Source: Sagittula sp. P11
Lineage (GTDB): Bacteria > Pseudomonadota > Alphaproteobacteria > Rhodobacterales > Rhodobacteraceae
Reading direction: 5' to 3'
DNA length: 64,000 nt
NCBI RefSeq assembly: GCF_002814095.1
Contig: NZ_CP021913.1
Span: forward strand, 2,824,001-2,888,000
Shown here: positions 1-64,000 of the stretch, piece by piece
Numbering within the stretch: the first letter of the stretch is position 1
How the letters are laid out: each line of letters starts with the position of its first letter
The notes under the pieces: model-generated
Database searches by the model: none
Seen by the model: only the letters and a program-made list of their open reading frames with translations
Told to the model about the DNA's origin: nothing
Program-made: the position numbers and the translations under genes

Positions 1-93
1 CTCGAGGAATGGAAGGAACGGCCCTCGCAGTACGAGGTGGCCCGCGGCGACCTCGTGGCCAAGGTCCGCGAGATCCTGGAGGGGCAGGCGTGA
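1..93 (+). CDS. hisS: histidyl-tRNA synthetase, C-terminal end (partial)
   Basis: The first 30 codons of the window read as an open frame ending in TGA at 91-93, with the C-terminal sequence KVREILEGQA. A short helix like this closes the anticodon-binding domain of class II histidyl-tRNA synthetases, and the gene directly precedes hisZ and hisG, the usual order in Rhodobacterales. The stop codon overlaps the GTG start of hisZ (GTGA), so the two are probably translationally coupled. Only the tail is present, so the assignment rests mainly on context. Confidence 0.7.
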   Translation, partial: LEEWKERPSQYEVARGDLVAKVREILEGQA

Positions 94-1184
94 CCCTGCA
101 GGCCTACAGGGCGAAGGCCTTTGCGCTGCGCGACCGGTTCGAGGCGGCGGGCGCCGTGCCCGTCGACTGTGCCGTGCTGCAACCGGCGGAGGTGCTGCTG
201 GACCTCTACGGCGAGGACGTGCGCACGCGCGCCTTCGTGACCGTCGATCCGGTGCGCGGCGAGGTCATGCTGCGCCCGGACTTCACCGTGCCGGTGGTGC
301 AGATGCACATGGCCGAGGGCGCGGAGCCCGCGCGCTACACCTACGCGGGCGAGGTCTTTCGCCGGCAGGAGGATCATCCCGAGCGCGCGCCGGAGTATTT
401 CCAGGTGGGCTACGAGGTCTTCGACCGCGCCGACCCGGCGCTTTCCGACGCGGAGGTCTTTGCCGCCTTCGCCGATGCGCTGGCGCCCTACGGCCTGCGC
501 CCGGTGGTGGGCGACATCGGCATCCTGACGGCGGCGGTCTGGGGGCTGAACACCACCGAGCAAAGGCGCACGGCGCTGATGCGGCACATCTGGCGGCCCC
601 GGCGGTTCCGCGCGCTTCTGGACCGTTACGCGGGCCGGGTGCCGGTGCCCGCGTCGCGCACGGCGCTGCTGGCTTCCGACGATCCCATGGCGGGGGCGGG
701 GCCGGTGATCGGCCTGCGCTCCGAAGAGGAGATCCGCGCGCGGATCGAGGTGCTGCGCGCCGACGCGTCGGAGCCGCCGCTGGCGGACGAGGAGGTGGCG
801 CTGATCGAGACGCTGCTGAAGGTGTCCGAGGCCTGCCCGCACGCGCTGGAACACCTGCGCGACATCGCCGTGGACATGCCCGCCATCGGCGCGGCGGTGG
901 ACCGTTTCGGCGCGCGCTGCGACGCCATGGAGGCGCGCGGCGTGGACGTCACGCACCTGTCTTTCGAGGCGAGCTATGGCCGCACCTCGATGGAGTATTA
1001 CGACGGTTTCGTCTTCGGGTTCCTCTGCCCGCAGCGGCCGGACTGGCCGGCGGTGGCGACCGGCGGGCGCTACGACGCGCTGACCCGGCAGCTTGGGCAG
1101 GGCCGCGAGATCCCGGCGGTGGGCGGCGTGATCCGCACCGGCCTGCTGGTCGACCTGGAGCGGATGCGGGAGGCGGGTCAATGA
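90..1184 (+). CDS. hisZ: ATP phosphoribosyltransferase regulatory subunit HisZ
   Basis: This 364-residue protein is a histidyl-tRNA synthetase paralogue that has lost aminoacylation and serves as the regulatory partner of short-form HisG in the first step of histidine synthesis. The class II synthetase-like core is visible: the RPDFTVPVV segment near residue 65, the YAGEVFRRQ segment, and a late GGRYDAL motif. I chose the GTG start at 90 because it overlaps the hisS stop and gives the N-terminus VTLQAYRAKA; the reading upstream of it is the hisS coding region in another frame. The stop overlaps the hisG start (ATGA at 1181-1184). Confidence 0.9.
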   Translation: MTLQAYRAKAFALRDRFEAAGAVPVDCAVLQPAEVLLDLYGEDVRTRAFVTVDPVRGEVMLRPDFTVPVVQMHMAEGAEPARYTYAGEVFRRQEDHPERAPEYFQVGYEVFDRADPALSDAEVFAAFADALAPYGLRPVVGDIGILTAAVWGLNTTEQRRTALMRHIWRPRRFRALLDRYAGRVPVPASRTALLASDDPMAGAGPVIGLRSEEEIRARIEVLRADASEPPLADEEVALIETLLKVSEACPHALEHLRDIAVDMPAIGAAVDRFGARCDAMEARGVDVTHLSFEASYGRTSMEYYDGFVFGFLCPQRPDWPAVATGGRYDALTRQLGQGREIPAVGGVIRTGLLVDLERMREAGQ

Positions 1185-1876
1185 CGATCAAGCTGGGCGT
1201 GCCCTCCAAGGGGCGGCTGATGGAGAAGACCTTCGACTGGTTCGGCGCGCGCGGCGTGATGCTGTCGCGCACCGGGTCGGAGCGGGAGTATTCCGGCGCG
1301 GTCGAGGGCGTGGACGGCATCGAACTGGTGCTGCTGTCGGCGGGCGAGATCCCGCGCGAACTGGCGGCGGGGCGGGTGCACCTTGGCGTGACGGGCACCG
1401 ACCTTGTGCAGGAGAAGCTGGTGCAGTGGGACCAGAAGGTTGCGCCGCTGGCGGAGCTGGGCTTTGGCCATGCGGACCTGATCGTGGCGGTGCCGCAGGC
1501 CTGGGTCGACGTGGACACGCTGGACGATCTGGACGGGGCGGCGGCGGCCTTCCGCGCGCGGCACGGTTTCAGGATGCGGATCGCGACGAAGTATCACCGG
1601 CTGGTGCGGGCCTACCTGCACATGGGCGGCGTGGCCGACTACCAGCTTGTCGACAGCCAGGGCGCGACCGAAGGCACGGTGAAGAACCTGACGGCGGAGG
1701 CGGTGGCGGACATCACCTCGACCGGCGAGACGCTGCGCGCCAACCAGCTGAAAATCCTCGGCGAAGAGCCGGTGCTGCGCTCGCAGGCGACGCTGTACCG
1801 GTCGCGGGTGGCGGAGCTATCGGACCGGCAGCGCAGCTCCCTGCGGGCGCTGTGTGACTGCCTGGGGGTCGAATAA
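1181..1876 (+). CDS. hisG: ATP phosphoribosyltransferase catalytic subunit, short form
   Basis: This 231-residue enzyme condenses ATP with PRPP in the committed step of histidine biosynthesis. It shows the GVTGTDLVQEK segment and the C-terminal PRPP-binding stretch ADITSTGETLRANQL near residues 174-188. The length is that of the short HisG class, which lacks the C-terminal regulatory domain and works as a complex with HisZ, encoded immediately upstream with a 4 bp overlap. It is the last gene of the hisS-hisZ-hisG unit and is convergent with the kinase-like gene downstream. Confidence 0.93.
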   Translation: MTIKLGVPSKGRLMEKTFDWFGARGVMLSRTGSEREYSGAVEGVDGIELVLLSAGEIPRELAAGRVHLGVTGTDLVQEKLVQWDQKVAPLAELGFGHADLIVAVPQAWVDVDTLDDLDGAAAAFRARHGFRMRIATKYHRLVRAYLHMGGVADYQLVDSQGATEGTVKNLTAEAVADITSTGETLRANQLKILGEEPVLRSQATLYRSRVAELSDRQRSSLRALCDCLGVE

Positions 1877-1905
1877 CCAGCGTCAGGCGGCGTGTTGACA
1901 GGGGG

Positions 1906-1929
1906 AGGCGGCGCAAAGCCCCGCCCTAC
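1906..1929. repeat. REP-like GC-rich palindrome, copy 1
   Basis: A 23-base string beginning GGCGGCGCAAAGCCCCGCC and ending CTAC occurs here, between the convergent ends of hisG and the UbiB-like gene. It recurs identically at 3361-3383, again just beyond a gene. The core GGCGGCGC/GCCCCGCC can fold imperfectly on itself. It resembles the short intergenic palindromes that are dispersed in many proteobacterial genomes. Confidence 0.5.
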
Positions 1930-1970
1930 GGGATGTTGCGCCCCCCGGGGATGGCACGGACGACCGGCCG

Positions 1971-3284
1971 TCAGGGCAGGTGATCGTCCAGCAGTGTGCC
2001 CAGCGGCACGCGGGCCCGCATCCGCGTGGCGAGCAGCACCAGACCGGCGAGCTTGCGCTGCAGGTGGAGGGCGTCCATGTGCGGCACCTCCGAGTAGCCC
2101 TGCGTCAGGGTCAGGTGCTCGCCCATCCGCCGCAACGTGTTGAGCAGCGTGGTGTCGCCGAAGTCGAAAGGCGTCCCGGACGTCAGCACCGGGCGGATCA
2201 GCGCGGCCATGTCGAGGATCGTCCTGACCTGATCGGCGGGCGTCGTATCGGTGATGAAGCCGGTGCCCGCCAGCGCCTGCCGGAGCGCGTCGGGGTCGCC
2301 CCGGTGGGTGGCGTCCAGAAGGGCGCGGAAGCGGGCGGTGCTTTCCGGTGTGAAGGCGCGGGTGGCGCCGAAGTCCAGAAGCACGATGCGGGTGCCGTCT
2401 GGTGTCAGCCGGTAGTTGGCGAAGTTCGGATCGGTCTGGACGAGCCGCCAGTGGAAGAGTTCCCGCAGGAAGAGCGTGAAGAGGCGGGTGAGGGCGGTGT
2501 CGCGCTGCTGTTGCTCTGCGTCTTCCAGCGTGTCGATCGGGTGGCTCTCGATGAAGTCCATGGCGAGGATGCGCGGCGTCGAGAGGTCCGGGTGCGGGCG
2601 GGGCACGACGAAGGCGGGGGCGTCCTTCAGGAGGTCGTGGAAGCGCGCGAGGCGGGTGGCCTCGAGGGCATAGTCGGCCTCTTCCTCCAGCTGCGCCGTG
2701 GCCTCTGCCAGCAGGGGCGCGAGGTCGAGCGTCTTGGGCAGGAGGCCCGAGGCGCGCAACAGGGTGCCGAGGTTGGCCACGTCGGCGCGGATCGCCTGCG
2801 CGATGCCGGGATACTGGATCTTGAGGGCGAGGTCGCGCCCGTCGGCGGCGGTCACGCGGTGGACCTGCCCGATGGAGGCGGCGGCGCGCGGGCGTGGATC
2901 GAACTGCCGGAAGCGCTTCAGCGCGTCCGGGCCGTATTCCGCCATGAGCACCTGTTTCAACTGGCGGGGCGGCATGTGGTGGGCGTCGTCGCGCAGGCGG
3001 GCCAGCACGCGGGCGAGGTCGGGCGGCAGGAGGTCGCTGTTCTCCATCGAGAGGAGCTGGCCCAGCTTCATCGCTGCGCCGCGCATCCGGGCGAGTTCGC
3101 GCGTCAGACGGTTGACGTTGCCGGGGGTCAGGAGGAGGGCGCGGCGGTCGGGCCGCTCGCCGCGCAGCATGCTGACCGCGGCCCCGAGCGCGGCGCTGCC
3201 CGCGATGCCGGTGGCAAGGGAGCCGAGACCGGCGGCACGGGCGAAGCGGGAGCGGGGAACGGCGCGGGGGCGTTTGGGGTCCAT
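1971..3284 (-). CDS. ABC1/AarF/UbiB-family atypical kinase
   Basis: This 437-residue protein belongs to the UbiB/ADCK atypical kinases, which in other organisms support ubiquinone biosynthesis at the inner membrane. It carries the family landmarks in order: the KLGQ motif (AAMKLGQLLSMEN), ASIGQVHR, LALKIQYPG with the ATP-site lysine, QTDPNFANY as the catalytic-loop equivalent, and LLDFGATR as the metal-binding DFG. An N-terminal Ala/Gly-rich stretch may touch the membrane. I used the ATG at 3284 (MDPKRPRAVP) because the 70 codons upstream in frame look non-coding and contain the REP-like repeat. The exact substrate cannot be told from sequence. Confidence 0.85.
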   Translation of the reverse strand: MDPKRPRAVPRSRFARAAGLGSLATGIAGSAALGAAVSMLRGERPDRRALLLTPGNVNRLTRELARMRGAAMKLGQLLSMENSDLLPPDLARVLARLRDDAHHMPPRQLKQVLMAEYGPDALKRFRQFDPRPRAAASIGQVHRVTAADGRDLALKIQYPGIAQAIRADVANLGTLLRASGLLPKTLDLAPLLAEATAQLEEEADYALEATRLARFHDLLKDAPAFVVPRPHPDLSTPRILAMDFIESHPIDTLEDAEQQQRDTALTRLFTLFLRELFHWRLVQTDPNFANYRLTPDGTRIVLLDFGATRAFTPESTARFRALLDATHRGDPDALRQALAGTGFITDTTPADQVRTILDMAALIRPVLTSGTPFDFGDTTLLNTLRRMGEHLTLTQGYSEVPHMDALHLQRKLAGLVLLATRMRARVPLGTLLDDHLP

Positions 3285-3360
3285 GCTGCGCCAGATAGCG
3301 GGGTCCGCGGGTCCGGCCAGACGGGCTGTCGCGGATGTGACGCGACGGTGGGGAGGGCAG

Positions 3361-3383
3361 GGCGGCGCAAAGCCCCGCCCTAC
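3361..3383. repeat. REP-like GC-rich palindrome, copy 2
   Basis: This is the second copy of the string found at 1907-1929, identical over 23 bases. It lies between the start of the UbiB-like gene and the 3' end of the glutathione transferase gene. Confidence 0.5.
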
Positions 3384-3393
3384 CTTGTGTGGG

Positions 3394-4227
3394 TCAGCCT
3401 TTGAGGACGGCGTCGATGTCCGCCGCGCTGTGGCGCTCCTCGACGAAGCCGTCGCCGGTGCGGTTGACGATGCGGCCGCGCTGCACCGGTTCACGCTCCT
3501 GCAGCTCGTCGGCCCAGCGGAGCACGTTCTTGTAGCTCTGCACGTCGAGGAACTCGCCCGCGTCGTAGGCCTGCCCGTGCACGGTGCGCCCGTACCAAGG
3601 CCAGATCGCCATGTCGGCGATGGTGTAGTGGTCGCCCACCATGTAGCGGCTGGAGGCGAGGTGGCGGTCCAGCACGTCGAGCTGGCGCTTCACCTCCATC
3701 GTGAAGCGGTTGATCGGGTATTCGTACTTCTCAGGCGCATAGGCGTAGAAATGTCCGAAGCCGCCGCCGAGGTAGGGCGCGCTGCCCATCTGCCAGAACA
3801 GCCACGAGAGCATCTCGGCCCGCTGGTCCTTGGGCCCGAGGAAGGCGTCGAACTTCTCGGCCAGGTGCATGAGGATGGCGGCGGATTCGAAGACCCGCAC
3901 GGGCGCGTCGCCGGTGTGGTCCATCAGCGCCGGGATCTTGGAGTTGGGGTTCGCCTCGACGAAACCGGAGCCGAACTGGTCGCCGTCGCCGATCTTGATG
4001 AGCCATGCGTCGTATTCCGCCGCGTGACCTGCGGCCAGCAGCTCCTCGAAGAGGATGGTCACCTTCTGGCCATTGGGCGTGCCCATGGAATAGAGCTGGA
4101 AGGGATGATCGCCCACGGGCAGGACCTTGTCGTGCGTGGCGCCTGCAACCGGACGGTTGAGGTTGGCCCAGGTGCCGCCGGACGGCTGGTCCCAGGTCCA
4201 GACTTTCGGGGGAACGTATTCGGTCAT
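3394..4227 (-). CDS. YghU-like glutathione S-transferase
   Basis: This 277-residue thiol-handling enzyme matches the YghU/YfcG branch of bacterial glutathione transferases, which act as disulfide-bond reductases with bound glutathione. The thioredoxin-like N-terminal half contains the PNSKIPAL cis-proline segment and the VFESAAILMHLAEK glutathione-binding ESxAI motif. The all-helical C-terminal half contains YMVGDHYTIADMAIWPW. The long extension before the thioredoxin fold (MTEYVPPKVWTWD) is typical of YghU. The ATG at 4227 has an upstream GGAGAC Shine-Dalgarno-like sequence; codons further upstream overlap the divergent DUF218 gene. Confidence 0.88.
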   Translation of the reverse strand: MTEYVPPKVWTWDQPSGGTWANLNRPVAGATHDKVLPVGDHPFQLYSMGTPNGQKVTILFEELLAAGHAAEYDAWLIKIGDGDQFGSGFVEANPNSKIPALMDHTGDAPVRVFESAAILMHLAEKFDAFLGPKDQRAEMLSWLFWQMGSAPYLGGGFGHFYAYAPEKYEYPINRFTMEVKRQLDVLDRHLASSRYMVGDHYTIADMAIWPWYGRTVHGQAYDAGEFLDVQSYKNVLRWADELQEREPVQRGRIVNRTGDGFVEERHSAADIDAVLKG

Positions 4228-4296
4228 TGTGGTCTCCTGTCGCTTGCCTGCAACGTAAGCGATGGGACGGGGAATGCCAGAGGGGGATCTGTGCGG

Positions 4297-4773
4297 ATGC
4301 GCGTTGCACTTGTGCTGGGAGCGAAGGTTCAGGAGGACGGCGCGCCGTCGCCCGCGCTGCGCCGCAGGGCAGAGCACGCCGCCGGTCTGTACCTGCGGGG
4401 CGAGGTGGGCCGTATCCTGGCCTCTGGCGGGGCGCTGTGGGGCGGCCCGAGCGAGGCGGCGGTGATCGCGCGGGTCTGTGCGGAGGCGGGCGTGCCCGAG
4501 GCGGCCCTGACGCTGGAGCAGGCGGCCCGGTCGACGGCGGAGAACCTGATGCTGTCGCGGCCGCTGCTGGAGGCGCTGGACGCGGCGGAGGTGGTGGTCG
4601 TGACGGACGGCTTCCACGCGCCCAGGGTGCGGCTTCTGGCGCGACGGATGGGGATGGCGGTGCGGCTCTCCTGTCCGGAGGCGCCGCAGCTGCCGTTGCG
4701 CCGACGGCTGCCGCTCCGGGCGCGGGAGGGGGCGGCGCTGGCGTTGTGCCTGCTGCGCGGAACGGGGCGCTGA
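4297..4773 (+). CDS. DUF218 (YdcF-like) protein
   Basis: This 158-residue protein has the DUF218 fold signature: an N-terminal beta strand VALVLGAKV, a GEVGRILASGG segment, AARSTAENL and the C-terminal VVVTDGFHAPRVRLLARRMG. Family members are small Rossmann-like proteins linked in some bacteria to cell-envelope or cofactor-related roles, but the biochemical function is unsettled. The start could be ATG 4297 or GTG 4291, two codons upstream. It is divergent from the glutathione transferase gene. Confidence 0.75.
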   Translation: MRVALVLGAKVQEDGAPSPALRRRAEHAAGLYLRGEVGRILASGGALWGGPSEAAVIARVCAEAGVPEAALTLEQAARSTAENLMLSRPLLEALDAAEVVVVTDGFHAPRVRLLARRMGMAVRLSCPEAPQLPLRRRLPLRAREGAALALCLLRGTGR

Positions 4774-4898
4774 GGGGCGGGCCGGGTGGACGGGTCACCA
4801 TCCGAAGCGTTGCGCCGAAGGGGCGTTTCGGCTTGCCGGAATGGTGCCGCGAAGGTTAACATCGCCCCAGAACAAACAGAAAAAACTGTGAGGCAGTA

Positions 4899-5792
4899 AT
4901 GAGCAGAATTTTGACGGTCGCCCTGTGCGGCCTTTCGTGGGCTGTGCCTGCGGGTGCGCAGCAACTCGACCATTCCACGGCAATCGGGCTGGGCTACAGC
5001 CACCTGTCGCTCGACGGCGAGGGGGCGAATGCGTACTCCCTCGAAGGGGAGAGTATCTTGCGCTTCGGTCAGATCGAGACGGGGGTCGACCTTGGCTTCA
5101 ACCGGCTGAATGAAGACGGTTCGCGGGTCGACCAGACATCGGTCGAGATCGCGCCGTCCTACTGGTTCACCCCGGGCTTCGGCATCGGCGTCTACGGCGC
5201 GCGGGACACGCTCGACTTCGAGGGCACGGACCTGACCCTGAACAGCTACGGTGTCGAGGCGCAGGTGCGTGCGGCCGCGATGAGCGGCACGCTGTTCGTC
5301 GGCGAGACGGACGTGGACCTGCTGGGGCTCGACGCCACCACGAAGGACGTGGGCCTGCGGGTGCGCGCCGACCTCACGCCGCAGGCGAGCGTCTGGGGCA
5401 GCATGGTGCGGTCGGATATCGAGGACACCGACTCGGACGCCCGCACCTGGGGCATCGGCGGCAGCCTGATGGTCAACGACGGTTTCAGCACCTTCGCCAG
5501 CTACCAGTCGAGCGAGATCGACGGCACCGGCGGCGACGTGAACGTGGCGGCGATCGGCATGTCATGGACGACGTTCGTGGGCGGACAGGAAGTCATGCTG
5601 AGCGGCGAATACGCCTCGGCCAGCGGGTCCTCGATGCTGGGGTCGTCCGATGGCAACCGCGTGTCGCTGGGCGCGACGATCCTTCTGGGCGACGCGCAGC
5701 AGAAGCGGACGCCGGCGCATACGGTCACGCACAACACCCTGCGCGGCGAGCGCAACGGCCTGTCGGGGCTTTTCGGGTCCTTCGGGTTCTGA
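4899..5792 (+). CDS. putative outer-membrane beta-barrel protein
   Basis: The 297-residue product begins with a clear Sec signal peptide (MSRILTVALCGLSWAVPAGA, cleavage expected after AGA). It continues as alternating short amphipathic strands rich in Gly, Asp, Ser and Thr, and ends in a terminal phenylalanine (FGSFGF), the C-terminal signature recognised by the BAM complex. It therefore reads as a porin-like or small barrel protein of the outer membrane. No specific substrate family was recognised. The 125 bp upstream are the only non-coding space before it, so the promoter probably lies there. Confidence 0.65.
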   Translation: MSRILTVALCGLSWAVPAGAQQLDHSTAIGLGYSHLSLDGEGANAYSLEGESILRFGQIETGVDLGFNRLNEDGSRVDQTSVEIAPSYWFTPGFGIGVYGARDTLDFEGTDLTLNSYGVEAQVRAAAMSGTLFVGETDVDLLGLDATTKDVGLRVRADLTPQASVWGSMVRSDIEDTDSDARTWGIGGSLMVNDGFSTFASYQSSEIDGTGGDVNVAAIGMSWTTFVGGQEVMLSGEYASASGSSMLGSSDGNRVSLGATILLGDAQQKRTPAHTVTHNTLRGERNGLSGLFGSFGF

Positions 5793-5847
5793 GGGCCTGT
5801 CGGCACGAAACGGCGAGGGGGCGGCCTGCGGGCCGCCCTTCTGCGTT

Positions 5848-6279
5848 TCAGATCACGCCGATCTCTGCCAGCGCGCCGGCCAGTTCGGGCGGCAGCGGGT
5901 CCTCTGCCGCGCGGGAGGCGGGCAGGTCGGCGGGGGCGTCGCCGGGGGCGAGGTAGCGCCAGCCCTGGAAGGGGCGTTTGGGCGTCGTCTGCACGCGGAT
6001 CAGGCCGGGCTCCAGCACGATGGCGCAGCGTTCGATGCCGTCCTGCCCGGTGACCCGGTCGAGCCGTGCGATTCGCTGCCGGGCCTGGATCAGGCCCTTG
6101 ATGACCCAGAAGATCGAGCCGCCGTTCAGCACCTCGGACTCGCGCCGGGGCCACATGCGGGTGACGTGGCGGGGCATCCCTTCGGGCCAGCGCGGCGCCT
6201 GCGCGGTCTGCCACGCGGCCAAGTCCTCGACCGACTCGGTGCCGACGGAGAGTTTCAGGAGGTGGACGGTGGCAGGCAT
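5848..6279 (-). CDS. DUF1489 family protein
   Basis: The 143-residue product has the sequence features I associate with DUF1489, a family largely confined to alphaproteobacteria and of unknown function: an N-terminal LLKLSVGTESVEDLAAWQ, the GMPRHVTRMWPRR segment, SIFWVIKGLIQARQRI, and TTPKRPFQGWRYL. I chose the ATG at 6279 (MPATVHLLKL) because it starts at the conserved N-terminus. It is convergent with the barrel protein gene and divergent from the SulP gene. Confidence 0.8.
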   Translation of the reverse strand: MPATVHLLKLSVGTESVEDLAAWQTAQAPRWPEGMPRHVTRMWPRRESEVLNGGSIFWVIKGLIQARQRIARLDRVTGQDGIERCAIVLEPGLIRVQTTPKRPFQGWRYLAPGDAPADLPASRAAEDPLPPELAGALAEIGVI

Positions 6280-6425
6280 CGTGACGGCCTCGGCGCTTGG
6301 GTTGGGGTGCCCCTGTCGGGAGCTACAAGATAAGGTGTTGCCCTGCGGACGCAAGCCCGCGCGACCGTCTTGCATGGCGGGCGCGGCGGGGGCATGACTG
6401 GTCAAGCGTGTGCGCGGAGGCCGTG

Positions 6426-7685
6426 ATGACGCCGAAGATCCTGACAACACTGAAAACCTACGACCGGGAGACCCTGCGCGCCGACGTGCTGGCAGGGATC
6501 ACGGTGGCCATGGTGGCGCTGCCGCTGAGCCTTGCCATCGCGGTGGCTTCCGGGGCCGGGCCGGAGAAGGGGCTGGTGACGGCCATCGTCGGCGGCTTCC
6601 TGATCTCGCTCTTGGGCGGCAGCCGGGTGCAGATCGGCGGCCCGACGGGTGCCTTCATCGTGGTGGTCTACGGGGTGATCGCCGAGCACGGCTACGACGG
6701 GCTGGTGCTGGCGACGCTGATGGGCGGGCTGATCCTGCTGGTCGCGGGCGCGCTGAAGGCCGGGCGGCTGATCCGTCTGGTGCCGGAGCCGGTGATCAAC
6801 GGCTTCACCATCGGGATCGCGGTGATCATCGCCACCAGCCAGTTGAAGGACCTGCTGGGCCTCGACGCGGCTGTCCCGGCAGAGTTCTTCGCCAAGCTGG
6901 GCGCCCTGTGGCAGGCACGCGGCGCGGTCAGCGGTGCGGCCCTGGGGGCGGGGATCGCCGCGATGGTGCTGATCGTCGCGCTGCGCCGGGCCTTCCCGAA
7001 GCTGCCGGGGCTGATCGTCGCGGTGGCGCTGGTCTCTGCCGTGGTGGCGGTGGCGGACCTGCCGGTGGACACCATCCGCAGCCGGTTCGGGGACCTGCCG
7101 CGGAGCCTGCCGCTGCCCGCAATGCCCGAGGTCACGCTGGCGCGGCTGGCGGAACTGCTGCCCTCCGCCCTGATCATCGCCTTCCTCGCCGGGATCGAGT
7201 CGCTGCTGTCTGCCATGGTCGCGGACCGGATGAGCGGCGGCCACCACCGCCCCAACGCGGAACTGCTGGCGCAGGGCGCTGCGAACGTCGGGTCGGCGCT
7301 GTTCGGCGGCCTGCCCGCCACCGGCGCCATCGCCCGGACGGCGACCAACGTGCGCGCCGGAGGGCGGACGCCGGTGGCGGGGCTCGTGCATGCGGTGACG
7401 ATCCTCGTGGTGATGCTGGTGGCGGCGCCGCTGGCCGGGTACATGGCGATGCCCGCGCTGGCCGGTCTGCTGATCCTCACCGCGTGGAACATGAGCGAAC
7501 CGCACCGCTGGGCCGCTTACCTGAAAGAGCGCCGCTCGGATCAGGTGCTGCTGGTGCTGACCTTCGTGCTGACGGTGGTGGCCGACCTGACGGTGGCCAT
7601 CGGGACCGGCGTGGCGCTGGGGCTGGCACTGCGCCTCGCCCGGCGGCAGGTGCCGGACGCCGACTGGGAGCCGCGCGACCGCTGA
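6426..7685 (+). CDS. SulP/SLC26-family anion permease
   Basis: This 419-residue, very hydrophobic protein matches the SulP family of inorganic-anion transporters (sulfate or bicarbonate in characterised members). It has the N-terminal DVLAGITVAMVALPLSLAIA segment, GSRVQIGGPTGAF, an IAFLAGIESLLSAMVADRM segment and GLPATGAIARTATN, all typical of the transport core. The C-terminal STAS domain that many family members carry is absent, so this is a short SulP protein. I used ATG 6426 because the upstream in-frame codons lie in the promoter region shared with the divergent DUF1489 gene. The ion carried is not evident. Confidence 0.87.
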   Translation: MTPKILTTLKTYDRETLRADVLAGITVAMVALPLSLAIAVASGAGPEKGLVTAIVGGFLISLLGGSRVQIGGPTGAFIVVVYGVIAEHGYDGLVLATLMGGLILLVAGALKAGRLIRLVPEPVINGFTIGIAVIIATSQLKDLLGLDAAVPAEFFAKLGALWQARGAVSGAALGAGIAAMVLIVALRRAFPKLPGLIVAVALVSAVVAVADLPVDTIRSRFGDLPRSLPLPAMPEVTLARLAELLPSALIIAFLAGIESLLSAMVADRMSGGHHRPNAELLAQGAANVGSALFGGLPATGAIARTATNVRAGGRTPVAGLVHAVTILVVMLVAAPLAGYMAMPALAGLLILTAWNMSEPHRWAAYLKERRSDQVLLVLTFVLTVVADLTVAIGTGVALGLALRLARRQVPDADWEPRDR

Positions 7686-7827
7686 GTACCGGACAGCTAG
7701 GCCCCCTCCGGTGACGTCGCAATACCTTCGCTGGCCAACAGCACTTCCGCACGATATGGTGTCCGTCTGATCCCCGACTCCAACAAGTTGCGTGACTTGC
7801 CCCCGTTCAGCCTGTCTTCCCTCGTCG

Positions 7828-7833
7828 AAGGAG
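7828..7833 (+). promoter_or_regulatory. Shine-Dalgarno of nrdJ
   Basis: AAGGAG lies 11 bases before ATG 7845. It decides that start over an in-frame codon at 7788, which lies in leader sequence. Confidence 0.7.
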
Positions 7834-7844
7834 AATCACCCGCC

Positions 7845-10319
7845 ATGACTCGTTTCGCCGCGCCCATTGCCGAACAGATCTGGGACATGAAGTATCGCCT
7901 CAAGGAGGCGGATGGGACACCCGTCGACCTTTCGGTGGAAGACACCTGGCGGCGCATCGCCCGCGCGCTGGCGAAGGTCGAGGCGGAGCCGTCGGCCTGG
8001 GAAGAGCGGTTCTACGCCGCGCTGGAGGACTTCAAGTACCTGCCCGCAGGCCGCATCACCGCGGGCGCCGGCACGGCCCGCTCCGTCACGCTGTTCAACT
8101 GCTTCGTCATGGGCACGATCCCCGACACCATGGGCGGCATCTTCGACATGCTGAAAGAGGCCGCGCTGACCATGCAGCAGGGCGGCGGCATCGGCTACGA
8201 CTTCTCCACCATCCGGCCCAAGGGCGCGCCGGTCACGGGCGTGGCCGCCGACGCCTCCGGCCCGCTGTCCTTCATGGACGTCTGGGACGCCATGTGCCGC
8301 ACGATCATGTCCGCAGGCAGCCGCCGCGGCGCGATGATGGCGACCATGCGCTGCGACCATCCGGACATCGAGGCCTTCATCGGCGCGAAGTCCGACAGCG
8401 CGCGGCTGCGGATGTTCAACCTCTCCGTGCTGGTGACCGACGCCTTCATGGAGGCGGTGAAGGACGACGGCCCGTGGGAGCTGCAGTTCGACGGCACGGT
8501 CTATCACACCGTGCAGGCGCGTGACCTATGGAACCGCATCATGCGCGCGACCTACGACTACGCCGAGCCGGGGGTGATCTTCATCGACCGGATCAACAAG
8601 GCCAACAACCTCAACTACGTGGAGACCATCGCCGCCACCAACCCCTGCGGCGAGCAGCCCCTGCCGCCCTACGGCGCCTGCCTGCTGGGATCTGTGAACC
8701 TTGCGCGGCTGGTGGCCGAGCCCTTCACCGACGCCGCCCGCCTCGACGAGGAGGCGCTGGACGAACTGGTGACCTGCGCCGTGCGGATGATGGACAACGT
8801 GGTCGACGCCTCGCGCTTCCCCCTGCCGCAGCAGGCCGAGGAGGCGAAGAACAAGCGCCGCATCGGCCTGGGTGTGACCGGGCTGGCCGACGCGCTTCTG
8901 ATGATGGGCCAGCGCTACGGGTCCGAGGCCGCCGCCGATCAGGCCGAACGCTGGCTGAAACGGATCGCCCGCGCCGCCTACCTCGCCTCTGTCGAGCTGG
9001 CGAAGGAGAAGGGCGCCTTCCCGCTTTTCGACGCCGAGAAGTACCTCGCCTCCGGCAACATGATGGCGATGGATGAGGACGTCCGCGAGGCGGTCCGCAC
9101 GCACGGCATCCGCAACGCGCTGGTCACCTCCATCGCGCCCACCGGGACGATCTCGCTTTACGCCGGGAACGTGTCGTCGGGGATCGAGCCGGTCTTTGCC
9201 TACGCCTACACCCGCAAGGTGCTGCAGAAGGACGGCACCCGGACGGAGGAAGAGGTCGTCGACTACGCGGTGCAGATGTACCGCGCGGTGCACGGCGAGG
9301 ACGCGGAGCTGCCCGACTACTTCGTGAACGCCCAGACGCTGGCGCCTTTGGAACACGTCCGGATGCAGGCCGCCGCCCAGAAGTGGGTCGACAGCTCGAT
9401 CTCCAAGACGATCAACTGCCCGGAGGACATCTCCTTCGAGGACTTCAAGGAAGTCTACATGGCGGCCTACGAGACGGGCTGCAAAGGCTGCACCACCTAC
9501 CGCCCGAACGACGTGACCGGGTCGGTGCTGAGCGTGTCGGAAGACTCCTCGGCATCACGAATGAAAGTCGCCAGGAAAAAGGCCGGACTGACTCAGCAAG
9601 ATTTGGCGGCAGCTTTGCAGGTCAATCAAGCGACAATTTCCAAACTCGAGACCAGCGGGTTGGAGAAGTTTGGCAAAATAGAAGAATTGGCAACAGCCAT
9701 GAATGTCAGCGCTTCGTGGCTTCGCTTCGGCGAAGGCGTCCCCGAAGTCGTCGCCTCCACCGACGCCGAACCCCAGACTCCGCACGGCGACGTCATCTAC
9801 ATGTCCGAACCCTTCGACCGGCCCGAGCACCTGGAGGGCAACACCTACAAGCTGAAGTGGCCCGACAGCGAACACGCAATCTACCTGACGATCAACGACA
9901 TCATCGTCGGTGGACGGCGCCGGCCCTTCGAGGTCTTCATCAACTCCAAGAACATGGAGCATTTCGCCTGGACCGTGGCGCTGACCCGGATGATCTCGGC
10001 GGTCTTCCGGCGCGGCGGGGACGTGTCCTTCGTGGTCGAGGAACTGAAGGCCGTCTTCGACCCGCGCGGCGGCGCATGGGTGCAGGGCAAGTACATCCCC
10101 TCGATCCTCGCGGCCATTGGCGGCGTCATCGAGCGCCACATGATCGCGATCGGCTTCCTGGAGGGCGAAGGCAAGGGCCTGAAGTCCGACCCCACCGCCA
10201 AGGTCGTTGGCCTCGACGCCCCCCGCGGCAAGGCCTGCCCCTCCTGCGGCCAGTTCACGATGATGATGGTCGAAGGCTGCATGACCTGCGCCTCCTGCGG
10301 CCACTCGAAGTGCGGGTGA
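7845..10319 (+). CDS. nrdJ: adenosylcobalamin-dependent ribonucleotide reductase with an inserted XRE helix-turn-helix domain
   Basis: This 824-residue class II reductase makes deoxyribonucleotides with a B12-generated thiyl radical. The catalytic barrel spans roughly residues 1-560, with NPCGEQPL (Cys268), the allosteric-site-like N-terminal part, and SIAPTGTISLYAG. It is followed by GCKGCTTYRPNDVTGSVLSVSED, a TSCPD-type domain (about 660-790) and a C-terminal Cys motif (CPSCGQF ... CMTCASCGHSKCG). Between the barrel and the TSCPD domain, at residues about 573-636, lies a complete XRE/Cro-like helix-turn-helix: RKKAGLTQQDLAAALQVNQ, then ATISKLE, then MNVSASWLRFGEG. By hand count that stretch is near 50% GC, well below the flanking coding sequence. 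The reading frame is open throughout and both reductase halves look intact. Usual members of this short class are, to my knowledge, around 750 residues, so the excess equals the insert. Confidence 0.93.
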   Translation: MTRFAAPIAEQIWDMKYRLKEADGTPVDLSVEDTWRRIARALAKVEAEPSAWEERFYAALEDFKYLPAGRITAGAGTARSVTLFNCFVMGTIPDTMGGIFDMLKEAALTMQQGGGIGYDFSTIRPKGAPVTGVAADASGPLSFMDVWDAMCRTIMSAGSRRGAMMATMRCDHPDIEAFIGAKSDSARLRMFNLSVLVTDAFMEAVKDDGPWELQFDGTVYHTVQARDLWNRIMRATYDYAEPGVIFIDRINKANNLNYVETIAATNPCGEQPLPPYGACLLGSVNLARLVAEPFTDAARLDEEALDELVTCAVRMMDNVVDASRFPLPQQAEEAKNKRRIGLGVTGLADALLMMGQRYGSEAAADQAERWLKRIARAAYLASVELAKEKGAFPLFDAEKYLASGNMMAMDEDVREAVRTHGIRNALVTSIAPTGTISLYAGNVSSGIEPVFAYAYTRKVLQKDGTRTEEEVVDYAVQMYRAVHGEDAELPDYFVNAQTLAPLEHVRMQAAAQKWVDSSISKTINCPEDISFEDFKEVYMAAYETGCKGCTTYRPNDVTGSVLSVSEDSSASRMKVARKKAGLTQQDLAAALQVNQATISKLETSGLEKFGKIEELATAMNVSASWLRFGEGVPEVVASTDAEPQTPHGDVIYMSEPFDRPEHLEGNTYKLKWPDSEHAIYLTINDIIVGGRRRPFEVFINSKNMEHFAWTVALTRMISAVFRRGGDVSFVVEELKAVFDPRGGAWVQGKYIPSILAAIGGVIERHMIAIGFLEGEGKGLKSDPTAKVVGLDAPRGKACPSCGQFTMMMVEGCMTCASCGHSKCG
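9561..9752 (+). other. XRE-type HTH domain inserted in frame within nrdJ
   Basis: The segment begins at an internal ATG (MKVARKKAGL) and runs through a four- to five-helix XRE fold to WLRFGEGVPE. That ending is typical of the DNA-binding domain of phage CI/C2-type repressors just before their linker. Base composition drops to about half GC and codons change (AAA, CAA, TTG, GAA). No intein splicing motifs (N-terminal Cys/Ser block, C-terminal His-Asn) are present. The segment sits in the variable linker between the catalytic barrel and the TSCPD domain, so it may be tolerated structurally. A role in DNA binding or autoregulation is inference only. Confidence 0.85.
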
Positions 10320-10384
10320 GTGGGGGCTTGTGATAGTCAGTGTGTGTTCATACCACCATACCTTGGCCATGTAATGGCCTGAGA

Positions 10385-10406
10385 TGACCATTTGCCAAGC
10401 AAATCG
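10385..10406 (+). repeat. left-end repeat of the Tni-type transposon
   Basis: This is a 22-base site starting TGACCATTTGCCAAGC. It matches the minus strand of 18023-18044 in 18 of 22 positions and is read as a candidate transposase-binding site. Confidence 0.5.
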
Positions 10407-10559
10407 TGCCCATTCTTAGAGAGGCGCGATTAGCTTCGTCTTGGGAGGATGGCAGCCCGGCACGCGCTCGATCGCAGCGTGGGCTTGTTCCTCTATAGGT
10501 GTGGGCATTTTTGCAGATGCGGTCCGAAGAACGAGATGGGCATCGGGTCAGGCACGGTC

Positions 10560-11212
10560 CTACGTGCCGCCCGCTGCGCCTTTCGTGGTTCCGTGATTGG
10601 AGTAGAGTTTCGAACGGACATGATTGCATTCTCGGCAATTCTTGTTGCTCGGCATTCGCGCTGAGCGATGGCCATGCTTGCAAGGTTTGCCATTGAAGTA
10701 GAACTTTGCCCCAACACGCCGCGTTCCAGTTGACTTGGCGGCAGGTTTTCCAGTCTGACGTCCGAGAGTGGATTGGCGCATGTTGGACATCCGTTTTCGG
10801 CGACACGGCTACGGAGGTTCACGCTAAATCTGTGTCCGGGAGAGCATCGCCAGTCAAATTTCTTTTCAGGGTCGGTGGTTAGGTTGTCTGGTGTCAGGTC
10901 GCCACTGGCATCGTCATCCTACTCCACGGTCAGATCTGGCTCTTTGGTGGAGGCTGATTTTGGGTGATACCCGCTTGTCTGGATAGAAGGGCAACCTTGC
11001 CCGCTGCTGCGAGCGTTGATGGGCGTCTTCCAGACGTCATTGCGGTTATTTGGCAGACCCAGATTGCGACCGTCTTGGAGCCATATGTGAGGTCATGTGG
11101 CACCATTGATCTGCGATCTCCGGGCGTTTCGCGGCGAGGCTGTTCTCCTCCAGATGACACGCGGGGTAGGTAGCGCCATTTCCACGCGCGCCGACAGCGG
11201 CCTTCCAGGTGT
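10560..11212 (-). pseudogene. decayed treble-clef zinc-finger protein gene, cut by an insertion sequence
   Basis: Three minus-strand frames join into one protein-like path. At 11212-11046 it reads WKAAVGARGNG ... ENSLAAKRPEIADQW. After a frameshift it reads VWKTPINARSSGQGCP ... KEPDLTVE, then an amber codon at 10919-10921 where Trp is expected. It resumes in the same frame with DPEKKFDWRCSPGHRFSV and RSRVAENGCPTCA. After another frameshift, 10790-10560 reads FNGKPCKHGHRSARMPSNK and CRECNHVRSK. The repeated W-x-C-x2-GH-x-W/F-x4-R-x4-GCPxC pattern is that of treble-clef (DUF4379-like) repeats common in phage-type proteins. The path begins exactly at the IS3 element border, so its 5' part was lost. 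At least two frameshifts and one stop make it a pseudogene. Confidence 0.7.
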
Positions 11213-11230
11213 TGACCTGCCACTGAACTT

Positions 11231-12160
11231 TCATCCAGCCACGACCGGAGCCCGGTTAGTGTTTACGCCGGTTGGCGCAGGTTGAGCAATCGCCCGGCGC
11301 GCGGAGCTTTCATCTCGCGCAGCGGGGCGGGCGATTGCGGTGGTCAGGGTCCGCGCGTAGGCAGCCGGGGTCTGGTAATCCAAGGCCGAATGGGGGCGCT
11401 CGGTGTTGTAGTCCGTAGCCCAGGCTGCGATCACGATCCGCGCATGGGCCAGATTGCGGAACATGGTCTCGTTGAGCAGCTCGTCGCGCATCCGGCCGTT
11501 GAAGCTTTCGACGAAACCGTTCTGCATCGGCTTGCCCGGCGCGATGTAGTGCCATTCGACCCGGTGCTCGGAACACCACCGCAGGATCGCGTTACTGGTC
11601 AGCTCCGTCCCATTATCGCTGACAATCATGCCGGGCTTGCCGCGGCGCTCGATCAGGGCCGTCAGTTCACGCGCGACACGGCGCCCTGAGATCGAGGTGT
11701 CCGGGATCGCCGCCAGGCATTCCCGGGTGACGTCGTCGACCACGTTGAGCACGCGGAAGCGCTGGCCGTTGGCGAACTGGTCATGGACGAAATCCAATGA
11801 CCAACGGGCGTTCGGTCGCGCCTCGACCAGGATCGGTGCCCGCGTTCCGACCGCCTTGCGCCGCGCCTTCCGCTTGCGCACCGTCAGCCCTTCTTCGCGG
11901 TAGAGCCGATAGATCCGATTGATCCCCGAGGGCTCGCCCTCGCGGCGCAGCAGCACGAACAGGCGCCGGTAGCCGAACCGCCGACGCTCGTTGGCCAGGT
12001 CCCGCAACCGGCCGCGCAGAACCGTGTCCGGCGCGCGCTGAGATCGATAGCGGATCATCGTGCGATCCGCGCCGACGATGTGGCAGGCCCGCCGTTCCGA
12101 CAGGCCATGCTCAGCCTGAAGATAGGCGACGACTTCGCGCTTCACCGCGGGCCCTACCAC
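11231..12160 (-). CDS. IS3-family transposase OrfB (DDE integrase)
   Basis: The 309-residue frame carries the rve-type catalytic core of IS3 transposases: an N-terminal HTH_21-like part ([20 protein letters not shown]), [10 protein letters not shown] with the first Asp, [10 protein letters not shown] with the second, and [19 protein letters not shown] with the Glu. It is normally made as an OrfAB fusion by a -1 frameshift at the A6G run (minus strand of 12160-12166), where both frames meet. The GTG at 12160 is only a formal start. The gene looks intact. Confidence 0.92.
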
Positions 12161-12420
12161 TTTTTTGAAACCAGATCCTTCATCGCCGCCAGATCCAGCA
12201 TCTGTTCGGCCAGAAGCTTCTTCAACTTGGCGTTCTCATCCTCAAGCGCCTTCAGCCGCTTGGCCTCTGATACCGTCATGCCACCGAACTTGGCCTTCCA
12301 GTTGTAGAAGGTGCCTTCCGACATGCCGTGCTTGCGGCATAGATCGGCGCACTTCGCGCCGGCCTCATGCTCGGCCAGGATGCCGATGATCTGCTCGTCC
12401 GTGAATCTCGTTCGCTTCAT
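12154..12420 (-). CDS. IS3-family transposase OrfA (HTH protein)
   Basis: This 88-residue DNA-binding half of an IS3 transposase begins [21 protein letters not shown]. Its HTH ([19 protein letters not shown]) is followed by a leucine-zipper-like helix ([18 protein letters not shown]) that mediates oligomerisation in the family. It ends in SKKW right at the A AAA AAG slippery heptamer (minus strand of 12160-12166) used to enter OrfB. Confidence 0.92.
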
Positions 12421-12483
12421 TGTCCGTCCTCAGGTTGGGCCGGACTCTAATCGACGGTGGAGGAAAAATCCCGTGGCAGGTCA

Positions 12484-12659
12484 CCGGCGCTACTTTCCGA
12501 TCGCTCTGCCGCAGGTCTCTGGGGGAACGGACTGTAAACGGCTATGGGCAATTCTCGGAGGCTATTGTGGTCGAGCCGGTCTCGAACTTCCGGATCGTAG
12601 TGATCTGATGGAAAGGCTCGTGCACGCCGGCCGTCAGCGCTTCGGTCGCTGCATCGAGC
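12484..12659 (+). pseudogene. tniB fragment (middle part), 5' side of the IS66 insertion
   Basis: Reading from the IS3 border, the frame gives RRYFPIALPQVSGG, LWAILGGYCGRAGLELPDR, and DLMERLVHAGRQRFGRCIE. That is the second half of the AAA ATPase TniB, the transposition helper of TniABQ elements. The gene's Walker A/B part has been removed by the deletion at 12483. The frame is interrupted at 12659 and resumes after the IS66 element at 15804. The last eight bases (12652-12659, CATCGAGC) are the duplicated target. Confidence 0.75.
12652..12659. repeat. 8 bp target-site duplication of the IS66 element, left copy
   Basis: CATCGAGC lies directly left of the element end GTAACC and is repeated exactly at 15796-15803. 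An 8 bp duplication is the IS66-family norm. Confidence 0.9.
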
Positions 12660-12696
12660 GTAACCATCCGGCGTAGGCCGCGGTCGCTGGCGTCAC

Positions 12697-13290
12697 TCAG
12701 ATCGTAGTTTTGGGTTTGCGAGGCCGCGGGGCCCATTTCTTCGCCAGCCGCTCGAAGCGTTCGATGATGGTGCCGGCCCCGGCATCCTCGGCGTCGAAGT
12801 CCCCGCCCGACCAGTGGACCATGTCCTCGTGCTGCTCGTGATCGGGATCGGCGAGGGCTTCGAGGAACTCTTCGTAGCCCCAGGCGCCGCCGACGTCCTC
12901 CGGTGGACAGGCCCCCGCGGCCTTCAGAAGCCGCGGATAGGTCACGCCCTGAGTGGCCTCGCCCACCCGCTCGATCCGGATGCTGTGGTCCCAGTCATCA
13001 CCGAAGTCGTAGACATACTGGATCGTCCTGGTGGCGGTCTGGTCGAGCAGCTTTTCCAAAGTCATTTTCTTCGCGTCCATGGGGCCGTCGTAGAACCCGT
13101 CCGGGTCGGGCATGCCCCAACCGGCATCCCCCACCCGGAACTCGTAGAGATGGGTGTCGGTCCAGCCCATGGCCGCTTGGATGACCTCATGCAGCCGGTC
13201 GAGCCTGATCTTCAGCGGCACCTCGATGTGGCGCATCGGCATTGGCTCGACGTCGTTCAAGATGATCCGGAGGCGGGCGATCAGGGTCAT
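12697..13290 (-). CDS. plasmid pRiA4b ORF-3 family protein, IS66 passenger
   Basis: This 197-residue protein matches the PRiA4_ORF3 family. It has an N-terminal IILNDVEPMPMRHIEVPLKI, RLHEVIQAAMGWTDTHLYEF, a YVYDFGDDWDHSI motif, and CPPEDVGGAWGYEEFLEAL near the end. The molecular function of the family is unknown. The ATG at 13290 overlaps the tnpC stop (ATGA), so it is translated with the transposase operon and lies inside the element's inverted repeats. This makes it a true passenger rather than a neighbour. Confidence 0.85.
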   Translation of the reverse strand: MTLIARLRIILNDVEPMPMRHIEVPLKIRLDRLHEVIQAAMGWTDTHLYEFRVGDAGWGMPDPDGFYDGPMDAKKMTLEKLLDQTATRTIQYVYDFGDDWDHSIRIERVGEATQGVTYPRLLKAAGACPPEDVGGAWGYEEFLEALADPDHEQHEDMVHWSGGDFDAEDAGAGTIIERFERLAKKWAPRPRKPKTTI

Positions 13291-14912
13291 GCGGCGATCC
13301 TTTGCCGTGTCGGGGACCAATTCCAAGGCAGGAGATCCGGCACCCGGGAGGCTGTCGTGCCAGGCAGCCGGGCGAGGACGTCGCCGAGCCAGGCCTGAGG
13401 GTCGACATCGTTCATCTTCGCAGTGACGATCAGCGAATACATGAAGGCGGCGCGGTCACCGCCGCGCTCGGAGCCGGCGAAGAGCCATGACTTCCGGCCA
13501 AGGGCCACACCGCGGAGTGCTCTCTCGGCCGCGTTGTTCGTCAAGCAGACCCGCCCATCCTCGAGGAAGCGCGTGAAGGCCTCCCATCGGTCTTTCTTGA
13601 ACATGTAATTGATCGCCTTGGCGACAGGATTGTGCTTCGACATCGTGCCCTGCTCGGCGCGCAGCCAAGCGTGCAATGCCTCAACCAAGGGACAGGACAA
13701 CCGGTGCCTGGCCTCGAGCCGGAACGTGGCATCATGGCCGTTGATCTGGCGTTCGATGTCGAAGATCGCATCGATCCTTGCCACCGCCTCCAGTGCGACA
13801 GGAGATATATCGTGGGCGGACTTGCCCTTGCGGACATTGCCCTTGATGTCGGCAAGCTCGAAGAACTTCCGCCGGGCATGGCTCCAGCAGAGCGCGCTTC
13901 CGGCCGGACCGGGATCACGATCGCCGCGATAGAGGTCGTTGTAACCGCCATAGGCATCGGCTTGAAGGATGCCCCGCCACCCGGCGAGATGCCGGTTCGG
14001 GTGAGCCATCTCCCGATCGCGCGAGAAGTAGAACAGCGCGGCCGGCGGCGCACCGCCCGCGAAGGGCCGGTCGTCGCGGACATAGGTCCAGAGCCGCGCG
14101 GTCTTCGTGCCGCCCCGGGCCAAGAGCGGCACCGTGGTGTCGTCGCCGTGCAGCCGCTCGGCGGCCAGGACATGGGCCCTGATCAGCGCATGAATCGGCT
14201 CCAGCGCAACGGTGCAGGCGCCGACCTGGTCAGCCAGGGTGGACAGGCTGACCTCGACACCTTCCTTGGCGTAGCGCTCGACTTGCCTGTTCAGCGGCTG
14301 ATGCTGGCCGAACTTCTCGAACAGGATCATCGCCAGCAGGTTGGGCCCAGCCCAGCCACGGGGCGTGGGATGGAACGGCGCTGGCGGCTGGCTGATCTTC
14401 TCGCATGCCCGGCAGGTGAACTTCTCGCGGACCGTCTGGATCACCTTCCACTGCCGGGGAATGACCTCCAGCGTCTCGGTGATATCCTCGCCCATCTTCA
14501 CGATGCGATCCGAGCCACAGCAGGAACAGGCCGTGGGCGCCGAAATCACCACGCGCTCGCGCGGCAGATGCTCCGGGAAGGGTTTGCGGGCCGGGCGGCG
14601 ACGCTCGAACCCCGCGACGGACGTGGTCTTCACTACCTTCTCGGCGGCGATCTCGTCTTCAGTGGCTGCGGCCTCGAGTTCCTCAAGCTGCAATTCCATC
14701 TGGTCGATCAGGCGGGCGCGGCGCTCGGAGCTGTGGCCATATTGCTCGCGCCGGAGCTTGGCGATCTCAAGCCGGAGATGCCTGATCATCGCTTCCGAGG
14801 TCGAGACCACCGCCCGGGTCTGCGCCAGCTCGCTCTCTGCGGCCTCGGCACGGGCCTCCGAGGCCGCAAGCGCGGCGCGCAATCTGGTGATCTCGGAAGC
14901 GGCATCTGACAT
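13287..14912 (-). CDS. tnpC: IS66-family transposase TnpC
   Basis: This 541-residue protein is the large IS66 DDE transposase. An N-terminal coiled-coil leucine-zipper region (about 1-90) precedes the conserved YGHSSERR segment, a zinc-binding part (CSCCGSDRI ... CRACEKI), and the catalytic core. The core shows HGDDTTVPLL and ADAYGGYNDLY (Asp residues) and LTNNAAERALR near the C-terminus (Glu). All expected blocks are present, so the element may be mobile. Confidence 0.92.
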   Translation of the reverse strand: MSDAASEITRLRAALAASEARAEAAESELAQTRAVVSTSEAMIRHLRLEIAKLRREQYGHSSERRARLIDQMELQLEELEAAATEDEIAAEKVVKTTSVAGFERRRPARKPFPEHLPRERVVISAPTACSCCGSDRIVKMGEDITETLEVIPRQWKVIQTVREKFTCRACEKISQPPAPFHPTPRGWAGPNLLAMILFEKFGQHQPLNRQVERYAKEGVEVSLSTLADQVGACTVALEPIHALIRAHVLAAERLHGDDTTVPLLARGGTKTARLWTYVRDDRPFAGGAPPAALFYFSRDREMAHPNRHLAGWRGILQADAYGGYNDLYRGDRDPGPAGSALCWSHARRKFFELADIKGNVRKGKSAHDISPVALEAVARIDAIFDIERQINGHDATFRLEARHRLSCPLVEALHAWLRAEQGTMSKHNPVAKAINYMFKKDRWEAFTRFLEDGRVCLTNNAAERALRGVALGRKSWLFAGSERGGDRAAFMYSLIVTAKMNDVDPQAWLGDVLARLPGTTASRVPDLLPWNWSPTRQRIAA

Positions 14913-14972
14913 GGCCGAGACCTACCATGCAGGCATCGGAAAGCCCATAAGAATAAGGCTGGAGAAGCCAAT

Positions 14973-15323
14973 TTATCCCGCCTTTGCAGGGCGTTGCGTC
15001 CAGCGCGGATTGCGCCAGTCGATCCCCTCCAAGAGATAGCCGAGCTGGGCTGCGGATATCTGCACCGCTTCACCACTTCCGCTGGTCGGCCAGATGAACT
15101 TCCCGGCCTCCAACCGCTTGGTATAAAGCGACATGCCGACACCGTCGTACCAAAGCAACTTTACCAGGTCGCCCTTGCGCCCGCGGAAGCAGAAAATCTC
15201 GCCCGCATGCGGATCACGTCCCAAACCCTGCTGCACTGTCAGCGCCAAGGTGTTCATCCCTCGCCGCATGTCGGTGACCCCACCGGCAATCCATACGCGC
15301 ACCCCCGCCGGGAAGGCGATCAT
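14973..15323 (-). CDS. tnpB: IS66-family accessory protein TnpB
   Basis: The 116-residue protein has the characteristic TnpB sequence: VRVWIAGGVTDMRRGMNTLA, then GEIFCFRGRKGDLVKLLWYDG and YTKRLEAGKFIWP. TnpB is required for IS66 transposition, but its mechanism is not established. Its start overlaps the tnpA stop by 4 bp. Confidence 0.92.
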   Translation of the reverse strand: MIAFPAGVRVWIAGGVTDMRRGMNTLALTVQQGLGRDPHAGEIFCFRGRKGDLVKLLWYDGVGMSLYTKRLEAGKFIWPTSGSGEAVQISAAQLGYLLEGIDWRNPRWTQRPAKAG

Positions 15324-15736
15324 CGGCTTTCCAGGGCCGGCAGCAGCCGCGCCAAAACCTCTGGCTCCACCGACGAAGGGACGAGAAGCCGTCGCCCGTT
15401 CCTCAGCACGATCTCGAGCTGGACATCAGGCGTGCTGCGTGGCGCCTCCCGTGCGGTCGCGGGCACGGTCGGAGGTGCCATGGGCGGCGAAACAGCCAGC
15501 GGGATGAAGGAAGGCGGTGTCTCGGCGCCAAGTTCGCCAGCGCGATACTGGCGCCGCCATATCGTCAGCAGAGAGCGAGATACGCCATGCCGCCGCGCCG
15601 TGGCTGTCACCTGGCGATGCCCCAGGAAGCTCTCCTTCACGATCGCGATCTTGTCGCCATCGCTCCAGTGACGACGGCGCGGCGCATCCGCGGCAGAGAG
15701 GACTTCAATCTCGGGTCTGAACTTATGGTCGGCCAT
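15320..15736 (-). CDS. tnpA: IS66-family accessory protein TnpA (HTH)
   Basis: The 138-residue protein has an N-terminal helix-turn-helix of the transposase-8/IS66 Orf1 type (RRHWSDGDKIAIVKESFLGH, ARRHGVSRSLLTIWRRQY). A Pro/Ala-rich middle and a short beta-rich tail follow (VQLEIVLRNGRRLLVPSSV). It is the first gene of the IS66 operon, starting about 60 bp inside the right inverted repeat. Confidence 0.9.
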   Translation of the reverse strand: MADHKFRPEIEVLSAADAPRRRHWSDGDKIAIVKESFLGHRQVTATARRHGVSRSLLTIWRRQYRAGELGAETPPSFIPLAVSPPMAPPTVPATAREAPRSTPDVQLEIVLRNGRRLLVPSSVEPEVLARLLPALESR

Positions 15737-15795
15737 AAGGTCGGACTTAGCACCGACGCTGAAACCCCGTCAGACGGCCTCCACCGGAGGCATAC

Positions 15796-15803
15796 CATCG
15801 AGC
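15796..15803. repeat. 8 bp target-site duplication of the IS66 element, right copy
   Basis: CATCGAGC, identical to 12652-12659, follows the element end CATAC directly. Confidence 0.9.
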
Positions 15804-15967
15804 AGATGATTGACGCGATCGAGATCGCCTCCGCGCGCGGCGACACCAAGCTCGACAGCCAGCATTTCGTTGATGCTTATTTCGCGAGGGAAGGGTGCTC
15901 GGCCGGCGAGAATATCTTCCTCGCACCCCGTTGGTCGGCGATCCAGCTGCACAGCCGCACCGTCTGA
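15804..15967 (+). pseudogene. tniB fragment (C-terminal part), 3' side of the IS66 insertion
   Basis: In the frame continued from 12658, the sequence reads QMIDAIEIASARGDTKL, DSQHFVDAYFAREGC, and NIFLAPRWSAIQLH, ending at TGA 15965-15967. This is the helical C-terminus of TniB. Joined to the left fragment it gives RFGRCIEQMIDAIEIA without any gap. The stop is 30 bp before tniQ, the normal operon order. Confidence 0.75.
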
Positions 15968-15997
15968 ACCTTACTCCGCTGATCTGACAGGAGCCCG

Positions 15998-17848
15998 ATG
16001 ATGTCGGTTCTCGTTCCCTTCTTGCCCTTCGACCTGTGCGAAACTCCGATGTCCTTCGTCACGCGTCTTGCCGGATTCCATCTCGGCACACGGGTTGTTC
16101 CCTTCCTCCATGATATCGGCATTCGTCCGGAAGCACTTGCCGGTTGCGAGTTCGATGCCGTCGAGCAGCTCGCCGGGCTCACCGGTGCCGAGAGCGCTGC
16201 GCTCCATCGCAATTCGGCGCGCAGGATCGGGAAGCGACGGTTCGATCTGCGCGGGCATGAACTGACCGCTGAATTTTTTGCCAGCCCAGACACCGTCTTC
16301 TGCCCGGCATGTCTGCGTGAGAACGATATCGAGGCTTCCGATATCGCGACCGCTCGGCGGGGGCGCCTGGAGTGGACCTTTCGGCCTGTCTACACGTGTC
16401 CAGTTCATGGGCTCGCACTTGTCCGCCGGCGGAAGCAGCGATGGGACGATCAATTCCGCGAGCTGGCATCCATGGTGCCCGAGCGCGGAGCTGAACTGGA
16501 TCGTCTGGTTGACGATGCGGAGCAGCGGTCCGCATCGCCATTGCAGGCATATGCACTCGATCGCCTCGACGGCGCGTCCGGGCCGGAGTGGCTCGGCGGG
16601 CAAACGATGGAGCAAGCAGTGCGGAGCACAGAGATGCTCGGGATGCGCATCCAGTTCGGCGCCTCGAAGAAGCCGTCCGAAATGACGCCAGACGATTGGG
16701 ACGCGGCGGGCAGGGCCGGCTACGAAATTACATCGAGAGGGGAACCCGCAATCCGCGATGCGCTGTATCAGATGCAGGCGGAATTTCGTGGAACGAGCGG
16801 AAAACCAGGGTGCCGCAAGATCTTCGGACCGTTCTACGAATGGCTTTCCTCAACCAAGAACCGCAAGGATGCAGGCGACATTACGCGCATCTTGCGGGAC
16901 CATATCCTCGATACGATGGACGTTGCCGCCGGTCAGGCCGTTCTTGGGTGTGTGCTTGACGAGCGCCGGTTGCACAGCGTGCAGTCCCTCGCCTGTGAGA
17001 CCGGGCTTGATCCCCGGACGCTCCGGAACGTTCTCGCCGCGCGCGGCCTCATCCCGGTCGAGCAGAAAATCACTGGCCACCATGTGTTCGACGCGGAGAA
17101 AGGCCGAGAGGTCGCGGGCTCAGTCCTTCGCCTGACCCATGTCAGCGCACTCGGAAAAGCGCTGGGCTGCACGCGTCCTCTCGCGGATCAGCTCCTCGAC
17201 GAACGCCTTCTCCGCGCGATTTCAGACGGTTCGAACTCTACTGCTGGTCGGACCTGGAAAGGAGTGGACAACCGTGAGATCGAGAGATTTCTCGAAGCCC
17301 TTCGTGCCGCGGCGTGCCCGGTGGACGTCGTGCCGACGGGGATGGTCCCCATCGCCAAAGCGGCCGAGAAGGCCAAGCTTCTCAGTGTCGAGATCGTGCA
17401 CCTGATCCTCGGAGGCTTCATCGAGAAAGTCGCACGGCTCCGCGACGTGAATGGCTATTCAGCCATACTTGTCGATCCTGATGAGGTTCGTGCTCAATCG
17501 AACTCCGTTCTGGCCGGCGTGTCGGCTTCTGCCGCGTTTGGCCGCCTCAAGATCCCAAAGGCCACTGGCTGGGCACTGGTTGACCGCCGCGAATGGCCTG
17601 GGCTCCATCCGCTGGTCATCAATGGTCGGACGCGACAGCATCAGTTTTACCGTTTTTCCGAGGAGGCCGTTGCGGACTTCATGTCCGAGTTCACGACGGA
17701 AGCTCGGCTCGCAACCCAATATAATGTCGAGAGGCGGGTCGTGGTCTCTCACATAAAAAAAGCTCGGGTCCGGCCAGCGCTCGATGCCTCCGAGATCGGT
17801 GTCAGCATTTACCGAGCTGTGGATATGATTGAGCTTGAACTGACGTAG
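15998..17848 (+). CDS. tniQ: TniQ-family transposon target-selection protein
   Basis: This 616-residue protein opens with the TniQ domain: PMSFVTRLAGFHLG, then a zinc-finger-like region FCPACLREND ... YTCPVHGLALV (about residues 105-150). A long helical C-terminal half has several HTH-like stretches (for example SVQSLACETGLDPRTLRNVL and VVVSHIKKARVRPAL). TniQ proteins pick the target site for TniA/TniB-type or Tn7-like transposases. The CAGGAG ribosome site precedes ATG 15998. The gene appears intact although its tniA and tniB partners are destroyed. At 616 residues it is longer than the compact TniQ of Tn5053. Confidence 0.85.
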   Translation: MMSVLVPFLPFDLCETPMSFVTRLAGFHLGTRVVPFLHDIGIRPEALAGCEFDAVEQLAGLTGAESAALHRNSARRIGKRRFDLRGHELTAEFFASPDTVFCPACLRENDIEASDIATARRGRLEWTFRPVYTCPVHGLALVRRRKQRWDDQFRELASMVPERGAELDRLVDDAEQRSASPLQAYALDRLDGASGPEWLGGQTMEQAVRSTEMLGMRIQFGASKKPSEMTPDDWDAAGRAGYEITSRGEPAIRDALYQMQAEFRGTSGKPGCRKIFGPFYEWLSSTKNRKDAGDITRILRDHILDTMDVAAGQAVLGCVLDERRLHSVQSLACETGLDPRTLRNVLAARGLIPVEQKITGHHVFDAEKGREVAGSVLRLTHVSALGKALGCTRPLADQLLDERLLRAISDGSNSTAGRTWKGVDNREIERFLEALRAAACPVDVVPTGMVPIAKAAEKAKLLSVEIVHLILGGFIEKVARLRDVNGYSAILVDPDEVRAQSNSVLAGVSASAAFGRLKIPKATGWALVDRREWPGLHPLVINGRTRQHQFYRFSEEAVADFMSEFTTEARLATQYNVERRVVVSHIKKARVRPALDASEIGVSIYRAVDMIELELT

Positions 17849-17904
17849 CACAGGGTCACCGAGCGAGATCAGCTCGAAAGTCAGACAAGTCAGAAATTCG
17901 AACG

Positions 17905-17930
17905 AAGGCCGCCATCTTGGCGGCCTTTTT
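17905..17930 (+). terminator. terminator of tniQ
   Basis: A 9 bp perfect stem AAGGCCGCC / GGCGGCCTT with loop ATCTT is followed by a T run. It is a standard intrinsic terminator 57 bp after the tniQ stop. Confidence 0.85.
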
Positions 17931-18022
17931 GTTGTGAAAATTCGAACCCATGCGCTATATCTCTTTCAGACGCTGCCGCCCCGTTCGGTAGTCGGTATTG
18001 GCGCGCGTGATCCGAGTGGACA

Positions 18023-18044
18023 CGAATTGGTTGTCGAATGGTCA
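18023..18044 (-). repeat. right-end repeat of the Tni-type transposon
   Basis: On the minus strand this site begins TGACCATTCGACAACC. It matches the left-end site at 10385-10406 at 18 of 22 positions. A second, weaker TGACCAT site lies at 18101-18107 in the same orientation. Confidence 0.5.
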
Positions 18045-18190
18045 AATCGTTGGATTTCGCGGTTTTACGCTACCAAAATTCAATGACTTAGCGGTGGTCT
18101 ATGGTCATTTTATGCTGGTCGCTTCAGTGTGGCGTGCCACGCCGCATGACCTAACCGTCTCAAAAGGCCATTTTGCCTGAGAAGATGAAG

Positions 18191-18221
18191 AAACGGCCCC
18201 GGGGAGTACCCGAGGCCGTTT
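18191..18221. terminator. strong GC hairpin, possible terminator
   Basis: AAACGGCC and GGCCGTTT pair perfectly around an inner CGGG/CCCG stem, with A-rich flank before it. It lies just outside the transposon right end and may be the displaced terminator of nrdJ. Confidence 0.5.
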
Positions 18222-18433
18222 GCATGTCGCGCTGTGACGATGCCTGGTGGTGCGGTCCGGGATCGGCACGACGAGCCGGACAGGTATTGATGCGTTCTGC
18301 ATTTCCATGACCGGGTAAACAACATGCTGTCGGCACTGGACTGTCTCTGCCTGTCCTGTATTGATGGCCGCCGAAGCGGTCCGGGTTTGTCCGGAAACCG
18401 TGGAAAAGACCTATCAAATCTGTGGGAGGAAAC

Positions 18434-19522
18434 ATGGATCGTCGTTCTTTCATTCGCCGTGGTGCCCTGGCAGGCGCCGGTGCCGCAGCGCTGGCCAGCC
18501 CGGCCGTCGCGCAGGACCGTATCACCTGGCGCATGGTCACCACCTGGCCGAAGAATTTCCCCGGTCTCGGTGTCGGCGCGCAGCGCCTGGCAGACCGGAT
18601 CACCGCCGCTTCGGGCGGCCGTCTGACCGTGCAGGTCTATGCCGCCGGCGAGATGGTGCCGCCGCTGCAGTCGCTGGATGCCGTGATCGACGGCACCGCC
18701 GAGATGAGCCACGGCGCCGCCTACTACTGGCAGAACAAGTCCACCGCGTTGAACTACTTCACCGGCGTGCCCTACGGCATGACCTCGCAGGAGCTGGGCG
18801 GCTGGGTGCGTCACCTGGGCGGACAGGAGCTGTGGGACGAGGTCTATGACCAGTTCGGCGTGCAGGCCTTCCTGTCGGGCAACACCGGCACCCAGGCGGG
18901 CGGCTGGTTCCGCGACGAGCTGACCGGTCTCGACAGCCTCAAGGGCGTGCGCTTCCGCACCCCCGGCCTCGGCGGTCGTGTCTGGGAAAAGCTCGGCGCC
19001 ACCGTGACCAACATGGCAGCGGGCGAAATCTTCCAGGCGCTGCAGTCGGGCGCGCTGGACGCGGCCGAATTCGTCGGCCCCTACAACGACCTGGCGCTCG
19101 GCTTCCACCAGGTGGCGAAGAACTACTACTTCCCGTCCTTCGTGGAGCCGGGTCTCGCGACCGAGCTGGTGGTGGACAAGGCCAAGTACCAGGAACTGCC
19201 GGAAGACCTGCAGGCCCTCGTCCGCGATGTCTGCCAGGCCGAGTACGACATGGTCGCCTCGGACTTCGTGGCGAACGACCCGCGCGCGCTGAAGACCCTT
19301 GTCGAGGAGCACGGCGTGCAGGTGCGCCAGTTCCCCGAGGAGATCCTCGAAGCGGGTGCAAAGGCGTCGATGGAGATCATCGCGGAGCTGCGCGACAGCG
19401 GCGACGAGATGACCCGCAAGGTCACCGAGCACTTCATCGAATCGCTGAACATGATGCGCACCCGTACCGAGGGCAACGACCTGAGCTTTGTCCAGGCGCG
19501 GGCGAAGTACTTCACCCTCTGA
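18434..19522 (+). CDS. TRAP transporter substrate-binding protein, DctP family
   Basis: The 362-residue protein is the periplasmic receptor of a TRAP transporter. The N-terminus MDRRSFIRRGALAGAGAAAL has the twin-arginine motif and signal cleavage near AVAQ. Family features include the KNFPGLGVGAQRLADRI segment, GVRFRTPGLGG and a NMAAGEIFQALQSGALDAAE stretch that forms part of the acid-binding site. The sequence resembles receptors for keto acids or mannitol-like acids (TakP branch), but the ligand is inference. ATG 18434 follows GGGAGGA. The gene is convergent with dctQM, separated by a bidirectional terminator. Confidence 0.88.
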   Translation: MDRRSFIRRGALAGAGAAALASPAVAQDRITWRMVTTWPKNFPGLGVGAQRLADRITAASGGRLTVQVYAAGEMVPPLQSLDAVIDGTAEMSHGAAYYWQNKSTALNYFTGVPYGMTSQELGGWVRHLGGQELWDEVYDQFGVQAFLSGNTGTQAGGWFRDELTGLDSLKGVRFRTPGLGGRVWEKLGATVTNMAAGEIFQALQSGALDAAEFVGPYNDLALGFHQVAKNYYFPSFVEPGLATELVVDKAKYQELPEDLQALVRDVCQAEYDMVASDFVANDPRALKTLVEEHGVQVRQFPEEILEAGAKASMEIIAELRDSGDEMTRKVTEHFIESLNMMRTRTEGNDLSFVQARAKYFTL

Positions 19523-19546
19523 GCGATTTCCGCTTCGGAAAAACGA

Positions 19547-19577
19547 AAGGGCCCGGACGATGTCCGGGCCCTTCTTG
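19547..19577. terminator. bidirectional terminator between dctP and dctM
   Basis: A 12 bp perfect stem AAGGGCCCGGAC / GTCCGGGCCCTT with a 3-base loop lies between two convergent stop codons. An A-rich sequence precedes it and CTT follows. Confidence 0.85.
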
Positions 19578-19603
19578 CATGTGCGGCGCTGGTCGCGCCC
19601 GGC

Positions 19604-20995
19604 TCAGCCCGCGATGACGCTGGGCAGCCAGGTGACCACTTCCGGGAAGACGAAGAGCAGCGCAATCGCCAGGATCTGCAGCAGCACGAAGGGCATGATG
19701 CCCTTGTAGATGGCCGAGGTCGGCACGCTGTCGGGCGCCACGCCGCGCAGGTAGAACAGCGCGAAGCCAAAGGGCGGCGTCAGGAAGGACGTCTGCAGGT
19801 TCACGCCCACCATCACGCCCAGCCAGACCGGGCTGATGTCCATCGCCAGGAGGACCGGCGCGGTGATCGGGATCACGATGAAGATGATCTCGAACGTGTC
19901 GAGGATGAAGCCCAGCACGAACATGATCGCCATGACGGCGGCCACTGCCATCAGCGGACCACCGGGCAGGCCGGTCAGGAACTCGTGCACGAGGTTGTCG
20001 CCGCCCATCATCCGGAACACGACCGAGAAGACCGCGGCGCCGAAGAGGATGATGAAGACCATGCTGGTGATGGTGGCGGTCTGGATCGCCGTCTCGTGCA
20101 GGATCTTCAGCGACAGCTTCCAGCGCAGGGCGGCCAGCAGGGTGGCGCCCACTGCGCCCACGGAGGCCGCTTCGGTCGGCGTCGCGATGCCGCCGAGGAT
20201 CGAACCCAGAACCGCCAGGATCAGCAGCAGCGGCGGCAGGAGCGCGGTGAATATCTCGCGCTTCAACCCGGCCTTTTCCTCGGGCGGGACGGGGGTTGCG
20301 GGGCAGCTTTCCGGGTCGGCGATGGCCTTGAAGATCACGTAGCCGATGTAGAGCACCACCAGCAGCACGCCCGGCAGCATGGCCCCGGCAAAGAGGTCGC
20401 CGACCGAGACCGGGCTGGGGGCGAAGTTGCCCTTGGCCATCTGGACCTGGGCGTTGATCCCCGAGAGCATGTCGCCCATGAAGATCAGCACGGTCGACGG
20501 CGGGATGATCTGGCCCAGCGTGCCGGAGGCGCAGATCACGCCCGTGGCCAGCGTCGGCTTGTAGCCCGCGCGCATCATGGCGGGCAGCGAGATCAGGCCC
20601 ATGGTGACCACGGTTGCGCCCACGACGCCGGTGGAGGCCGCGAGCATGGCGCCCACGATCACCACGGAAATCGCAAGGCCGCCGCGCATGTTGCCGAAGA
20701 GCTTGCCCATGGTCATGAGGAGCTGCTCGGCGATCTGCGATCGTTCGAGCATGACCCCCATGAAGACGAAGAGGGGCACCGCCACCAGCACCTCGTTGGT
20801 CATGTAGCCGATGTAGCGGTTCGGCAGGGAGCCGAAGTTGGAGGGGTCGAACACCCCGTAGTACATGCCCACCAAGCCGAAGATCAGCGAGGTCCCCGCG
20901 AGGGTGAAGGCCACCGGGAAGCCCATCAGCAGGAAGCCGATGATGCCTACGAACATGAGGCCGGAGAGGAGTTCTCCGATCAGGACGGGATCCAT
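19604..20995 (-). CDS. dctM: TRAP transporter large permease DctM
   Basis: The 463-residue polytopic protein is the ion-driven permease subunit of a TRAP system. Landmarks are FLLMGFPVAFTLAG, VPLFVFMGVMLERS, GVVGATVVTMGLISLP, GTLGQIIPPSTVLIFMGD and MQTSFLTPPFGFAL-like NLQTSFLTPPFGFALF. About 12 membrane segments are visible. Its ATG overlaps the dctQ stop by one base (TGATG). The convergent dctP gene is the likely partner receptor. Confidence 0.9.
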   Translation of the reverse strand: MDPVLIGELLSGLMFVGIIGFLLMGFPVAFTLAGTSLIFGLVGMYYGVFDPSNFGSLPNRYIGYMTNEVLVAVPLFVFMGVMLERSQIAEQLLMTMGKLFGNMRGGLAISVVIVGAMLAASTGVVGATVVTMGLISLPAMMRAGYKPTLATGVICASGTLGQIIPPSTVLIFMGDMLSGINAQVQMAKGNFAPSPVSVGDLFAGAMLPGVLLVVLYIGYVIFKAIADPESCPATPVPPEEKAGLKREIFTALLPPLLLILAVLGSILGGIATPTEAASVGAVGATLLAALRWKLSLKILHETAIQTATITSMVFIILFGAAVFSVVFRMMGGDNLVHEFLTGLPGGPLMAVAAVMAIMFVLGFILDTFEIIFIVIPITAPVLLAMDISPVWLGVMVGVNLQTSFLTPPFGFALFYLRGVAPDSVPTSAIYKGIMPFVLLQILAIALLFVFPEVVTWLPSVIAG

Positions 20996-21570
20996 CAGAC
21001 GGCCTCCGTGGGATGGGTTGGATCTTCGGTGCGGGTGTAGCGGATGCGTTCGGGAACCAGGTCCTCGCGGCCCGCAAGCATCAGGATCGAGCGCAGGATC
21101 ATCGCCAGCCCCTGCAATGCGATCAGCGCGGCGAAGACAAGGATGAAGGTCTTCAGCACGTAGAGCCCGGGCATGCCGCCGACGTTGGCGGAGCCTTCGC
21201 CGTAGCTCCAGGACCGCTGCACGAAGGGCCACGCGTAGGTCCAGACAACCCACATGGAGGGGAAGAGGAAGACGAGCACGCCCACCAGGTCGATCACCGC
21301 TTTCTTCTGCGGAGAGGCCGGGCGGTAGAAGATGTCGACGCGCACGTGGTTGTCGCGCAGCAGTGCGTAGCCCGCGACCGCGGTGAACATCGCGCCGTTG
21401 AGCCAGATGTAGAGATCCTGCATCCAGACGTGGCTGACGGCGAAGACATACCGCTGTACCACGACGGTGAAGCAGACGAGCACGATGCCGACCGACAGCC
21501 AGGACACGACCGTCCCGACGAAGGCGTTGATCGCGCAGATGATGGCGGCCATGCGCCCAATGAATTTCAC
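20995..21570 (-). CDS. dctQ: TRAP transporter small permease DctQ
   Basis: This 191-residue protein has four hydrophobic segments and the DctQ pattern (SWLSVGIVLVCFTVVVQRY, VWMQDLYIWLNGAMF, RDNHVRVDIFYR). It starts at GTG 21570 with a GGAGGA ribosome site six bases upstream; no ATG fits the conserved N-terminus as well. It is co-transcribed with dctM. Confidence 0.87.
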   Translation of the reverse strand: MKFIGRMAAIICAINAFVGTVVSWLSVGIVLVCFTVVVQRYVFAVSHVWMQDLYIWLNGAMFTAVAGYALLRDNHVRVDIFYRPASPQKKAVIDLVGVLVFLFPSMWVVWTYAWPFVQRSWSYGEGSANVGGMPGLYVLKTFILVFAALIALQGLAMILRSILMLAGREDLVPERIRYTRTEDPTHPTEAV

Positions 21571-22388
21571 GCTGCGTCCTCCTTCTGAGGGCCGGGAAAA
21601 CCACCCGGCGGTACGGCGTTCTATCCCGACCACAAGGGGGAAGTCCAAGCGGTCTCGGCCGGGAATGTCGCATTTCGGCAGGAAAAATGCGCAACTCCGG
21701 GTCTGTTGAGGGGGCTTGGGGCCTCGGTCCCTTGGCGAACCGGTCTGCCGGGTGCCTCGGGAGACCTGGGCCTGGTCCTTAGGGCGGAGGGAGGATGGTG
21801 CCGGAGTGCCAGTTCCGCTGCACATCACGGCCATCCGCGCCCGAGGCAGCATAGAGGGTAAGCGGCAGGGAGCGGACTTGCGGGACCGTCGCGCGGTTGG
21901 CGGTCAATCAGCCTGCGCATTTCGCCGCGGACGGCCCGAAGCCAAATTTCACCGCGTTTACCGAAGGCTGCTGCGCAGCCAACTATCGCGGGCATCGGCG
22001 TCGGGGTGTGTTCTGGACTCCCCGCATATAGGCTGATGGCGTGCCCCTGCCTTCCCCGGCGGGAACAGATCATCACTCGTCTTTACGGTGCCGGTCAGGA
22101 AACCGGGCGCGTTTTCCATCGCGTAGCTGAACGGCCTCGGGGAATTGGGATTGATCGCGATTGTCATGCGCATGGCAAGAAGATCGCCTGTGTCGATCAC
22201 CAGCCCGAACCATAGGGCATCGGCAGGAGAGCCAATACCGATCATCGGGATGATCGCAGCCGTCGTGACGATCATCAGGACGTTGCACACGAAGGGTCCA
22301 GGATTGTTCGGCATGTCCGGCTTTGCGGCGGGCTCGGTGTCACGCCCCGGCGCTTTTAGGCAATGCCCCGGTAAGAGGACACTGGAAC
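21571..22388. other. 818 bp stretch without a convincing gene
   Basis: This region carries the dctQM promoter and mixed-composition sequence. Only one minus-strand frame (21958-22314) shows any protein-like character. I see no repeats, RNA gene or insertion sequence here. Confidence 0.5.
21958..22314 (-). CDS. hypothetical protein, doubtful
   Basis: The 118-residue frame has one hydrophobic stretch (VCNVLMIVTTAAIIPMIGIG) but no recognisable family and no clear Shine-Dalgarno sequence. The C-terminal third looks unlike protein (Arg/His/Asp scatter). It may be a degraded gene or a chance frame. Confidence 0.25.
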   Translation of the reverse strand: MPNNPGPFVCNVLMIVTTAAIIPMIGIGSPADALWFGLVIDTGDLLAMRMTIAINPNSPRPFSYAMENAPGFLTGTVKTSDDLFPPGKAGARHQPICGESRTHPDADARDSWLRSSLR

Positions 22389-23252
22389 TCAGGTGCGCAC
22401 ATCCACCGCGACATCAAGGCCGAGAAAGTCCCCGTTCCGGCCGCTGAAGCTGCCCGATACCGGCGAGATCTGGTGGATGTTGCGGGCCACCGCGACGGGG
22501 ATCAGGTTGGCAGAGCCGACGGACCTGTTGGTCGGATCGAAGGGGGTCCAGCCGGCGCCGGGGATGAAGACTTCGGTCCAGGCGTGGGTCGCCCCCGTAT
22601 CCGTGGACCCGGCAAGCTCGCCGCCGGGGTTGAACAGGTAGCCCGAAACGAGCCGCGCGGCGAGGCCCAGGGTCCGGACCGCTTCGGCAAAGAGCACGGC
22701 GAAGTCGCGGCAGGTGCCCCAGCCGCGGTCCAGCGTCTCGAGCGGTCCCTGCGTGCCCTCTGTCTCCCGGCTCTGGTAGCGGATGTCGCGGGTGATCGTG
22801 TTGCTGATGTCCTTGAGCAGCGCCAGCGTATCCGTCGGATGCGCCGCCACGAGGGACTCTGCCCAGTCGCGCAGGCGATGCTTGGCGTCCCAGCACTGCG
22901 GCGCCGGGAGCGCACCGAGATCGGTCACCTCGTCCGGTGAATAGGTAAAGGGATAGGACGCGGCCGAGGCGGCGATGGGAAAGACCGGCCAGACCGGCGC
23001 GCGCAGGTCGACCTCCATCCTCGCCGTGATCTCGAGCATACGCGCCGGGGTGGGGAAGACCGCCGAGGCGACGGCATTGCCGGCGACATCGTGCGACCAG
23101 TCGAGGACCGGCTCGGGCCGGATGTCGAGGGCGAATGACACGAGGCTGAGGTCGCGGGTCTCCCGCGGGCGCAGCATCAGCTGGTGTCGTCCGAGGGCGA
23201 TGTCCTGCCGGAAAGTGTAGCGCGTCACGTGGGTGATCGTCAGCTGGGTCAT
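22389..23252 (-). CDS. transglutaminase-like cysteine protease-fold protein
   Basis: This 287-residue protein has the bacterial transglutaminase N-domain (ITHVTRYTFRQDIALGRHQL, LMLRPRETRDL) followed by the papain-like core. The core triad is intact: Cys in GWGTCRDFAVLF (about residue 178), His in THAWTEVFIPG (about 222) and Asp in WTPFDPTN (about 237). Members of this family are thought to cleave or crosslink peptide bonds; the substrate is unknown. It is the last gene of a minus-strand operon and starts five bases after the small zinc-finger gene. Confidence 0.88.
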   Translation of the reverse strand: MTQLTITHVTRYTFRQDIALGRHQLMLRPRETRDLSLVSFALDIRPEPVLDWSHDVAGNAVASAVFPTPARMLEITARMEVDLRAPVWPVFPIAASAASYPFTYSPDEVTDLGALPAPQCWDAKHRLRDWAESLVAAHPTDTLALLKDISNTITRDIRYQSRETEGTQGPLETLDRGWGTCRDFAVLFAEAVRTLGLAARLVSGYLFNPGGELAGSTDTGATHAWTEVFIPGAGWTPFDPTNRSVGSANLIPVAVARNIHQISPVSGSFSGRNGDFLGLDVAVDVRT

Positions 23253-23257
23253 GGGGG

Positions 23258-23473
23258 CTAGGAGGTCCGGCTGCCGCGTTGACGCCCTGTCGAGACAGCG
23301 CTGCGGACGCCGCTGCGCCATTCGGTCTTGCCCTTGCAGCGCCTGCAGATGCGTTCGCCGAACCCTTCGCTGGGAAAGGTGCCTTGGCAGCATAGGCACT
23401 TGCGGTCCGCCTGGACGTCTGCGGCCGACCGCGCTGTACGGTCGTCCGACCGAGTGTCACGCGTTACGGTCAT
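23258..23473 (-). CDS. small zinc-finger-like protein
   Basis: The 71-residue protein has two CxxC pairs in RKCLCCQGTFPSEGFGERIC and RRCKG, the form of a small zinc-binding knuckle, within a basic sequence. Its ATG overlaps the stop of the upstream 96-residue gene (ATGA). Sequences of this CLCC...GERICRRC type occur as small uncharacterised proteins in Rhodobacteraceae, as far as I recall. Its function is unknown; the coupling to a transglutaminase gene is the main clue. Confidence 0.65.
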   Translation of the reverse strand: MTVTRDTRSDDRTARSAADVQADRKCLCCQGTFPSEGFGERICRRCKGKTEWRSGVRSAVSTGRQRGSRTS

Positions 23474-23760
23474 ATGGCGTCCTCGTGGCGCGTCACGCCC
23501 GGTACGTCAGCGATGGCCCGCGTGATGAGCAGACGGATGCGCAGGTCCGAGGGGTTTTCGATCAGGCCTTCACGCTCCAGGAAGGAGTGCCATTGTTCCC
23601 TGACCACGGCGCAATCGTGCGAGGGATCGGTGAGCATCTGGAGCGCAAGATCGTCGAGGTGCCCCCAGTCGTCCGCGCTGTCGGGATGCGGGTCCGCCGC
23701 GGCGACGGCGGGCGCGCTCATGAAAAATCGGGTGTCGAGCGCGATCAGATCACCGGTCAT
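23470..23760 (-). CDS. conserved hypothetical protein (96 residues)
   Basis: The protein begins MTGDLIALDTRFF and contains an acidic helical core (DDWGHLDDLALQMLTDPSHD) with a basic C-terminal helix (LRIRLLITRAIADVPG). I do not recognise the family. It is translationally coupled to the zinc-finger gene downstream and belongs to the transglutaminase operon. Confidence 0.5.
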   Translation of the reverse strand: MTGDLIALDTRFFMSAPAVAAADPHPDSADDWGHLDDLALQMLTDPSHDCAVVREQWHSFLEREGLIENPSDLRIRLLITRAIADVPGVTRHEDAI

Positions 23761-23812
23761 TCCGGCACCGGCCCGCGGGCTGTCGGCGCGTTCAGGCGCG
23801 CGCGGACGGGTC

Positions 23813-24043
23813 TCACTCGCCAATGCCCGGACGCGGGCTTCCCGGTCGCGGGCCATCCCCCACGGACATCGGGTCCGATGCGGAAGGCTGGCGCCCGAGG
23901 TGCGATGTCCGGCTTTGCCCGGAGGCGGGCGGAGACACACTGTAGAGGGTGCGTATCTCTGCGTCCGAGACCCCGTCCGCCAGCATGATGAGCTGGATCA
24001 TCGGGTCTGCAAGCATCTGCTCGACGAAGCGGTTGGGCAGCAT
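23813..24043 (-). CDS. small hypothetical protein
   Basis: The frame from ATG 24043 gives 76 residues, MLPNRFVEQMLADPMIQLIM followed by LADGVSDAEIRTLYSV, an alpha-helical start and a disordered Pro/Ser tail. An alternative start at 24277 with a good AAGGAG site (24286-24291) would give 154 residues, but the added part looks non-conserved. The family is not recognised. It lies between the two transglutaminase-like genes on the same strand. Confidence 0.45.
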   Translation of the reverse strand: MLPNRFVEQMLADPMIQLIMLADGVSDAEIRTLYSVSPPASGQSRTSHLGRQPSASDPMSVGDGPRPGSPRPGIGE

Positions 24044-24379
24044 GATCGGTGCACCCCCTGTGCGCTCTCGGCTTTGCCGCTCGGGTGTGTTCTTGCGATG
24101 TGCCTCGCGTGGCCTCGGGGCGGAAACGGCAGAGAGCGTACCCCATTCTGGCGTCTCGCTGTCAAGCGGACAACAGAAAGGGCGCCCTGCGGAGGGGCGG
24201 ACGAAAGGAAACCCGGTGAGGGCCGGGAACCGATTCTTGAGGCCAGGGGAAATGACCGTGTCGCGTGGAAGGTCCATCAGGGAACTCCTTGAAGCATCGG
24301 GAAAGCAAACGGAGCCTGCACGCCCGAAGGGGCGGTCAGGCACTGGCATGCAAGGCGGAGGTCCTTTGACCGGGTTCGG
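24044..24379. other. 336 bp region between the second transglutaminase and the small gene
   Basis: This stretch could be the 5' part of the small gene if translation starts at 24277. Otherwise it is leader or intergenic sequence with no repeat or hairpin I can support. Confidence 0.4.
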
Positions 24380-25210
24380 TCAGGGGGCGGGCACATTGCC
24401 TCCGGGCGTGTCGTCGACCTCATGCGTCCAGACCTCGAAGTCCGACAGCGTGCCCGGTCCGAAGATCTGCGTGAGCGGCACGTCCGCCGCGTCACGGCCG
24501 CGCGCCACCAGGATGCGCCCGGTGCGCCGCGTGTTGTTGCGGGGGTCGAACACCCACCACTGGCCGTCGAGATAGACCTCCATCCACGCGGCGAAATCGT
24601 CCGACGGGTGGGGCAGGGGCTGGCCGATCTCGCTCAGGTAGCCGGTGCAATAGCGCGCCGGGATGTTCATGCAGCGACACAAGGCAATCCCGAGATGGGT
24701 GAAATCCCGGCAGACCCCGTGCCCGCCGGCCAGCGTCTGCGCAGCGGTGCGGGTGGAATCGGCCTTCATGTAGTCGAAGGTGATGCTATCGTGCACGTAG
24801 TCGCAGATCGCCTGCACGCGGGACCAGCCCGGCGCGGCCTGGCCGAACAGCGCCCAGGCCTGCTCGGACAGCAGGTCGGTGTCGCAGTAGCGGCTGCCCA
24901 GCAGGTAGACGAGCGTGTCGAACGGCAGATCCTCGACGGCGTGTTGCTGCGCGTCGGGCGCGTAGGGGTCGGGCAAGCCTGTGTCGCGGAAGATCCCGTC
25001 GGTCGTCAGCGTGAACGCGCCCGCCGGGGCGATCATCCGGGTGCACCAGTTGCCGAATCCGTCGCGGTAGCTCTCGAGCGGAACGCTCGGTTGCGTCACG
25101 AGGTAATCCGCGCGCTCCAGGTCTCCGAAGCGGGAATAGTGCACGTTGAGCACCGCAATGACCGGCGTGGGTTGCGTCAGCATGTGGGTAATACGGCACC
25201 CGATGTGCAT
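24380..25210 (-). CDS. transglutaminase-like protein with altered catalytic His position
   Basis: This 276-residue protein belongs to the second bacterial transglutaminase-like branch (ITHMLTQPTPVIAVLNVHYS, DGFGNWCTRMIAPAG, RGRDAADVPLTQIFG). The nucleophile is present in GGHGVCRDFTHL (about residue 166), and the Asp of WVFDPRNN is present. The motif expected to hold the catalytic His reads DDFAAWMEVY (about 206), with Ala where the Cys-His-Asp scheme would place His. Some relatives may use Ser there, so this could be a subfamily trait. A start 18 codons upstream (25264) is possible. Confidence 0.82.
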   Translation of the reverse strand: MHIGCRITHMLTQPTPVIAVLNVHYSRFGDLERADYLVTQPSVPLESYRDGFGNWCTRMIAPAGAFTLTTDGIFRDTGLPDPYAPDAQQHAVEDLPFDTLVYLLGSRYCDTDLLSEQAWALFGQAAPGWSRVQAICDYVHDSITFDYMKADSTRTAAQTLAGGHGVCRDFTHLGIALCRCMNIPARYCTGYLSEIGQPLPHPSDDFAAWMEVYLDGQWWVFDPRNNTRRTGRILVARGRDAADVPLTQIFGPGTLSDFEVWTHEVDDTPGGNVPAP

Positions 25211-25253
25211 CCGCAGCCCGGGGCCGCGGTCTGTGGGTGCACGCCAGCGGGGA

Positions 25254-25538
25254 TCATCCCTCAAGGCTGTAACTCCGTTTGGCCTCCGGAGAGGTCATTG
25301 ATAGACGCCCGCGCTTCCCGGGTCGGGGAAAATGCGTGGCGAGGGGTGAAGTGTTTTCGGCACCGCACGATGCCAGGGCAGGATATGCGTGCCAGTGGCC
25401 GAGGCCCGTACCGTTGCCGGCCATCCAGGCAGGGACGCGGCTTGCGCGACCCTGATCCCTCATGTCGCCCGCCCGCGAGGCGCGGATCGCAGCGCGGGAA
25501 AGGCTGTCGAGCAGGAAGCCCATGACGCTGAGCATCAC
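25254..25538 (-). CDS. short hypothetical protein, possibly coupled
   Basis: The 94-residue frame starts at an ATG overlapping the stop of the upstream membrane protein gene, and begins MLSVMGFLLDSLSRAAIRAS. The first 35 residues look protein-like; the rest does not. I give it low weight. Confidence 0.25.
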   Translation of the reverse strand: MMLSVMGFLLDSLSRAAIRASRAGDMRDQGRASRVPAWMAGNGTGLGHWHAYPALASCGAENTSPLATHFPRPGKRGRLSMTSPEAKRSYSLEG

Positions 25539-25912
25539 CCCTCGTCGACCTCGCTGAAGACCGGAGCATCGAGGTCGATGGCGGCGAGACAGGCCTGCGC
25601 AAGATCGCGATCAGGGCCGTCCGAGCCGGGCACCGTGGCCCAGCCGGCCTCCATCAGCGCATCCCTTTGCTGGTAGCGCGAGACATCGCGGATCGTTTCG
25701 AGCTTGGCCCCGCGCTGCGGATCCGTCCGGGCAATGTCGAGGCAGACGGGCACCATGGCCGCGGTCACGTTGTCCTCGGACATTTCGGCAGCTTGTTCCT
25801 GCGCTGTGCCGCCGGTCACCCAGCCGCCCCAGGAAAAGCCGACGATGGCCAGGGTCACCGCGCCGATAACGGCACCGTAGATGCCGGGCTTGAGCCATTC
25901 TGGTGCATTCAT
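25535..25912 (-). CDS. single-pass membrane-anchored hypothetical protein
   Basis: The 125-residue protein has one N-terminal membrane helix (WLKPGIYGAVIGAVTLAIVG) and a soluble, probably periplasmic helical domain with two cysteines (VPVCLDIART, DLAQACLAAID). Proteins of this form occur widely in Rhodobacteraceae as small uncharacterised proteins, from memory. No catalytic motif was seen. Confidence 0.65.
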   Translation of the reverse strand: MNAPEWLKPGIYGAVIGAVTLAIVGFSWGGWVTGGTAQEQAAEMSEDNVTAAMVPVCLDIARTDPQRGAKLETIRDVSRYQQRDALMEAGWATVPGSDGPDRDLAQACLAAIDLDAPVFSEVDEG

Positions 25913-26365
25913 GAAAAGTCCTCCAGCGGAGAAAGCGCCGCGTCGCTCTGATGTCGTGGCAGATCGTCACCGGATGGCATTGGCGCGCGTGCCCAGATCG
26001 GCCGCGCGAAACGCGTCCGATGGTAGAAGCGCGACCCAGGCCCCGGTATTTCCCGAGGCGAGTTCCATGCGTACCGATGTCGTGAAAGAAGCGCCGCTCG
26101 TTGCGGCAAAACCTTTTCGGCCTGAAGAAGATATAGCCTGTCTTGGCTCGAATTACAACTGCCACGGTCAGTTGCCGGACTCTCAGGGCCGATAAAGGCG
26201 CAGGAGTGGTGGCTCGGTGATGACGGTTGCTGCAAGGGCTGTGGCCGGGGGGAATGCCCCACTGCAAAGGTCATCGTGGCCCGCCAATCCCCTCCGGTCC
26301 TTTGGTCTTCGGTGCCCGAAGGCAGTCCCGGGCCACGGCTTCGCGTCGCGGCCCGGGCGCATCGG
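25913..26365. other. 453 bp intergenic region
   Basis: No credible reading frame, RNA or repeat is seen. It should contain the promoter of the membrane-anchored protein gene and the end of the YHS transcript. Confidence 0.5.
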
Positions 26366-26839
26366 TCAGAGGTCGCCGACAGGGGTGGTCGCGATCTCGG
26401 GCCACTTGGCGAAGGCGCCGGCGATCACGGCGTCCTTGTCTTCGAGGTACTTCTCGAAAATAGCCTCGTTCACGAAGAGGTAGAGCTTGCCGTCGACGAT
26501 GTCGGCATAGCGCACGTCGCCGTCGAGCTTCTTGCCGACATAGACGCCAAACGCACAGAACCCGCCGAATTGAGGCAGCATCGCCGTCGGGTCGGCCTCG
26601 AACGCGGCCTTGGCGTCTGCCGTTGCGAAGTAGTAGTCGACGCCGTCATGCGCGACGGTGAACTCGGCGTCGCCGATCGTCGGCGCGTCGGACCTGAACA
26701 TCGACACCGGGTCGAAGCCGTGCATGCCCAGCGGGTTGCCGGTCAGGGTCAGGCCGTTGGAGACGTTGACCTCGTCGGCGGCAAAGGCGGCCGGGGCGAG
26801 GCAGATGAGGGTCGCGGTCAGGAAAGCATTCAGTTTCAT
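26366..26839 (-). CDS. secreted YHS-domain protein
   Basis: The 157-residue protein has a Sec signal (MKLNAFLTATLICLAPAAFA) and a YHS-like domain: GFDPVSMFRSDAPTIGD, YYFATADAKAAFEADPTAML, PQFGGFCAFGVYVGKK. YHS domains are small metal- or cofactor-related modules, often seen near copper or stress functions. The role of this one is unknown. It is the distal gene of a minus-strand group with the PNPOx-like and DUF1348 genes. Confidence 0.78.
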   Translation of the reverse strand: MKLNAFLTATLICLAPAAFAADEVNVSNGLTLTGNPLGMHGFDPVSMFRSDAPTIGDAEFTVAHDGVDYYFATADAKAAFEADPTAMLPQFGGFCAFGVYVGKKLDGDVRYADIVDGKLYLFVNEAIFEKYLEDKDAVIAGAFAKWPEIATTPVGDL

Positions 26840-26874
26840 GGGATGGTCCTTTCAGTGGGTTTGCGGAAGAGGGA

Positions 26875-27412
26875 TCAGGCGCCGCGGCCGATGCGGGTGA
26901 CGGCGTCGTCCGTCCACCACACGCCGTTGGCGACCATGCGGAAGTTGATGATGGCGGCGAGATAGCCGTCTCCTTCGGGCACCTTCGCCCTGCAGATGGG
27001 CTATCAGGGCCGGATCCTCGCCGATCGCGGCACGGCCCAGCAGCTTCAGGCGTTTCGCCCGGGCGAAATCCATTGCGGTGATCGCGACGCGATCGTTGCC
27101 GCGCAGGTTGCCGGTGCTGATGTACTGCCGGTTTCCGGTGTAATCGGCATAGGCGACGGTCTGCGGGTCGATGACCTTCAGGAAACCCGGTGCGCCGCCG
27201 CGGAACTGGACATAGGGCCAGCCGTCCTCGCTGACCGTGGCCTGGAAGATGCCGTCGCGGGTCTGCAGGAAGGCCGTCTCGCGCGCACCGAGGCGGGCGT
27301 CAGGCACGGGCGTGTCGGAAATCGCCTGCGCGTAAAGGCTGTCCGACCCATGCCGGCGTTGTTCCGCGCGGACGGCGGAGGTGAAGGCGATGCGGGCGTA
27401 TGCGCTGGACAT
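26875..27412 (-). pseudogene. pyridoxamine 5'-phosphate oxidase-like flavoprotein gene, frameshifted
   Basis: From ATG 27412 (MSSAYARIAF) the frame reads a normal FMN-binding split-barrel: DGIFQATVSEDGWPYVQFRG, YADYTGNRQYISTGNL, RVAITAMDFARAKRLKLLG. After HLQ near 27000 the same frame turns into an Arg/His-rich run. The adjacent frame continues correctly with AKVPEGDGYLAAIINFRMVA and NGVWWTDDAVTRIGRGA, ending at TGA 26875-26877. One extra base, probably a G in CAGGGCG, explains it. It could be a sequencing error or a true recent mutation. The gene sits closely after DUF1348, with GAGG as ribosome site. Confidence 0.75.
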
Positions 27413-27419
27413 GGTCACC

Positions 27420-27887
27420 TCACAGCCCGAGGTCGGTGAGACCGGGATGCCCCGCCGGGCGCGGACCCTGCGGCCAGTGCATCAGGCGCTCGTCCCCGGC
27501 GATGGCAAGGTCGTTGATCGAGGCGATGCGGCGGTGCATCAGACCGTCGGGGGCGAAGTCCCAGTTCTCGTTGCCATAGGCGCGGAACCAGTCGCCGCCC
27601 GCGTTGCGATATTCGTAGGCGAAACGCACCGCGATCCGGGTTCCGTCAAAGGCCCAGAGTTCCTTGATCAGCCGGTAGTCCAGCTCGCGCTGCCATTTGC
27701 GGGTGAGGAAATCGACGATGGCGGGGCGGCCAGAAAAGATCTCTGCGCGGTTCCGCCACTGGCTGTCGGGCGTATAGGCCAGCGCCACGGTTTCGGGCTG
27801 GCGGCTGTTCCAGGCGTCTTCGGCCATGCGGACCTTCTGTGCGGCTGTCGTGGCGTCGAAGGGCGGTATCGGCGGGCGGCTCATCAT
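27420..27887 (-). CDS. DUF1348 family protein (NTF2-like)
   Basis: The 155-residue protein shows the DUF1348 pattern of the SnoaL/NTF2 fold: [73 protein letters not shown]. It is a small cone-shaped pocket protein; many act as enzymes or binders, but this one is uncharacterised. ATG 27887 follows AAGGAA. It heads the small operon with the PNPOx-like gene and lies beside a degraded TetR gene on the opposite strand, possibly its former regulator. Confidence 0.82.
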
Positions 27888-27941
27888 GGTGTTCCTTGAA
27901 AGGGGGACGCTGGGGCGTCCCTGTGCTGCGTACTCAGGCGG

Positions 27942-28190
27942 CAGGCGAGTTCGGGGCGCAGGATCATCCGGCGCATCGCCTGGCTGCGGAACACAAGGTG
28001 CGCATCGTCGAGTATCTCGAACGGCTCTGCGCCGACGCCGGGCTGGCTGACCCGGGCAAGGTGGCGGAGCGGCTGGCGTTGCTGAAGGAGGGGGCGATTG
28101 CCACGGCGCATGTGCGGCATGCCGGAGGCGGCGCAACTCGCGAAGGAGATGGCGCGCCTCCTAATCGAGGACAGCCGCGCGCAGGGCTGA
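27942..28190 (+). pseudogene. C-terminal remnant of a TetR-family regulator
   Basis: One plus-strand frame reads [40 protein letters not shown] and [13 protein letters not shown]. It then needs a shift near 28110-28125 into the frame reading [20 protein letters not shown], ending at TGA 28188-28190. This is the end of the ligand-binding domain of a TetR regulator. No DNA-binding N-terminus is found upstream, so the gene is truncated as well as frameshifted. Confidence 0.65.
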
Positions 28191-28343
28191 GGCGGTGCCG
28201 CCCTGTCGGCCCCCCCTGCTCAGGCCGCGCGGTCCCATGTGCCGCTGCGGGCCGCCATGGCAAAGTCGTTGAAATCGGGCGTGGCGCGATCATGGAGTCG
28301 CGCTTTCCCGGAATGGCAAGAGAAGGTGGGGAAGGGGGCTGCG

Positions 28344-29099
28344 CTACAGGCACTCCCCGCCGTCGATCACCAATGCCAGTCCCGTCACGAAAGCGGAGCG
28401 GTCGGAGGCGAGGTAGAGGATGCCTTCGGCGATCTCCTCCGTGCTGGCCCAGCGGCCCATCGGGATCGTGTCGGAGACATAGCTTTCCAGCGCCGCGCGG
28501 CCGCCCATCTGGGTCTCGAACCCGGCGTTGAACGGCGTATCGACGAACCCCGGGCACAAGGCGTTGAAGCGGATGTTCTCGCGCGCGTAGTCGGCGGCCA
28601 TCTGTTTCACCATGGCGACGGCCGCGTGTTTCGTCGTGGCATAGGAGATCATCCCCCGGTCGAACTGGACGCCGGAGTTCGACGCCGTGATGATGACCGA
28701 GCCGCCGCCCTGCGCGCGCATGTGGGGGATGACAGCCCGGGCCGCCACGAAGTGCGCCCGCACGTTGAGCGCCCATGCGGCGTCCATCTGCGCGGGTGTC
28801 ACATCCTCGGCGCGGCCGGCGATCTGGATGCCTGCGTGGCTGTGCAGCACGTCGATACGGCCGTGATCCCGGACCACCCGGGCGATCTCTGCCTCGACCG
28901 CCGCGTCGTCCCGCATGTCGAGTGCGCGCGCAGCGCCTTGGCCGCCCGCCGCATGTATCATCCCGAGCGTCTCGTCGGCCAGGTCCTGTTGCAGGTCGCT
29001 GACCACAACGAAGGCGCCCTCGCGGGCCATCGCGACGGCCCCCGCGCGCCCGATCCCCGACCCTGCGGCTGTCACCAGAGTGACCCGATCCTGCAACAT
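28344..29099 (-). CDS. short-chain dehydrogenase/reductase
   Basis: This 251-residue NAD(P)-dependent oxidoreductase of the classical SDR type has the Rossmann motif TAAGSGIGRAG, the ITASNSG serine and the YATTK catalytic pair. The usual NNAG strand is replaced by HSHAG. The ending GLALVIDGGECL is the standard SDR C-terminus. The start is taken at 29099, preceded by AGGAGA; an in-frame ATG at 29114 contains that ribosome site and is less likely. It ends a strand-wise block with the polyamine-type ABC genes upstream, 21 bp after the last permease gene. Confidence 0.88.
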   Translation of the reverse strand: MLQDRVTLVTAAGSGIGRAGAVAMAREGAFVVVSDLQQDLADETLGMIHAAGGQGAARALDMRDDAAVEAEIARVVRDHGRIDVLHSHAGIQIAGRAEDVTPAQMDAAWALNVRAHFVAARAVIPHMRAQGGGSVIITASNSGVQFDRGMISYATTKHAAVAMVKQMAADYARENIRFNALCPGFVDTPFNAGFETQMGGRAALESYVSDTIPMGRWASTEEIAEGILYLASDRSAFVTGLALVIDGGECL

Positions 29100-29119
29100 G
29101 GCTTTCTCCTGCATGTGGA

Positions 29120-29926
29120 TTATCCGCGGGCCCTGGCCTGTGACCGGCGCAGCAGAAGCTGGGCCACGATCAGAAGGGTCAGCGAGGCGATCATGACCAT
29201 CGTGCCGATGGCGTTGATCTCGGGCGTGACGCCCCGGCGGATCGACGAAAAGACATAGATCGGCAGGGTCGTCTCGGCCCCGGCGACGAAGAAGGCGATG
29301 ACGAAGTCGTCAAAGCTGAAGGTGAAGGCCAGAAGGAACCCTGCCAGCACCGCCGGGAGGATCTGCGGCAGCGTCACCTGCCGGAAGGTGCCGAAGGGTG
29401 TGGCCCCGAGGTCGCCGGAGGCTTCGATCAGCGCACCGTCCAGCGTCTCCATCCGGCCCCGCACCAGCAGCACAACCAACGACATGGTGAACAGCCCGTG
29501 CGCCCCGATCAGCGAGCCCGCGCCCAGCGAGAGCTGCCACCCGGTCAGGGGTTCGAGCCAGGGATTGATCAGGTCGAACACGCTCACCAGCGCGATCAGT
29601 GTGGCGATGCCGATCACGATGCCGGGGATCATGACGGCGATCTGCACCAGCAGGTCGAAGGCGGCACGCACCCGTCCGCGCATCCCTGTCAGGGCCAGCG
29701 CCGCCGCCGTGCCCACGAGGGTTGCCAGCACCGCCGACAGGAAGGCGACGCGCACGGACGTCCAGAGCGCCTCCATCACGAAGGGGTTGTTCAGCGCGCG
29801 CCCGTACCATTGAAGCGAGAACCCATCCAGCGAGGAGGCCGACCGCCCCGCCGAGAAGGAGAACAACGCGATGATGCCGATCGGCAGGTAGAGGAAGGCG
29901 TAGACCGCCAGTGCGTAAAGTCTCAT
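29120..29926 (-). CDS. polyamine-type ABC transporter permease (PotC-like)
   Basis: The 268-residue inner-membrane protein has six hydrophobic segments and the permease EAA loop (LIEASGDLGATPFGTFRQVTL) that contacts the ATPase. The N-terminal YALAVYAFLYLPIGIIALFS and FSFDDFVIAFFVAGAETTLP are typical of PotC. It is the last transporter gene of the operon, 7 bp after the PotB-like gene. Confidence 0.9.
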   Translation of the reverse strand: MRLYALAVYAFLYLPIGIIALFSFSAGRSASSLDGFSLQWYGRALNNPFVMEALWTSVRVAFLSAVLATLVGTAAALALTGMRGRVRAAFDLLVQIAVMIPGIVIGIATLIALVSVFDLINPWLEPLTGWQLSLGAGSLIGAHGLFTMSLVVLLVRGRMETLDGALIEASGDLGATPFGTFRQVTLPQILPAVLAGFLLAFTFSFDDFVIAFFVAGAETTLPIYVFSSIRRGVTPEINAIGTMVMIASLTLLIVAQLLLRRSQARARG

Positions 29927-29933
29927 GTCCGCC

Positions 29934-30791
29934 TCACATCAACGCGACATCGTCGCGGCCCGCGCCGAAGCGTTTCACCAGGCGGGAATAGATTGCGACC
30001 GTGATCAGCATGATGATCACCAGGGCCACCGCCACGGCCGAGCCGAAGGCCCAGTTGCGCGATTGCAGGAACAGGTCCACCAGCGCATTGCCGACGAAGA
30101 ACACCTTGCCGCCGCCGAGGATCGCAGGGATCAGGAATTCGCCCATGAGCAGGATGAAGACCAGCATCGACCCGGTCAGCACGCCGGGCATCGACAGGGG
30201 AAGGGTGATCTGAAGGAAGGACCGCCACGGCGGCGTGCCGAGGTCGGCGGCCGCTTCGAGCAGGCGCAGGTCGAGTTTTTCCAGCGCAACATAGATCGGA
30301 AAGACCATCAGCGGCAGGTAGCCGTAGACGATCCCCACCAGCACCGCGAAGGGGCCGTTCAGCATCCGGATGTCCTCGAACCCGAAGGTCGCCAGAAGCG
30401 CGGGCAGACCCTTGCCGCCGAGCAGGAAGATCCACGCGTAGGAACGGATCAGGATCGAGGTCCAGAACGGCACGATCACCAGCACCAGCAGCATCGTCTT
30501 CCATCTGGGCGACACACGGATCGCCAGGAAATAGGCCAGCGGGTAGGCGATCAGCAGGGACAGGACGGTGCCCACCGGCGCGAGCGTCAGCGTGTTGCGG
30601 AACGCCGCGAACCGCGCCGGGAGGTTTGCGTATTGTTCGAGCGTGAAGCCCGGAGCGTAGCCGCCGATGGCGCTGCGCTCGCCGAAGGAAAAGATCAGGA
30701 CGACGGCCAGGGGCAGCAGCAGGAGGGCTGCATACCACAGCGCCGCCGGTGTCAGCAGCAGCGCCCTTGCGCGGCTTTGGATCATGGCCAT
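29934..30791 (-). CDS. polyamine-type ABC transporter permease (PotB-like)
   Basis: The 285-residue six-segment permease has the EAA loop LLEAAADLGTPPWRSFLQIT and the PotB-like IVPFWTSILIRSYAWIFLLG and MGEFLIPAILGGGKVFFVGN. It pairs with the PotC-like subunit to form the membrane channel. Confidence 0.9.
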   Translation of the reverse strand: MAMIQSRARALLLTPAALWYAALLLLPLAVVLIFSFGERSAIGGYAPGFTLEQYANLPARFAAFRNTLTLAPVGTVLSLLIAYPLAYFLAIRVSPRWKTMLLVLVIVPFWTSILIRSYAWIFLLGGKGLPALLATFGFEDIRMLNGPFAVLVGIVYGYLPLMVFPIYVALEKLDLRLLEAAADLGTPPWRSFLQITLPLSMPGVLTGSMLVFILLMGEFLIPAILGGGKVFFVGNALVDLFLQSRNWAFGSAVAVALVIIMLITVAIYSRLVKRFGAGRDDVALM

Positions 30792-30803
30792 CGTCCCTTG
30801 TCC

Positions 30804-31958
30804 TTACGCCGACTTGAACCGCGCCATGACCTCGGCCCGGTTGGGGTCGGTCAGCGTCACCGCGGCGCCGAACTCCAGCGGGGTCAGCGCCTCGGCGGCG
30901 GGGTAGAGGATCGGATCGTTCAGCAGCTCTTCGGGCAGCAGCGCGTTGGTGCGGCTGTCCGCCACCGGGTAACCGTGGGCCAGCGCCTCGCGGGCGTTCA
31001 CCTCCGGATCCAGCAGGTAGTTGATCAGCGCGTAGGCCGCGTCCTTGTGCGGCGCGTCTTTCGGGATCGCGTAGTAGTCCGACCAGATCTCTCCGCCTTC
31101 CTTGCCGAGGGCAAAGCCGATCTCTGGCATGTCGGTGTTCAGCTGCTTGCCGTCGCCGGTCCAGCACATGGTCAGCCAGGCATCGCCGTTGCGCATCGCC
31201 GGCTGGTAGTCCGACGAAATCGCGTAGAGGTGCGGCTTGACCTCGATCAGCAGCTTCTCTGCCTGTGCCAGCTCCTCCGGGTCGACCGAGTTGAAGCTGA
31301 AGCCGTGATAGACCAGCGCGTTGCCGATGGTGGTCAGCTGGTAGTCATGCACCATGACCCGGCCGTCGAACTGGTCGCGTGCGCCGTCGAAGAAGGTCTT
31401 CCAGCTGTCCACCACGCCGCCGGTCTTGTCGGTGTTGAAGGCGATGCCGGTCGTGCCCCAGTTCTTCGGCACGGCATAGACGGTGCCGTCGATCGTGCCC
31501 GCGTCTGAGAACCGCGGATCGAAGGAGGCGGGATCGAAGTTCGGGATCTTCGACAGGTCCAGCGGCTCGATCAGGTCGGCCTCGACATATGTCGGGATGG
31601 CATAGTTCGTCGGCACGAACACGTCCCAGCCGGAACCGCCGGCCTGGATCTTGGCCAGCATCTCCTCGTTCGAGCCGAAGACGTTGACCTGCGTGTAGGC
31701 GCCGGTCTCTTCGGTGAACATGTCGAAATTCGCCGGATCGTGGTAGTTCGGCCAGGTGGCCAGCACGACCCGGTCGCCGATGTCCTGGGCGCGGGCGCGC
31801 GACGGCAGCAGCCCGGGCAGAGCGCCACCCATCACTGCCATCGCCGTCCCGAGGCCGGTGACGTTCAGGAAGTGCCGCCGCGTGACAGAGCCTTTCTGGT
31901 AGCGGCGCAGTTCCTCCATGAAGGCGGTGCGCGAAATCGGTTTATTTTCGTTTTTCAT
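30804..31958 (-). CDS. polyamine-type ABC transporter substrate-binding protein (PotD-like)
   Basis: The 384-residue periplasmic receptor has a twin-arginine-type leader (VTRRHFLNVTGLGTAMAVMG) after a 25-residue cytosolic tail. It has the PotD/PotF features LATWPNYHDPANFDMF, GSGWDVFVPTNYAIPTYV and VPKNWGTTGIAFNTDK. The acidic/aromatic pocket is consistent with a polyamine or related cation, but the ligand is inference. Confidence 0.88.
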   Translation of the reverse strand: MKNENKPISRTAFMEELRRYQKGSVTRRHFLNVTGLGTAMAVMGGALPGLLPSRARAQDIGDRVVLATWPNYHDPANFDMFTEETGAYTQVNVFGSNEEMLAKIQAGGSGWDVFVPTNYAIPTYVEADLIEPLDLSKIPNFDPASFDPRFSDAGTIDGTVYAVPKNWGTTGIAFNTDKTGGVVDSWKTFFDGARDQFDGRVMVHDYQLTTIGNALVYHGFSFNSVDPEELAQAEKLLIEVKPHLYAISSDYQPAMRNGDAWLTMCWTGDGKQLNTDMPEIGFALGKEGGEIWSDYYAIPKDAPHKDAAYALINYLLDPEVNAREALAHGYPVADSRTNALLPEELLNDPILYPAAEALTPLEFGAAVTLTDPNRAEVMARFKSA

Positions 31959-31993
31959 TTTCGTTTTCCCTAGTTGGACAAAGTCAGGATCAC

Positions 31994-33148
31994 TCAGGTG
32001 TCGGCGGCAAGAACGAGGCCCGTTCCCGCCGGCCAGAGGACATGGACCATTGCGCCCACGTCGTGTTCGCCCACGGCTCTTGCGGCCTGTCTTGGCGCGT
32101 TGACCTGCAGCGAACCGATCCCGTCGGCTTGCAGCAGATATTCGGTTCTGTCCCCCAGGAAGGTGCGGTGCGTGACTCGGGCGGGGATCGCGGCCGCGTC
32201 GCCTGCGGGCGCGTCTTCGCGGCTCAGGCTCAGCGCCTCGGGGCGGACGGCGATCTCGGCGGTTGTGCGGGTGTCGTCGGGCGCGTCCCGCACGATGACC
32301 CGGGCGCCGTTGCCAAGAACGGCCTGCGCCATACCCCCCTGCCGCCCGGTGATCTGGGCCGTCACGATGTTGGCCTTGCCGACGAAGTCCGCGACGTAGC
32401 GGCTGCGCGGACGGTCATAGAGATCCTGCGGCGTGCCCACCTGGGCGATGCGCCCATGCCCCATGATGCAGATGCGGTCCGACATGGACAGCGCCTCTTC
32501 CTGGTCGTGGGTCACGAGGACGAAGGTGATGTTCAGGCTGCGCTGCAGCTCCAGCAGTTCGCGCTGCATCTCGCCGCGCAGCTTGGCGTCCAGCGCGGCC
32601 ATCGGCTCGTCCAGAAGCAGGATCTGCGGTTCGTTGATGACGGCGCGGGCCAGCGCCACGCGCTGCTGCTGCCCGCCCGAGAGTTCCCAGATGCGGCGCG
32701 CGCCGAAGTCCTCCAGCCGGACACGGGCGAGAGCGGTTGCGACCTTGTCGGCAATCTCGGCCTTGGACAGGCGCGGGCGCACCTGGCGCAGGCCGTAACC
32801 CACGTTCTGCGCAACGGTCATGTGCGGAAACAGCGCGTAGTGCTGGAACACCATGTTGACCGGGCGGCGGTAAGCGGGCACCGCGCTGACATCCTTGCCG
32901 TCGATCAGCACCGCGCCCGAGGTCGGCTGTTCGAATCCCGCCAGCATCCGCAGCGCCGTGGTCTTGCCGCAGCCCGACGGGCCGAGAAAGGACAGGAACT
33001 CGCCCCGCCGGATGCGCAGGTCGATGCGGTCGGCGGCCAGCACGTCGCCGAACCGCTTGGTCGTCCCGGCGAATTCCGCCACCGCGTCATGGGAAGACAC
33101 CTGCGTGCCATCTGCTGTGAACGGTTCCTGGATCATCGTCTTCTTCAT
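31994..33148 (-). CDS. polyamine-type ABC transporter ATP-binding protein (PotA-like)
   Basis: The 384-residue ATPase shows Walker A GPSGCGKTT, the Q-loop FQHYALFPHMTV, signature LSGGQQQRVALARA, Walker B ILLLDEPMAALD and the switch His (VTHDQEEAL). A C-terminal TOBE regulatory domain follows (about 285-384). It is the first gene of the operon, read away from the LuxR gene. ATG 33148 gives MKKTMIQEPF; a start 21 codons upstream is possible. Confidence 0.92.
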   Translation of the reverse strand: MKKTMIQEPFTADGTQVSSHDAVAEFAGTTKRFGDVLAADRIDLRIRRGEFLSFLGPSGCGKTTALRMLAGFEQPTSGAVLIDGKDVSAVPAYRRPVNMVFQHYALFPHMTVAQNVGYGLRQVRPRLSKAEIADKVATALARVRLEDFGARRIWELSGGQQQRVALARAVINEPQILLLDEPMAALDAKLRGEMQRELLELQRSLNITFVLVTHDQEEALSMSDRICIMGHGRIAQVGTPQDLYDRPRSRYVADFVGKANIVTAQITGRQGGMAQAVLGNGARVIVRDAPDDTRTTAEIAVRPEALSLSREDAPAGDAAAIPARVTHRTFLGDRTEYLLQADGIGSLQVNAPRQAARAVGEHDVGAMVHVLWPAGTGLVLAADT

Positions 33149-33265
33149 GCCGCCTGTCCGTTTGGCCGCTTCTCTCCGAAAGGTCTTGCGCGCCGTGGCA
33201 TATGCCTTCAATTTTCAAAACGGTATGGAAACGGCCTGTGGCTGTATATATCACAAAGGGCATAG

Positions 33266-34084
33266 ATGGTCGCGAAACTGCAGCTTTCAGATTGGGTCGC
33301 CGCCAGCGCCGAGGTTGTCCTGGCGCTCGACACGCCGCGCTTTGCCAAGGCGTTGACGGATGCCCTGCGGTGCGTGGTTCCGTTCGAGTTCACCGTGATC
33401 TTCGCCTATCACCGGGACAGCCGACCGCTTGATATCTATGATAATTTTCCACCGGGGAAACGCGAGGTCATGGTCGATGCCTATCAGGAGGGGCCATACC
33501 TGCTCGACCCGTTCTACCTGCATTCCGTCGCGCCCACGGCCTCGCGGCTGGCGCGGTTGCGCGATCTCGCGCCGGACCGGTTCTATCAGGCGGAATATTT
33601 CAGAAACTACTACGTCCAAACCGGACTTGCCGAAGAAATAGGCTTTATCGTCGATGTCGGTGAGGGGGTGAGCGTCGTGATTTCCGCCATGCGGGAACAC
33701 AAGGTCTTTTCGTCGCGCGAGTTTCGCGATCTGCAGGCAGTCTTTCCCTTCGTCGAGGTTTGCGCACGGCGGCACTGGCACGGGCTGGCCGCGAAATTCT
33801 CGGACCGCCCGCATTCCGAAGAGCCGCGCCTGTCCCGGCTGATCGAGGAGTCTTTCCAGCGCTTTGGACGCAATCTGCTGACCCCGCGCGAAGCCGAGAT
33901 CGTCGAATACACGCTCAAGGGATATTCCGCCGAATCGACGGGCGCCGCCCTCGGGATCGCCACTGGCACGGTGCGGATTCACCGGCGCAATATCTACGGC
34001 AAGCTGGGCGTAAGCTCTCAGGGCGAGCTGTTCTCCAACTTCATCTCGTCGCTCGACGAATATGGATCGGTGCGCGAGACCTGA
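33266..34084 (+). CDS. LuxR-family transcriptional regulator
   Basis: The 272-residue protein has an N-terminal ligand- or signal-sensing domain (no recognisable autoinducer signature) and a C-terminal LuxR/GerE HTH at about 205-262 (LTPREAEIVEYTLKGYSAES, TVRIHRRNIYGKLGVSSQGE). It is divergent from the polyamine-type transport operon with a 117 bp shared control region, so it is the likely regulator of that operon. Confidence 0.87.
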   Translation: MVAKLQLSDWVAASAEVVLALDTPRFAKALTDALRCVVPFEFTVIFAYHRDSRPLDIYDNFPPGKREVMVDAYQEGPYLLDPFYLHSVAPTASRLARLRDLAPDRFYQAEYFRNYYVQTGLAEEIGFIVDVGEGVSVVISAMREHKVFSSREFRDLQAVFPFVEVCARRHWHGLAAKFSDRPHSEEPRLSRLIEESFQRFGRNLLTPREAEIVEYTLKGYSAESTGAALGIATGTVRIHRRNIYGKLGVSSQGELFSNFISSLDEYGSVRET

Positions 34085-34177
34085 AGCGGACGGGGCCGCG
34101 CGGACCATTGCCGTCGGCGGCCTTGTCCGGTGTTACCACGCCTTTCCACGGGTCACGGGCCTGTCCGGGGAAGAAAT

Positions 34178-34199
34178 CTTGGCCGGAAAGACGGCCAAG
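34178..34199. terminator. possible hairpin terminator after the LuxR gene
   Basis: A perfect 8 bp stem CTTGGCCG / CGGCCAAG with loop GAAAGA lies between convergent luxR-type and dctM genes. No T run follows, so termination is only possible. Confidence 0.35.
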
Positions 34200-34288
34200 G
34201 CGGGGCGACCTGACATCCTCGGAACAATGCACGCGGCCGGTGGCACGCGGGCGCAGGTCGCGGCACTGAACGCGCAGTCCGACCACGG

Positions 34289-35617
34289 TTACAGGAAGAG
34301 CGTCACCGTCACCGGGGCGAGGGTCACGAGGACCAGAACCAGCAGCATCACGGCGATGAACGGCAGGGTGGCGGCAAAGATCTGTTCGACCGACACGTCG
34401 GGATCGTTCAGCGTGTTGTGCACCGTGAAGACGGATATCCCGAAGGGCGGTGTCAGCAGTCCGATCTCCACCGCGATGACCGTCACGATCCCGAAGTGCA
34501 TCAGGTCGAGCCCCATGTTCTGCGCGATGGGGGCGGCGATGGGCACCATGATCAGCAGGATCGAGGTGCTGTCGAGGATCATCCCCATCAGCAGGATGAT
34601 CGCCGCGTAGAAGAAGATGAACCCCAGAGGCCCGAACCCGGAGTCGGAGACCAGCCCGGCGATGGCGTTGGGCAGACCGGCGATGGCCAGCATCCGCGAA
34701 TAGAACGACGCCGCGATCAGGAGCAGCAGGATCGAGACGGAAATCACCCCGGTCTGCTTCATCACCTGCCAGAGCTTGTGCCGGTCGAGGCTCCGGCGGG
34801 AAAGGGCGACCACGAGTGCACCGAAGGCGCCGACGCCCCCCGCCTCGGTCGGGGTAAAGAACCCGGTGTAGAGCCCGCCCAGCACGAGGATCACAAGCAG
34901 GATGATGGGGATCATCTTGCGGATCATCTCGTCCAGCGGCATCGGCGTGATCTCGCGATCCAGCCTGCGGGCGCGGGTGCTGTCGGGATCGGTCAGCACG
35001 AACTTTGGCGCGACGATGGTCAGGCCGATCAGCATGACGACGAATCCGCCCGCCAGTAGCAGGCCGGGGATGATGCCCGCGATGAACATGCCGCCGATGG
35101 AGACCTCGGCCAGCACGCCGTAGATGATGAGCAGGAGGCTCGGAGGGATCAGCATCCCCAGAACCGACGACCCCGCGACGGTGCCCGCCGAGAAGGCAGG
35201 GCGGTAACCGTGGCGCGTCATCTCGGGGACCGCGACGCGGGTGAAGACCGCAGCCGAGGCGATGGAGACCCCGGTGACGGCGGCAAAGACGGTGTTGGCG
35301 GCGACAGTGGCGACACCCAGCCCGCAGATCATCCGGCGAAGCAGCTCCTCCGCCACGGCGAAGGTGTCCCGCCCGACGTTCGAGACGCTGACCAGTAATC
35401 CCATCAGAACGAATAGCGGGATGGTGGCGAAGAGGTAGTCGGCGATCCCGGAGTAGGCGGTCAGTTCCAGCATCCGGAAGGCCAGTCCGATGTTGTCGCG
35501 GATGATCCAGATACCGACGAAGGCGACGGAGAACAGCGCGTAGGCGATCTGCATCCCCAGAAGGACAAGCGCGATCAGCACCGCGATCAGGATGAAGCCG
35601 ATGGTCAGGGTGGTCAT
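34289..35617 (-). CDS. dctM: TRAP transporter large permease DctM
   Basis: The 442-residue polytopic permease shows IPLFVFMGLLVSVSNVG, AAVTGVSIASAAVFTRVAVP, LGMLIPPSLLLIIYGVLAEV, and ILDSTSILLIMVPIAAPIAQ with GLLTPPFGISVF. It is the last gene of the molybdenum hydroxylase-TRAP operon and overlaps dctQ by 4 bp. Confidence 0.9.
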   Translation of the reverse strand: MTTLTIGFILIAVLIALVLLGMQIAYALFSVAFVGIWIIRDNIGLAFRMLELTAYSGIADYLFATIPLFVLMGLLVSVSNVGRDTFAVAEELLRRMICGLGVATVAANTVFAAVTGVSIASAAVFTRVAVPEMTRHGYRPAFSAGTVAGSSVLGMLIPPSLLLIIYGVLAEVSIGGMFIAGIIPGLLLAGGFVVMLIGLTIVAPKFVLTDPDSTRARRLDREITPMPLDEMIRKMIPIILLVILVLGGLYTGFFTPTEAGGVGAFGALVVALSRRSLDRHKLWQVMKQTGVISVSILLLLIAASFYSRMLAIAGLPNAIAGLVSDSGFGPLGFIFFYAAIILLMGMILDSTSILLIMVPIAAPIAQNMGLDLMHFGIVTVIAVEIGLLTPPFGISVFTVHNTLNDPDVSVEQIFAATLPFIAVMLLVLVLVTLAPVTVTLFL

Positions 35618-36177
35618 TGCGCGGCCTTCATCGTTTCGAATTCCCGCGTGACCCGGTAGAGGGCCGCGAGCGTTGCCGTTGCGGCGCCCAGCACAGTGAT
35701 CCCGCGGAAGGGCCATGTGGGGATCGTCCATACCCCCTGGACACCGAAGAACTCGGCCGTGGTCCAGGCGGAGGTGAACTTCGGCCACGACGCCCAGACG
35801 ACCAGCGCGAAGACGACGGCGCCGGTGATGCAGAACAGGATCTCGAGCACGGAGACCGCGGCGGGCGAGGTGCGCCCGATGCGCCGGACAAGGAAATCCG
35901 CCCGGGTGAGGCGGCGTTGCAGGATGGCGGCGGGCACCTGAAGGAACACGATGGCGACGACGGTGCGGGCGGCGATCTCCGACACTCCGGTGATCGGCAG
36001 GTCGAGCAGGTTGCGCCCGATGACATCCGCCACGATCAGCAGCATCAGCGCGCCGATGGCGGCGGTGCCGATTGCCGACATGGCCGCCGCGAGACTGCCG
36101 AGCGCAGCACCCAGCGGAGACTCGGCAAAGGCCGGGACGAACTGGTCTTCGGTATCGACGGGGCTGTCGTCGCTCAT
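35614..36177 (-). CDS. dctQ: TRAP transporter small permease DctQ
   Basis: The 187-residue protein has four hydrophobic segments with ALMLLIVADVIGRNLLDLPI and the DctQ-typical FLQVPAAILQRRLTRADFLV. It is separated from the receptor gene by an 82 bp gap that contains a strong stem-loop. Confidence 0.85.
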   Translation of the reverse strand: MSDDSPVDTEDQFVPAFAESPLGAALGSLAAAMSAIGTAAIGALMLLIVADVIGRNLLDLPITGVSEIAARTVVAIVFLQVPAAILQRRLTRADFLVRRIGRTSPAAVSVLEILFCITGAVVFALVVWASWPKFTSAWTTAEFFGVQGVWTIPTWPFRGITVLGAATATLAALYRVTREFETMKAAQ

Positions 36178-36200
36178 GAATGCCTGCCTTTGCAGTAGGG

Positions 36201-36230
36201 GTCAGCCCGACCTTCCGGGATCGGGCTGAC
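36201..36230 (-). other. intercistronic stem-loop after dctP
   Basis: GTCAGCCCGA and TCGGGCTGAC form a perfect 10 bp stem with a 10-base loop between dctP and dctQ. It has no T run. Stem-loops here commonly protect the receptor mRNA and limit read-through to the permease genes; that function is inferred. Confidence 0.7.
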
Positions 36231-36259
36231 AGGGATCAAGACGGTCGTATGTGACAGGC

Positions 36260-37318
36260 TCAGAGCCCTTCGGCCCAGTTCCGGGTCGGAGTCGCGCCCC
36301 GTTCCGCCAGCGCGTCGAAGTAGGCCTTGAGCACGGTCTTGCCCGCGTCGCCGGTCTGCTCCAGCCAGGGCTCGACGATGTTCGGCAGGCCGTTGACCCA
36401 CTTCGCCTTTTCTTCTTCCGGCAGCTGGTGGACCGTCAGGCCGGCGGCCTGCATCTCGTCCATGGCGCGGGCGGCGAGGTCGGCCACGTAGTCGCCATGC
36501 GCCACGGACGTCGCCTTGGCCGCCTCGCGGAAAGCCTCCTGAACCGGGGCGGGCAGACCATCGAAGAAGTCCTTGTTCGCCGCGATCCCGCCGAAATACA
36601 TCGAGCCGATGCCGACGCGGGTCAGTTCGGGGGCAACCTCGTAGACGCGGGTGGGCAGGATGCCGGAGGCGAAGGAGAGGGTGCCCTCGGTCACGCCGGT
36701 CTGGATGTTGGTGTAGTAGGTGGTCAGCGCACCGTCGACCGGCGTGGCGCCCGTGTCCCGCAGCCAGTTGGCCGAGGTGCCAGGCGCGTTCAGCTTGCGG
36801 TTCTGCAGGTCTTCCATCGTGTTGACGGGGAAGGTTGCGTAGATATCGTAGCTGTCGGTGATCAGCGACGACAGGTGCACCATGCCGTTCTCCGCCCACG
36901 AGTCCTTCAGCTCCGGCAGGTTCTCCGAAAGGTCATCGAAGATCTCGATGATCATGCGGTGATCCTCGGTCGCGAAGGGCGTGAAGTAGGTCACGTTCTG
37001 AAGCGGCATGTTCGCCCCTTCCCAGACCGTGCCGACCATGCCGACATCGACGATGCCGTCCATCACCGCCTCGCGCGTGTCGGTGAACTTGTAGAGCGTG
37101 CCCGCATAGCTCTCGACCCAGTCGACCTGATACTCGTTGCCGTTCTCGGCAAGGATGCGGTTCACCTCCGGCTGAAAGGTGTTCTTCATCGCGTAGACCC
37201 AGATGTTGGCCTCCGGGTGCGAAGAGCCGATGTTGACCGTGATGCTCTGCTGCGCCAGTGCGGCGCCGCCCATCAGCACCGCCATCGCGGTGGTGGTCGC
37301 AAGTTTCATGAAAGTCAT
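36260..37318 (-). CDS. dctP: TRAP transporter substrate-binding protein DctP
   Basis: The 352-residue receptor has a Sec signal (TAMAVLMGGAALAQ) and family segments SYAGTLYKFTDTREAVMDGI, DLQNRKLNAPGTSANWLRDT and TNIQTGVTEGTLSFASGI. The gene follows the molybdenum hydroxylase large subunit by 51 bp on the same strand, suggesting that it captures the hydroxylase substrate or a relative. Confidence 0.88.
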   Translation of the reverse strand: MTFMKLATTTAMAVLMGGAALAQQSITVNIGSSHPEANIWVYAMKNTFQPEVNRILAENGNEYQVDWVESYAGTLYKFTDTREAVMDGIVDVGMVGTVWEGANMPLQNVTYFTPFATEDHRMIIEIFDDLSENLPELKDSWAENGMVHLSSLITDSYDIYATFPVNTMEDLQNRKLNAPGTSANWLRDTGATPVDGALTTYYTNIQTGVTEGTLSFASGILPTRVYEVAPELTRVGIGSMYFGGIAANKDFFDGLPAPVQEAFREAAKATSVAHGDYVADLAARAMDEMQAAGLTVHQLPEEEKAKWVNGLPNIVEPWLEQTGDAGKTVLKAYFDALAERGATPTRNWAEGL

Positions 37319-37369
37319 GGTTGTTCCTCCCTGGTTCGGGGCGCGCTCCCGTCGCGCCCGTCGATTGGT

Positions 37370-39751
37370 TCAGTCCTCGAATGCCCCGAGCGCACGCAGG
37401 ATGCGTTCCGGGGTGAAGGGCATCTCGGTGACCTGCGCCCCGAGCGGGCGCAGGGCGTCGTTGATCGCGTTCATGACAGCCGCCGGGGCCCCGGCCGTAC
37501 CGGCCTCTCCCGCCCCTTTGGCGCCGAGTTCGCTTTCGCCGGTGGGCGTCTCGACGTGGCCGATCTGCATGTCCGGCATCTCGCCGGCCATCGGCACGAG
37601 GTAATCCGCCATCGAGCCGTTCAGCAGCTGGCCGTCGCTGTCGTAGTGGATTTCCTCGTAAAGCGCGCCGCCGAGGCCCTGCACGATGCCGCCCCGGATC
37701 TGCTCGTCGACCAGTTGCGGGTTGATGACACGCCCGCAGTCCTCGACGCACCAGTGCTTCAGCAGGGTGACGACGCCGGTTTCAATATCGACCTCGAGGT
37801 AGGACGCCTGCACGCCGTTGGTGAAGGCGAAGGGGTAGTCCATCGTGATGAAGTGCCGGGTCTGCACCAGTTCGCGGGGCAGGCCCTTGGGGAGGGTGTC
37901 GCCCCGGAAATAGACAATCCGGCCCAGTTCCTCCAGCGCCAGGCGCTCTTCGCCGGTGTCGGCGTTCACCACCTGACCGTCGCGGATGTCGAGCGCGCCG
38001 GCGTCCGCCTGCAACATCGACGCCGCGACTTCGAGGATCGACTGGCGCAGGGCACGGGCTGCCTGCAACGCCGCCTCGCCGCCGATGCCAGCCCCGCGCG
38101 ACGCCCATGTGCCGCCGCCGTAGGGTGTGACCTGGGTATCGCCGGTGATGACGCGCACGGAGGAGGGCGGCACGCCGACGCCTTCGGCGACGACCTGGCT
38201 CAGCATCGCTTCGGTGCCCTGTCCCTGCTCGGTCACGCCGGACAGGGCGACGATGGAACCGTCGGGGTCCATCCGCACCGTGCAGCCGTCCTGCGCCGAG
38301 ATCCGCGCCCCGCCGATGCCGTACATGAAGGGCGAGGGGTTCGTCAGTTCGATGAAGGAGGCGATGCCGATGCCACGGTACTTGCCCTGTTTGCGGGCCT
38401 CTGCCTGATCGGAACGGAGCGCGTCGTAGTCCATCATCGCGATGAGCTTGTCCATCGAGGCGTGATGCGACAGCCCTTCGAACCGCATCTTGGCGGGCGA
38501 GGTCACGGGGTAGGCGTCGTCGGCGTACATGTTGCGGCGCCGGATCTCGACCGGGTCAATGCCGATGGCGGCGGCGGCCATGTCCACCAGCCCCTCGGTG
38601 ATCGCCACGGCGATGGGATGGCCCACGGCGCGGTACTGGCAGGTCGGGGTCTTGTTCTGGAAGACGACCGTCGTCTGCGCGCGGTAGTTGGCAAAGTCGT
38701 AGGGTCCGCCGCAGAGGTTCACCACCTGGTTGCCCTCGATGGCCGAGGTGCGGGGATAGACCGAATAGGGCCCGATCCCCGTCCAGTCGTCCACGTCGAT
38801 GGCGAGGATCTTGCCCTCGGCATCCACCGCGATCTTCGCCTCGATCTCGTGGTCGCGGGCGTGGATGTCGGTTGAGAAGCTCTCCAGCCGATCGGCGATG
38901 AACTTTACCGGGCGGCCCATGATCTTGGCGATGGCGGCGGTCGCAACCTCGTCGGGGTAGACATGCACCTTGATCCCGTAGGACCCGCCCACGTCGCCGC
39001 AGATCACCCGCACGCGGCTTTCGGGAATGTCGAGGTGCTGGGCCAGAACCGTCTGGATCATGTGCGGCGCCTGGGTGGCGTGGTAGGCGGTCATCTGCCC
39101 CTCTGCCGGGTTCCAGTCGACGAGGATGGAACGGGGTTCGAGCGTGACGCCGGTGTGCCGCGCGGTGCGGAAGCTGGCAGAGATCACCTTGTGGGCAGAG
39201 GCCATCGCGGCCTCCACGTCGCCTTCTTCGTGCAGCCGCCGGAAGGCGAGGTTGTCGCCGAGGTCGGGGTGGATCACCGGCGTGCCGGCATCGAGCGCGG
39301 TCATCGTGTCGGTGACCACCGGGAGCGGGTCGTAGTCCACGTCGATCCGGGCGGCGCCGTCTTCCGCCGCGGCGCGGGTCGTGGCGACGACGGCCACCAC
39401 CGGCTCGCCCACCCATGTCGCGCGGTCGACCGCCAGCGCGTGCTGCGGCGGGGACTTAAGGCCCTTCAGGTGCGCCAGAACGGCGACCCACGGCGTGCAG
39501 ACCTCGGCCAGATCGGCGCCGGTGAAGACCCGCAGCACGCCCTTCACGTCCTTCGCATCGGCAAGGTCGATCCGGTTGATCCGGGCATGGGCAAAGGGCG
39601 ACCGGACAAAGGCCACATGCACCATGCGGGGCAGGGTGATGTCGTCCACGTAGCGCCCGCGCCCCTGTACCAGTTTGGCGGCGTTGGGGCGGGGGACCGT
39701 CTTGCCGATGTAGGAATTGGGACGGTCGGGGTTTCCGAATGCGATGGTCAT
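37370..39751 (-). CDS. molybdenum hydroxylase large subunit (CoxL/XdhB-like)
   Basis: The 793-residue subunit carries the molybdopterin cytosine dinucleotide site of the xanthine oxidase family: LVQGRGRYVDDI, HEEGDVEAAMA, GDVGGSYGIKVHVYPDEVAT, ALSGVTEQGQGTEAML, and the terminal GAKGAGEAGTAGAP with the catalytic Glu (about 747). The active-site loop reads CQYRAVGHPI (about 371-380). It is neither the AYRCSFR of form I nor the AYRGAGR of form II CO dehydrogenase, so this is a different hydroxylase. ATG 39751 overlaps the small-subunit stop. Confidence 0.88.
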   Translation of the reverse strand: MTIAFGNPDRPNSYIGKTVPRPNAAKLVQGRGRYVDDITLPRMVHVAFVRSPFAHARINRIDLADAKDVKGVLRVFTGADLAEVCTPWVAVLAHLKGLKSPPQHALAVDRATWVGEPVVAVVATTRAAAEDGAARIDVDYDPLPVVTDTMTALDAGTPVIHPDLGDNLAFRRLHEEGDVEAAMASAHKVISASFRTARHTGVTLEPRSILVDWNPAEGQMTAYHATQAPHMIQTVLAQHLDIPESRVRVICGDVGGSYGIKVHVYPDEVATAAIAKIMGRPVKFIADRLESFSTDIHARDHEIEAKIAVDAEGKILAIDVDDWTGIGPYSVYPRTSAIEGNQVVNLCGGPYDFANYRAQTTVVFQNKTPTCQYRAVGHPIAVAITEGLVDMAAAAIGIDPVEIRRRNMYADDAYPVTSPAKMRFEGLSHHASMDKLIAMMDYDALRSDQAEARKQGKYRGIGIASFIELTNPSPFMYGIGGARISAQDGCTVRMDPDGSIVALSGVTEQGQGTEAMLSQVVAEGVGVPPSSVRVITGDTQVTPYGGGTWASRGAGIGGEAALQAARALRQSILEVAASMLQADAGALDIRDGQVVNADTGEERLALEELGRIVYFRGDTLPKGLPRELVQTRHFITMDYPFAFTNGVQASYLEVDIETGVVTLLKHWCVEDCGRVINPQLVDEQIRGGIVQGLGGALYEEIHYDSDGQLLNGSMADYLVPMAGEMPDMQIGHVETPTGESELGAKGAGEAGTAGAPAAVMNAINDALRPLGAQVTEMPFTPERILRALGAFED

Positions 39752-40248
39752 GCGCGGCCCTTCCCGGTACGCGCCTGCGCGACGCTTTCGACCGCGTCCA
39801 CGATGGCCTCGTAGCCTGTGCAGCGGCAGTAGTTGCCCGACAGGTGTTCCCGGATCGCCGCCCGCGAGGGGACGGTGCCACCCTTCAGCAGTTCCTCTGC
39901 AGCGACCAGCATCCCCGGCGTACAGAACCCGCATTGCAGCGCGTTGCGCGCGACGAAGGCGTCCTGCAGATCGGTGATCGTGCCGGTGTCGGTCAGCCCC
40001 TCGATTGTCCAGACCTCGGCCCCGTCGGCCTGCGCGGCCAGCATCAGGCAGCCCCGGACGGCCTGACCGTCCACCCGGACGGTGCAGGCCCCGCAGACGC
40101 CGTGCTCACAGCTCGCGTGTGCGCCGGTCAGGCCCAGTTCGGTGCGCAGGAAATCGACCAGGTGCTGACCGGCGGGCACGCGTGCCTCGACCGGTTCGCC
40201 GTTCACCGTCAGCGAAACGTCCACCTTGTCGCGGAAGGCCTGTGTCAT
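39748..40248 (-). CDS. molybdenum hydroxylase small subunit with two [2Fe-2S] clusters
   Basis: This 166-residue protein has a plant-ferredoxin-like cluster motif (CEHGVCGACTVRVDG) and a C-terminal four-helix cluster motif (QCGFCTPGMLVAAEELL, GNYCRCTGYEAIV). It passes electrons between the Mo site and FAD. It overlaps both neighbours by 4 bp. Confidence 0.93.
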   Translation of the reverse strand: MTQAFRDKVDVSLTVNGEPVEARVPAGQHLVDFLRTELGLTGAHASCEHGVCGACTVRVDGQAVRGCLMLAAQADGAEVWTIEGLTDTGTITDLQDAFVARNALQCGFCTPGMLVAAEELLKGGTVPSRAAIREHLSGNYCRCTGYEAIVDAVESVAQARTGKGRA

Positions 40249-41078
40249 GCGTTGTCTCCTTCGATGCGCGCCACGGCCCGCCGCAGGAGCACGCCTGCCA
40301 GATGCCGCCGGTAGCTGCCGCTTGCCTGTGTGTCGGAGGGGGGATCGATCTCGGAGCGCAGGGCCTCGACCGCCGCATCGACATCGCCCGCATCGAGCGC
40401 CTGCATCGCGCCGCGCGCCAGCGTCGGCACCGGCCCGGCAGAGAACACCGACAGCCGGTGCCCCGCCTTGCGCCGGACGAGGCAAAGGCCGGTCAGGGCA
40501 TAGTCGCCTGAGCGGCGCGCGACCTCCTCGATGACCTGGACTTCGCCTGCCTCGGCCTTCGGCACGGAAATCGCCGTCAGGATCTCGTCCTCCTCTAGCG
40601 CCGTGGTAAAGACGTCCTCGAAGAAGTCCTCCACGGGAATGTCGCGGGTGCCGTTGGCGCCGCTTGCGTGCAGCGTCGCGCCAAGCGCGAGGGCGCAGGC
40701 CGGGAACTCCGCCGCCGGGTCGGCATGGGCCAACGCGCCGCCGATGGTGCCGCGGTTGCGGATCGCGGCATGGGCGATGTAGCGGACGGCCTCGGCCAGA
40801 AGCGGTGCGTGGGCGCGGATCATCGGGTCGCTGCCGACCTGCGCATGCCGGGTCAGTGCCCCGATATGCAGGAGGTCGCCGTCCTCGGTGACGCCGGAAA
40901 GCTCCGAAATCCGGGAGATGTCGATCAGCATGTCGCCTTCGGACAGACGCATGTTCATCGCTGCGACAAGGCTCTGGCCACCTGCCAGGAAACGACCCGC
41001 ACCGTCCGACTGGGCCATCAGCTCCAGCGCGTGCGCCACGTCGACAGCCCGGGCATATCCGCCCGCCGATGCCTTCAT
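40245..41078 (-). CDS. molybdenum hydroxylase FAD-binding medium subunit (CoxM-like)
   Basis: The 277-residue protein has the FAD contacts FLAGGQSLVAAMNMRLS and the IRNRGTIGGALAHADPAAEF loop typical of CoxM, then a C-terminal CO_deh_flav_C part. It is the first gene of the operon coxM-coxS-coxL-dctP-dctQ-dctM and faces the TetR gene across 150 bp. Confidence 0.92.
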   Translation of the reverse strand: MKASAGGYARAVDVAHALELMAQSDGAGRFLAGGQSLVAAMNMRLSEGDMLIDISRISELSGVTEDGDLLHIGALTRHAQVGSDPMIRAHAPLLAEAVRYIAHAAIRNRGTIGGALAHADPAAEFPACALALGATLHASGANGTRDIPVEDFFEDVFTTALEEDEILTAISVPKAEAGEVQVIEEVARRSGDYALTGLCLVRRKAGHRLSVFSAGPVPTLARGAMQALDAGDVDAAVEALRSEIDPPSDTQASGSYRRHLAGVLLRRAVARIEGDNA

Positions 41079-41126
41079 GTTGGTATCCTCCCTACATGAG
41101 CGCGACCCGTCCTTTGACGATTATTG

Positions 41127-41158
41127 ATCGGCTGCTCACTCTTGTTGAGCGGATGATC
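41127..41158. promoter_or_regulatory. candidate operator between the hydroxylase operon and the TetR gene
   Basis: GCTCA (41134-41138) and TGAGC (41146-41150) form an inverted repeat with a 7-base spacer, and GATC occurs at both outer edges (41127-41130 and 41155-41158). Its location in the divergent promoter region and its approximate symmetry suit a TetR dimer. It was read by eye only. Confidence 0.4.
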
Positions 41159-41228
41159 TATAAAAATGTGAGCATTACAAGAAAAATTTGCTAAACGGGT
41201 TCCGGGACAACGAGCCAGGGACACCGTC

Positions 41229-41861
41229 GTGGACAACCAGACCGAACAGGACAGGGACACGGCCGCACGCCGGAGATTGCCTCCGCAGGAGCGGCGCGAG
41301 CAGATCGTGAACGAGGCGGTGCGCTTCTTCGCCGAGGTCGGGCTGGAGGGGAACACCCGCCAGCTGGCGAAGCGGCTGGGGGTCACGCAATCCCTTCTTT
41401 TCAAGTACTTCGCCACCAAGGAAGAGCTGCTCGAAGCGGTCTACGAGAAGGTCTATCTGGGTCGCCTGTCCAACGACTGGCCCGACCGGCTGACCGACCG
41501 TTCAGTGCCCCTGAGGATGCGGCTTCTGGCGTTCTACACCGAGTACAGCGGGCTGATCTTCGAACATGACTGGATGCGGATCTTCATGTTCTCGGGTCTT
41601 GCCGGGGCGGCCCTGAACAACCGTTACCTCAAACACCTGGGCGACGTGATTCTCCGTCCCGTGCTGGCGGAAACGGCGGCTTTGACCTCCGGTCCGACGC
41701 AACCGACCATGGAGGACCTGTGGAACCTGCACGGCGGGATCGTCTACATCGGCATCCGCACGCACATCTACAGCCTGCCCGCGCCGGACAATCCGGAAGA
41801 GGTCATCGCGCGGGCCATCGACAAGTATCTGCGGTTCTTCGGCATCCCCGACGACGCGTGA
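41229..41861 (+). CDS. TetR/AcrR-family transcriptional regulator
   Basis: The 210-residue protein has a TetR N-terminal HTH (REQIVNEAVRFFAEVGLEGN, TRQLAKRLGVTQSLLFKYFA) and a long helical ligand domain. It starts at GTG 41229. It is divergent from the molybdenum hydroxylase-TRAP operon and is its likely local repressor; the ligand is probably the hydroxylase substrate (inference). Confidence 0.88.
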   Translation: MDNQTEQDRDTAARRRLPPQERREQIVNEAVRFFAEVGLEGNTRQLAKRLGVTQSLLFKYFATKEELLEAVYEKVYLGRLSNDWPDRLTDRSVPLRMRLLAFYTEYSGLIFEHDWMRIFMFSGLAGAALNNRYLKHLGDVILRPVLAETAALTSGPTQPTMEDLWNLHGGIVYIGIRTHIYSLPAPDNPEEVIARAIDKYLRFFGIPDDA

Positions 41862-41891
41862 CTGGCCTCGCGGGGGCACACCGTAAGCAAT

Positions 41892-41920
41892 AAGCGCGGC
41901 CCGATGAAGGCCGCGCTTTG
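41892..41920. terminator. bidirectional terminator between TetR and nuclease genes
   Basis: A perfect 10 bp stem AAGCGCGGCC / GGCCGCGCTT with loop CGATGAA lies between convergent genes. Confidence 0.8.
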
Positions 41921-41942
41921 ATGTCGTTCGGATGGTACCGGA

Positions 41943-44900
41943 TCAGACGTAGTTGAAGTCCAGCCCGAAGATCAGCGGATCGTGGTCCGACGAGGCGTAG
42001 ATGCCATCGTTGTAGAAAGCCGGATCGTTGAAGCTGGTGTCGTAGCCGATCAGGCCGGGTTCGTCGGCGTTGATGTGCCACTCCGCCGCGCCGGTGACAT
42101 GCGCCGCCAGCGCCGTGTCGGCCAGACCCTGATCCAGCGTGCCCCGCTGGCCATCGAAGACGTAGGAGTAGGCCTCGTCCTGACCGCCCGGCACGAAGGT
42201 GTCGATCAGGTCGACCAGCCCCGCATCGTCGTCGAGATACTGGACCGCGTCCTCCTCGGCGTAGGAGTTCATGTCGCCGAGCAGGGCATAATTGGTGGTG
42301 CCGCCGCCGTTGTAGGTGTTGGCAATCCAGTCGGCGAGTTCCACCGCCGCATCGAGGCGGACACCGTTCCAGAAGCCCTGACCGTCGCGCTGATCGAAGT
42401 TCGGGTCGGCGTAAAGGTCGGCCAGCAGACCCTCGACCGTCGCGTAGTTGGCGTTGCCCGCGTTGTTCGTCAGCCACGTTTCGGCGTCGCCCGCGAGGTC
42501 GTCCAGCCCGCTCGCCCCCTTGGACTTGAAGTGCGAGGAGACGACGGTGAACGTGTTGCCGCTGGCATCCTCGAAGGTCGCGGCGACCGAAGGCCGGTTG
42601 CGCTGGTAGTCGTCGAAACTGCTGCCGATGTAGCTGGCCAGATCGGAGGCGATGGCCGCCGTCGCGTCCGCCGAAGGTTCCGCGTAGACGAGGTACTCGG
42701 AGTGCAGCAGCGTCACCGATGAGGAGTCGTAGATGATCCCCGTGGTTATCGCGTCCTCGCCGATAAAGTCCCCGGTGCCGGTCGGATCGACGTAGGCATA
42801 GGTGGCAGATGTGCCCTCGGCGTTCAGCAGGTCGACCAGCGTGCCGATGGCGGTGGTGCCGTTGTTCTCGATCTCCTGCAGGGCAAGGACCTCGGCGCCG
42901 GTGCCGATGATGCCGTCCACGATCTTGGCGGACTGGCGGGCGAATTCCTCCGCGGTGTCGGCGCCGCGCGGATCGAGATCGCCGTTCGGTCCGGTCGCGT
43001 TGGAGCCTTGGTCAATCGTGGTGAAGAAGTTCAGCACGTTGTAGGAGGCGACCTGCAAACTGCCGCCCACGTCGGGCGCGGTGGTAGGACGCGGGTTTGC
43101 GCTTTCGTCGAAGACCAGCGTGTCCGTCACCTGCAGCGTCCACTCGTCGAAGGAGTAGCCCAGCACGCCCTCGATCGGCTGCGCGATCTCGGTGCCGAGA
43201 CGCACGGTGGTGCCGCTGTCGCCGAAGTCGTCGTCCTTGTCGAGATAGTCGTTGCTGTCCAGCGGGTTGCTGTCGGGAATGTACTGGAACTCGTCGGGGT
43301 TCTGGCTGGTCAGCCCATCATCCAGGAGGAGCGAGGCATTGGCGTTCTTCTCGGCCAGCGCCGCGATTTCGGCCTGTTCGGTCTGCGCGTCGTAGATCTG
43401 CGTCGGCTGCACCTGCGTGCCCGCCGAGACCGAGATCTGGCCGTAACGGGCGAGGTTGTAGTTCTCGTTGATCGTCAGCGCATCCGTGGTGCCGGAGATG
43501 ACCTCCAGTCGCATGCCCTCGAGGCTCTCCCAGTCCGGCGCGGTGTCCGGCGACAGGGCCACCACCGTTGCGGCGGGCAGCGGGTTGCCGGAGGACTGGA
43601 CCACGACGCCCGACACGGAGGTGATTTCCGTCAGGCCGAAGTACTCCGTGACCGAACCCGTGACCTCGACAAGATCCCCGAGCGTGACGGCATAGCCGCC
43701 GCCGGTGTAGACGTAGATGCCTTCGGAGGTGGCGGAGTCGCCGTCGCTGTCGGCGTCCTCTTCCTGCAGCCAGAAACCCTCGTCCGTCAGTGCGGTGACG
43801 ATGGCAGATGCGGTGACCTGCTGGCCGACCATTCCGGAGGCATCGCCCGATCCCTGGATCTCCGAGATCAGGGTGATGTCCTCGACCGGCGGTTCGACCA
43901 CGGCATCCGGGTCGGCGGTGACGATGACGTTGTCGAGGTAGACCGCCTCGCTGCCGGAGTTGCTGTCGAACTCCACGATCAGCTGCGCGCTGTTCACGGA
44001 GGCGTCGACCGTGGCCGACAGGGTGTTCCACGCGCCCTCGATGCCCAGGTCGTCGATGTCCTGCCCGGTCGAGTCGAGCAGGATGACCTCGCCCGCGTCG
44101 GTGGCGACGTAGACCTTCAGCAGGTCGTCGGACTCGTAGCCGGTCGACTGCAGGAAGTAGTCGATGGAGAAGGTCAGTTCGCCCACATCGGTCAAGTCGA
44201 GTGTGTCGAAGGACAGCCGCAGCAGGCCGTCGCTGTCCGACAGTTCGTACCCCTGAAGGCCATCGGTGTAGGCGCCGACGACACCGGCGTAATCCTGCAC
44301 GCCGACAAAATCGCCGTCCGACAGGCCCACGTCGCCGCGCGTGTTCACCCATGTCAGGTCAAAGCCGAGCTGCCCGGCAGAGGCGGCGGTGCTGTCCACG
44401 GTCGCAAGGCCCGGACGGTTCGGCACCTCGGCCTCCTCGCCAAGCGCGGTCGGACCGTCGGCGGCATCGTCGAGCTGGTACTGCGCCCCGGTGGCTTCGG
44501 TCTCGAAGCTCTGGGTCACCTGGAAGATCTCCTCCAGCCGCACGTTGTCGACGTACACAGCCTCCGCTGCGGCATTGGAATCGACCTCCACCACCAGCGA
44601 CGCCTCGGTCACGCCATCGGGCAGCTTGGTGGACAGGTTCTGCCATGCGCCCTCGATGTCGAGGTCGTCGATGTCCTGCCCGGTGGTGTCGATCAGGGTG
44701 AAGGTGCCGAGGTTGGTTTCGACGACGATCCGCAGCAGGTCGTCCGTTTCCCAGCCGGTCTCCACGAGGAAGGTGTCGAGAGAGACCTTCACAACGTGGT
44801 TCTCGGTACGGTTGGACAGGTCGATGGTGTCGAAGGTCAGGCGCAGCAGCCCGTCCGAATCCGACAGCTCGTAGCCCTGCTGCCCTTCGGTGAAGGCGCC

Positions 44901-46166
44901 CACGTCGCCCGCAAAGGACTGCACGCCAATCCAGTCGCCGTCCGAGATGCCCACGTCGTTACGGGTGTTCTCCCACTCCAGGTCATAGCCCCAGAGCCCG
45001 GCGGAGGCCTCGGTGCTGTCGACGCTCGCAAGGCCGGCCACGTTGGGCAGATCGACGACCTCGCCCAGTTCGGTCAGGCTGCCTGCTGCCGGATCGTATT
45101 CGTACCGACTGCCGGTGGCTTCGGTCTCGAACCCCTGCGTGACGAGGAGCTTCTCCGAAACATCGCTGACTGTGACGGTGATCGCCCGCTCGTCGCGCGC
45201 GCCGTATTCGTCGGTGACCACGACGGTCAGTTCGTAGGTGTTGTCGGTGTCCGCATCGGCGGGCGCCTCGTAGTCCGGCGCGCCAACGAAGGTGATGGTG
45301 CCGTCCTCGGCGATCTGGAACAGCGCCGCGTCGTCACCTTCGAGCGAGTAGGTCAGCGCCGCGCCATTGTCGGCATCCGTGGCCGAGACGGTCGTGACCG
45401 CGGTGGTGTTCTCGTCAATCGTGATCGCCGGGTCGGAGACGGTCAGCACCGGTGCGTCGTTGGTGCCGGTGACGGTCACGGTGACGGTTGCGGTGTCGGT
45501 CCCGCCGTAGCCGTCATCGACCGTGTAGGTGAAGGTGTCCTCCACCGTCTCGCCCTCGGCCAGTTCGTCGAAGGCCGGGGTGTAGGTGATCTGCCCGTCG
45601 GCCATGGTGACCGTCGCCCCCAGCGCAGAGGTGCCGTCGACGGCAATGATCGTCAGCGTGTCGCCGTCGAACTCGGTGTCGTTTGCCAGCAGGTCGGCGG
45701 TGTCGAGGGTGACGGCCTCGGTCTCCGTGGTGGCGGCGGTGTCGTCGCCTGCCAGCACGGCATTGTTGGTCCCGTCGAGGTAGAGCGTGTAGTCGTCCGC
45801 TTCGAAATAGAGCGCCTCGACCTGCTTCAGCACGTCGATGGAGGTCACGGCGCCCTGCGCATCGGTGGTCGTCACGATCGCGGTGGATGCGTTCAGGGCG
45901 TGGTGCTTGCCTTTCTTCAGACCCGAGAGGGCAATGTCCGCGTCGAGGATCGAGCCGGAATAGACCACGGTGTCAAAGCCACGGTCGCCCATGATGAAGT
46001 CGAGACCGTCAGAGGCGATCACCGTGTCGTCGCCGCTCCGGCCGAAGATGAAGTCCGTGCCCTCGGTGCCGGTCAGCTCGTCGCCGCGGCGGGTCCCGAA
46101 TTCGAAATTGAACGGATTGGTGAAGGCACGGCCAAAGGCCCGGCCGTTAAGCGGATTGTGAAACAT
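41943..46166 (-). CDS. secreted multidomain ExeM/NucH-type endonuclease
   Basis: This 1407-residue acidic protein has, in order, an RTX-like calcium segment (GTEGTDFIFGRSGDDTVIAS, about residues 30-70), Ig/cadherin-like domains (about 130-335, with VTGTNDAPVLTV and DYEAPADADTDNTYELTVVV), two tandem ~205-residue beta-rich repeats starting with VTQGFETEATG (about 340) and VTQSFETEATG (about 545), and an OB-fold region (about 760-930, ITLISEIQGSGDAS). A C-terminal endonuclease/exonuclease/phosphatase domain follows (about 1030-1407) with ALQEIENNG, LLGDMNSYAEED and YASSDHDPLIFGL. ExeM/NucH relatives degrade extracellular DNA. No Sec signal is seen; the RTX character suggests type I secretion. 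Confidence 0.85.
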   Translation of the reverse strand: MFHNPLNGRAFGRAFTNPFNFEFGTRRGDELTGTEGTDFIFGRSGDDTVIASDGLDFIMGDRGFDTVVYSGSILDADIALSGLKKGKHHALNASTAIVTTTDAQGAVTSIDVLKQVEALYFEADDYTLYLDGTNNAVLAGDDTAATTETEAVTLDTADLLANDTEFDGDTLTIIAVDGTSALGATVTMADGQITYTPAFDELAEGETVEDTFTYTVDDGYGGTDTATVTVTVTGTNDAPVLTVSDPAITIDENTTAVTTVSATDADNGAALTYSLEGDDAALFQIAEDGTITFVGAPDYEAPADADTDNTYELTVVVTDEYGARDERAITVTVSDVSEKLLVTQGFETEATGSRYEYDPAAGSLTELGEVVDLPNVAGLASVDSTEASAGLWGYDLEWENTRNDVGISDGDWIGVQSFAGDVGAFTEGQQGYELSDSDGLLRLTFDTIDLSNRTENHVVKVSLDTFLVETGWETDDLLRIVVETNLGTFTLIDTTGQDIDDLDIEGAWQNLSTKLPDGVTEASLVVEVDSNAAAEAVYVDNVRLEEIFQVTQSFETEATGAQYQLDDAADGPTALGEEAEVPNRPGLATVDSTAASAGQLGFDLTWVNTRGDVGLSDGDFVGVQDYAGVVGAYTDGLQGYELSDSDGLLRLSFDTLDLTDVGELTFSIDYFLQSTGYESDDLLKVYVATDAGEVILLDSTGQDIDDLGIEGAWNTLSATVDASVNSAQLIVEFDSNSGSEAVYLDNVIVTADPDAVVEPPVEDITLISEIQGSGDASGMVGQQVTASAIVTALTDEGFWLQEEDADSDGDSATSEGIYVYTGGGYAVTLGDLVEVTGSVTEYFGLTEITSVSGVVVQSSGNPLPAATVVALSPDTAPDWESLEGMRLEVISGTTDALTINENYNLARYGQISVSAGTQVQPTQIYDAQTEQAEIAALAEKNANASLLLDDGLTSQNPDEFQYIPDSNPLDSNDYLDKDDDFGDSGTTVRLGTEIAQPIEGVLGYSFDEWTLQVTDTLVFDESANPRPTTAPDVGGSLQVASYNVLNFFTTIDQGSNATGPNGDLDPRGADTAEEFARQSAKIVDGIIGTGAEVLALQEIENNGTTAIGTLVDLLNAEGTSATYAYVDPTGTGDFIGEDAITTGIIYDSSSVTLLHSEYLVYAEPSADATAAIASDLASYIGSSFDDYQRNRPSVAATFEDASGNTFTVVSSHFKSKGASGLDDLAGDAETWLTNNAGNANYATVEGLLADLYADPNFDQRDGQGFWNGVRLDAAVELADWIANTYNGGGTTNYALLGDMNSYAEEDAVQYLDDDAGLVDLIDTFVPGGQDEAYSYVFDGQRGTLDQGLADTALAAHVTGAAEWHINADEPGLIGYDTSFNDPAFYNDGIYASSDHDPLIFGLDFNYV

Positions 46167-46746
46167 GGAATGGCCCCGTTGATGTCTTTCGTTGTTTCCT
46201 GACAGCCTTTGGTAACAGAGCCTTGACGTCCAGTTTTTTGAGCCCCGCCTACAACGTCAGCGCGAGTTTTTGCCGATTGGTCAAAAATCTGCAGGGAATA
46301 TTGGCGCCTGCCGTAAAGGCACTTTTGGGTGACGTAAGGACGCTTTTGGCTGCATGGCCGCGTCTGTCTGGGTCCCGGCGCGGGCAAAGCGCGTGACGCA
46401 CGGCGGTGATTCGGGGCTGGGTCTGGCGCAATGGGGCAGATGAACGCGCATGGCATCGTCGGGCCTACCCGGTCCGGCGGGTATGGTCGTGGGAACGGCC
46501 AGCCAAGGCCTCGGAATGCAGGGAAACGCCGACCGCTCGATGCATCTGCCGTTGCGAAAAGCCTGCCCGCCCGCGAACCGGCGGTAATCAAGGCCATGCA
46601 GTCCCTCGGGCAATTCTTTGCCACGGACCGGGCAACGGATTGCCCGCCATTTCCGGCCTGAACACGCCTATTCTTTGAGATTTTCCGGGCGCCACTGTTC
46701 CTTGATGCCGATCGTCCCACGGGCGATCAGCACAAGGGAGGATACC
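46167..46746. other. 580 bp divergent control region
   Basis: No credible gene is present. Near the nuclease side lies an imperfect direct repeat GTAAAGGCACTTTTGGGTG / GTAAGGACGCTTTTGGCTG (46313-46331 and 46335-46353). Near the TAXI side lie two tandem GGGCAA-N4-TTGCC palindromes. Confidence 0.55.
46608..46645. promoter_or_regulatory. tandem palindromic operator upstream of the TAXI-TRAP operon
   Basis: GGGCAA-TTCT-TTGCCA (46608-46623) and GGGCAA-CGGA-TTGCCC (46630-46645) are two copies of the same dyad. Their centres are 22 bases apart, about two helical turns. They lie about 100 bp before the TAXI receptor start, the position of an activator site. The DctD-like regulator at the end of the operon is the natural candidate. 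Confidence 0.55.
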
Positions 46747-47703
46747 ATGAACTATCTCACAGCCGCACTGCGCGGCACCGTCGCCGCATCCATCATCCTG
46801 GTCGGCGCAACCGGCGCCCATGCCCAGAACTTCGTGAACGTGCTCACCGGGGGCACCTCGGGCGTCTACTATCCGCTCGGCGTCGGCCTGTCGAACATCT
46901 ACGCCGAGAACATCGACAAGGTGCGCACGCAGGTGCAGTCCACCAAGGCGTCGGTAGAGAACCTGAACCTGCTGCAGGACGGGCGGGGCGAGATCGCCTT
47001 TGCATTGGGGGACAGCGTCGCGGCGGCATGGGCCGGGGATACGGAGGCCGGTTTCCCGCAGAAGCTGGACAAGCTGCGCGGCATCGCGGGCATCTATCCG
47101 AACTACGTCCAGCTCGTCGCGCTTCAGGAAAGCGGCGCAACCACGCTGGCGGATCTTGCTGGCAAGGGTGTTTCGGTCGGCGCGCCTGCGTCCGGCACGG
47201 AACTGAACGCGCGCGCGATCATGGGGGCGGCGGGCATGTCCTACGACGACCTCGGCAAGACCGAATACCTGCCGTTCGCGGAGTCGGTCGAACTGATGAA
47301 GAACCGCCAGCTCGACGCAACGTTGCAGTCGGCGGGCCTTGGCGTGGCGTCGATCCGCGACCTGTCGACCTCGGTCCCGATCACCGTGGTGGAGATCCCC
47401 GCATCCATCGCAGAAACCCTCGGCGCTCCTTACCAGGCGGCGACGATCCCCGCTGGCACCTACGAGGGGCAGGAAAGCGATGTCCCGACCGTGTCCATCG
47501 CCAACTACCTCGTGACGCATTCCGACGTGTCGGACGAACTCGCCTACCAGATGACCAAACTGCTGTTCGAGAACATCGAGACGCTGACCTCGTCGCATCA
47601 GGCGGCGGCGCAGATCAAGCTCGAGAGCGCGCTCGAAGGCATGCCGATCCCGCTGCACCCCGGCGCGGAACGCTTCTACCGGGAACAGGGCCTGATCGAC
47701 TGA
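46747..47703 (+). CDS. TAXI-family TRAP transporter substrate-binding protein
   Basis: The 318-residue receptor has a Sec signal (AASIILVGATGAHA) and the TAXI fold landmarks NVLTGGTSGVYYPLGVGLSN, TQVQSTKASVENLNLLQDGR, GKGVSVGAPASGTELNARAI and LDATLQSAGLGVASIRDL. TAXI receptors bind small acids or amino acids such as glutamate; the ligand is unknown here. ATG 46747 follows AGGGAGGA. Confidence 0.92.
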   Translation: MNYLTAALRGTVAASIILVGATGAHAQNFVNVLTGGTSGVYYPLGVGLSNIYAENIDKVRTQVQSTKASVENLNLLQDGRGEIAFALGDSVAAAWAGDTEAGFPQKLDKLRGIAGIYPNYVQLVALQESGATTLADLAGKGVSVGAPASGTELNARAIMGAAGMSYDDLGKTEYLPFAESVELMKNRQLDATLQSAGLGVASIRDLSTSVPITVVEIPASIAETLGAPYQAATIPAGTYEGQESDVPTVSIANYLVTHSDVSDELAYQMTKLLFENIETLTSSHQAAAQIKLESALEGMPIPLHPGAERFYREQGLID

Positions 47704-47720
47704 TCAGGGACGGGTTCACG

Positions 47721-47746
47721 GCGCCGCGTGCCCCCGCGCGCGGCGC
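47721..47746 (+). other. intercistronic stem-loop after the TAXI receptor gene
   Basis: GCGCCGCG (47721-47728) and CGCGGCGC (47739-47746) pair perfectly with a 10-base loop, between the receptor stop and the permease start. Confidence 0.6.
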
Positions 47747-47772
47747 GCGTTCCGTTTGCAAGGAAGACCGAC

Positions 47773-49848
47773 ATGACTGACCAAGCCGCCCCGCCTGTCC
47801 CGGCGGAGACCCATGGCGTGGCTTTTCCGGCCGGACGGGTCGGACGCGTCCTGTTCTGGATCGCCGTGATCTTTTCGCTGTTCCAGATCGCCACCGCCGC
47901 CCACCTTCTCGACATGCCCAGCCAGATCGTGCGGGCCATCCACGTGGGCTTCCTGATGGCGCTGACCTTTCCGCTGGTGGCCTACGCCCGCGACGCGTGG
48001 CCTGGCCTGCGCGCCCTTGCCTGGGTGCTGGCCGCCGCGGGCATCCTCGTGGCCTGCTACCAGTGGGTCGAATACCAGGACCTGATCCTGCGCGCGGGCC
48101 GCCCGACCGGCGCCGATATCGCCGTCGGGGTCATAGCTCTCGTCACCGTCTTCACCGCCGCCTACTGGATGATGGGCATTGCGCTGCCGATCATCGCTGG
48201 CCTGTTCCTGATGTACTGCCTTTTCGGCGAGTATCTGCCCTATCCGCTGGACCACCGCGGTTACGCCTTCGAGCAGGTGATCGACCACATGGCCTTCGGT
48301 ACCGAAGGCATCTACGGCATCCCGATTTACGTGTCCTCGACCTACATCTTCCTGTTCATCCTGTTCGGCTCGTTCCTGGAACGGGCGGGGATGATCCAGT
48401 TGTTTACAGACGTGTCCATGGGGCTCTTCGGGCACCGGCAGGGTGGTGCGGCGAAGGTGTCGGTCGTGTCGTCGGGCCTGATGGGGACGATCTCCGGCTC
48501 CGGCGTCGCCAACGTGGTGACGACCGGGCAGTTCACCATTCCGCTGATGAAGCGCTTCGGCTACCGGGCAGAGTTCGCGGGCGGCGTCGAATCCACCGCC
48601 TCGATGGGCGGCCAGATCATGCCGCCGGTCATGGGGGCCGTGGCCTTCATCATGGCCGAGACGCTGGACGTTCCTTACGTCGAGGTCGTCAAGGCGGCGC
48701 TGGTCCCGGCGATCCTCTACTTCGCCTCCGCCTTCTGGATCGTGCACCTCGAAGCGGGCAAACACGCGCTGCGCGGCCTGCCGAAGGAGGACTTGCCGTC
48801 CCCCATGAAGGCGGTGCGCGAGGGCTGGATGCTGCTGGTGCCGCTGGGGGTGCTCGTCTACCTGCTGTTCGGGGGCTACACGCCGCTGTTTGCGGGCACG
48901 GTCGGGCTTGGCCTGACGGTCCTGCTGATCCTCGGCGGTTCCATCGTGCTGGGCCTGCCGTCACCGGCGCTCAGGACGGTGTTCTGGATCGGGCTCGGCC
49001 TTGTCACCGCGGCCTTTCTGCAGTTCGGCACCAATATCCTCTTCATCGCCATCGCGGCCCTCCTGGCCTGGTGCGCGCTGACGAAAGGCGGGCGCGAGAC
49101 GCTGGCCCTGATCCGCGACAGCCTGGCTGAGGGCGCCCGCACGGCGCTGCCGGTGGGTGTGGCCTGCGCGCTGGTCGGCGTCATCATCGGCACCATGACC
49201 CTGACGGGGGCGGCCAACACCTTCGGCCAGTTCATTGTCGCCATCGGGCAGGAGAACCTCTTCCTGTCGCTGGTGCTGACAATGGTCACCTGCATCTTCC
49301 TCGGGATGGGGATCCCCACGATCCCCAACTACATCATCACCTCGTCGATCGCGGGACCCGCACTTCTGGACCTCGGCGTGCCGCTGATCGTCAGCCACAT
49401 GTTCGTCTTCTACTTCGGCATTCTCGCGGACCTCACACCCCCCGTGGCGCTGGCATGCTTTGCCGCAGCCCCCATCGCAAAGGCGAACGGCCTAAGGATC
49501 TCGATGGAGGCGATCAAGGTCGCGGCGGCAGGTTTCGTCATCCCCTTCATGGCGGTCTATACTCCGGTCCTGATGCTGCAGCCGGGCGGTCCCCTGGCGG
49601 AGGCAATCGGCTTCTGGCCCGCCGTGGCCTACGTGGTGTTCAAGACCGCCGTGTCGATCATGCTCTGGGGCATCGCGGTGATCGGCTGGTTCGGCCACAG
49701 GCTCGGCTGGCCGGTGCGGGCCCTTGCCATGGTCGCGGCCTTCACGCTGATCGCCTCCGTGCCGATGACGGACGAGATCGGCTTTGCACTGGTGTTGCTC
49801 ACCGCCGGGCTGATCTGGTTCGGCGGGCGCAAAGCGGCGCAGGCATGA
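47773..49848 (+). CDS. TRAP transporter fused permease (TAXI type)
   Basis: The 691-residue polytopic protein fuses the small (DctQ-like) and large (DctM-like) subunits. Typical segments are GIPIYVSSTYIFLFILFGSF, LMGTISGSGVANVVTTGQFT, STASMGGQIMPPVMGAVAFI and ILADLTPPVALACFAAAPIA. It pairs with the TAXI receptor upstream. Its stop overlaps the DUF1850 start (ATGA). Confidence 0.92.
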   Translation: MTDQAAPPVPAETHGVAFPAGRVGRVLFWIAVIFSLFQIATAAHLLDMPSQIVRAIHVGFLMALTFPLVAYARDAWPGLRALAWVLAAAGILVACYQWVEYQDLILRAGRPTGADIAVGVIALVTVFTAAYWMMGIALPIIAGLFLMYCLFGEYLPYPLDHRGYAFEQVIDHMAFGTEGIYGIPIYVSSTYIFLFILFGSFLERAGMIQLFTDVSMGLFGHRQGGAAKVSVVSSGLMGTISGSGVANVVTTGQFTIPLMKRFGYRAEFAGGVESTASMGGQIMPPVMGAVAFIMAETLDVPYVEVVKAALVPAILYFASAFWIVHLEAGKHALRGLPKEDLPSPMKAVREGWMLLVPLGVLVYLLFGGYTPLFAGTVGLGLTVLLILGGSIVLGLPSPALRTVFWIGLGLVTAAFLQFGTNILFIAIAALLAWCALTKGGRETLALIRDSLAEGARTALPVGVACALVGVIIGTMTLTGAANTFGQFIVAIGQENLFLSLVLTMVTCIFLGMGIPTIPNYIITSSIAGPALLDLGVPLIVSHMFVFYFGILADLTPPVALACFAAAPIAKANGLRISMEAIKVAAAGFVIPFMAVYTPVLMLQPGGPLAEAIGFWPAVAYVVFKTAVSIMLWGIAVIGWFGHRLGWPVRALAMVAAFTLIASVPMTDEIGFALVLLTAGLIWFGGRKAAQA

Positions 49849-50234
49849 GCGCGCTGTGCATCGGTGCCACCGTGGCCGCGTTGGCGGCGCCGCAGTTCAC
49901 CCTGTCATGGACGCATTCGGTGGAACGCACCGGCTGGAAGGAGACATGGGTGGTGGAAGAGGACGCGCTGCGGCTTGTCCGGAGCGCGGTGCAGGGGTCG
50001 GGCGCCGGGATGGAACCTGGCCCGGACGCCCGGCTGCAGGACGGCTGGTGGGTCTGGGACAGCGACGTGCGGGTGCCGGAACTGATGCTCGCCGCCTCCG
50101 GCGCGACGGTGGGCGGATGGGAGCTGTGCACAGGGACGGTCTGCCGCGAGATCGGCGTCACCCCCGGCGCGCCGGTGCGCATCGCCCCCTGCGACGAAGA
50201 CAGTTCCGCCGCCGTGGCTCTCGTGTCAGAGTGA
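49845..50234 (+). CDS. DUF1850 protein
   Basis: The 129-residue protein fits DUF1850: FTLSWTHSVERTGWKETWVV, VQGSGAGMEPGPDARLQDGW and a C-terminal CTGTVCREIGV. The family is found beside TAXI-TRAP permeases and is thought to be an accessory periplasmic part, with no proven role. The gene is coupled to the permease and ends 4 bp before the sensor kinase gene. Confidence 0.82.
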   Translation: MSALCIGATVAALAAPQFTLSWTHSVERTGWKETWVVEEDALRLVRSAVQGSGAGMEPGPDARLQDGWWVWDSDVRVPELMLAASGATVGGWELCTGTVCREIGVTPGAPVRIAPCDEDSSAAVALVSE

Positions 50235-50238
50235 CGCC

Positions 50239-52011
50239 ATGAGACCGCTCCGTCACAGAGCCTTCTGGCCGCTGGTTGTGTTCTGTGCCGCACTTGCGGC
50301 CGGCGTGGCGGGCATTGCCGCGTGGCACGTGGCGAAGGGCGCGCTGGCGCAGAGGGTGGACCGGTCGCTTGTCCTGACGGCCCGCACCATCGAGGCAGAG
50401 ATCGAACGGTTCCGCTACCTGCCCTCCATCGCGCTGGAGGACCCGCGCATCCGTGCCGCCGTCGCGACCCCGGACGACACGGTGAGGACGGAGGCCGCCA
50501 GCCGGGCGCTGGAGATTGTCGCCCGTCAGTCGGGGGCCAGCGAGCTTTTCCTGCTGAACGACACCGGCACCGCCATCGCGTCGAGCAACTGGCTGGACGA
50601 CAAGAGCTTCGTCGGCGAGAATTACGCCTTCCGCCCCTATTTCAAGGACGCTATGAGCGGTGGGGCAGGGCGGTTCTACGCGGTGGGCGTCACCACCGGG
50701 GAGCCGGGCTATTTCCTGTCCTCGCGCGCCGACATCGACGGGCGGCCCGCGGTGATCGTCGTGAAGGTCGACCTGCGCCCGCTGCAGGACACTTGGGCCG
50801 ATGCCGGGGACACGCTGGCGGTTGCCGACAGTTTCGGCGTCATCATCCTGTCGGGGCTGGAGGACTGGCTCTACCGCCCCCTGCTGCCGCTGTCGCCGGA
50901 GCACCGCGCCGCCATCGTGGAGGAGCGCGTCTTTGCCAACATCCCGGTGGCGGATCGGCTGCCGCTGCTCGACGGGGCGGGGCAGGAGCTCGTGCCGGTC
51001 GGCGGCGGCACGCGGCTTTTGCGGCGGCAGGCTCTTCCCGTGGACGACTGGGTCCTCCTGGGCAGCACGTCGCTGGCACCCGCGCTGCGTGGCGCGTCGA
51101 TCACGGCGGGCGTCGTGCTGCTGACGGCGCTGGCGCTCGGGGCGCTCTTGCAGACGTGGTGGCAGAGGCGGCGGCTGATCGACATGCGGCTGCGGCAGGG
51201 CGCCCTGCTGGAGGCGCGCGTGGCAGAACGGACCGCCGCGCTTGCCCGCGAGATCGAGGAGCGGCGGCGGACCGAGGACGACCTGCGCGCGGCACAGGAT
51301 GCGCTCATCCATTCGGAGAAGATGGCAGCGCTGGGGCGCATGTCGGCGGCCATCGTGCACGAGATCAGCCAGCCTCTTGCCGCGATGGAGGCCACGCTTG
51401 CCGCCACGCTCTTGTCGGGCACCGTCACGGACCCCTACGCCACCTCGCGGATCGAGAAGGCGCGCAGCCACATCCGGCGGATGCTGCGGACGATCCGGCA
51501 CCTGAAGAGCTTCTCGCGCAAGGAGGCCGGAGAGCGGTCGCCGGTCGCGGTCGACCCGGCCATCCGCAATGCCATGGAACTGGTCGCGCCGCGGGCGACG
51601 GACGAAGGCGTTACCATCGCCTTCGATCCCGAAGGGGCGGTGCCGGTGATCCTCGCCGGGCAGGTCCGGCTGGAACAGGTGTTGGTCAACCTGCTGATGA
51701 ATGCGCTCGACGCCGTGGCAGGGCGGGACGAGCCGCGCATCCGGGTGGAGCGGCGGCAGTCCGGAACGGCCGTCGAGATCGCTGTCATCGACAATGGCCC
51801 GGGCATACCCTCGTCGATGCTGACCAAAGTGGTGGAGCCGTTCTTCAGCACCAAGAAGACCGGCGAGAGCCTTGGGCTCGGGCTATCCATTTCGCGCAAC
51901 ATCGTGGAGGAGTTCGGCGGCCAGCTGACGCTGTCGAACGCGGCGGGGGGCGGCACCTGTGCGCTTTTGACCTTCGAGGCGCTGGCCTCCGACAGGATCG
52001 CCGCGGAATGA
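50239..52011 (+). CDS. DctB-like sensor histidine kinase
   Basis: This 590-residue membrane kinase has a first membrane segment near residues 10-28 and a periplasmic double-Cache/PAS-like sensor (about 35-275, with SSNWLDDKSFVGENYAFRPY, GYFLSSRADIDG). A second segment (about 285-305) leads to a coiled coil. The H-box is IVHEISQPLAAMEATL (His about 373), followed by N-box NLLMNALDAV and ATP-lid DNGPGIP, FFSTKKTGE, GLGLSISRNIV. DctB proteins sense external carboxylates. It is coupled by ATGA to its response regulator. Confidence 0.9.
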   Translation: MRPLRHRAFWPLVVFCAALAAGVAGIAAWHVAKGALAQRVDRSLVLTARTIEAEIERFRYLPSIALEDPRIRAAVATPDDTVRTEAASRALEIVARQSGASELFLLNDTGTAIASSNWLDDKSFVGENYAFRPYFKDAMSGGAGRFYAVGVTTGEPGYFLSSRADIDGRPAVIVVKVDLRPLQDTWADAGDTLAVADSFGVIILSGLEDWLYRPLLPLSPEHRAAIVEERVFANIPVADRLPLLDGAGQELVPVGGGTRLLRRQALPVDDWVLLGSTSLAPALRGASITAGVVLLTALALGALLQTWWQRRRLIDMRLRQGALLEARVAERTAALAREIEERRRTEDDLRAAQDALIHSEKMAALGRMSAAIVHEISQPLAAMEATLAATLLSGTVTDPYATSRIEKARSHIRRMLRTIRHLKSFSRKEAGERSPVAVDPAIRNAMELVAPRATDEGVTIAFDPEGAVPVILAGQVRLEQVLVNLLMNALDAVAGRDEPRIRVERRQSGTAVEIAVIDNGPGIPSSMLTKVVEPFFSTKKTGESLGLGLSISRNIVEEFGGQLTLSNAAGGGTCALLTFEALASDRIAAE

Positions 52012-53336
52012 CCGGTGCCCGCGTGTTCGTCGTTGACGACGACCCGGACCACCTTGAAGGGCTGTGCGACCTGATCTCGGCCGTGGGGCACGAGACCGTC
52101 GCCTTCGACGCGGCCGCGGCGGCGCTGACTGCTGCCATCGCCACACCGCCCGACCTCGTGCTGACCGACCTCAGGATGCCGGGGATGGATGGCATCGGGC
52201 TGCTCGACGGGCTGGTCGATGCGGGCTGCGACGTGCCCGTGGTGCTGCTGACCGGCCATGGCGACGTCGCCCACGCCGTCCGGGCGATGCAGCGCGGGGC
52301 AGAGGATTTCCTCGAGAAACCCTATGACGCCGGGCACCTGATGTCGGTGATCGAGCGCGCGCTGAAGACCGGGCGCCTGAAGGCCGAGGTCGCGCGCCTG
52401 CAGACGCGGCTTGAGGAGCAGGCAGATTTCATCGGCGAGAGCCGCACGATGGCCGCCCTGCGCGGCACCCTGGCAAAGATCGCACCGCTGGCCATCGACG
52501 TGGTCCTGACCGGAGAGACGGGCACGGGCAAGGAGCTGGCCGCGCGCCTGCTGCACCACCGCGGGCCGCATGCGCAAGGCCCCTTCGTCGTGGTCAACTG
52601 CGCCACCCTGCCGGAGGCCGGGGCCGAACCGATCCTGTTCGGCGACACGCGCGCCCCGGCAGAGGGGGCGCCGAACCCCGGCCTGATCGCCTCTGCCGAC
52701 GGGGGGACGCTGTTCCTCGACCAGATCGACACCCTGTCCATGGCGCTCCAACCGAAGCTGCTGCGCATACTGCAGACCCGCGAGACGGACGGGCCCTCGG
52801 GGCCGCGCAAACTGGACTTCAGGGTGATTTCCTCGGCCTCCGGCCCGCTGCGCGACGCGATCCGGCAGGGCACCTTCCGCGAGGACCTCTATTACCGGAT
52901 CGCGGGTTACGAGGTGGCGCTTCCCGCGCTGCGACAGGTGCCGTCGGACGTGCCGCTGATCTTCGCGCATTTCCTCGCCGGCGCCGCCGCGCGGCACGGG
53001 CGGCAGACACCAGAGATCACCTTCGACGACCGCAAGGCGCTGCAGGGCCATCACTGGCCGGGCAATGCGCACGAGTTGCGCATCATGGCGGACCGGCACG
53101 TCCTTGGCCTGAGGCGCCCGCGCACCGTGGCGCGGGAGGGCGGCGCGGGCGGTGTGGTGGGCACGGGCCAGACGCTGCGGGACCTCGTGGCCGACTTCGA
53201 AGCCAAGGAAATCAGCCGCGTGCTCGACCAGTGCAACGGCAACACGGAGGCCGCTGCCCGCATTCTCGGCCTGCCGCGCCGGACGCTCAACGACAAGATT
53301 GCGAAACTGTCGCTTGCCGCGGGTCGAAAGAAGTGA
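52008..53336 (+). CDS. DctD-like response regulator with degenerate AAA+ domain
   Basis: This 442-residue regulator has a receiver domain (phospho-Asp in LTDLRMPGMDG, about residue 54; Lys in EKPYD, about 104), an AAA+ domain with Walker A GETGTGKE (169-176), and a Fis-type HTH at the end (CNGNTEAAARILGLPRRTLN). The sigma-54 contact loop GAFTGA is absent; the place reads LFGDTRAPAEGAPNPGL. Walker B is GGTLFLDQID, with Gln239 where the catalytic Glu is expected. The arginine-finger region FREDLYYRI is kept. It probably does not act as a standard sigma-54 activator. NtrC of Rhodobacter also lacks GAFTGA and works with sigma-70. Confidence 0.88.
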   Translation: MTGARVFVVDDDPDHLEGLCDLISAVGHETVAFDAAAAALTAAIATPPDLVLTDLRMPGMDGIGLLDGLVDAGCDVPVVLLTGHGDVAHAVRAMQRGAEDFLEKPYDAGHLMSVIERALKTGRLKAEVARLQTRLEEQADFIGESRTMAALRGTLAKIAPLAIDVVLTGETGTGKELAARLLHHRGPHAQGPFVVVNCATLPEAGAEPILFGDTRAPAEGAPNPGLIASADGGTLFLDQIDTLSMALQPKLLRILQTRETDGPSGPRKLDFRVISSASGPLRDAIRQGTFREDLYYRIAGYEVALPALRQVPSDVPLIFAHFLAGAAARHGRQTPEITFDDRKALQGHHWPGNAHELRIMADRHVLGLRRPRTVAREGGAGGVVGTGQTLRDLVADFEAKEISRVLDQCNGNTEAAARILGLPRRTLNDKIAKLSLAAGRKK

Positions 53337-53473
53337 GCCCGGGGCGGCGCAGTCCCTGAGCGAGACTGAGGTTTGTCCGACACCGCGCTCAGGCACTGAC
53401 CACAGGCCAATGCCGGTCCGGAGGATGCTCGCGGCGGTCTACATCCCAAGGACCGGTGACTCTCCAAGGCGGG

Positions 53474-54796
53474 TCAGGCGTGCGGCGGCAGCTCCACGCC
53501 GTCGCGGCGGGCGGCGAGGTTGTCCTGCATGCCGTACCAGCGCAGCATCAGGGCGGGCGCGAAGGACATGTAGGGCGGCGCCGACTTCAGCCGTTCGACC
53601 GGCAGGGCAAGGTCCTTCTCCGCCGTGCCCTCCGCCCAGTCGGCGAGGATGCCGCCCAGCATGGTGCCGGTGGGAACGCCGCGCCCCGAGAGCCCGGTGC
53701 AGGCCAGCGCGCCCGGCCCAAGGTCGTAGAGGCGGGGAATGGTGTGGCGCTGCATGTCCAGTTCACCCATCCAGTAGTAATCCCATGTCGTGCTTTCCGG
53801 CACCTGCGGATGCAGCCAGCGCAGCCGGTCCATGAACATCCGGCGCGTGTACTCAAGGTCGCGGCCGCGTTTGCCCATCGGGAACATCGAGGCCACGATC
53901 CGGCCCTCGCGGTTGTACTTGTAGACGAAGATGTCGCCGCGCCCGTCGTGCATCGTCCCGTCGAAGGGAAGCACCTGGGCCCGGACATCGTCGGGCAAGG
54001 GGCTGGTGGCGGCGAGGATGACTTTCTTGATGCGGAAGGTCTTGTCGAGCCCCTTCCAGCCGCCATCGGTATAGGCGCCTGTGGCCATGATGACTTTGTC
54101 TGCCACGACCTCGCCCGCATCGGTGCGGACGTGCCACCTGTCGCCCTGCCGGTCGACCTTCGACACCTTCGAACGCGTGAACAGGCGGGCGCCTTCCTGC
54201 AGCACAGCGCGGGCAAGCCCGCGAGAGTAGCTCAGCGGGTTAAGGTGACCGCCCGACTCCAGCATCCAGCCGCCGTGAAAACGGTCGGAGCCTGTCAGGC
54301 GCTTCGCCTCGGCGGCATCGACAACGCGCGAGGGGCAACCGACAGAGGCATAGCTGTCGGCCTTCTTGCGGATACGGTCCATGCGCGAAGGCGTCAGTGC
54401 CCCGTGGAAATAGCCGTTCTGTTTCCATTCGCAGGAGATCTGGAAATCGCGGATGAACTCGGCGGCCATGTCGGCCCCCTTTGTCTGGCGGGCGATCAGG
54501 CGGGCGGCCCTTTCGTGGCCCAGCAGGCTGCGCAGCTCGTCCAGCGAGTAGTAGGAGAACGTCGGCGTGCAGTGCCCGGCATTGCGGCCCGACCCGCCGA
54601 ACCCGGCCTCCTGCGCTTCGAGCAGCACGACCTCGTGACCGCGGCGGCGCAGCTCGATGGCTGTCGTCATGCCGGTGTAGCCGCCGCCCACCACGCAGAC
54701 ATCGGTGCGCACGGTGCCCTCCAGCGGGCCGGTGTCCGGCGCGGGGGTGGCCGTTGCATGCCAGAGCGTCGTGTCGAAGGGGGAAAACTGGGTCAT
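53474..54796 (-). CDS. FAD-dependent oxidoreductase (DAO family)
   Basis: The 440-residue protein has the FAD Rossmann motif VCVVGGGYTGMTTAIELRRR, the GFGGSGRNAGHCTPTFS segment typical of PuuB/OrdL-like amine oxidases, and a C-terminal GLSGRGVPTGTMLGGILADW FAD contact. It probably oxidises an amine or amino acid. It is the last gene of the long operon and overlaps the ATPase gene by 4 bp. Confidence 0.87.
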   Translation of the reverse strand: MTQFSPFDTTLWHATATPAPDTGPLEGTVRTDVCVVGGGYTGMTTAIELRRRGHEVVLLEAQEAGFGGSGRNAGHCTPTFSYYSLDELRSLLGHERAARLIARQTKGADMAAEFIRDFQISCEWKQNGYFHGALTPSRMDRIRKKADSYASVGCPSRVVDAAEAKRLTGSDRFHGGWMLESGGHLNPLSYSRGLARAVLQEGARLFTRSKVSKVDRQGDRWHVRTDAGEVVADKVIMATGAYTDGGWKGLDKTFRIKKVILAATSPLPDDVRAQVLPFDGTMHDGRGDIFVYKYNREGRIVASMFPMGKRGRDLEYTRRMFMDRLRWLHPQVPESTTWDYYWMGELDMQRHTIPRLYDLGPGALACTGLSGRGVPTGTMLGGILADWAEGTAEKDLALPVERLKSAPPYMSFAPALMLRWYGMQDNLAARRDGVELPPHA

Positions 54797-55821
54797 GCCA
54801 TGTGCTTTCGTCTGGAAGAGGAGGTGCTGTCGCCTATCGCCGGCACGAGGGTCAGGTCGTCGCGGATGCAGGCGCTCAGGTGTCCGGGGCCGCGCGGCCG
54901 CAGTTCCGGCCGGGCGCGGGCGCAGTCTGGGGTGGCGTGCGCGCAGCGGGTGCGGAAGACGCAGCCCGAGGGCGGCGACAGCGGGCTGGGTGGTTCGCCC
55001 TTCATCGGGATACGGGTCCGGCGTGCGCCGACGGTGGGTTGCGGGGCCGCGGAAAGCAGCGTCTCGGTGTAGGGGTGCCTGGGCGAGGCAAAGAGCGCAC
55101 GGGTGGGTGCGATCTCCATGATCTGGCCGAGGTACATCACCGCCACCCGGTCCGCGATGTGCCCCACCACGGCAAGGTCGTGGGTGACGAACAGCAGCGT
55201 CAGGCCCATCGTGTCGCGGATGTCGGAGAAGAGGTTGAGCACCTGCGCCTGCACCGACACGTCGAGCGCCGAGACCGGTTCGTCCGCAACCATGAAGTCC
55301 GGCCGCACGATCAGCGCGCGGGCGATCCCGATGCGCTGCCGCTGCCCGCCCGAGAATTCGTGCGGATAGCGGGTGATCATGCTGCGCGGCAGGCCCACGC
55401 GCTCCAGCGTGTCGGCAGCCACGTTGCGGCGGTCGCTGGCGTTCAGCTCCGGCTGGTGGAAGCGCAGGGGCATGGTCAGACTGTCCTCGACCGTCATGCG
55501 CGGGTTGAGCGAGGAAAAAGGGTCCTGGAACACCATCTGCATCTTGCGCCGGTAGGGGTGCAAAGCGGCGTGGGACCGGATGGCAAGGTCGGTGCCCTCG
55601 TAGAGCACCGATCCTGACGTCGGACGCTCCATCATCATCAGGGTGCGGCCCAGAGAGGACTTGCCCGACCCGGATTCGCCCACCAGCCCCAGCACCTCGC
55701 CGCGCTGGATGCGCAGGTTCACACCGTTCACCGCCTTCACCGCGGCGGTCTGCCGGCCCAGCACGCCCTGCCGGACGGGATAGTGCTGCTTGAGGTCGAC
55801 GGCTTCGATCAGCGTAGTCAT
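54793..55821 (-). CDS. peptide/opine-type ABC transporter ATP-binding protein (OppF-like)
   Basis: The 342-residue ATPase shows Walker [11 protein letters not shown]-loop FQDPFSSLNPR, signature EFSGGQRQRIGIARAL and Walker B MVADEPVSALD. The oligopeptide-type C-terminal Cys motif (GCVFRTRCAHATPDCARARP) may hold an iron-sulfur cluster, as in related transporters. Confidence 0.9.
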   Translation of the reverse strand: MTTLIEAVDLKQHYPVRQGVLGRQTAAVKAVNGVNLRIQRGEVLGLVGESGSGKSSLGRTLMMMERPTSGSVLYEGTDLAIRSHAALHPYRRKMQMVFQDPFSSLNPRMTVEDSLTMPLRFHQPELNASDRRNVAADTLERVGLPRSMITRYPHEFSGGQRQRIGIARALIVRPDFMVADEPVSALDVSVQAQVLNLFSDIRDTMGLTLLFVTHDLAVVGHIADRVAVMYLGQIMEIAPTRALFASPRHPYTETLLSAAPQPTVGARRTRIPMKGEPPSPLSPPSGCVFRTRCAHATPDCARARPELRPRGPGHLSACIRDDLTLVPAIGDSTSSSRRKHMA

Positions 55822-56861
55822 GCGGAGATGTCCTCCATGCAGTTCGGGTTCAGCGCGGCGTCCTCTGCCCGGGCGCAGCGCACCGGATGACCGGGTTTGC
55901 CGTGCGGCAGCAGGTCCGGCATGGTCGTGTCGCAGGTCCCGGCCTGCGCGAAAGGGCAACGGGGATGGAAGCTGCAGCCGTGGGGCAGGTCGCCGGGCGT
56001 GGGGACAAATCCCTCGATCGTGCCGAGCGCGCCCTTCTTCAGGCCCGCATCCTCCAGCCGTGGCACAGAGGCCAGAAGGCCCCGCGTGTAAGGCATGCGC
56101 GGGCGGGTCAGAACGTCTTCGAGCGTGCCTTGCTCGACGATGCGGCCGGAGTACATGACCATGACCCGGTCGGCGATCTCGGCCACGACGCCGAAGTCAT
56201 GGGTGATGAACAACATCGCCATGCCGGTCCGCTTCTGGATGTCGCGCAGGAGTTCGAGGATCTGCGCCTGCACCGTCACGTCGAGCGCGGTCGTCGGTTC
56301 GTCGGCGATCAGCAGGTCCGGTTCCAGCGCGAGCGCCATGGCGATCACCACGCGCTGCCGCATGCCGCCCGACATCTCTCCCGGGTAGGCCGTCATGCGG
56401 CTTTCCGGGTCGGGGATGCCCACGAGGGTCAGAAGTTCCAGCACGCGGGTGCGGATCTGCGCCCGGGTCATCTTGCGGTGATAGCGCAGCGCCTCGGCGA
56501 TCTGGTCGCCCACGCGGTGCACCGGGTTGAGCGAGGTCAGCGGTTCCTGGAAGATCATCGCGATCTTCGGCCCTCGCACCGCGGTCATGCGGCGTTCGGA
56601 TAGTTCCAGCAGGTTGACCCCGCCGATGGTGACGCTGCCCCGGATGACGCAGTGCCGGGCATCGGGCAAGAGCCGCATCAGCGCGAATGAGGTCACCGAT
56701 TTGCCCGACCCGGATTCGCCCACCAGCGCCAGCGTCTCGCCGCCGTGGATGTCGAAGTCGATGCCATGCACCACCGGCAGTTCGCGGCGGCCGCCCTTGA
56801 AGCTGATCGACAGGTTGCGGACCGACAGGACGGGGTCGTTCGAGGGGGATGCGGTCGTCAT
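55818..56861 (-). CDS. peptide/opine-type ABC transporter ATP-binding protein (OppD-like)
   Basis: The 347-residue ATPase shows Walker [11 protein letters not shown]-loop [17 protein letters not shown], signature [16 protein letters not shown] and Walker [12 protein letters not shown]. It has the OppD C-terminal motif [20 protein letters not shown]. It overlaps the OppF-like gene by 4 bp; the two form the ATPase pair. Confidence 0.92.
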
Positions 56862-56875
56862 GGATCTCGCCTCGC

Positions 56876-57760
56876 CTATTTGACCGAGCGGGCATCCAGC
56901 GCGTCGCGCAGCCCGTCACCGATGAAGTTGAAGGAGGTCACCGCGAGGGTGATGGCGACGCCGGGCACGATGGCGAGCCACGGCGCGCTGTCGAGGTACT
57001 GCTGCGCATTGTTCAGCATGTTGCCCCAGCTCGGCAGCGGCGGCTGGATGCCGTACCCGAGGAAGGAGATGTAGGCCTCAAGCAGGATGGCGCGGGCGAC
57101 GGTCAGCGTGGCGGCCACGATGATCGATCCCATCACGTTGGGAAGGATCTCGCGCAGCATGATCCACCAGTGCGGCGCGCCGATCATGCGTGCGGCGGCG
57201 GTGAAGTCGCGGGAGGCCTGCCCGCGTACCTCGGCCTCGACGATACGCGCCACTTCCATCCACGAGGTCACCGCGATGATGAGGGTGATCATCGCCGGGG
57301 ACGGTTGCAGGAAGGCGGCCAGCGTCAGCATCAGGAAGATCGACGGGAAGGACAGGAAGGCGTCGACGACGCGCATCAGTCCGGTGCGGGTCCAGCCGCC
57401 GAAGTACCCCGCGACCAGCCCGATCACAGTGCCGATCAGGGTCGACAGCACCATGGCGGTGAAGCCCACGGTCAGCGAGATCTGCCCGGCGGAGAACAGC
57501 CGCGCGGCGATGTCCCGGCCCAGCGGATCGGTCCCGAGGATGTGGTTCTCGGTCAGGGGCGGGGAGAAGCGGGCGCGCAGGTCGATATACAGCTCATCGA
57601 AGGGCAGGAAGTAGGGCCCGAGGAAACACGCCAGCGTCAGGGCGACGATCATGAACAGGCCGACCATCGCAAGGCGATGGCGCATGAACTTGCGCATGCG
57701 CGGCCCGGTGAACAGCGACAGGGGCGTGCGGCGGACGGCGGGGTCGGGAAGGGCGGTCAT
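56876..57760 (-). CDS. peptide/opine-type ABC transporter permease (OppC-like)
   Basis: The 294-residue permease has an N-terminal FMRHRLAMVGLFMIVALTLA segment, the LGTDPLGRDIAARLFSAGQI motif typical of DppC/OppC and the EAA loop FTAAARMIGAPHWWIMLREI. About six membrane segments are visible. Confidence 0.92.
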   Translation of the reverse strand: MTALPDPAVRRTPLSLFTGPRMRKFMRHRLAMVGLFMIVALTLACFLGPYFLPFDELYIDLRARFSPPLTENHILGTDPLGRDIAARLFSAGQISLTVGFTAMVLSTLIGTVIGLVAGYFGGWTRTGLMRVVDAFLSFPSIFLMLTLAAFLQPSPAMITLIIAVTSWMEVARIVEAEVRGQASRDFTAAARMIGAPHWWIMLREILPNVMGSIIVAATLTVARAILLEAYISFLGYGIQPPLPSWGNMLNNAQQYLDSAPWLAIVPGVAITLAVTSFNFIGDGLRDALDARSVK

Positions 57761-57776
57761 CTGTGCGGTCCTTTCG

Positions 57777-58727
57777 TCAGCCGAGGCGGATGCGCGGGTC
57801 GGCCAGCGCCACCCCCACGTCCGCGAGGAAGTTGCCGATCACGGTGAGGATGGCCGAGAACATCAGGAGCCCCATGATGACCGGGTAATCGTTGTAGCCG
57901 AGGCTATCGATGAACAGCCGCCCGAGGCCGGGCCAGGTAAAGACGGTCTCGGTCACCAGCGCGCCGCCGATGATGGTGGGCAGCTGCAGCCCGGCGAGGG
58001 TGATCATCGGGATCAGCGCGTTGCGCACGATGTGGGCGCTGATGATGCGGTAGCGTGGCAGGCCCTTGGCCCTGGCGGTGCGGACGAAATCCTGGTCCAT
58101 CACGTCGAGGGTGGAGGCCCGCATGTAGCGGCTCCAGATCGCGACGTTGACCAGCGCCAGCACCAGAGAGGGCATGATCAGGTGGATGAGGTAGTCGCCA
58201 AGGCTCTGGTCGCCCACGGTGTACATGCTGCCCGCAGGCAGCCAGCCCAGTTCCAGCGAGAAGAAGAAGATGGCGACGAGCCCGAACCAGAACGTCGGGA
58301 TCGAGAGCGCGATCATCGCCCCCACCGTGGCCATGTAGTCGAAGATCGAATAGCGCTTCAGCGCGCCGAGCACGCCGATCAGCGTGCCGAGGCTGACGGC
58401 GATGGCGGTGGAGGTGCCCATCAGCAGAAGCGTCGCCCACATGTGCCGCCAGATCACGTCGGTGACCGGCGAGAGGTCGCGGTAGCTGTTGCCCCAGTCG
58501 CCGCGCACCATGTGAACCAGCCAGTCGAGGTACTGGATCGGAATGGGCCGGTCGAGACCCATCTGCGCCGCGATCCGGTCGAGGTCGGCCTGGCTCATGC
58601 CCGGGGTCATCGCGTATTGCGACAGCGGCCCGCCCGGTGCGAGGTTGATGACGGTGAACCCGATCATGGACACGATCAGGATCAGCACGGTGCCCTGCAG
58701 GACCCTGTTGATGAGGAAACGTAGCAT
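57777..58727 (-). CDS. peptide/opine-type ABC transporter permease (OppB-like)
   Basis: The 316-residue permease starts MLRFLINRVLQGTVLILIVS, the standard DppB N-terminus. It has FVRTARAKGLPRYRIISAHI as EAA loop and GALVTETVFTWPGLGRLFID near the C-terminus. It is upstream of the OppC-like gene by 16 bp. Confidence 0.92.
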   Translation of the reverse strand: MLRFLINRVLQGTVLILIVSMIGFTVINLAPGGPLSQYAMTPGMSQADLDRIAAQMGLDRPIPIQYLDWLVHMVRGDWGNSYRDLSPVTDVIWRHMWATLLLMGTSTAIAVSLGTLIGVLGALKRYSIFDYMATVGAMIALSIPTFWFGLVAIFFFSLELGWLPAGSMYTVGDQSLGDYLIHLIMPSLVLALVNVAIWSRYMRASTLDVMDQDFVRTARAKGLPRYRIISAHIVRNALIPMITLAGLQLPTIIGGALVTETVFTWPGLGRLFIDSLGYNDYPVIMGLLMFSAILTVIGNFLADVGVALADPRIRLG

Positions 58728-58761
58728 GGTGCGGCCTCCGGATGGGAAAGGGGCGGCCGTC

Positions 58762-58786
58762 CCCGGCGCACGCGTGGCGCGCCGGG
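58762..58786 (-). other. intercistronic stem-loop between the receptor and permease genes
   Basis: CCCGGCGC (58762-58769) and GCGCCGGG (58779-58786) form a perfect 8 bp stem with a 9-base loop in the 89 bp gap. Confidence 0.6.
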
Positions 58787-58816
58787 CTGGCCTGTTCGGT
58801 CAGGTCTGGGTGCGGG

Positions 58817-60460
58817 TCAGGACCAGCTCCAGTCCTGCATGTTCCAGAAGGTGATCCGCACGTTGATGTTCGGCTGGTAGCCGTTCATCGTCTCGGCGTG
58901 GCCGCGGACCTCGTTGCGCTGGAACAGCGGGAGGAAGGGCAGTTCCTCGCGGACGAGCGACTGGATCTCTTCGTAGATCGGCTTGCGCGCCTCCGGCGAG
59001 ACGGTGGTCGCGCCCTCGGTCAGCAGGGTGTCGATCCGCTCGTTCGCGTACTGGAAGGTGTTCTGTCCGGCGCCGCCCTGCGCGTTGATTGCCTCGCTGT
59101 GGAAGTAGTCGCGGGTGTCCGGGTCGGGGCCGGTCAGGAAGATGATCCCGGCCACGGCCATGTCGAACTGCGACTGCATCCAGTGATCCGCCCACATCAC
59201 CGCCGGCGGCAGGTTCGAGATCGACATCTCGATGCCCATGTCCTTCCAGGTCTGCTGCAGGAACTGCTGAAGCTGCTCGCGCGTGTGGTTGCCCGCGGTG
59301 GTCGAGCAGACGAAGCTCAGGCGCTGGCCGTCCTTCTCGCGGATGCCGTCGGAGCCCACGACCCAGCCCGCCTCTTCCAGGATCGCCTTGCCCGCCTCGG
59401 GGTCGTAGACGTGCTGCGGCAGGTCCGCGTTGTAGTAGAAGCTCTGCTGCGGCATGTAGGTTTCGGTGGGCGTCGGCAGCCCGTAGTAGAGCGCGTCGAT
59501 CACCGTCTGCTTGTCGACGCCGAGGTAGAGCGCCTCGCGCACGGCCTTGTCGGCCAGCACCGGGTTGCCGAGGTTCAGCGACAGCGTCTCGACCGTGCCC
59601 ACCGGGACCAGCTCGACGGTCTTGCCCGGCAGGGTGGAGGCTTCGGCATAATGGTCGGGCGAGATGCCCTGAAGCGCGATCACGTCGATCTCGCCGGTCT
59701 TGAACTGGGTATAGAGCACCGTCAGGTCAGGCACGTACTTGACCACCACCCGTTCGATCTGCGCCTTGTTGCCGTGGTAGTCGGGGTTGGCCAGAAGCTG
59801 GATGTTGTCGCCCGGCGCGCGGCTGTCCCACTTGAAGGGGCCGGTGCCGATGGGTGTCTGGTTGAACGGCGCCTCGTTCGGATCGACGCCGTCGAAGGCG
59901 TGCTTGGGGATGATCATCGTCCAGCTCAGGATCGCCATGTAGGGCGCGAAGGGCGACGACATCTTCCACGTCAGCTCGGTGTCGGAGACGACGGTGATCT
60001 CCTCGATCAGCTCGTGGCCAGTGCGGCGGGCGGCGCGGAAGTTGTCGTCCTTCTGCAGCTCCAGCGTGAACTTGACGTCCTCCGCCGTCATCGGCGTGCC
60101 GTCATGCCAGGTGACGCCCTCCTTGAGGGTGATCTTCCATTCGGTGCCGTCCTCCGAGATGCCGCCGTTCTCGACCGTCGGAACCTCGGTCACGAGGCGC
60201 GGCGCAAAGGTGCCGTCCGGCTCCACCGAGAAGAGCGGATCGAAGAGCGCCCAGTGAATGCCCTCGTCGACCTCGATGTGCAGCATGTGCGGGTTGAAGA
60301 CGGTCGGCTCCTGGCTGATGCCGACGATCACCTGCCCGGAGGCCTGGGCGCGGGCAGCGCCCGGGAAGGAGGCGAGCCCCAGCCCGGCAGCGCCCAGAAG
60401 GGTCATCCCGAGGAAACCTCGGCGGGACGGATGCGAAAGGTCGTTTCCAGTGTTGGTCAT
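58817..60460 (-). CDS. peptide/opine-type ABC transporter substrate-binding protein
   Basis: The 547-residue receptor of the SBP_bac_5 family has a twin-arginine-type leader (HPSRRGFLGMTLLGAAGLGL) and then ISQEPTVFNPHMLHIEVDEG, a WKITLKEGVTWHDGTPMTAE segment and GTGPFKWDSRAPGDNIQLLA. Ligands of the family range from peptides and opines to nickel. The neighbouring FAD oxidases favour an amino-acid-derived ligand. Confidence 0.9.
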   Translation of the reverse strand: MTNTGNDLSHPSRRGFLGMTLLGAAGLGLASFPGAARAQASGQVIVGISQEPTVFNPHMLHIEVDEGIHWALFDPLFSVEPDGTFAPRLVTEVPTVENGGISEDGTEWKITLKEGVTWHDGTPMTAEDVKFTLELQKDDNFRAARRTGHELIEEITVVSDTELTWKMSSPFAPYMAILSWTMIIPKHAFDGVDPNEAPFNQTPIGTGPFKWDSRAPGDNIQLLANPDYHGNKAQIERVVVKYVPDLTVLYTQFKTGEIDVIALQGISPDHYAEASTLPGKTVELVPVGTVETLSLNLGNPVLADKAVREALYLGVDKQTVIDALYYGLPTPTETYMPQQSFYYNADLPQHVYDPEAGKAILEEAGWVVGSDGIREKDGQRLSFVCSTTAGNHTREQLQQFLQQTWKDMGIEMSISNLPPAVMWADHWMQSQFDMAVAGIIFLTGPDPDTRDYFHSEAINAQGGAGQNTFQYANERIDTLLTEGATTVSPEARKPIYEEIQSLVREELPFLPLFQRNEVRGHAETMNGYQPNINVRITFWNMQDWSWS

Positions 60461-60536
60461 GGGTACGTTCCCCTGTTCGGTGAATGGAAGGTCAGTTTCG
60501 ATCTTGGTCCGGCGCTTCTGGCGGCGCCGCTTGCGT

Positions 60537-60558
60537 CGCCCGGGTCTTTCACCGGGCG
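60537..60558 (-). other. stem-loop upstream of the substrate-binding protein gene
   Basis: CGCCCGG and CCGGGCG pair around the loop GTCTTTCA in the 104 bp gap between the FAD oxidase and receptor genes. It may be a partial terminator or processing site that separates regulator/oxidase from transporter expression. Confidence 0.5.
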
Positions 60559-60564
60559 GGCGTT

Positions 60565-61896
60565 TCAGAACCCGTCGTCGGGTTTCAGGCGGGTGCCGTC
60601 CGAGAACCGCGAAAACCGGAAGTGATGCGGGTCGACGCAGGTCTGGCGGCCGGTGACGATCTCGGACATCAGACGGCCGGCGGCGGGGCCGATCCCGAAC
60701 CCGTGCCCGGAGAAACCGGACGCCATGAAGAAACCGGGCAGCGAGTCCACGGCGGAGATCACCGGCACCGCATCGGGCGTGACGTCGATGTATCCCGCCC
60801 AGCTTTGCCGTGGTCTGGCGTTGGCGAAGATCGGAAAGGCCTTCGCCGCGGCCTCCAGCGTGTTGCGGACCACCTTGGCGTGCGGCTTCGGATCGAGCAC
60901 GCGGGTGTACTCGAAGGGCGTGGTCTCGTCGTTTCGCCACTTGCGCGCGTAGGAGGCCTCCTGCGCGAAACGCGGGCCGAAGCGCAGGCGCAGGTCGCGC
61001 CACTGGTGTTGCAGGGCGGGCAGGTACTTCAGCGCCAGCCGGAAGCTGTCGGGCACGATGTCGACCACGTTCACGGACCCGGACGCCAGCGTGTAACCGC
61101 CGTCCTTGCGCTTGCGGAACGAGAAGTCGCTGGTCCAGTAGGCCGCCTCCGGGCCGCCCTCGATCGGCTCTGTCCGCACGACGGTGTTCATCACCTTCAG
61201 TTGCGGGAACTCGATGCCGAGATTGCCCGAGAACAGACGCGACCATGCCCCGCCGGCCAGCACCACGGCGTCGCAGGCGATGGGGCCGCGCTCTGTCACC
61301 ACGCCGCTGATAGCGCCGCCGCTGGTCTCGACCCCGCGCACGGCGCATTCGGTCAGGATGACGGCGCCCTTGTCGCGAGCCGCCTCGGCGATGGCGGGGG
61401 CGGCAAGCTGCGGTTCGGCGCGCCCGTCGGCGGCGGTGAAGAGACCGCCCTTCACGGGTTCATTGCAGCCGGGCATGACCGAGTCGAACTCCGCGCCCGA
61501 GACCATGCGGCTGTCGAGCTGGTAGGGCTTCAGGTGGTCCGACCAAGATTCGTACTGCGCCATCTGCTTGTCGCTGCGGCAGGCAAACAGGATGCCGGAT
61601 TGCTTGTAGCCGAGTTCCCGCCCGGTCCGTTCCTTCAGCCCCGGCCAGATGCGCAGGGCTTCGGCCATCAGGGGGATCTCGCGCGGGTCGCGGCGGGAAA
61701 TGCGTACCCAGCCCCAGTTGCGCGAGCTTTGTTCCTGACCGATGCCTCCCTTTTCACACAGCGCGACGCGCAGGCCCTTCTCGGTCAGTTCGAGGGCGGT
61801 GGAGGTGCCTATGATGCCTCCGCCGATCACGACGACATCGACCTTGCCGGGCAGGTCTTCGTCTCCGTGGACAGGGGTTACACGTGGTCCGGGCAT
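60565..61896 (-). CDS. FAD-dependent oxidoreductase (DAO family)
   Basis: The 443-residue protein has the FAD motif VDVVVIGGGIIGTSTALELT, then EQSSRNWGWVRISRRDPREI, which resembles amine or amino-acid oxidases in opine-like pathways. The C-terminal FFMASGFSGHGFGIGPAAGR is the second FAD contact. It is the first of two such oxidases flanking the ABC transporter. Its start overlaps the SDR stop by one base. Confidence 0.87.
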   Translation of the reverse strand: MPGPRVTPVHGDEDLPGKVDVVVIGGGIIGTSTALELTEKGLRVALCEKGGIGQEQSSRNWGWVRISRRDPREIPLMAEALRIWPGLKERTGRELGYKQSGILFACRSDKQMAQYESWSDHLKPYQLDSRMVSGAEFDSVMPGCNEPVKGGLFTAADGRAEPQLAAPAIAEAARDKGAVILTECAVRGVETSGGAISGVVTERGPIACDAVVLAGGAWSRLFSGNLGIEFPQLKVMNTVVRTEPIEGGPEAAYWTSDFSFRKRKDGGYTLASGSVNVVDIVPDSFRLALKYLPALQHQWRDLRLRFGPRFAQEASYARKWRNDETTPFEYTRVLDPKPHAKVVRNTLEAAAKAFPIFANARPRQSWAGYIDVTPDAVPVISAVDSLPGFFMASGFSGHGFGIGPAAGRLMSEIVTGRQTCVDPHHFRFSRFSDGTRLKPDDGF

Positions 61897-62597
61897 CAGA
61901 ATATTCCGTCAAGTTGGCAGTTGAAGGTGATCTCCGCCTGGCAAAGCGTGCCGGGCGTTTCGATGGTGTTGAGCGTCAGGGCGGCGAGGTCCCCCACCTG
62001 GGTCATCGCCTCGACCGGAAGCGACCCGTTCGCGGCGGAGAGGCCCATGTCGGTGGCGACAATGCCCGGGCAGATCGCGGTGGCGCGGATGCCGTGGTCC
62101 CAGCCTTCGTGGCGCAGCGCGTGCGCCAGCCCCACTGCGGCGAACTTCGAAAAGGCATAGAGGCCGGAGCGCTGCGATTTCACCCGCTTGCCCGAGAGCG
62201 AGGCCATGACGACGATGCGTCCCGATCCGCTGTCGATGAGCGGCTGCCACGCCGCGGCAGCCAGGCGGCGCGGGGCGTGGGCGTTGACCTCGAAAAGCCG
62301 CAGCACCTTTGCATCATCGCCGGTCACGATGCTGTCGTGTTCCAGCAGTCCCGCGCAGGCCACGACGGCGTCGATGCGGCCATGGCGATCCATGACGCCC
62401 GCGACCCAGTCCTGTTCTCCGCCCGCGGTGGCATCGTAGCCGACCACTTCGGCCGCGTCGGGTGTCAGGCCCTCGGGCAGGGTGTCGGCGTTGCGCAGGC
62501 CCAGCGAAACGAACCATCCACGCCGTACCGCTTCGCACGCGATACCCAGGCCGATCCCGCGGGATCCGCCGGTCAACAACATGATTTTTCGGGTCAT
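61896..62597 (-). CDS. short-chain dehydrogenase/reductase
   Basis: The 233-residue SDR enzyme has TGGSRGIGLGIACE as NAD(P) motif, VVACAGLLEHD, VVMASLSGKRV with the catalytic Ser, and YAFSKFAAV with the YxxxK pair. It is translationally coupled (ATGA) to the MarR gene upstream and to the oxidase downstream, so it belongs to the same catabolic operon. Confidence 0.88.
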   Translation of the reverse strand: MTRKIMLLTGGSRGIGLGIACEAVRRGWFVSLGLRNADTLPEGLTPDAAEVVGYDATAGGEQDWVAGVMDRHGRIDAVVACAGLLEHDSIVTGDDAKVLRLFEVNAHAPRRLAAAAWQPLIDSGSGRIVVMASLSGKRVKSQRSGLYAFSKFAAVGLAHALRHEGWDHGIRATAICPGIVATDMGLSAANGSLPVEAMTQVGDLAALTLNTIETPGTLCQAEITFNCQLDGIF

Positions 62598-63100
62598 GAC
62601 CTGTTTCGCTTCCAATCCAGTCCGTTGTGGCGCTCGACGTATGCGGCGGCGATCTTGCGCAGCAGGGCCACGGTTTGTGCGTGTTCCTCGGCGGTCAGCA
62701 TCCAGAAGGCCTCTTCGGGTTCGCGGCCGACGATGCCGCGCACCTCGTCCAGCGCGATCCGGCCCTTGTCGGTGATGAAGAGCTGCTGGCGGCGCTTCGT
62801 CTCCGGGTCGGGGCGGCGGTCCAGCAGGCCGTCGGTGATCAGCTTGTCCACGAGCCGGGTCATCGCGGGCGCGTCCTTGCCGGCGAACTGTCGGATCTCC
62901 GAGGCCGTGATGCCGGGCTGATGCTCCACGATGAACAGGGTCGAGACCTTCCCGGTCCCACCCGCCAACGGCGAGCCGGAGAGCTTCTTCTCCAGGTCGC
63001 GCGACACCCAGAGGTTCAGCACCCGGATGTAGTAGCTGATCGCCGTGCTGAGGCAGTCGATCTCGATTTCGTCGAAGCAGTCCTTCGGAGTGTCGGTCAT
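62594..63100 (-). CDS. MarR-family transcriptional regulator
   Basis: The 168-residue winged-helix regulator has the MarR core KVSTLFIVEHQPGITASEIR, KDAPAMTRLVDKLITDGLLD and RRPDPETKRRQQLFITDKGR. The ATG at 63100 (MTDTPKDCFDE) is chosen because the upstream in-frame codons run into the operator palindrome. As first gene of the long operon it probably controls itself and the operon through that palindrome. Confidence 0.88.
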   Translation of the reverse strand: MTDTPKDCFDEIEIDCLSTAISYYIRVLNLWVSRDLEKKLSGSPLAGGTGKVSTLFIVEHQPGITASEIRQFAGKDAPAMTRLVDKLITDGLLDRRPDPETKRRQQLFITDKGRIALDEVRGIVGREPEEAFWMLTAEEHAQTVALLRKIAAAYVERHNGLDWKRNRS

Positions 63101-63176
63101 CGTTACGCGTTCTTCTGATCGTTTAAGTGCGGCGTGACTTGTCTTTGCGTCACTTCGCACAGGTTGCGCAGGACAA

Positions 63177-63202
63177 TTGTCGATGACAACTGTCATCGAC
63201 AA
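63177..63202. promoter_or_regulatory. perfect 26 bp palindrome, candidate MarR operator
   Basis: TTGTCGATGACA, the two bases AC, and then TGTCATCGACAA form a perfect 12 bp inverted repeat. A second overlapping dyad, GACAATTGTC, lies at 63172-63181. Both lie 77-102 bp upstream of the marR-type start, where a repressor operator is expected. Confidence 0.65.
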
Positions 63203-63558
63203 CTTTTTGCTGAAATCGGGGGGTTTGGCGCCGTCAGACGTCGATTGATGTCATTTTGGGCTGATTTCAGAGCGGGGCGGTCGTTGGCGCGCCTGGATGT
63301 GAGGCCGATTGAGGCCATCCCATGGAATCGCGCGACTCACCTGCGGACGGTTCCGGTCATTCGCAGTGAGGGGAAGGGTTACTCTGAAAGTGCCGGGTAA
63401 GGGGCACCCCTGCGGAGCAAGCGCGGAAACACACGACCGCCGGGGACGGCGTCGTGGAATGGGCCCGTGACCCCTCCGGTGCTAGGAGCGTGCCTGTGGA
63501 GGCGGCTCCGCACGGGGACGGTGTCACCCGCACGGAGGAAGGCGGCCGGCGAAGTGCC
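63203..63558. other. 356 bp intergenic region
   Basis: No credible reading frame or RNA is visible. It lies between the operator of the marR operon and the 3' end of the molybdopterin oxidoreductase gene. Confidence 0.5.
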
Positions 63559-64000
63559 TCAGGTGTCGAGGCGTGCGACGTCCACCAGCGCCGTGTGTGC
63601 GCTGCAGCCCTGACCGAGTTTCGAGGTGCCCACGTCCTTCGTCAGGACGTTGGGGTTGCCGTCCAGGTCGATGTTCCCGCCCGGGTCGCTGAACCACGCG
63701 CCGGTCGGCAGGGCGACGACACCGGGGCGGATGTCATCGGACACCTGCGCCCGGGCGCGACAGGCGCCGCGCGTATTGAAGACCCGCAGAAGGTCGCCCG
63801 TGCTGATTGCCCGAGTGGCCGCGTCGTCGGGATGGATGACGAGCGTCGCGGGCCGTGCACCCGGTACATCCGCCAACGCGCTTTCGAGCTGGCTGTGCAG
63901 CTTGTCGCCGGGCTGGGGCGAGACGAGGTGCAGCGGTGCCTCGGGGGCGGCGGACCCCAGCCACTCCGACGGCGGCAGCCAGATCGGATGACCGGGACAA
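63559..64000 (-). CDS. molybdopterin oxidoreductase, C-terminal part (partial)
   Basis: The frame is open to the window edge and reads CPGHPIWLPPSEWLG, then HLVSPQPGDKLHSQLESALA and IHPDDAATRAISTGDLLRVF. It ends with the molybdopterin-guanine-dinucleotide binding motif GNPNVLTKDVGTSKLGQG. This is the C-terminal domain of the DMSO/TMAO/biotin sulfoxide reductase family. The catalytic part lies beyond the window, so the substrate cannot be assigned. Confidence 0.85.
   Translation of the reverse strand, partial: CPGHPIWLPPSEWLGSAAPEAPLHLVSPQPGDKLHSQLESALADVPGARPATLVIHPDDAATRAISTGDLLRVFNTRGACRARAQVSDDIRPGVVALPTGAWFSDPGGNIDLDGNPNVLTKDVGTSKLGQGCSAHTALVDVARLDT

Follow-up and report, generated by a model that had tools for sequence, protein, structure and literature searches.

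The nrdJ gene of the window (the whole stretch of DNA analysed here, 64,000 nucleotides from Sagittula sp. P11) encodes a short B12-dependent ribonucleotide reductase (RNR) which carries a Cro/CI-type helix-turn-helix (HTH) domain within its polypeptide, in the linker between the catalytic barrel and the TSCPD domain. Several unlike HTH types occupy this one linker site across the family Rhodobacteraceae, and it is highly probable that the NrdJ linker is a hotspot of capture and exchange which is fed by phage-type (S24/CI-like) repressors. The reading as a whole, in which phage-repressor domains are captured or exchanged at the linker hotspot and some of them are kept as putative DNA-binding heads, we hold tentatively, with slightly more doubt than belief.

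The gene (7845..10319, forward strand, as are all of its parts given below) translates to 824 residues with zero internal stops, and the preliminary description had rightly read it as open from end to end. With the NCBIfam model TIGR02504 (NrdJ_Z) the protein scores 603.7 bits, above the curated cut-off of 399.95. With PRK08665 (vitamin B12-dependent RNR equivalog) it scores 562.5 bits, below the curated cut-off of 961, which is also missed by the NrdJ of an insert-free congener (570.2 bits). An all-alpha N-terminal RNR domain (PF00317, residues 8-79, 7866..8081) is followed by the catalytic barrel (PF02867, match 3.6e-131, residues 85-552, 8097..9500), the TSCPD domain (PF12637, residues 668-766, 9846..10142) and a cysteine-rich C-terminal tail (residues 798-824, 10236..10316). 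The tail was recognised from aligned NrdJs, and its Cys 798, 801, 812, 815, 818 and 823 are invariant across 48 of them. The T. maritima NrdJ (1xje) was the first match both by sequence, with congener protein P0003 as the query, and by fold. By family model and barrel fold the protein is probably a class II B12-dependent RNR, with predicted catalysis. Another class II-like RNR frame, a long one of 1289 aa, is present in this genome (G000:C1:4504440-4506614) and is 33-37% identical to the short NrdJ, in segments.

A gene for a sulfate permease family protein lies directly upstream of nrdJ (6297-7685, forward strand). Downstream, on the reverse strand, two transposases are encoded, one with an integrase core (rve; 11231-12160) and one of the IS66 family (13287-14912); the preliminary description had remarked that the chromosome beside nrdJ is invaded by a transposon. 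The naming of these two genes gave no indication that the HTH arrived with them.

Based on congener alignment, PF01381 and fold, the extra segment covers residues about 567-631 (9543..9737, forward strand). Pfam HTH_3 (PF01381) matches residues 574-626, with 33.1 bits in the whole protein and 36.2 bits (E 6e-9) in the linker alone, the cut-off being 23. This match and the five helices predicted for the segment bear out a complete XRE-type HTH between barrel and TSCPD domain, as first described. All congeners compared (G001, G002 and G003) are without the segment. Relative to G003, which is 96% identical, the insertion amounts to net 62 codons; the two NrdJs are 96% identical over residues 1-570 and 97% over residues 632-824, and because the DNA on either side of the insert closely matches that of G003, the change does not extend beyond the linker. 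The alignment confirmed the insertion that the preliminary description had placed at 9561-9752, but moved its edges slightly upstream, to 9543-9737. The HTH core has a GC content of 52.1%, compared with 67.0% and 63.5% in the flanks, and a GC3 of 57.8%, compared with 93.9% and 86.7%; both values lie below those of the flanks, as the initial estimate of about 50% GC and unlike codon use had indicated. An ancestral, lineage-wide domain is ruled out for the genus of the window by its three insert-free congeners.

The AlphaFold model of the whole protein (48 sequences) has a mean pLDDT of 69.5 and is reliable in parts only. It contains five helices at residues 568-628, with the blocks of residues 571-630 at pLDDT 79-94, and its best fold match is the T. 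maritima NrdJ. The stretches on both sides of the HTH (residues 557-569 and 631-659) have pLDDT values below 50 and are predicted to be disordered. When the HTH domain was modelled alone, the mean pLDDT was 87.6 and the first fold matches were 434 Cro, 434 repressor and P22 c2 (TM 0.77-0.85 by query); the best E-value in this Foldseek search was 0.002, with no match below 0.001. By sequence, the insert matches the 434 repressor over 60 residues (E 6e-5). The C-terminal domain of CI/S24 repressors (PF00717) was absent from the window NrdJ at E<=1 in the Pfam scan. The predicted model thus has a five-helix, 434/P22-like HTH between two low-pLDDT tethers, which makes a DNA-binding head on two tethers likely.

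The linker site was surveyed in 394 Rhodobacteraceae genomes, nearly all one per genus, with the C-terminal part of an insert-free NrdJ as the query. A match was found in 356 of them, and the other 38 gave none for the short NrdJ at 1e-20. The 356 consist of 150 genomes with a listed match, 54 with split or weak matches that were fetched, 149 that were listed later, in which full-length matches span 762-900 bases and are too short for an HTH, and G000, G010 and G012. An HTH-like insert at exactly the same site was present in 49 of the 356, which is a lower bound because some matches are partial or remote (e.g. G146, G149, G332, G343, G354, G362, G378). What had been seen as one case is thus a recurrent, family-wide hotspot, and the 49 inserts at the same site rule out an assembly artefact. 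In 46 of the 49 carriers the reading frame runs unbroken between the end of the barrel and the TSCPD domain; the remaining ones are G012, with a frame shift, G138, with a run of unknown bases further on, and G203, whose gene is interrupted inside the HTH.

In a scan of 49 sequences (47 insert linkers and two insert-free controls), at E<=0.01 HTH_3 matched 41 of the insert linkers and left both controls unmatched. The G138 linker matched too, and among the rescanned inserts L125 (0.015), L126, L129, L150 and L159 gave no match at 0.01. The first four of these are of one type, 'TIAARIE', which is also present in L134 as a copy that exceeds the cut-off. By eye, all 46 distinct family linkers of at least 120 residues are HTH-like, and none of the linkers read with at least 50 extra residues was anything other than HTH-like. 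Among 80 named loci, a set biased through being picked by similarity to the insert-free query, Antarctobacter heliothermus (L100) was the one carrier.

The class to which the family belongs was sampled with 289 genomes, 112 of which matched. No HTH insert was seen in the 108 matched genomes of other families, a count limited by single matches that stop short of the linker (e.g. G039, G479, G480, G609) and by the unparsed linker of L242 (G680). Seven of these genomes had two matches: the linkers of G669, G558 and G475 were read and are without an HTH, the gaps in G516, G040 and G428 are too small for one, and G593 has its matches on two contigs. The NrdJ linker of G669 (L241) is made of a low-complexity repeated unit, '...RERSPDINLPAPLFEAPAPA...'.

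The HTH domains and the enzymes carrying them do not share one history. HTH identity is uncorrelated with barrel identity (Spearman 0.0003, 990 pairs from 45 inserts), although the pairs are interdependent and, between types, HTH identity has almost reached its floor. The HTHs were trimmed to their cores because clustering with the flanks merged 47 of 48 sequences via the common linker. As a rule, the most similar barrels carry dissimilar HTHs. The barrels of L152 and L153 are 90.6% identical and their HTHs 9.7%, and those of L118 and L119 are 88.3% identical with HTHs at 8.5%; among the 17 closest barrel pairs, L116/L149 is the exception (87.1% compared to 58.2% for the HTH). A tree of barrel and TSCPD domain was calculated from 127 rows with 45 carriers, the non-carriers being hand-picked (close relatives and listed rows), not random. 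On this tree the HTH label changes state 32 times, at least 7 of these changes being forced by starred branches; shuffled labels gave a mean of 37.0 changes, and 20 of 500 shuffles were as low as the observed number. This near-random result fits turnover, yet it provides no clean count of captures, and with 63 of 124 inner branches open gain and loss are not separable.

The 'PEVVA..AEP..PHGD' linker, found in the window at residues 632-649 (9738..9791; row comparison, low pLDDT), accompanies HTH inserts. In the rows compared, with kinship ignored, its PHGD form was present in 35 of 45 HTH carriers and in 17 of 78 non-carriers, including 14 of the 60 non-carriers picked from listed rows, and on the tree its presence switches 26 times. 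Genus g48 has an HTH in one of five species; this carrier has the PHGD 3' linker, absent in its four congeners, between flanks like theirs, a combination that is expected from exchange. In L134, two HTHs of different types stand in tandem within one NrdJ.

Some linkers have further peculiarities. A short 'ENTH/NTQ' motif follows the HTH in L124, L154, L157, L135 and L166, which bear different HTH types, and a run of Gly-Glu repeats follows it in L129. In G012 the frame shift (L006 3390-3500) comes immediately after the HTH, where the DNA is GC-rich; a similar stretch occurs behind the G203 HTH piece and a similar peptide behind the HTH in L163, and judging from sequence this common stretch may be a repeat element. 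In the split nrdJ of G203 (L171-L173, G203:C1:1010001-1060000) the break has HTH pieces on either side. The barrel part and the C-terminal part are separated by about 37 kb and lie on opposite strands, and next to each of them is a copy of one 475-aa transposase-like gene (labelled by eye). The arrangement resembles an insertion within the HTH with a subsequent inversion.

Several lines of evidence concern the source of the inserts. GC3 of the HTH is below that of both flanks in 41 of 45 cases (the exceptions are L002, L126, L150 and L162), with a median difference of 25 points to the upstream flank over the 45 inserts. The top phage matches of the window HTH are cI repressors, with phage D3 cI at 45% identity; in total 232 phage records matched, all below 60% identity. 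No donor was found in the genome itself, which at 1e-5 yielded NrdJ only, nor among other genomes at 1e-5, where 6 of 120 matched and the best match was another NrdJ insert (41%), and viral contigs gave zero matches. For another insert type a protein of Ruegeria phage 45A6 with the architecture HTH+S24 was found (37.7%, E 2e-3), and for a third type free-standing frames of 220-340 aa outscore an NrdJ insert left out of the model (best free-standing frame 3e-18, compared to 6e-15 for the G010 insert). Four standalone relatives were scanned: two have HTH+S24, one has S24 with no Pfam HTH at 1e-3, and one has an HTH without S24. Two other insert types gave no phage matches at 1e-3. PADLOC returned generic HTH matches (RmrA, capH, HTH_VI) and a weak Cmr5. 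Taken together, the cI matches, the 434/P22 folds, the foreign GC3 and the insert-free congeners support the capture of a phage-type repressor domain, which was the central proposal of the preliminary description.

Inserts of the same type differ in how they seem to have been acquired. Among non-TIAARIE inserts of one type the synonymous-codon difference is 1.01 of the saturation expectation (32 pairs; barrel 0.82), and among TIAARIE inserts 0.74 (10 pairs; barrel 0.83). The former look like separate acquisitions and the latter like descent within NrdJ; as the barrel is also close to saturation, the ratio is taken as supporting evidence only. Short NrdJ is also encoded on roseophages (Loktanella phage pCB2051-A, Roseobacter phage RDJL3 and Rhodobacter phage RcJoli, matches H56-H70) and on plasmids (of Ruegeria, Paracoccus, Cereibacter and others, matches H41-H48). 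A phage nrdJ as the vehicle of the domain was rejected: the four phage linkers and one plasmid linker read are all without an HTH.

We propose that new HTH alleles arise by capture of phage-type repressor domains into the linker, that recombination within the conserved coding flanks may carry them from one nrdJ gene to another, and that some inserts would be kept since their DNA binding persists. CI-type heads recognise palindromic operators in dimeric form, and class II reductases like the T. maritima NrdJ are themselves dimeric. A CI repressor owes its dimerisation to its C-terminal half; here the dimeric reductase could take over this role, and each enzyme would present two flexibly tethered HTH heads. 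Such heads might bind operators belonging to related temperate phages or elements, and thereby confer constitutive repressor-like immunity. Phage-operator immunity would explain the turnover of HTH types, and since heads are exchanged, their targets presumably change too, which is true of phage operators. Whether at least some inserts retain DNA binding seems to us evenly balanced, and phage-operator immunity, our leading idea for the function of the heads, is doubtful; both estimates were lowered because the insert type with signs of selection is a weak Pfam match. The widest form of the proposal, in which nrdJ of Rhodobacteraceae would be an interchangeable 'immunity slot' whose mounted repressor domains repress incoming related phages and whose turnover tracks these phages, is more doubtful still. 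A contest over nucleotide supply with NrdJ-bearing phages of this bacterial family is another possibility.

The inserts could also be neutral passengers, coming and going without function in a disordered linker that tolerates them, in one of two class II-like enzymes. We consider this rather unlikely for the inserts in general. The predicted disorder of both flanking stretches and the patchy presence on the tree would agree with it, as would the second, long NrdJ-like frame in the own genome, the absence of a short NrdJ match from 38 of the 394 family genomes, the G203 gene split within the HTH beside transposase-like genes and the low-complexity repeat in the linker of another family (G669). 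However, the long linkers are uniformly HTH-like, all 46 by eye and 41 of 47 by HTH_3, and random insertion would not give such a result. The TIAARIE type is moreover conserved at near-saturated synonymous distance, albeit as a weak Pfam match. Over 21 pairs among seven TIAARIE-type domains, from NrdJs of six genera, pN/pS is 0.16-0.62 for the HTH and 0.18-0.42 for the barrel, the HTH being under weaker constraint in 18 of these pairs; with synonymous sites almost saturated, the test is coarse. For 15 same-type pairs taken together, pN/pS is 0.38 for the HTH compared to 0.26 for the barrel, and part of this divergence may predate capture. In genus g157 both species examined keep a TIAARIE insert, with 29 residues identical from KPTNRD on. 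Purifying selection, as it appears from the sequences, makes a neutral passenger unlikely for the TIAARIE type. The type is acidic (core charges -2 to -14) and weak as a Pfam HTH, with the L134 copy above the cut-off, L124 and L125 below it, and L126, L129 and L150 unmatched at 0.01; the conserved trait may therefore not be DNA binding, which the TIAARIE type may have lost. The insert of the window is common to none of its three congeners and hence provides no within-genus comparison of selection, and for this insert a neutral passenger is possible.

Several HTH types at one site, and flexible tethers predicted on either side of the HTH, would likewise be expected if any DNA-binding domain served to keep dNTP synthesis near the nucleoid or the replication forks, with specificity of minor importance and the HTHs swappable. 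We regard such a generic tether as unlikely, with many inserts being neutral or acidic (mean core charge -0.7) and most relatives lacking any insert.

RNR genes are commonly regulated, and the fold of the insert is that of repressor DNA-binding domains, so that NrdJ might be a trigger enzyme which binds its own promoter via the HTH and reports the dNTP state to transcription. Control of its own promoter had been suggested in the preliminary description, but the promoter of the window lends it no support: the stretch upstream of nrdJ is identical at 114 of 129 positions to that of an HTH-less congener, and the single palindrome found there is common to that congener, with shuffles averaging 3.1. 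We consider autoregulation improbable. A scar left by a prophage or similar site-specific mobile element, which integrated into nrdJ and left its repressor behind, would fit the fixed site and the foreign composition but is very improbable, as the 46 intact cases hold in-frame HTH-like sequence and linker only between the halves, and the survey turned up no nrdJ split by a prophage, although one could hide behind fragments on separate contigs (G362).

In the accessible part of the open-licence literature we found no report of an HTH inside an RNR or of an exchangeable repressor head on a DNA-synthesis enzyme, and a term search of the available text of two RNR papers (PMC3019208 and PMC3653736) did not return 'helix-turn-helix'. 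If the reading as a hotspot for captured repressor heads is true, nucleotide metabolism would be linked to phage-derived DNA recognition, and the NrdJ linker would offer about 46 natural variants of the domain, all in the same position. It would also pose a testable question, namely whether captured repressor domains on host dimers are used against phages, in which case a host defence would have been built from repressor heads on a metabolic enzyme.

The closest known systems each share part of this arrangement. The DNA-binding domains of 434 repressor, 434 Cro and P22 c2 share the five-helix fold predicted for the window insert, but the NrdJ HTH lacks a repressor C-terminal half and is part of an enzyme. 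Two insert types have free-standing relatives among the S24/CI-like repressors encoded in related genomes and in Ruegeria phage 45A6, whereas the S24 domain is missing in the window NrdJ. The T. maritima NrdJ (1xje) has the same barrel and overall fold as the window-type NrdJ, although its chain of 644 residues matches query residues 83-563 only, and it differs from the window NrdJ, which has the HTH between barrel and TSCPD domain. To our knowledge, no known system resembles an interchangeable slot in an enzyme. PutA, BirA and NadR are metabolic enzymes with a fused DNA-binding domain which is fixed and terminal; in NrdJ, by contrast, the domain is internal, optional and changing in type.
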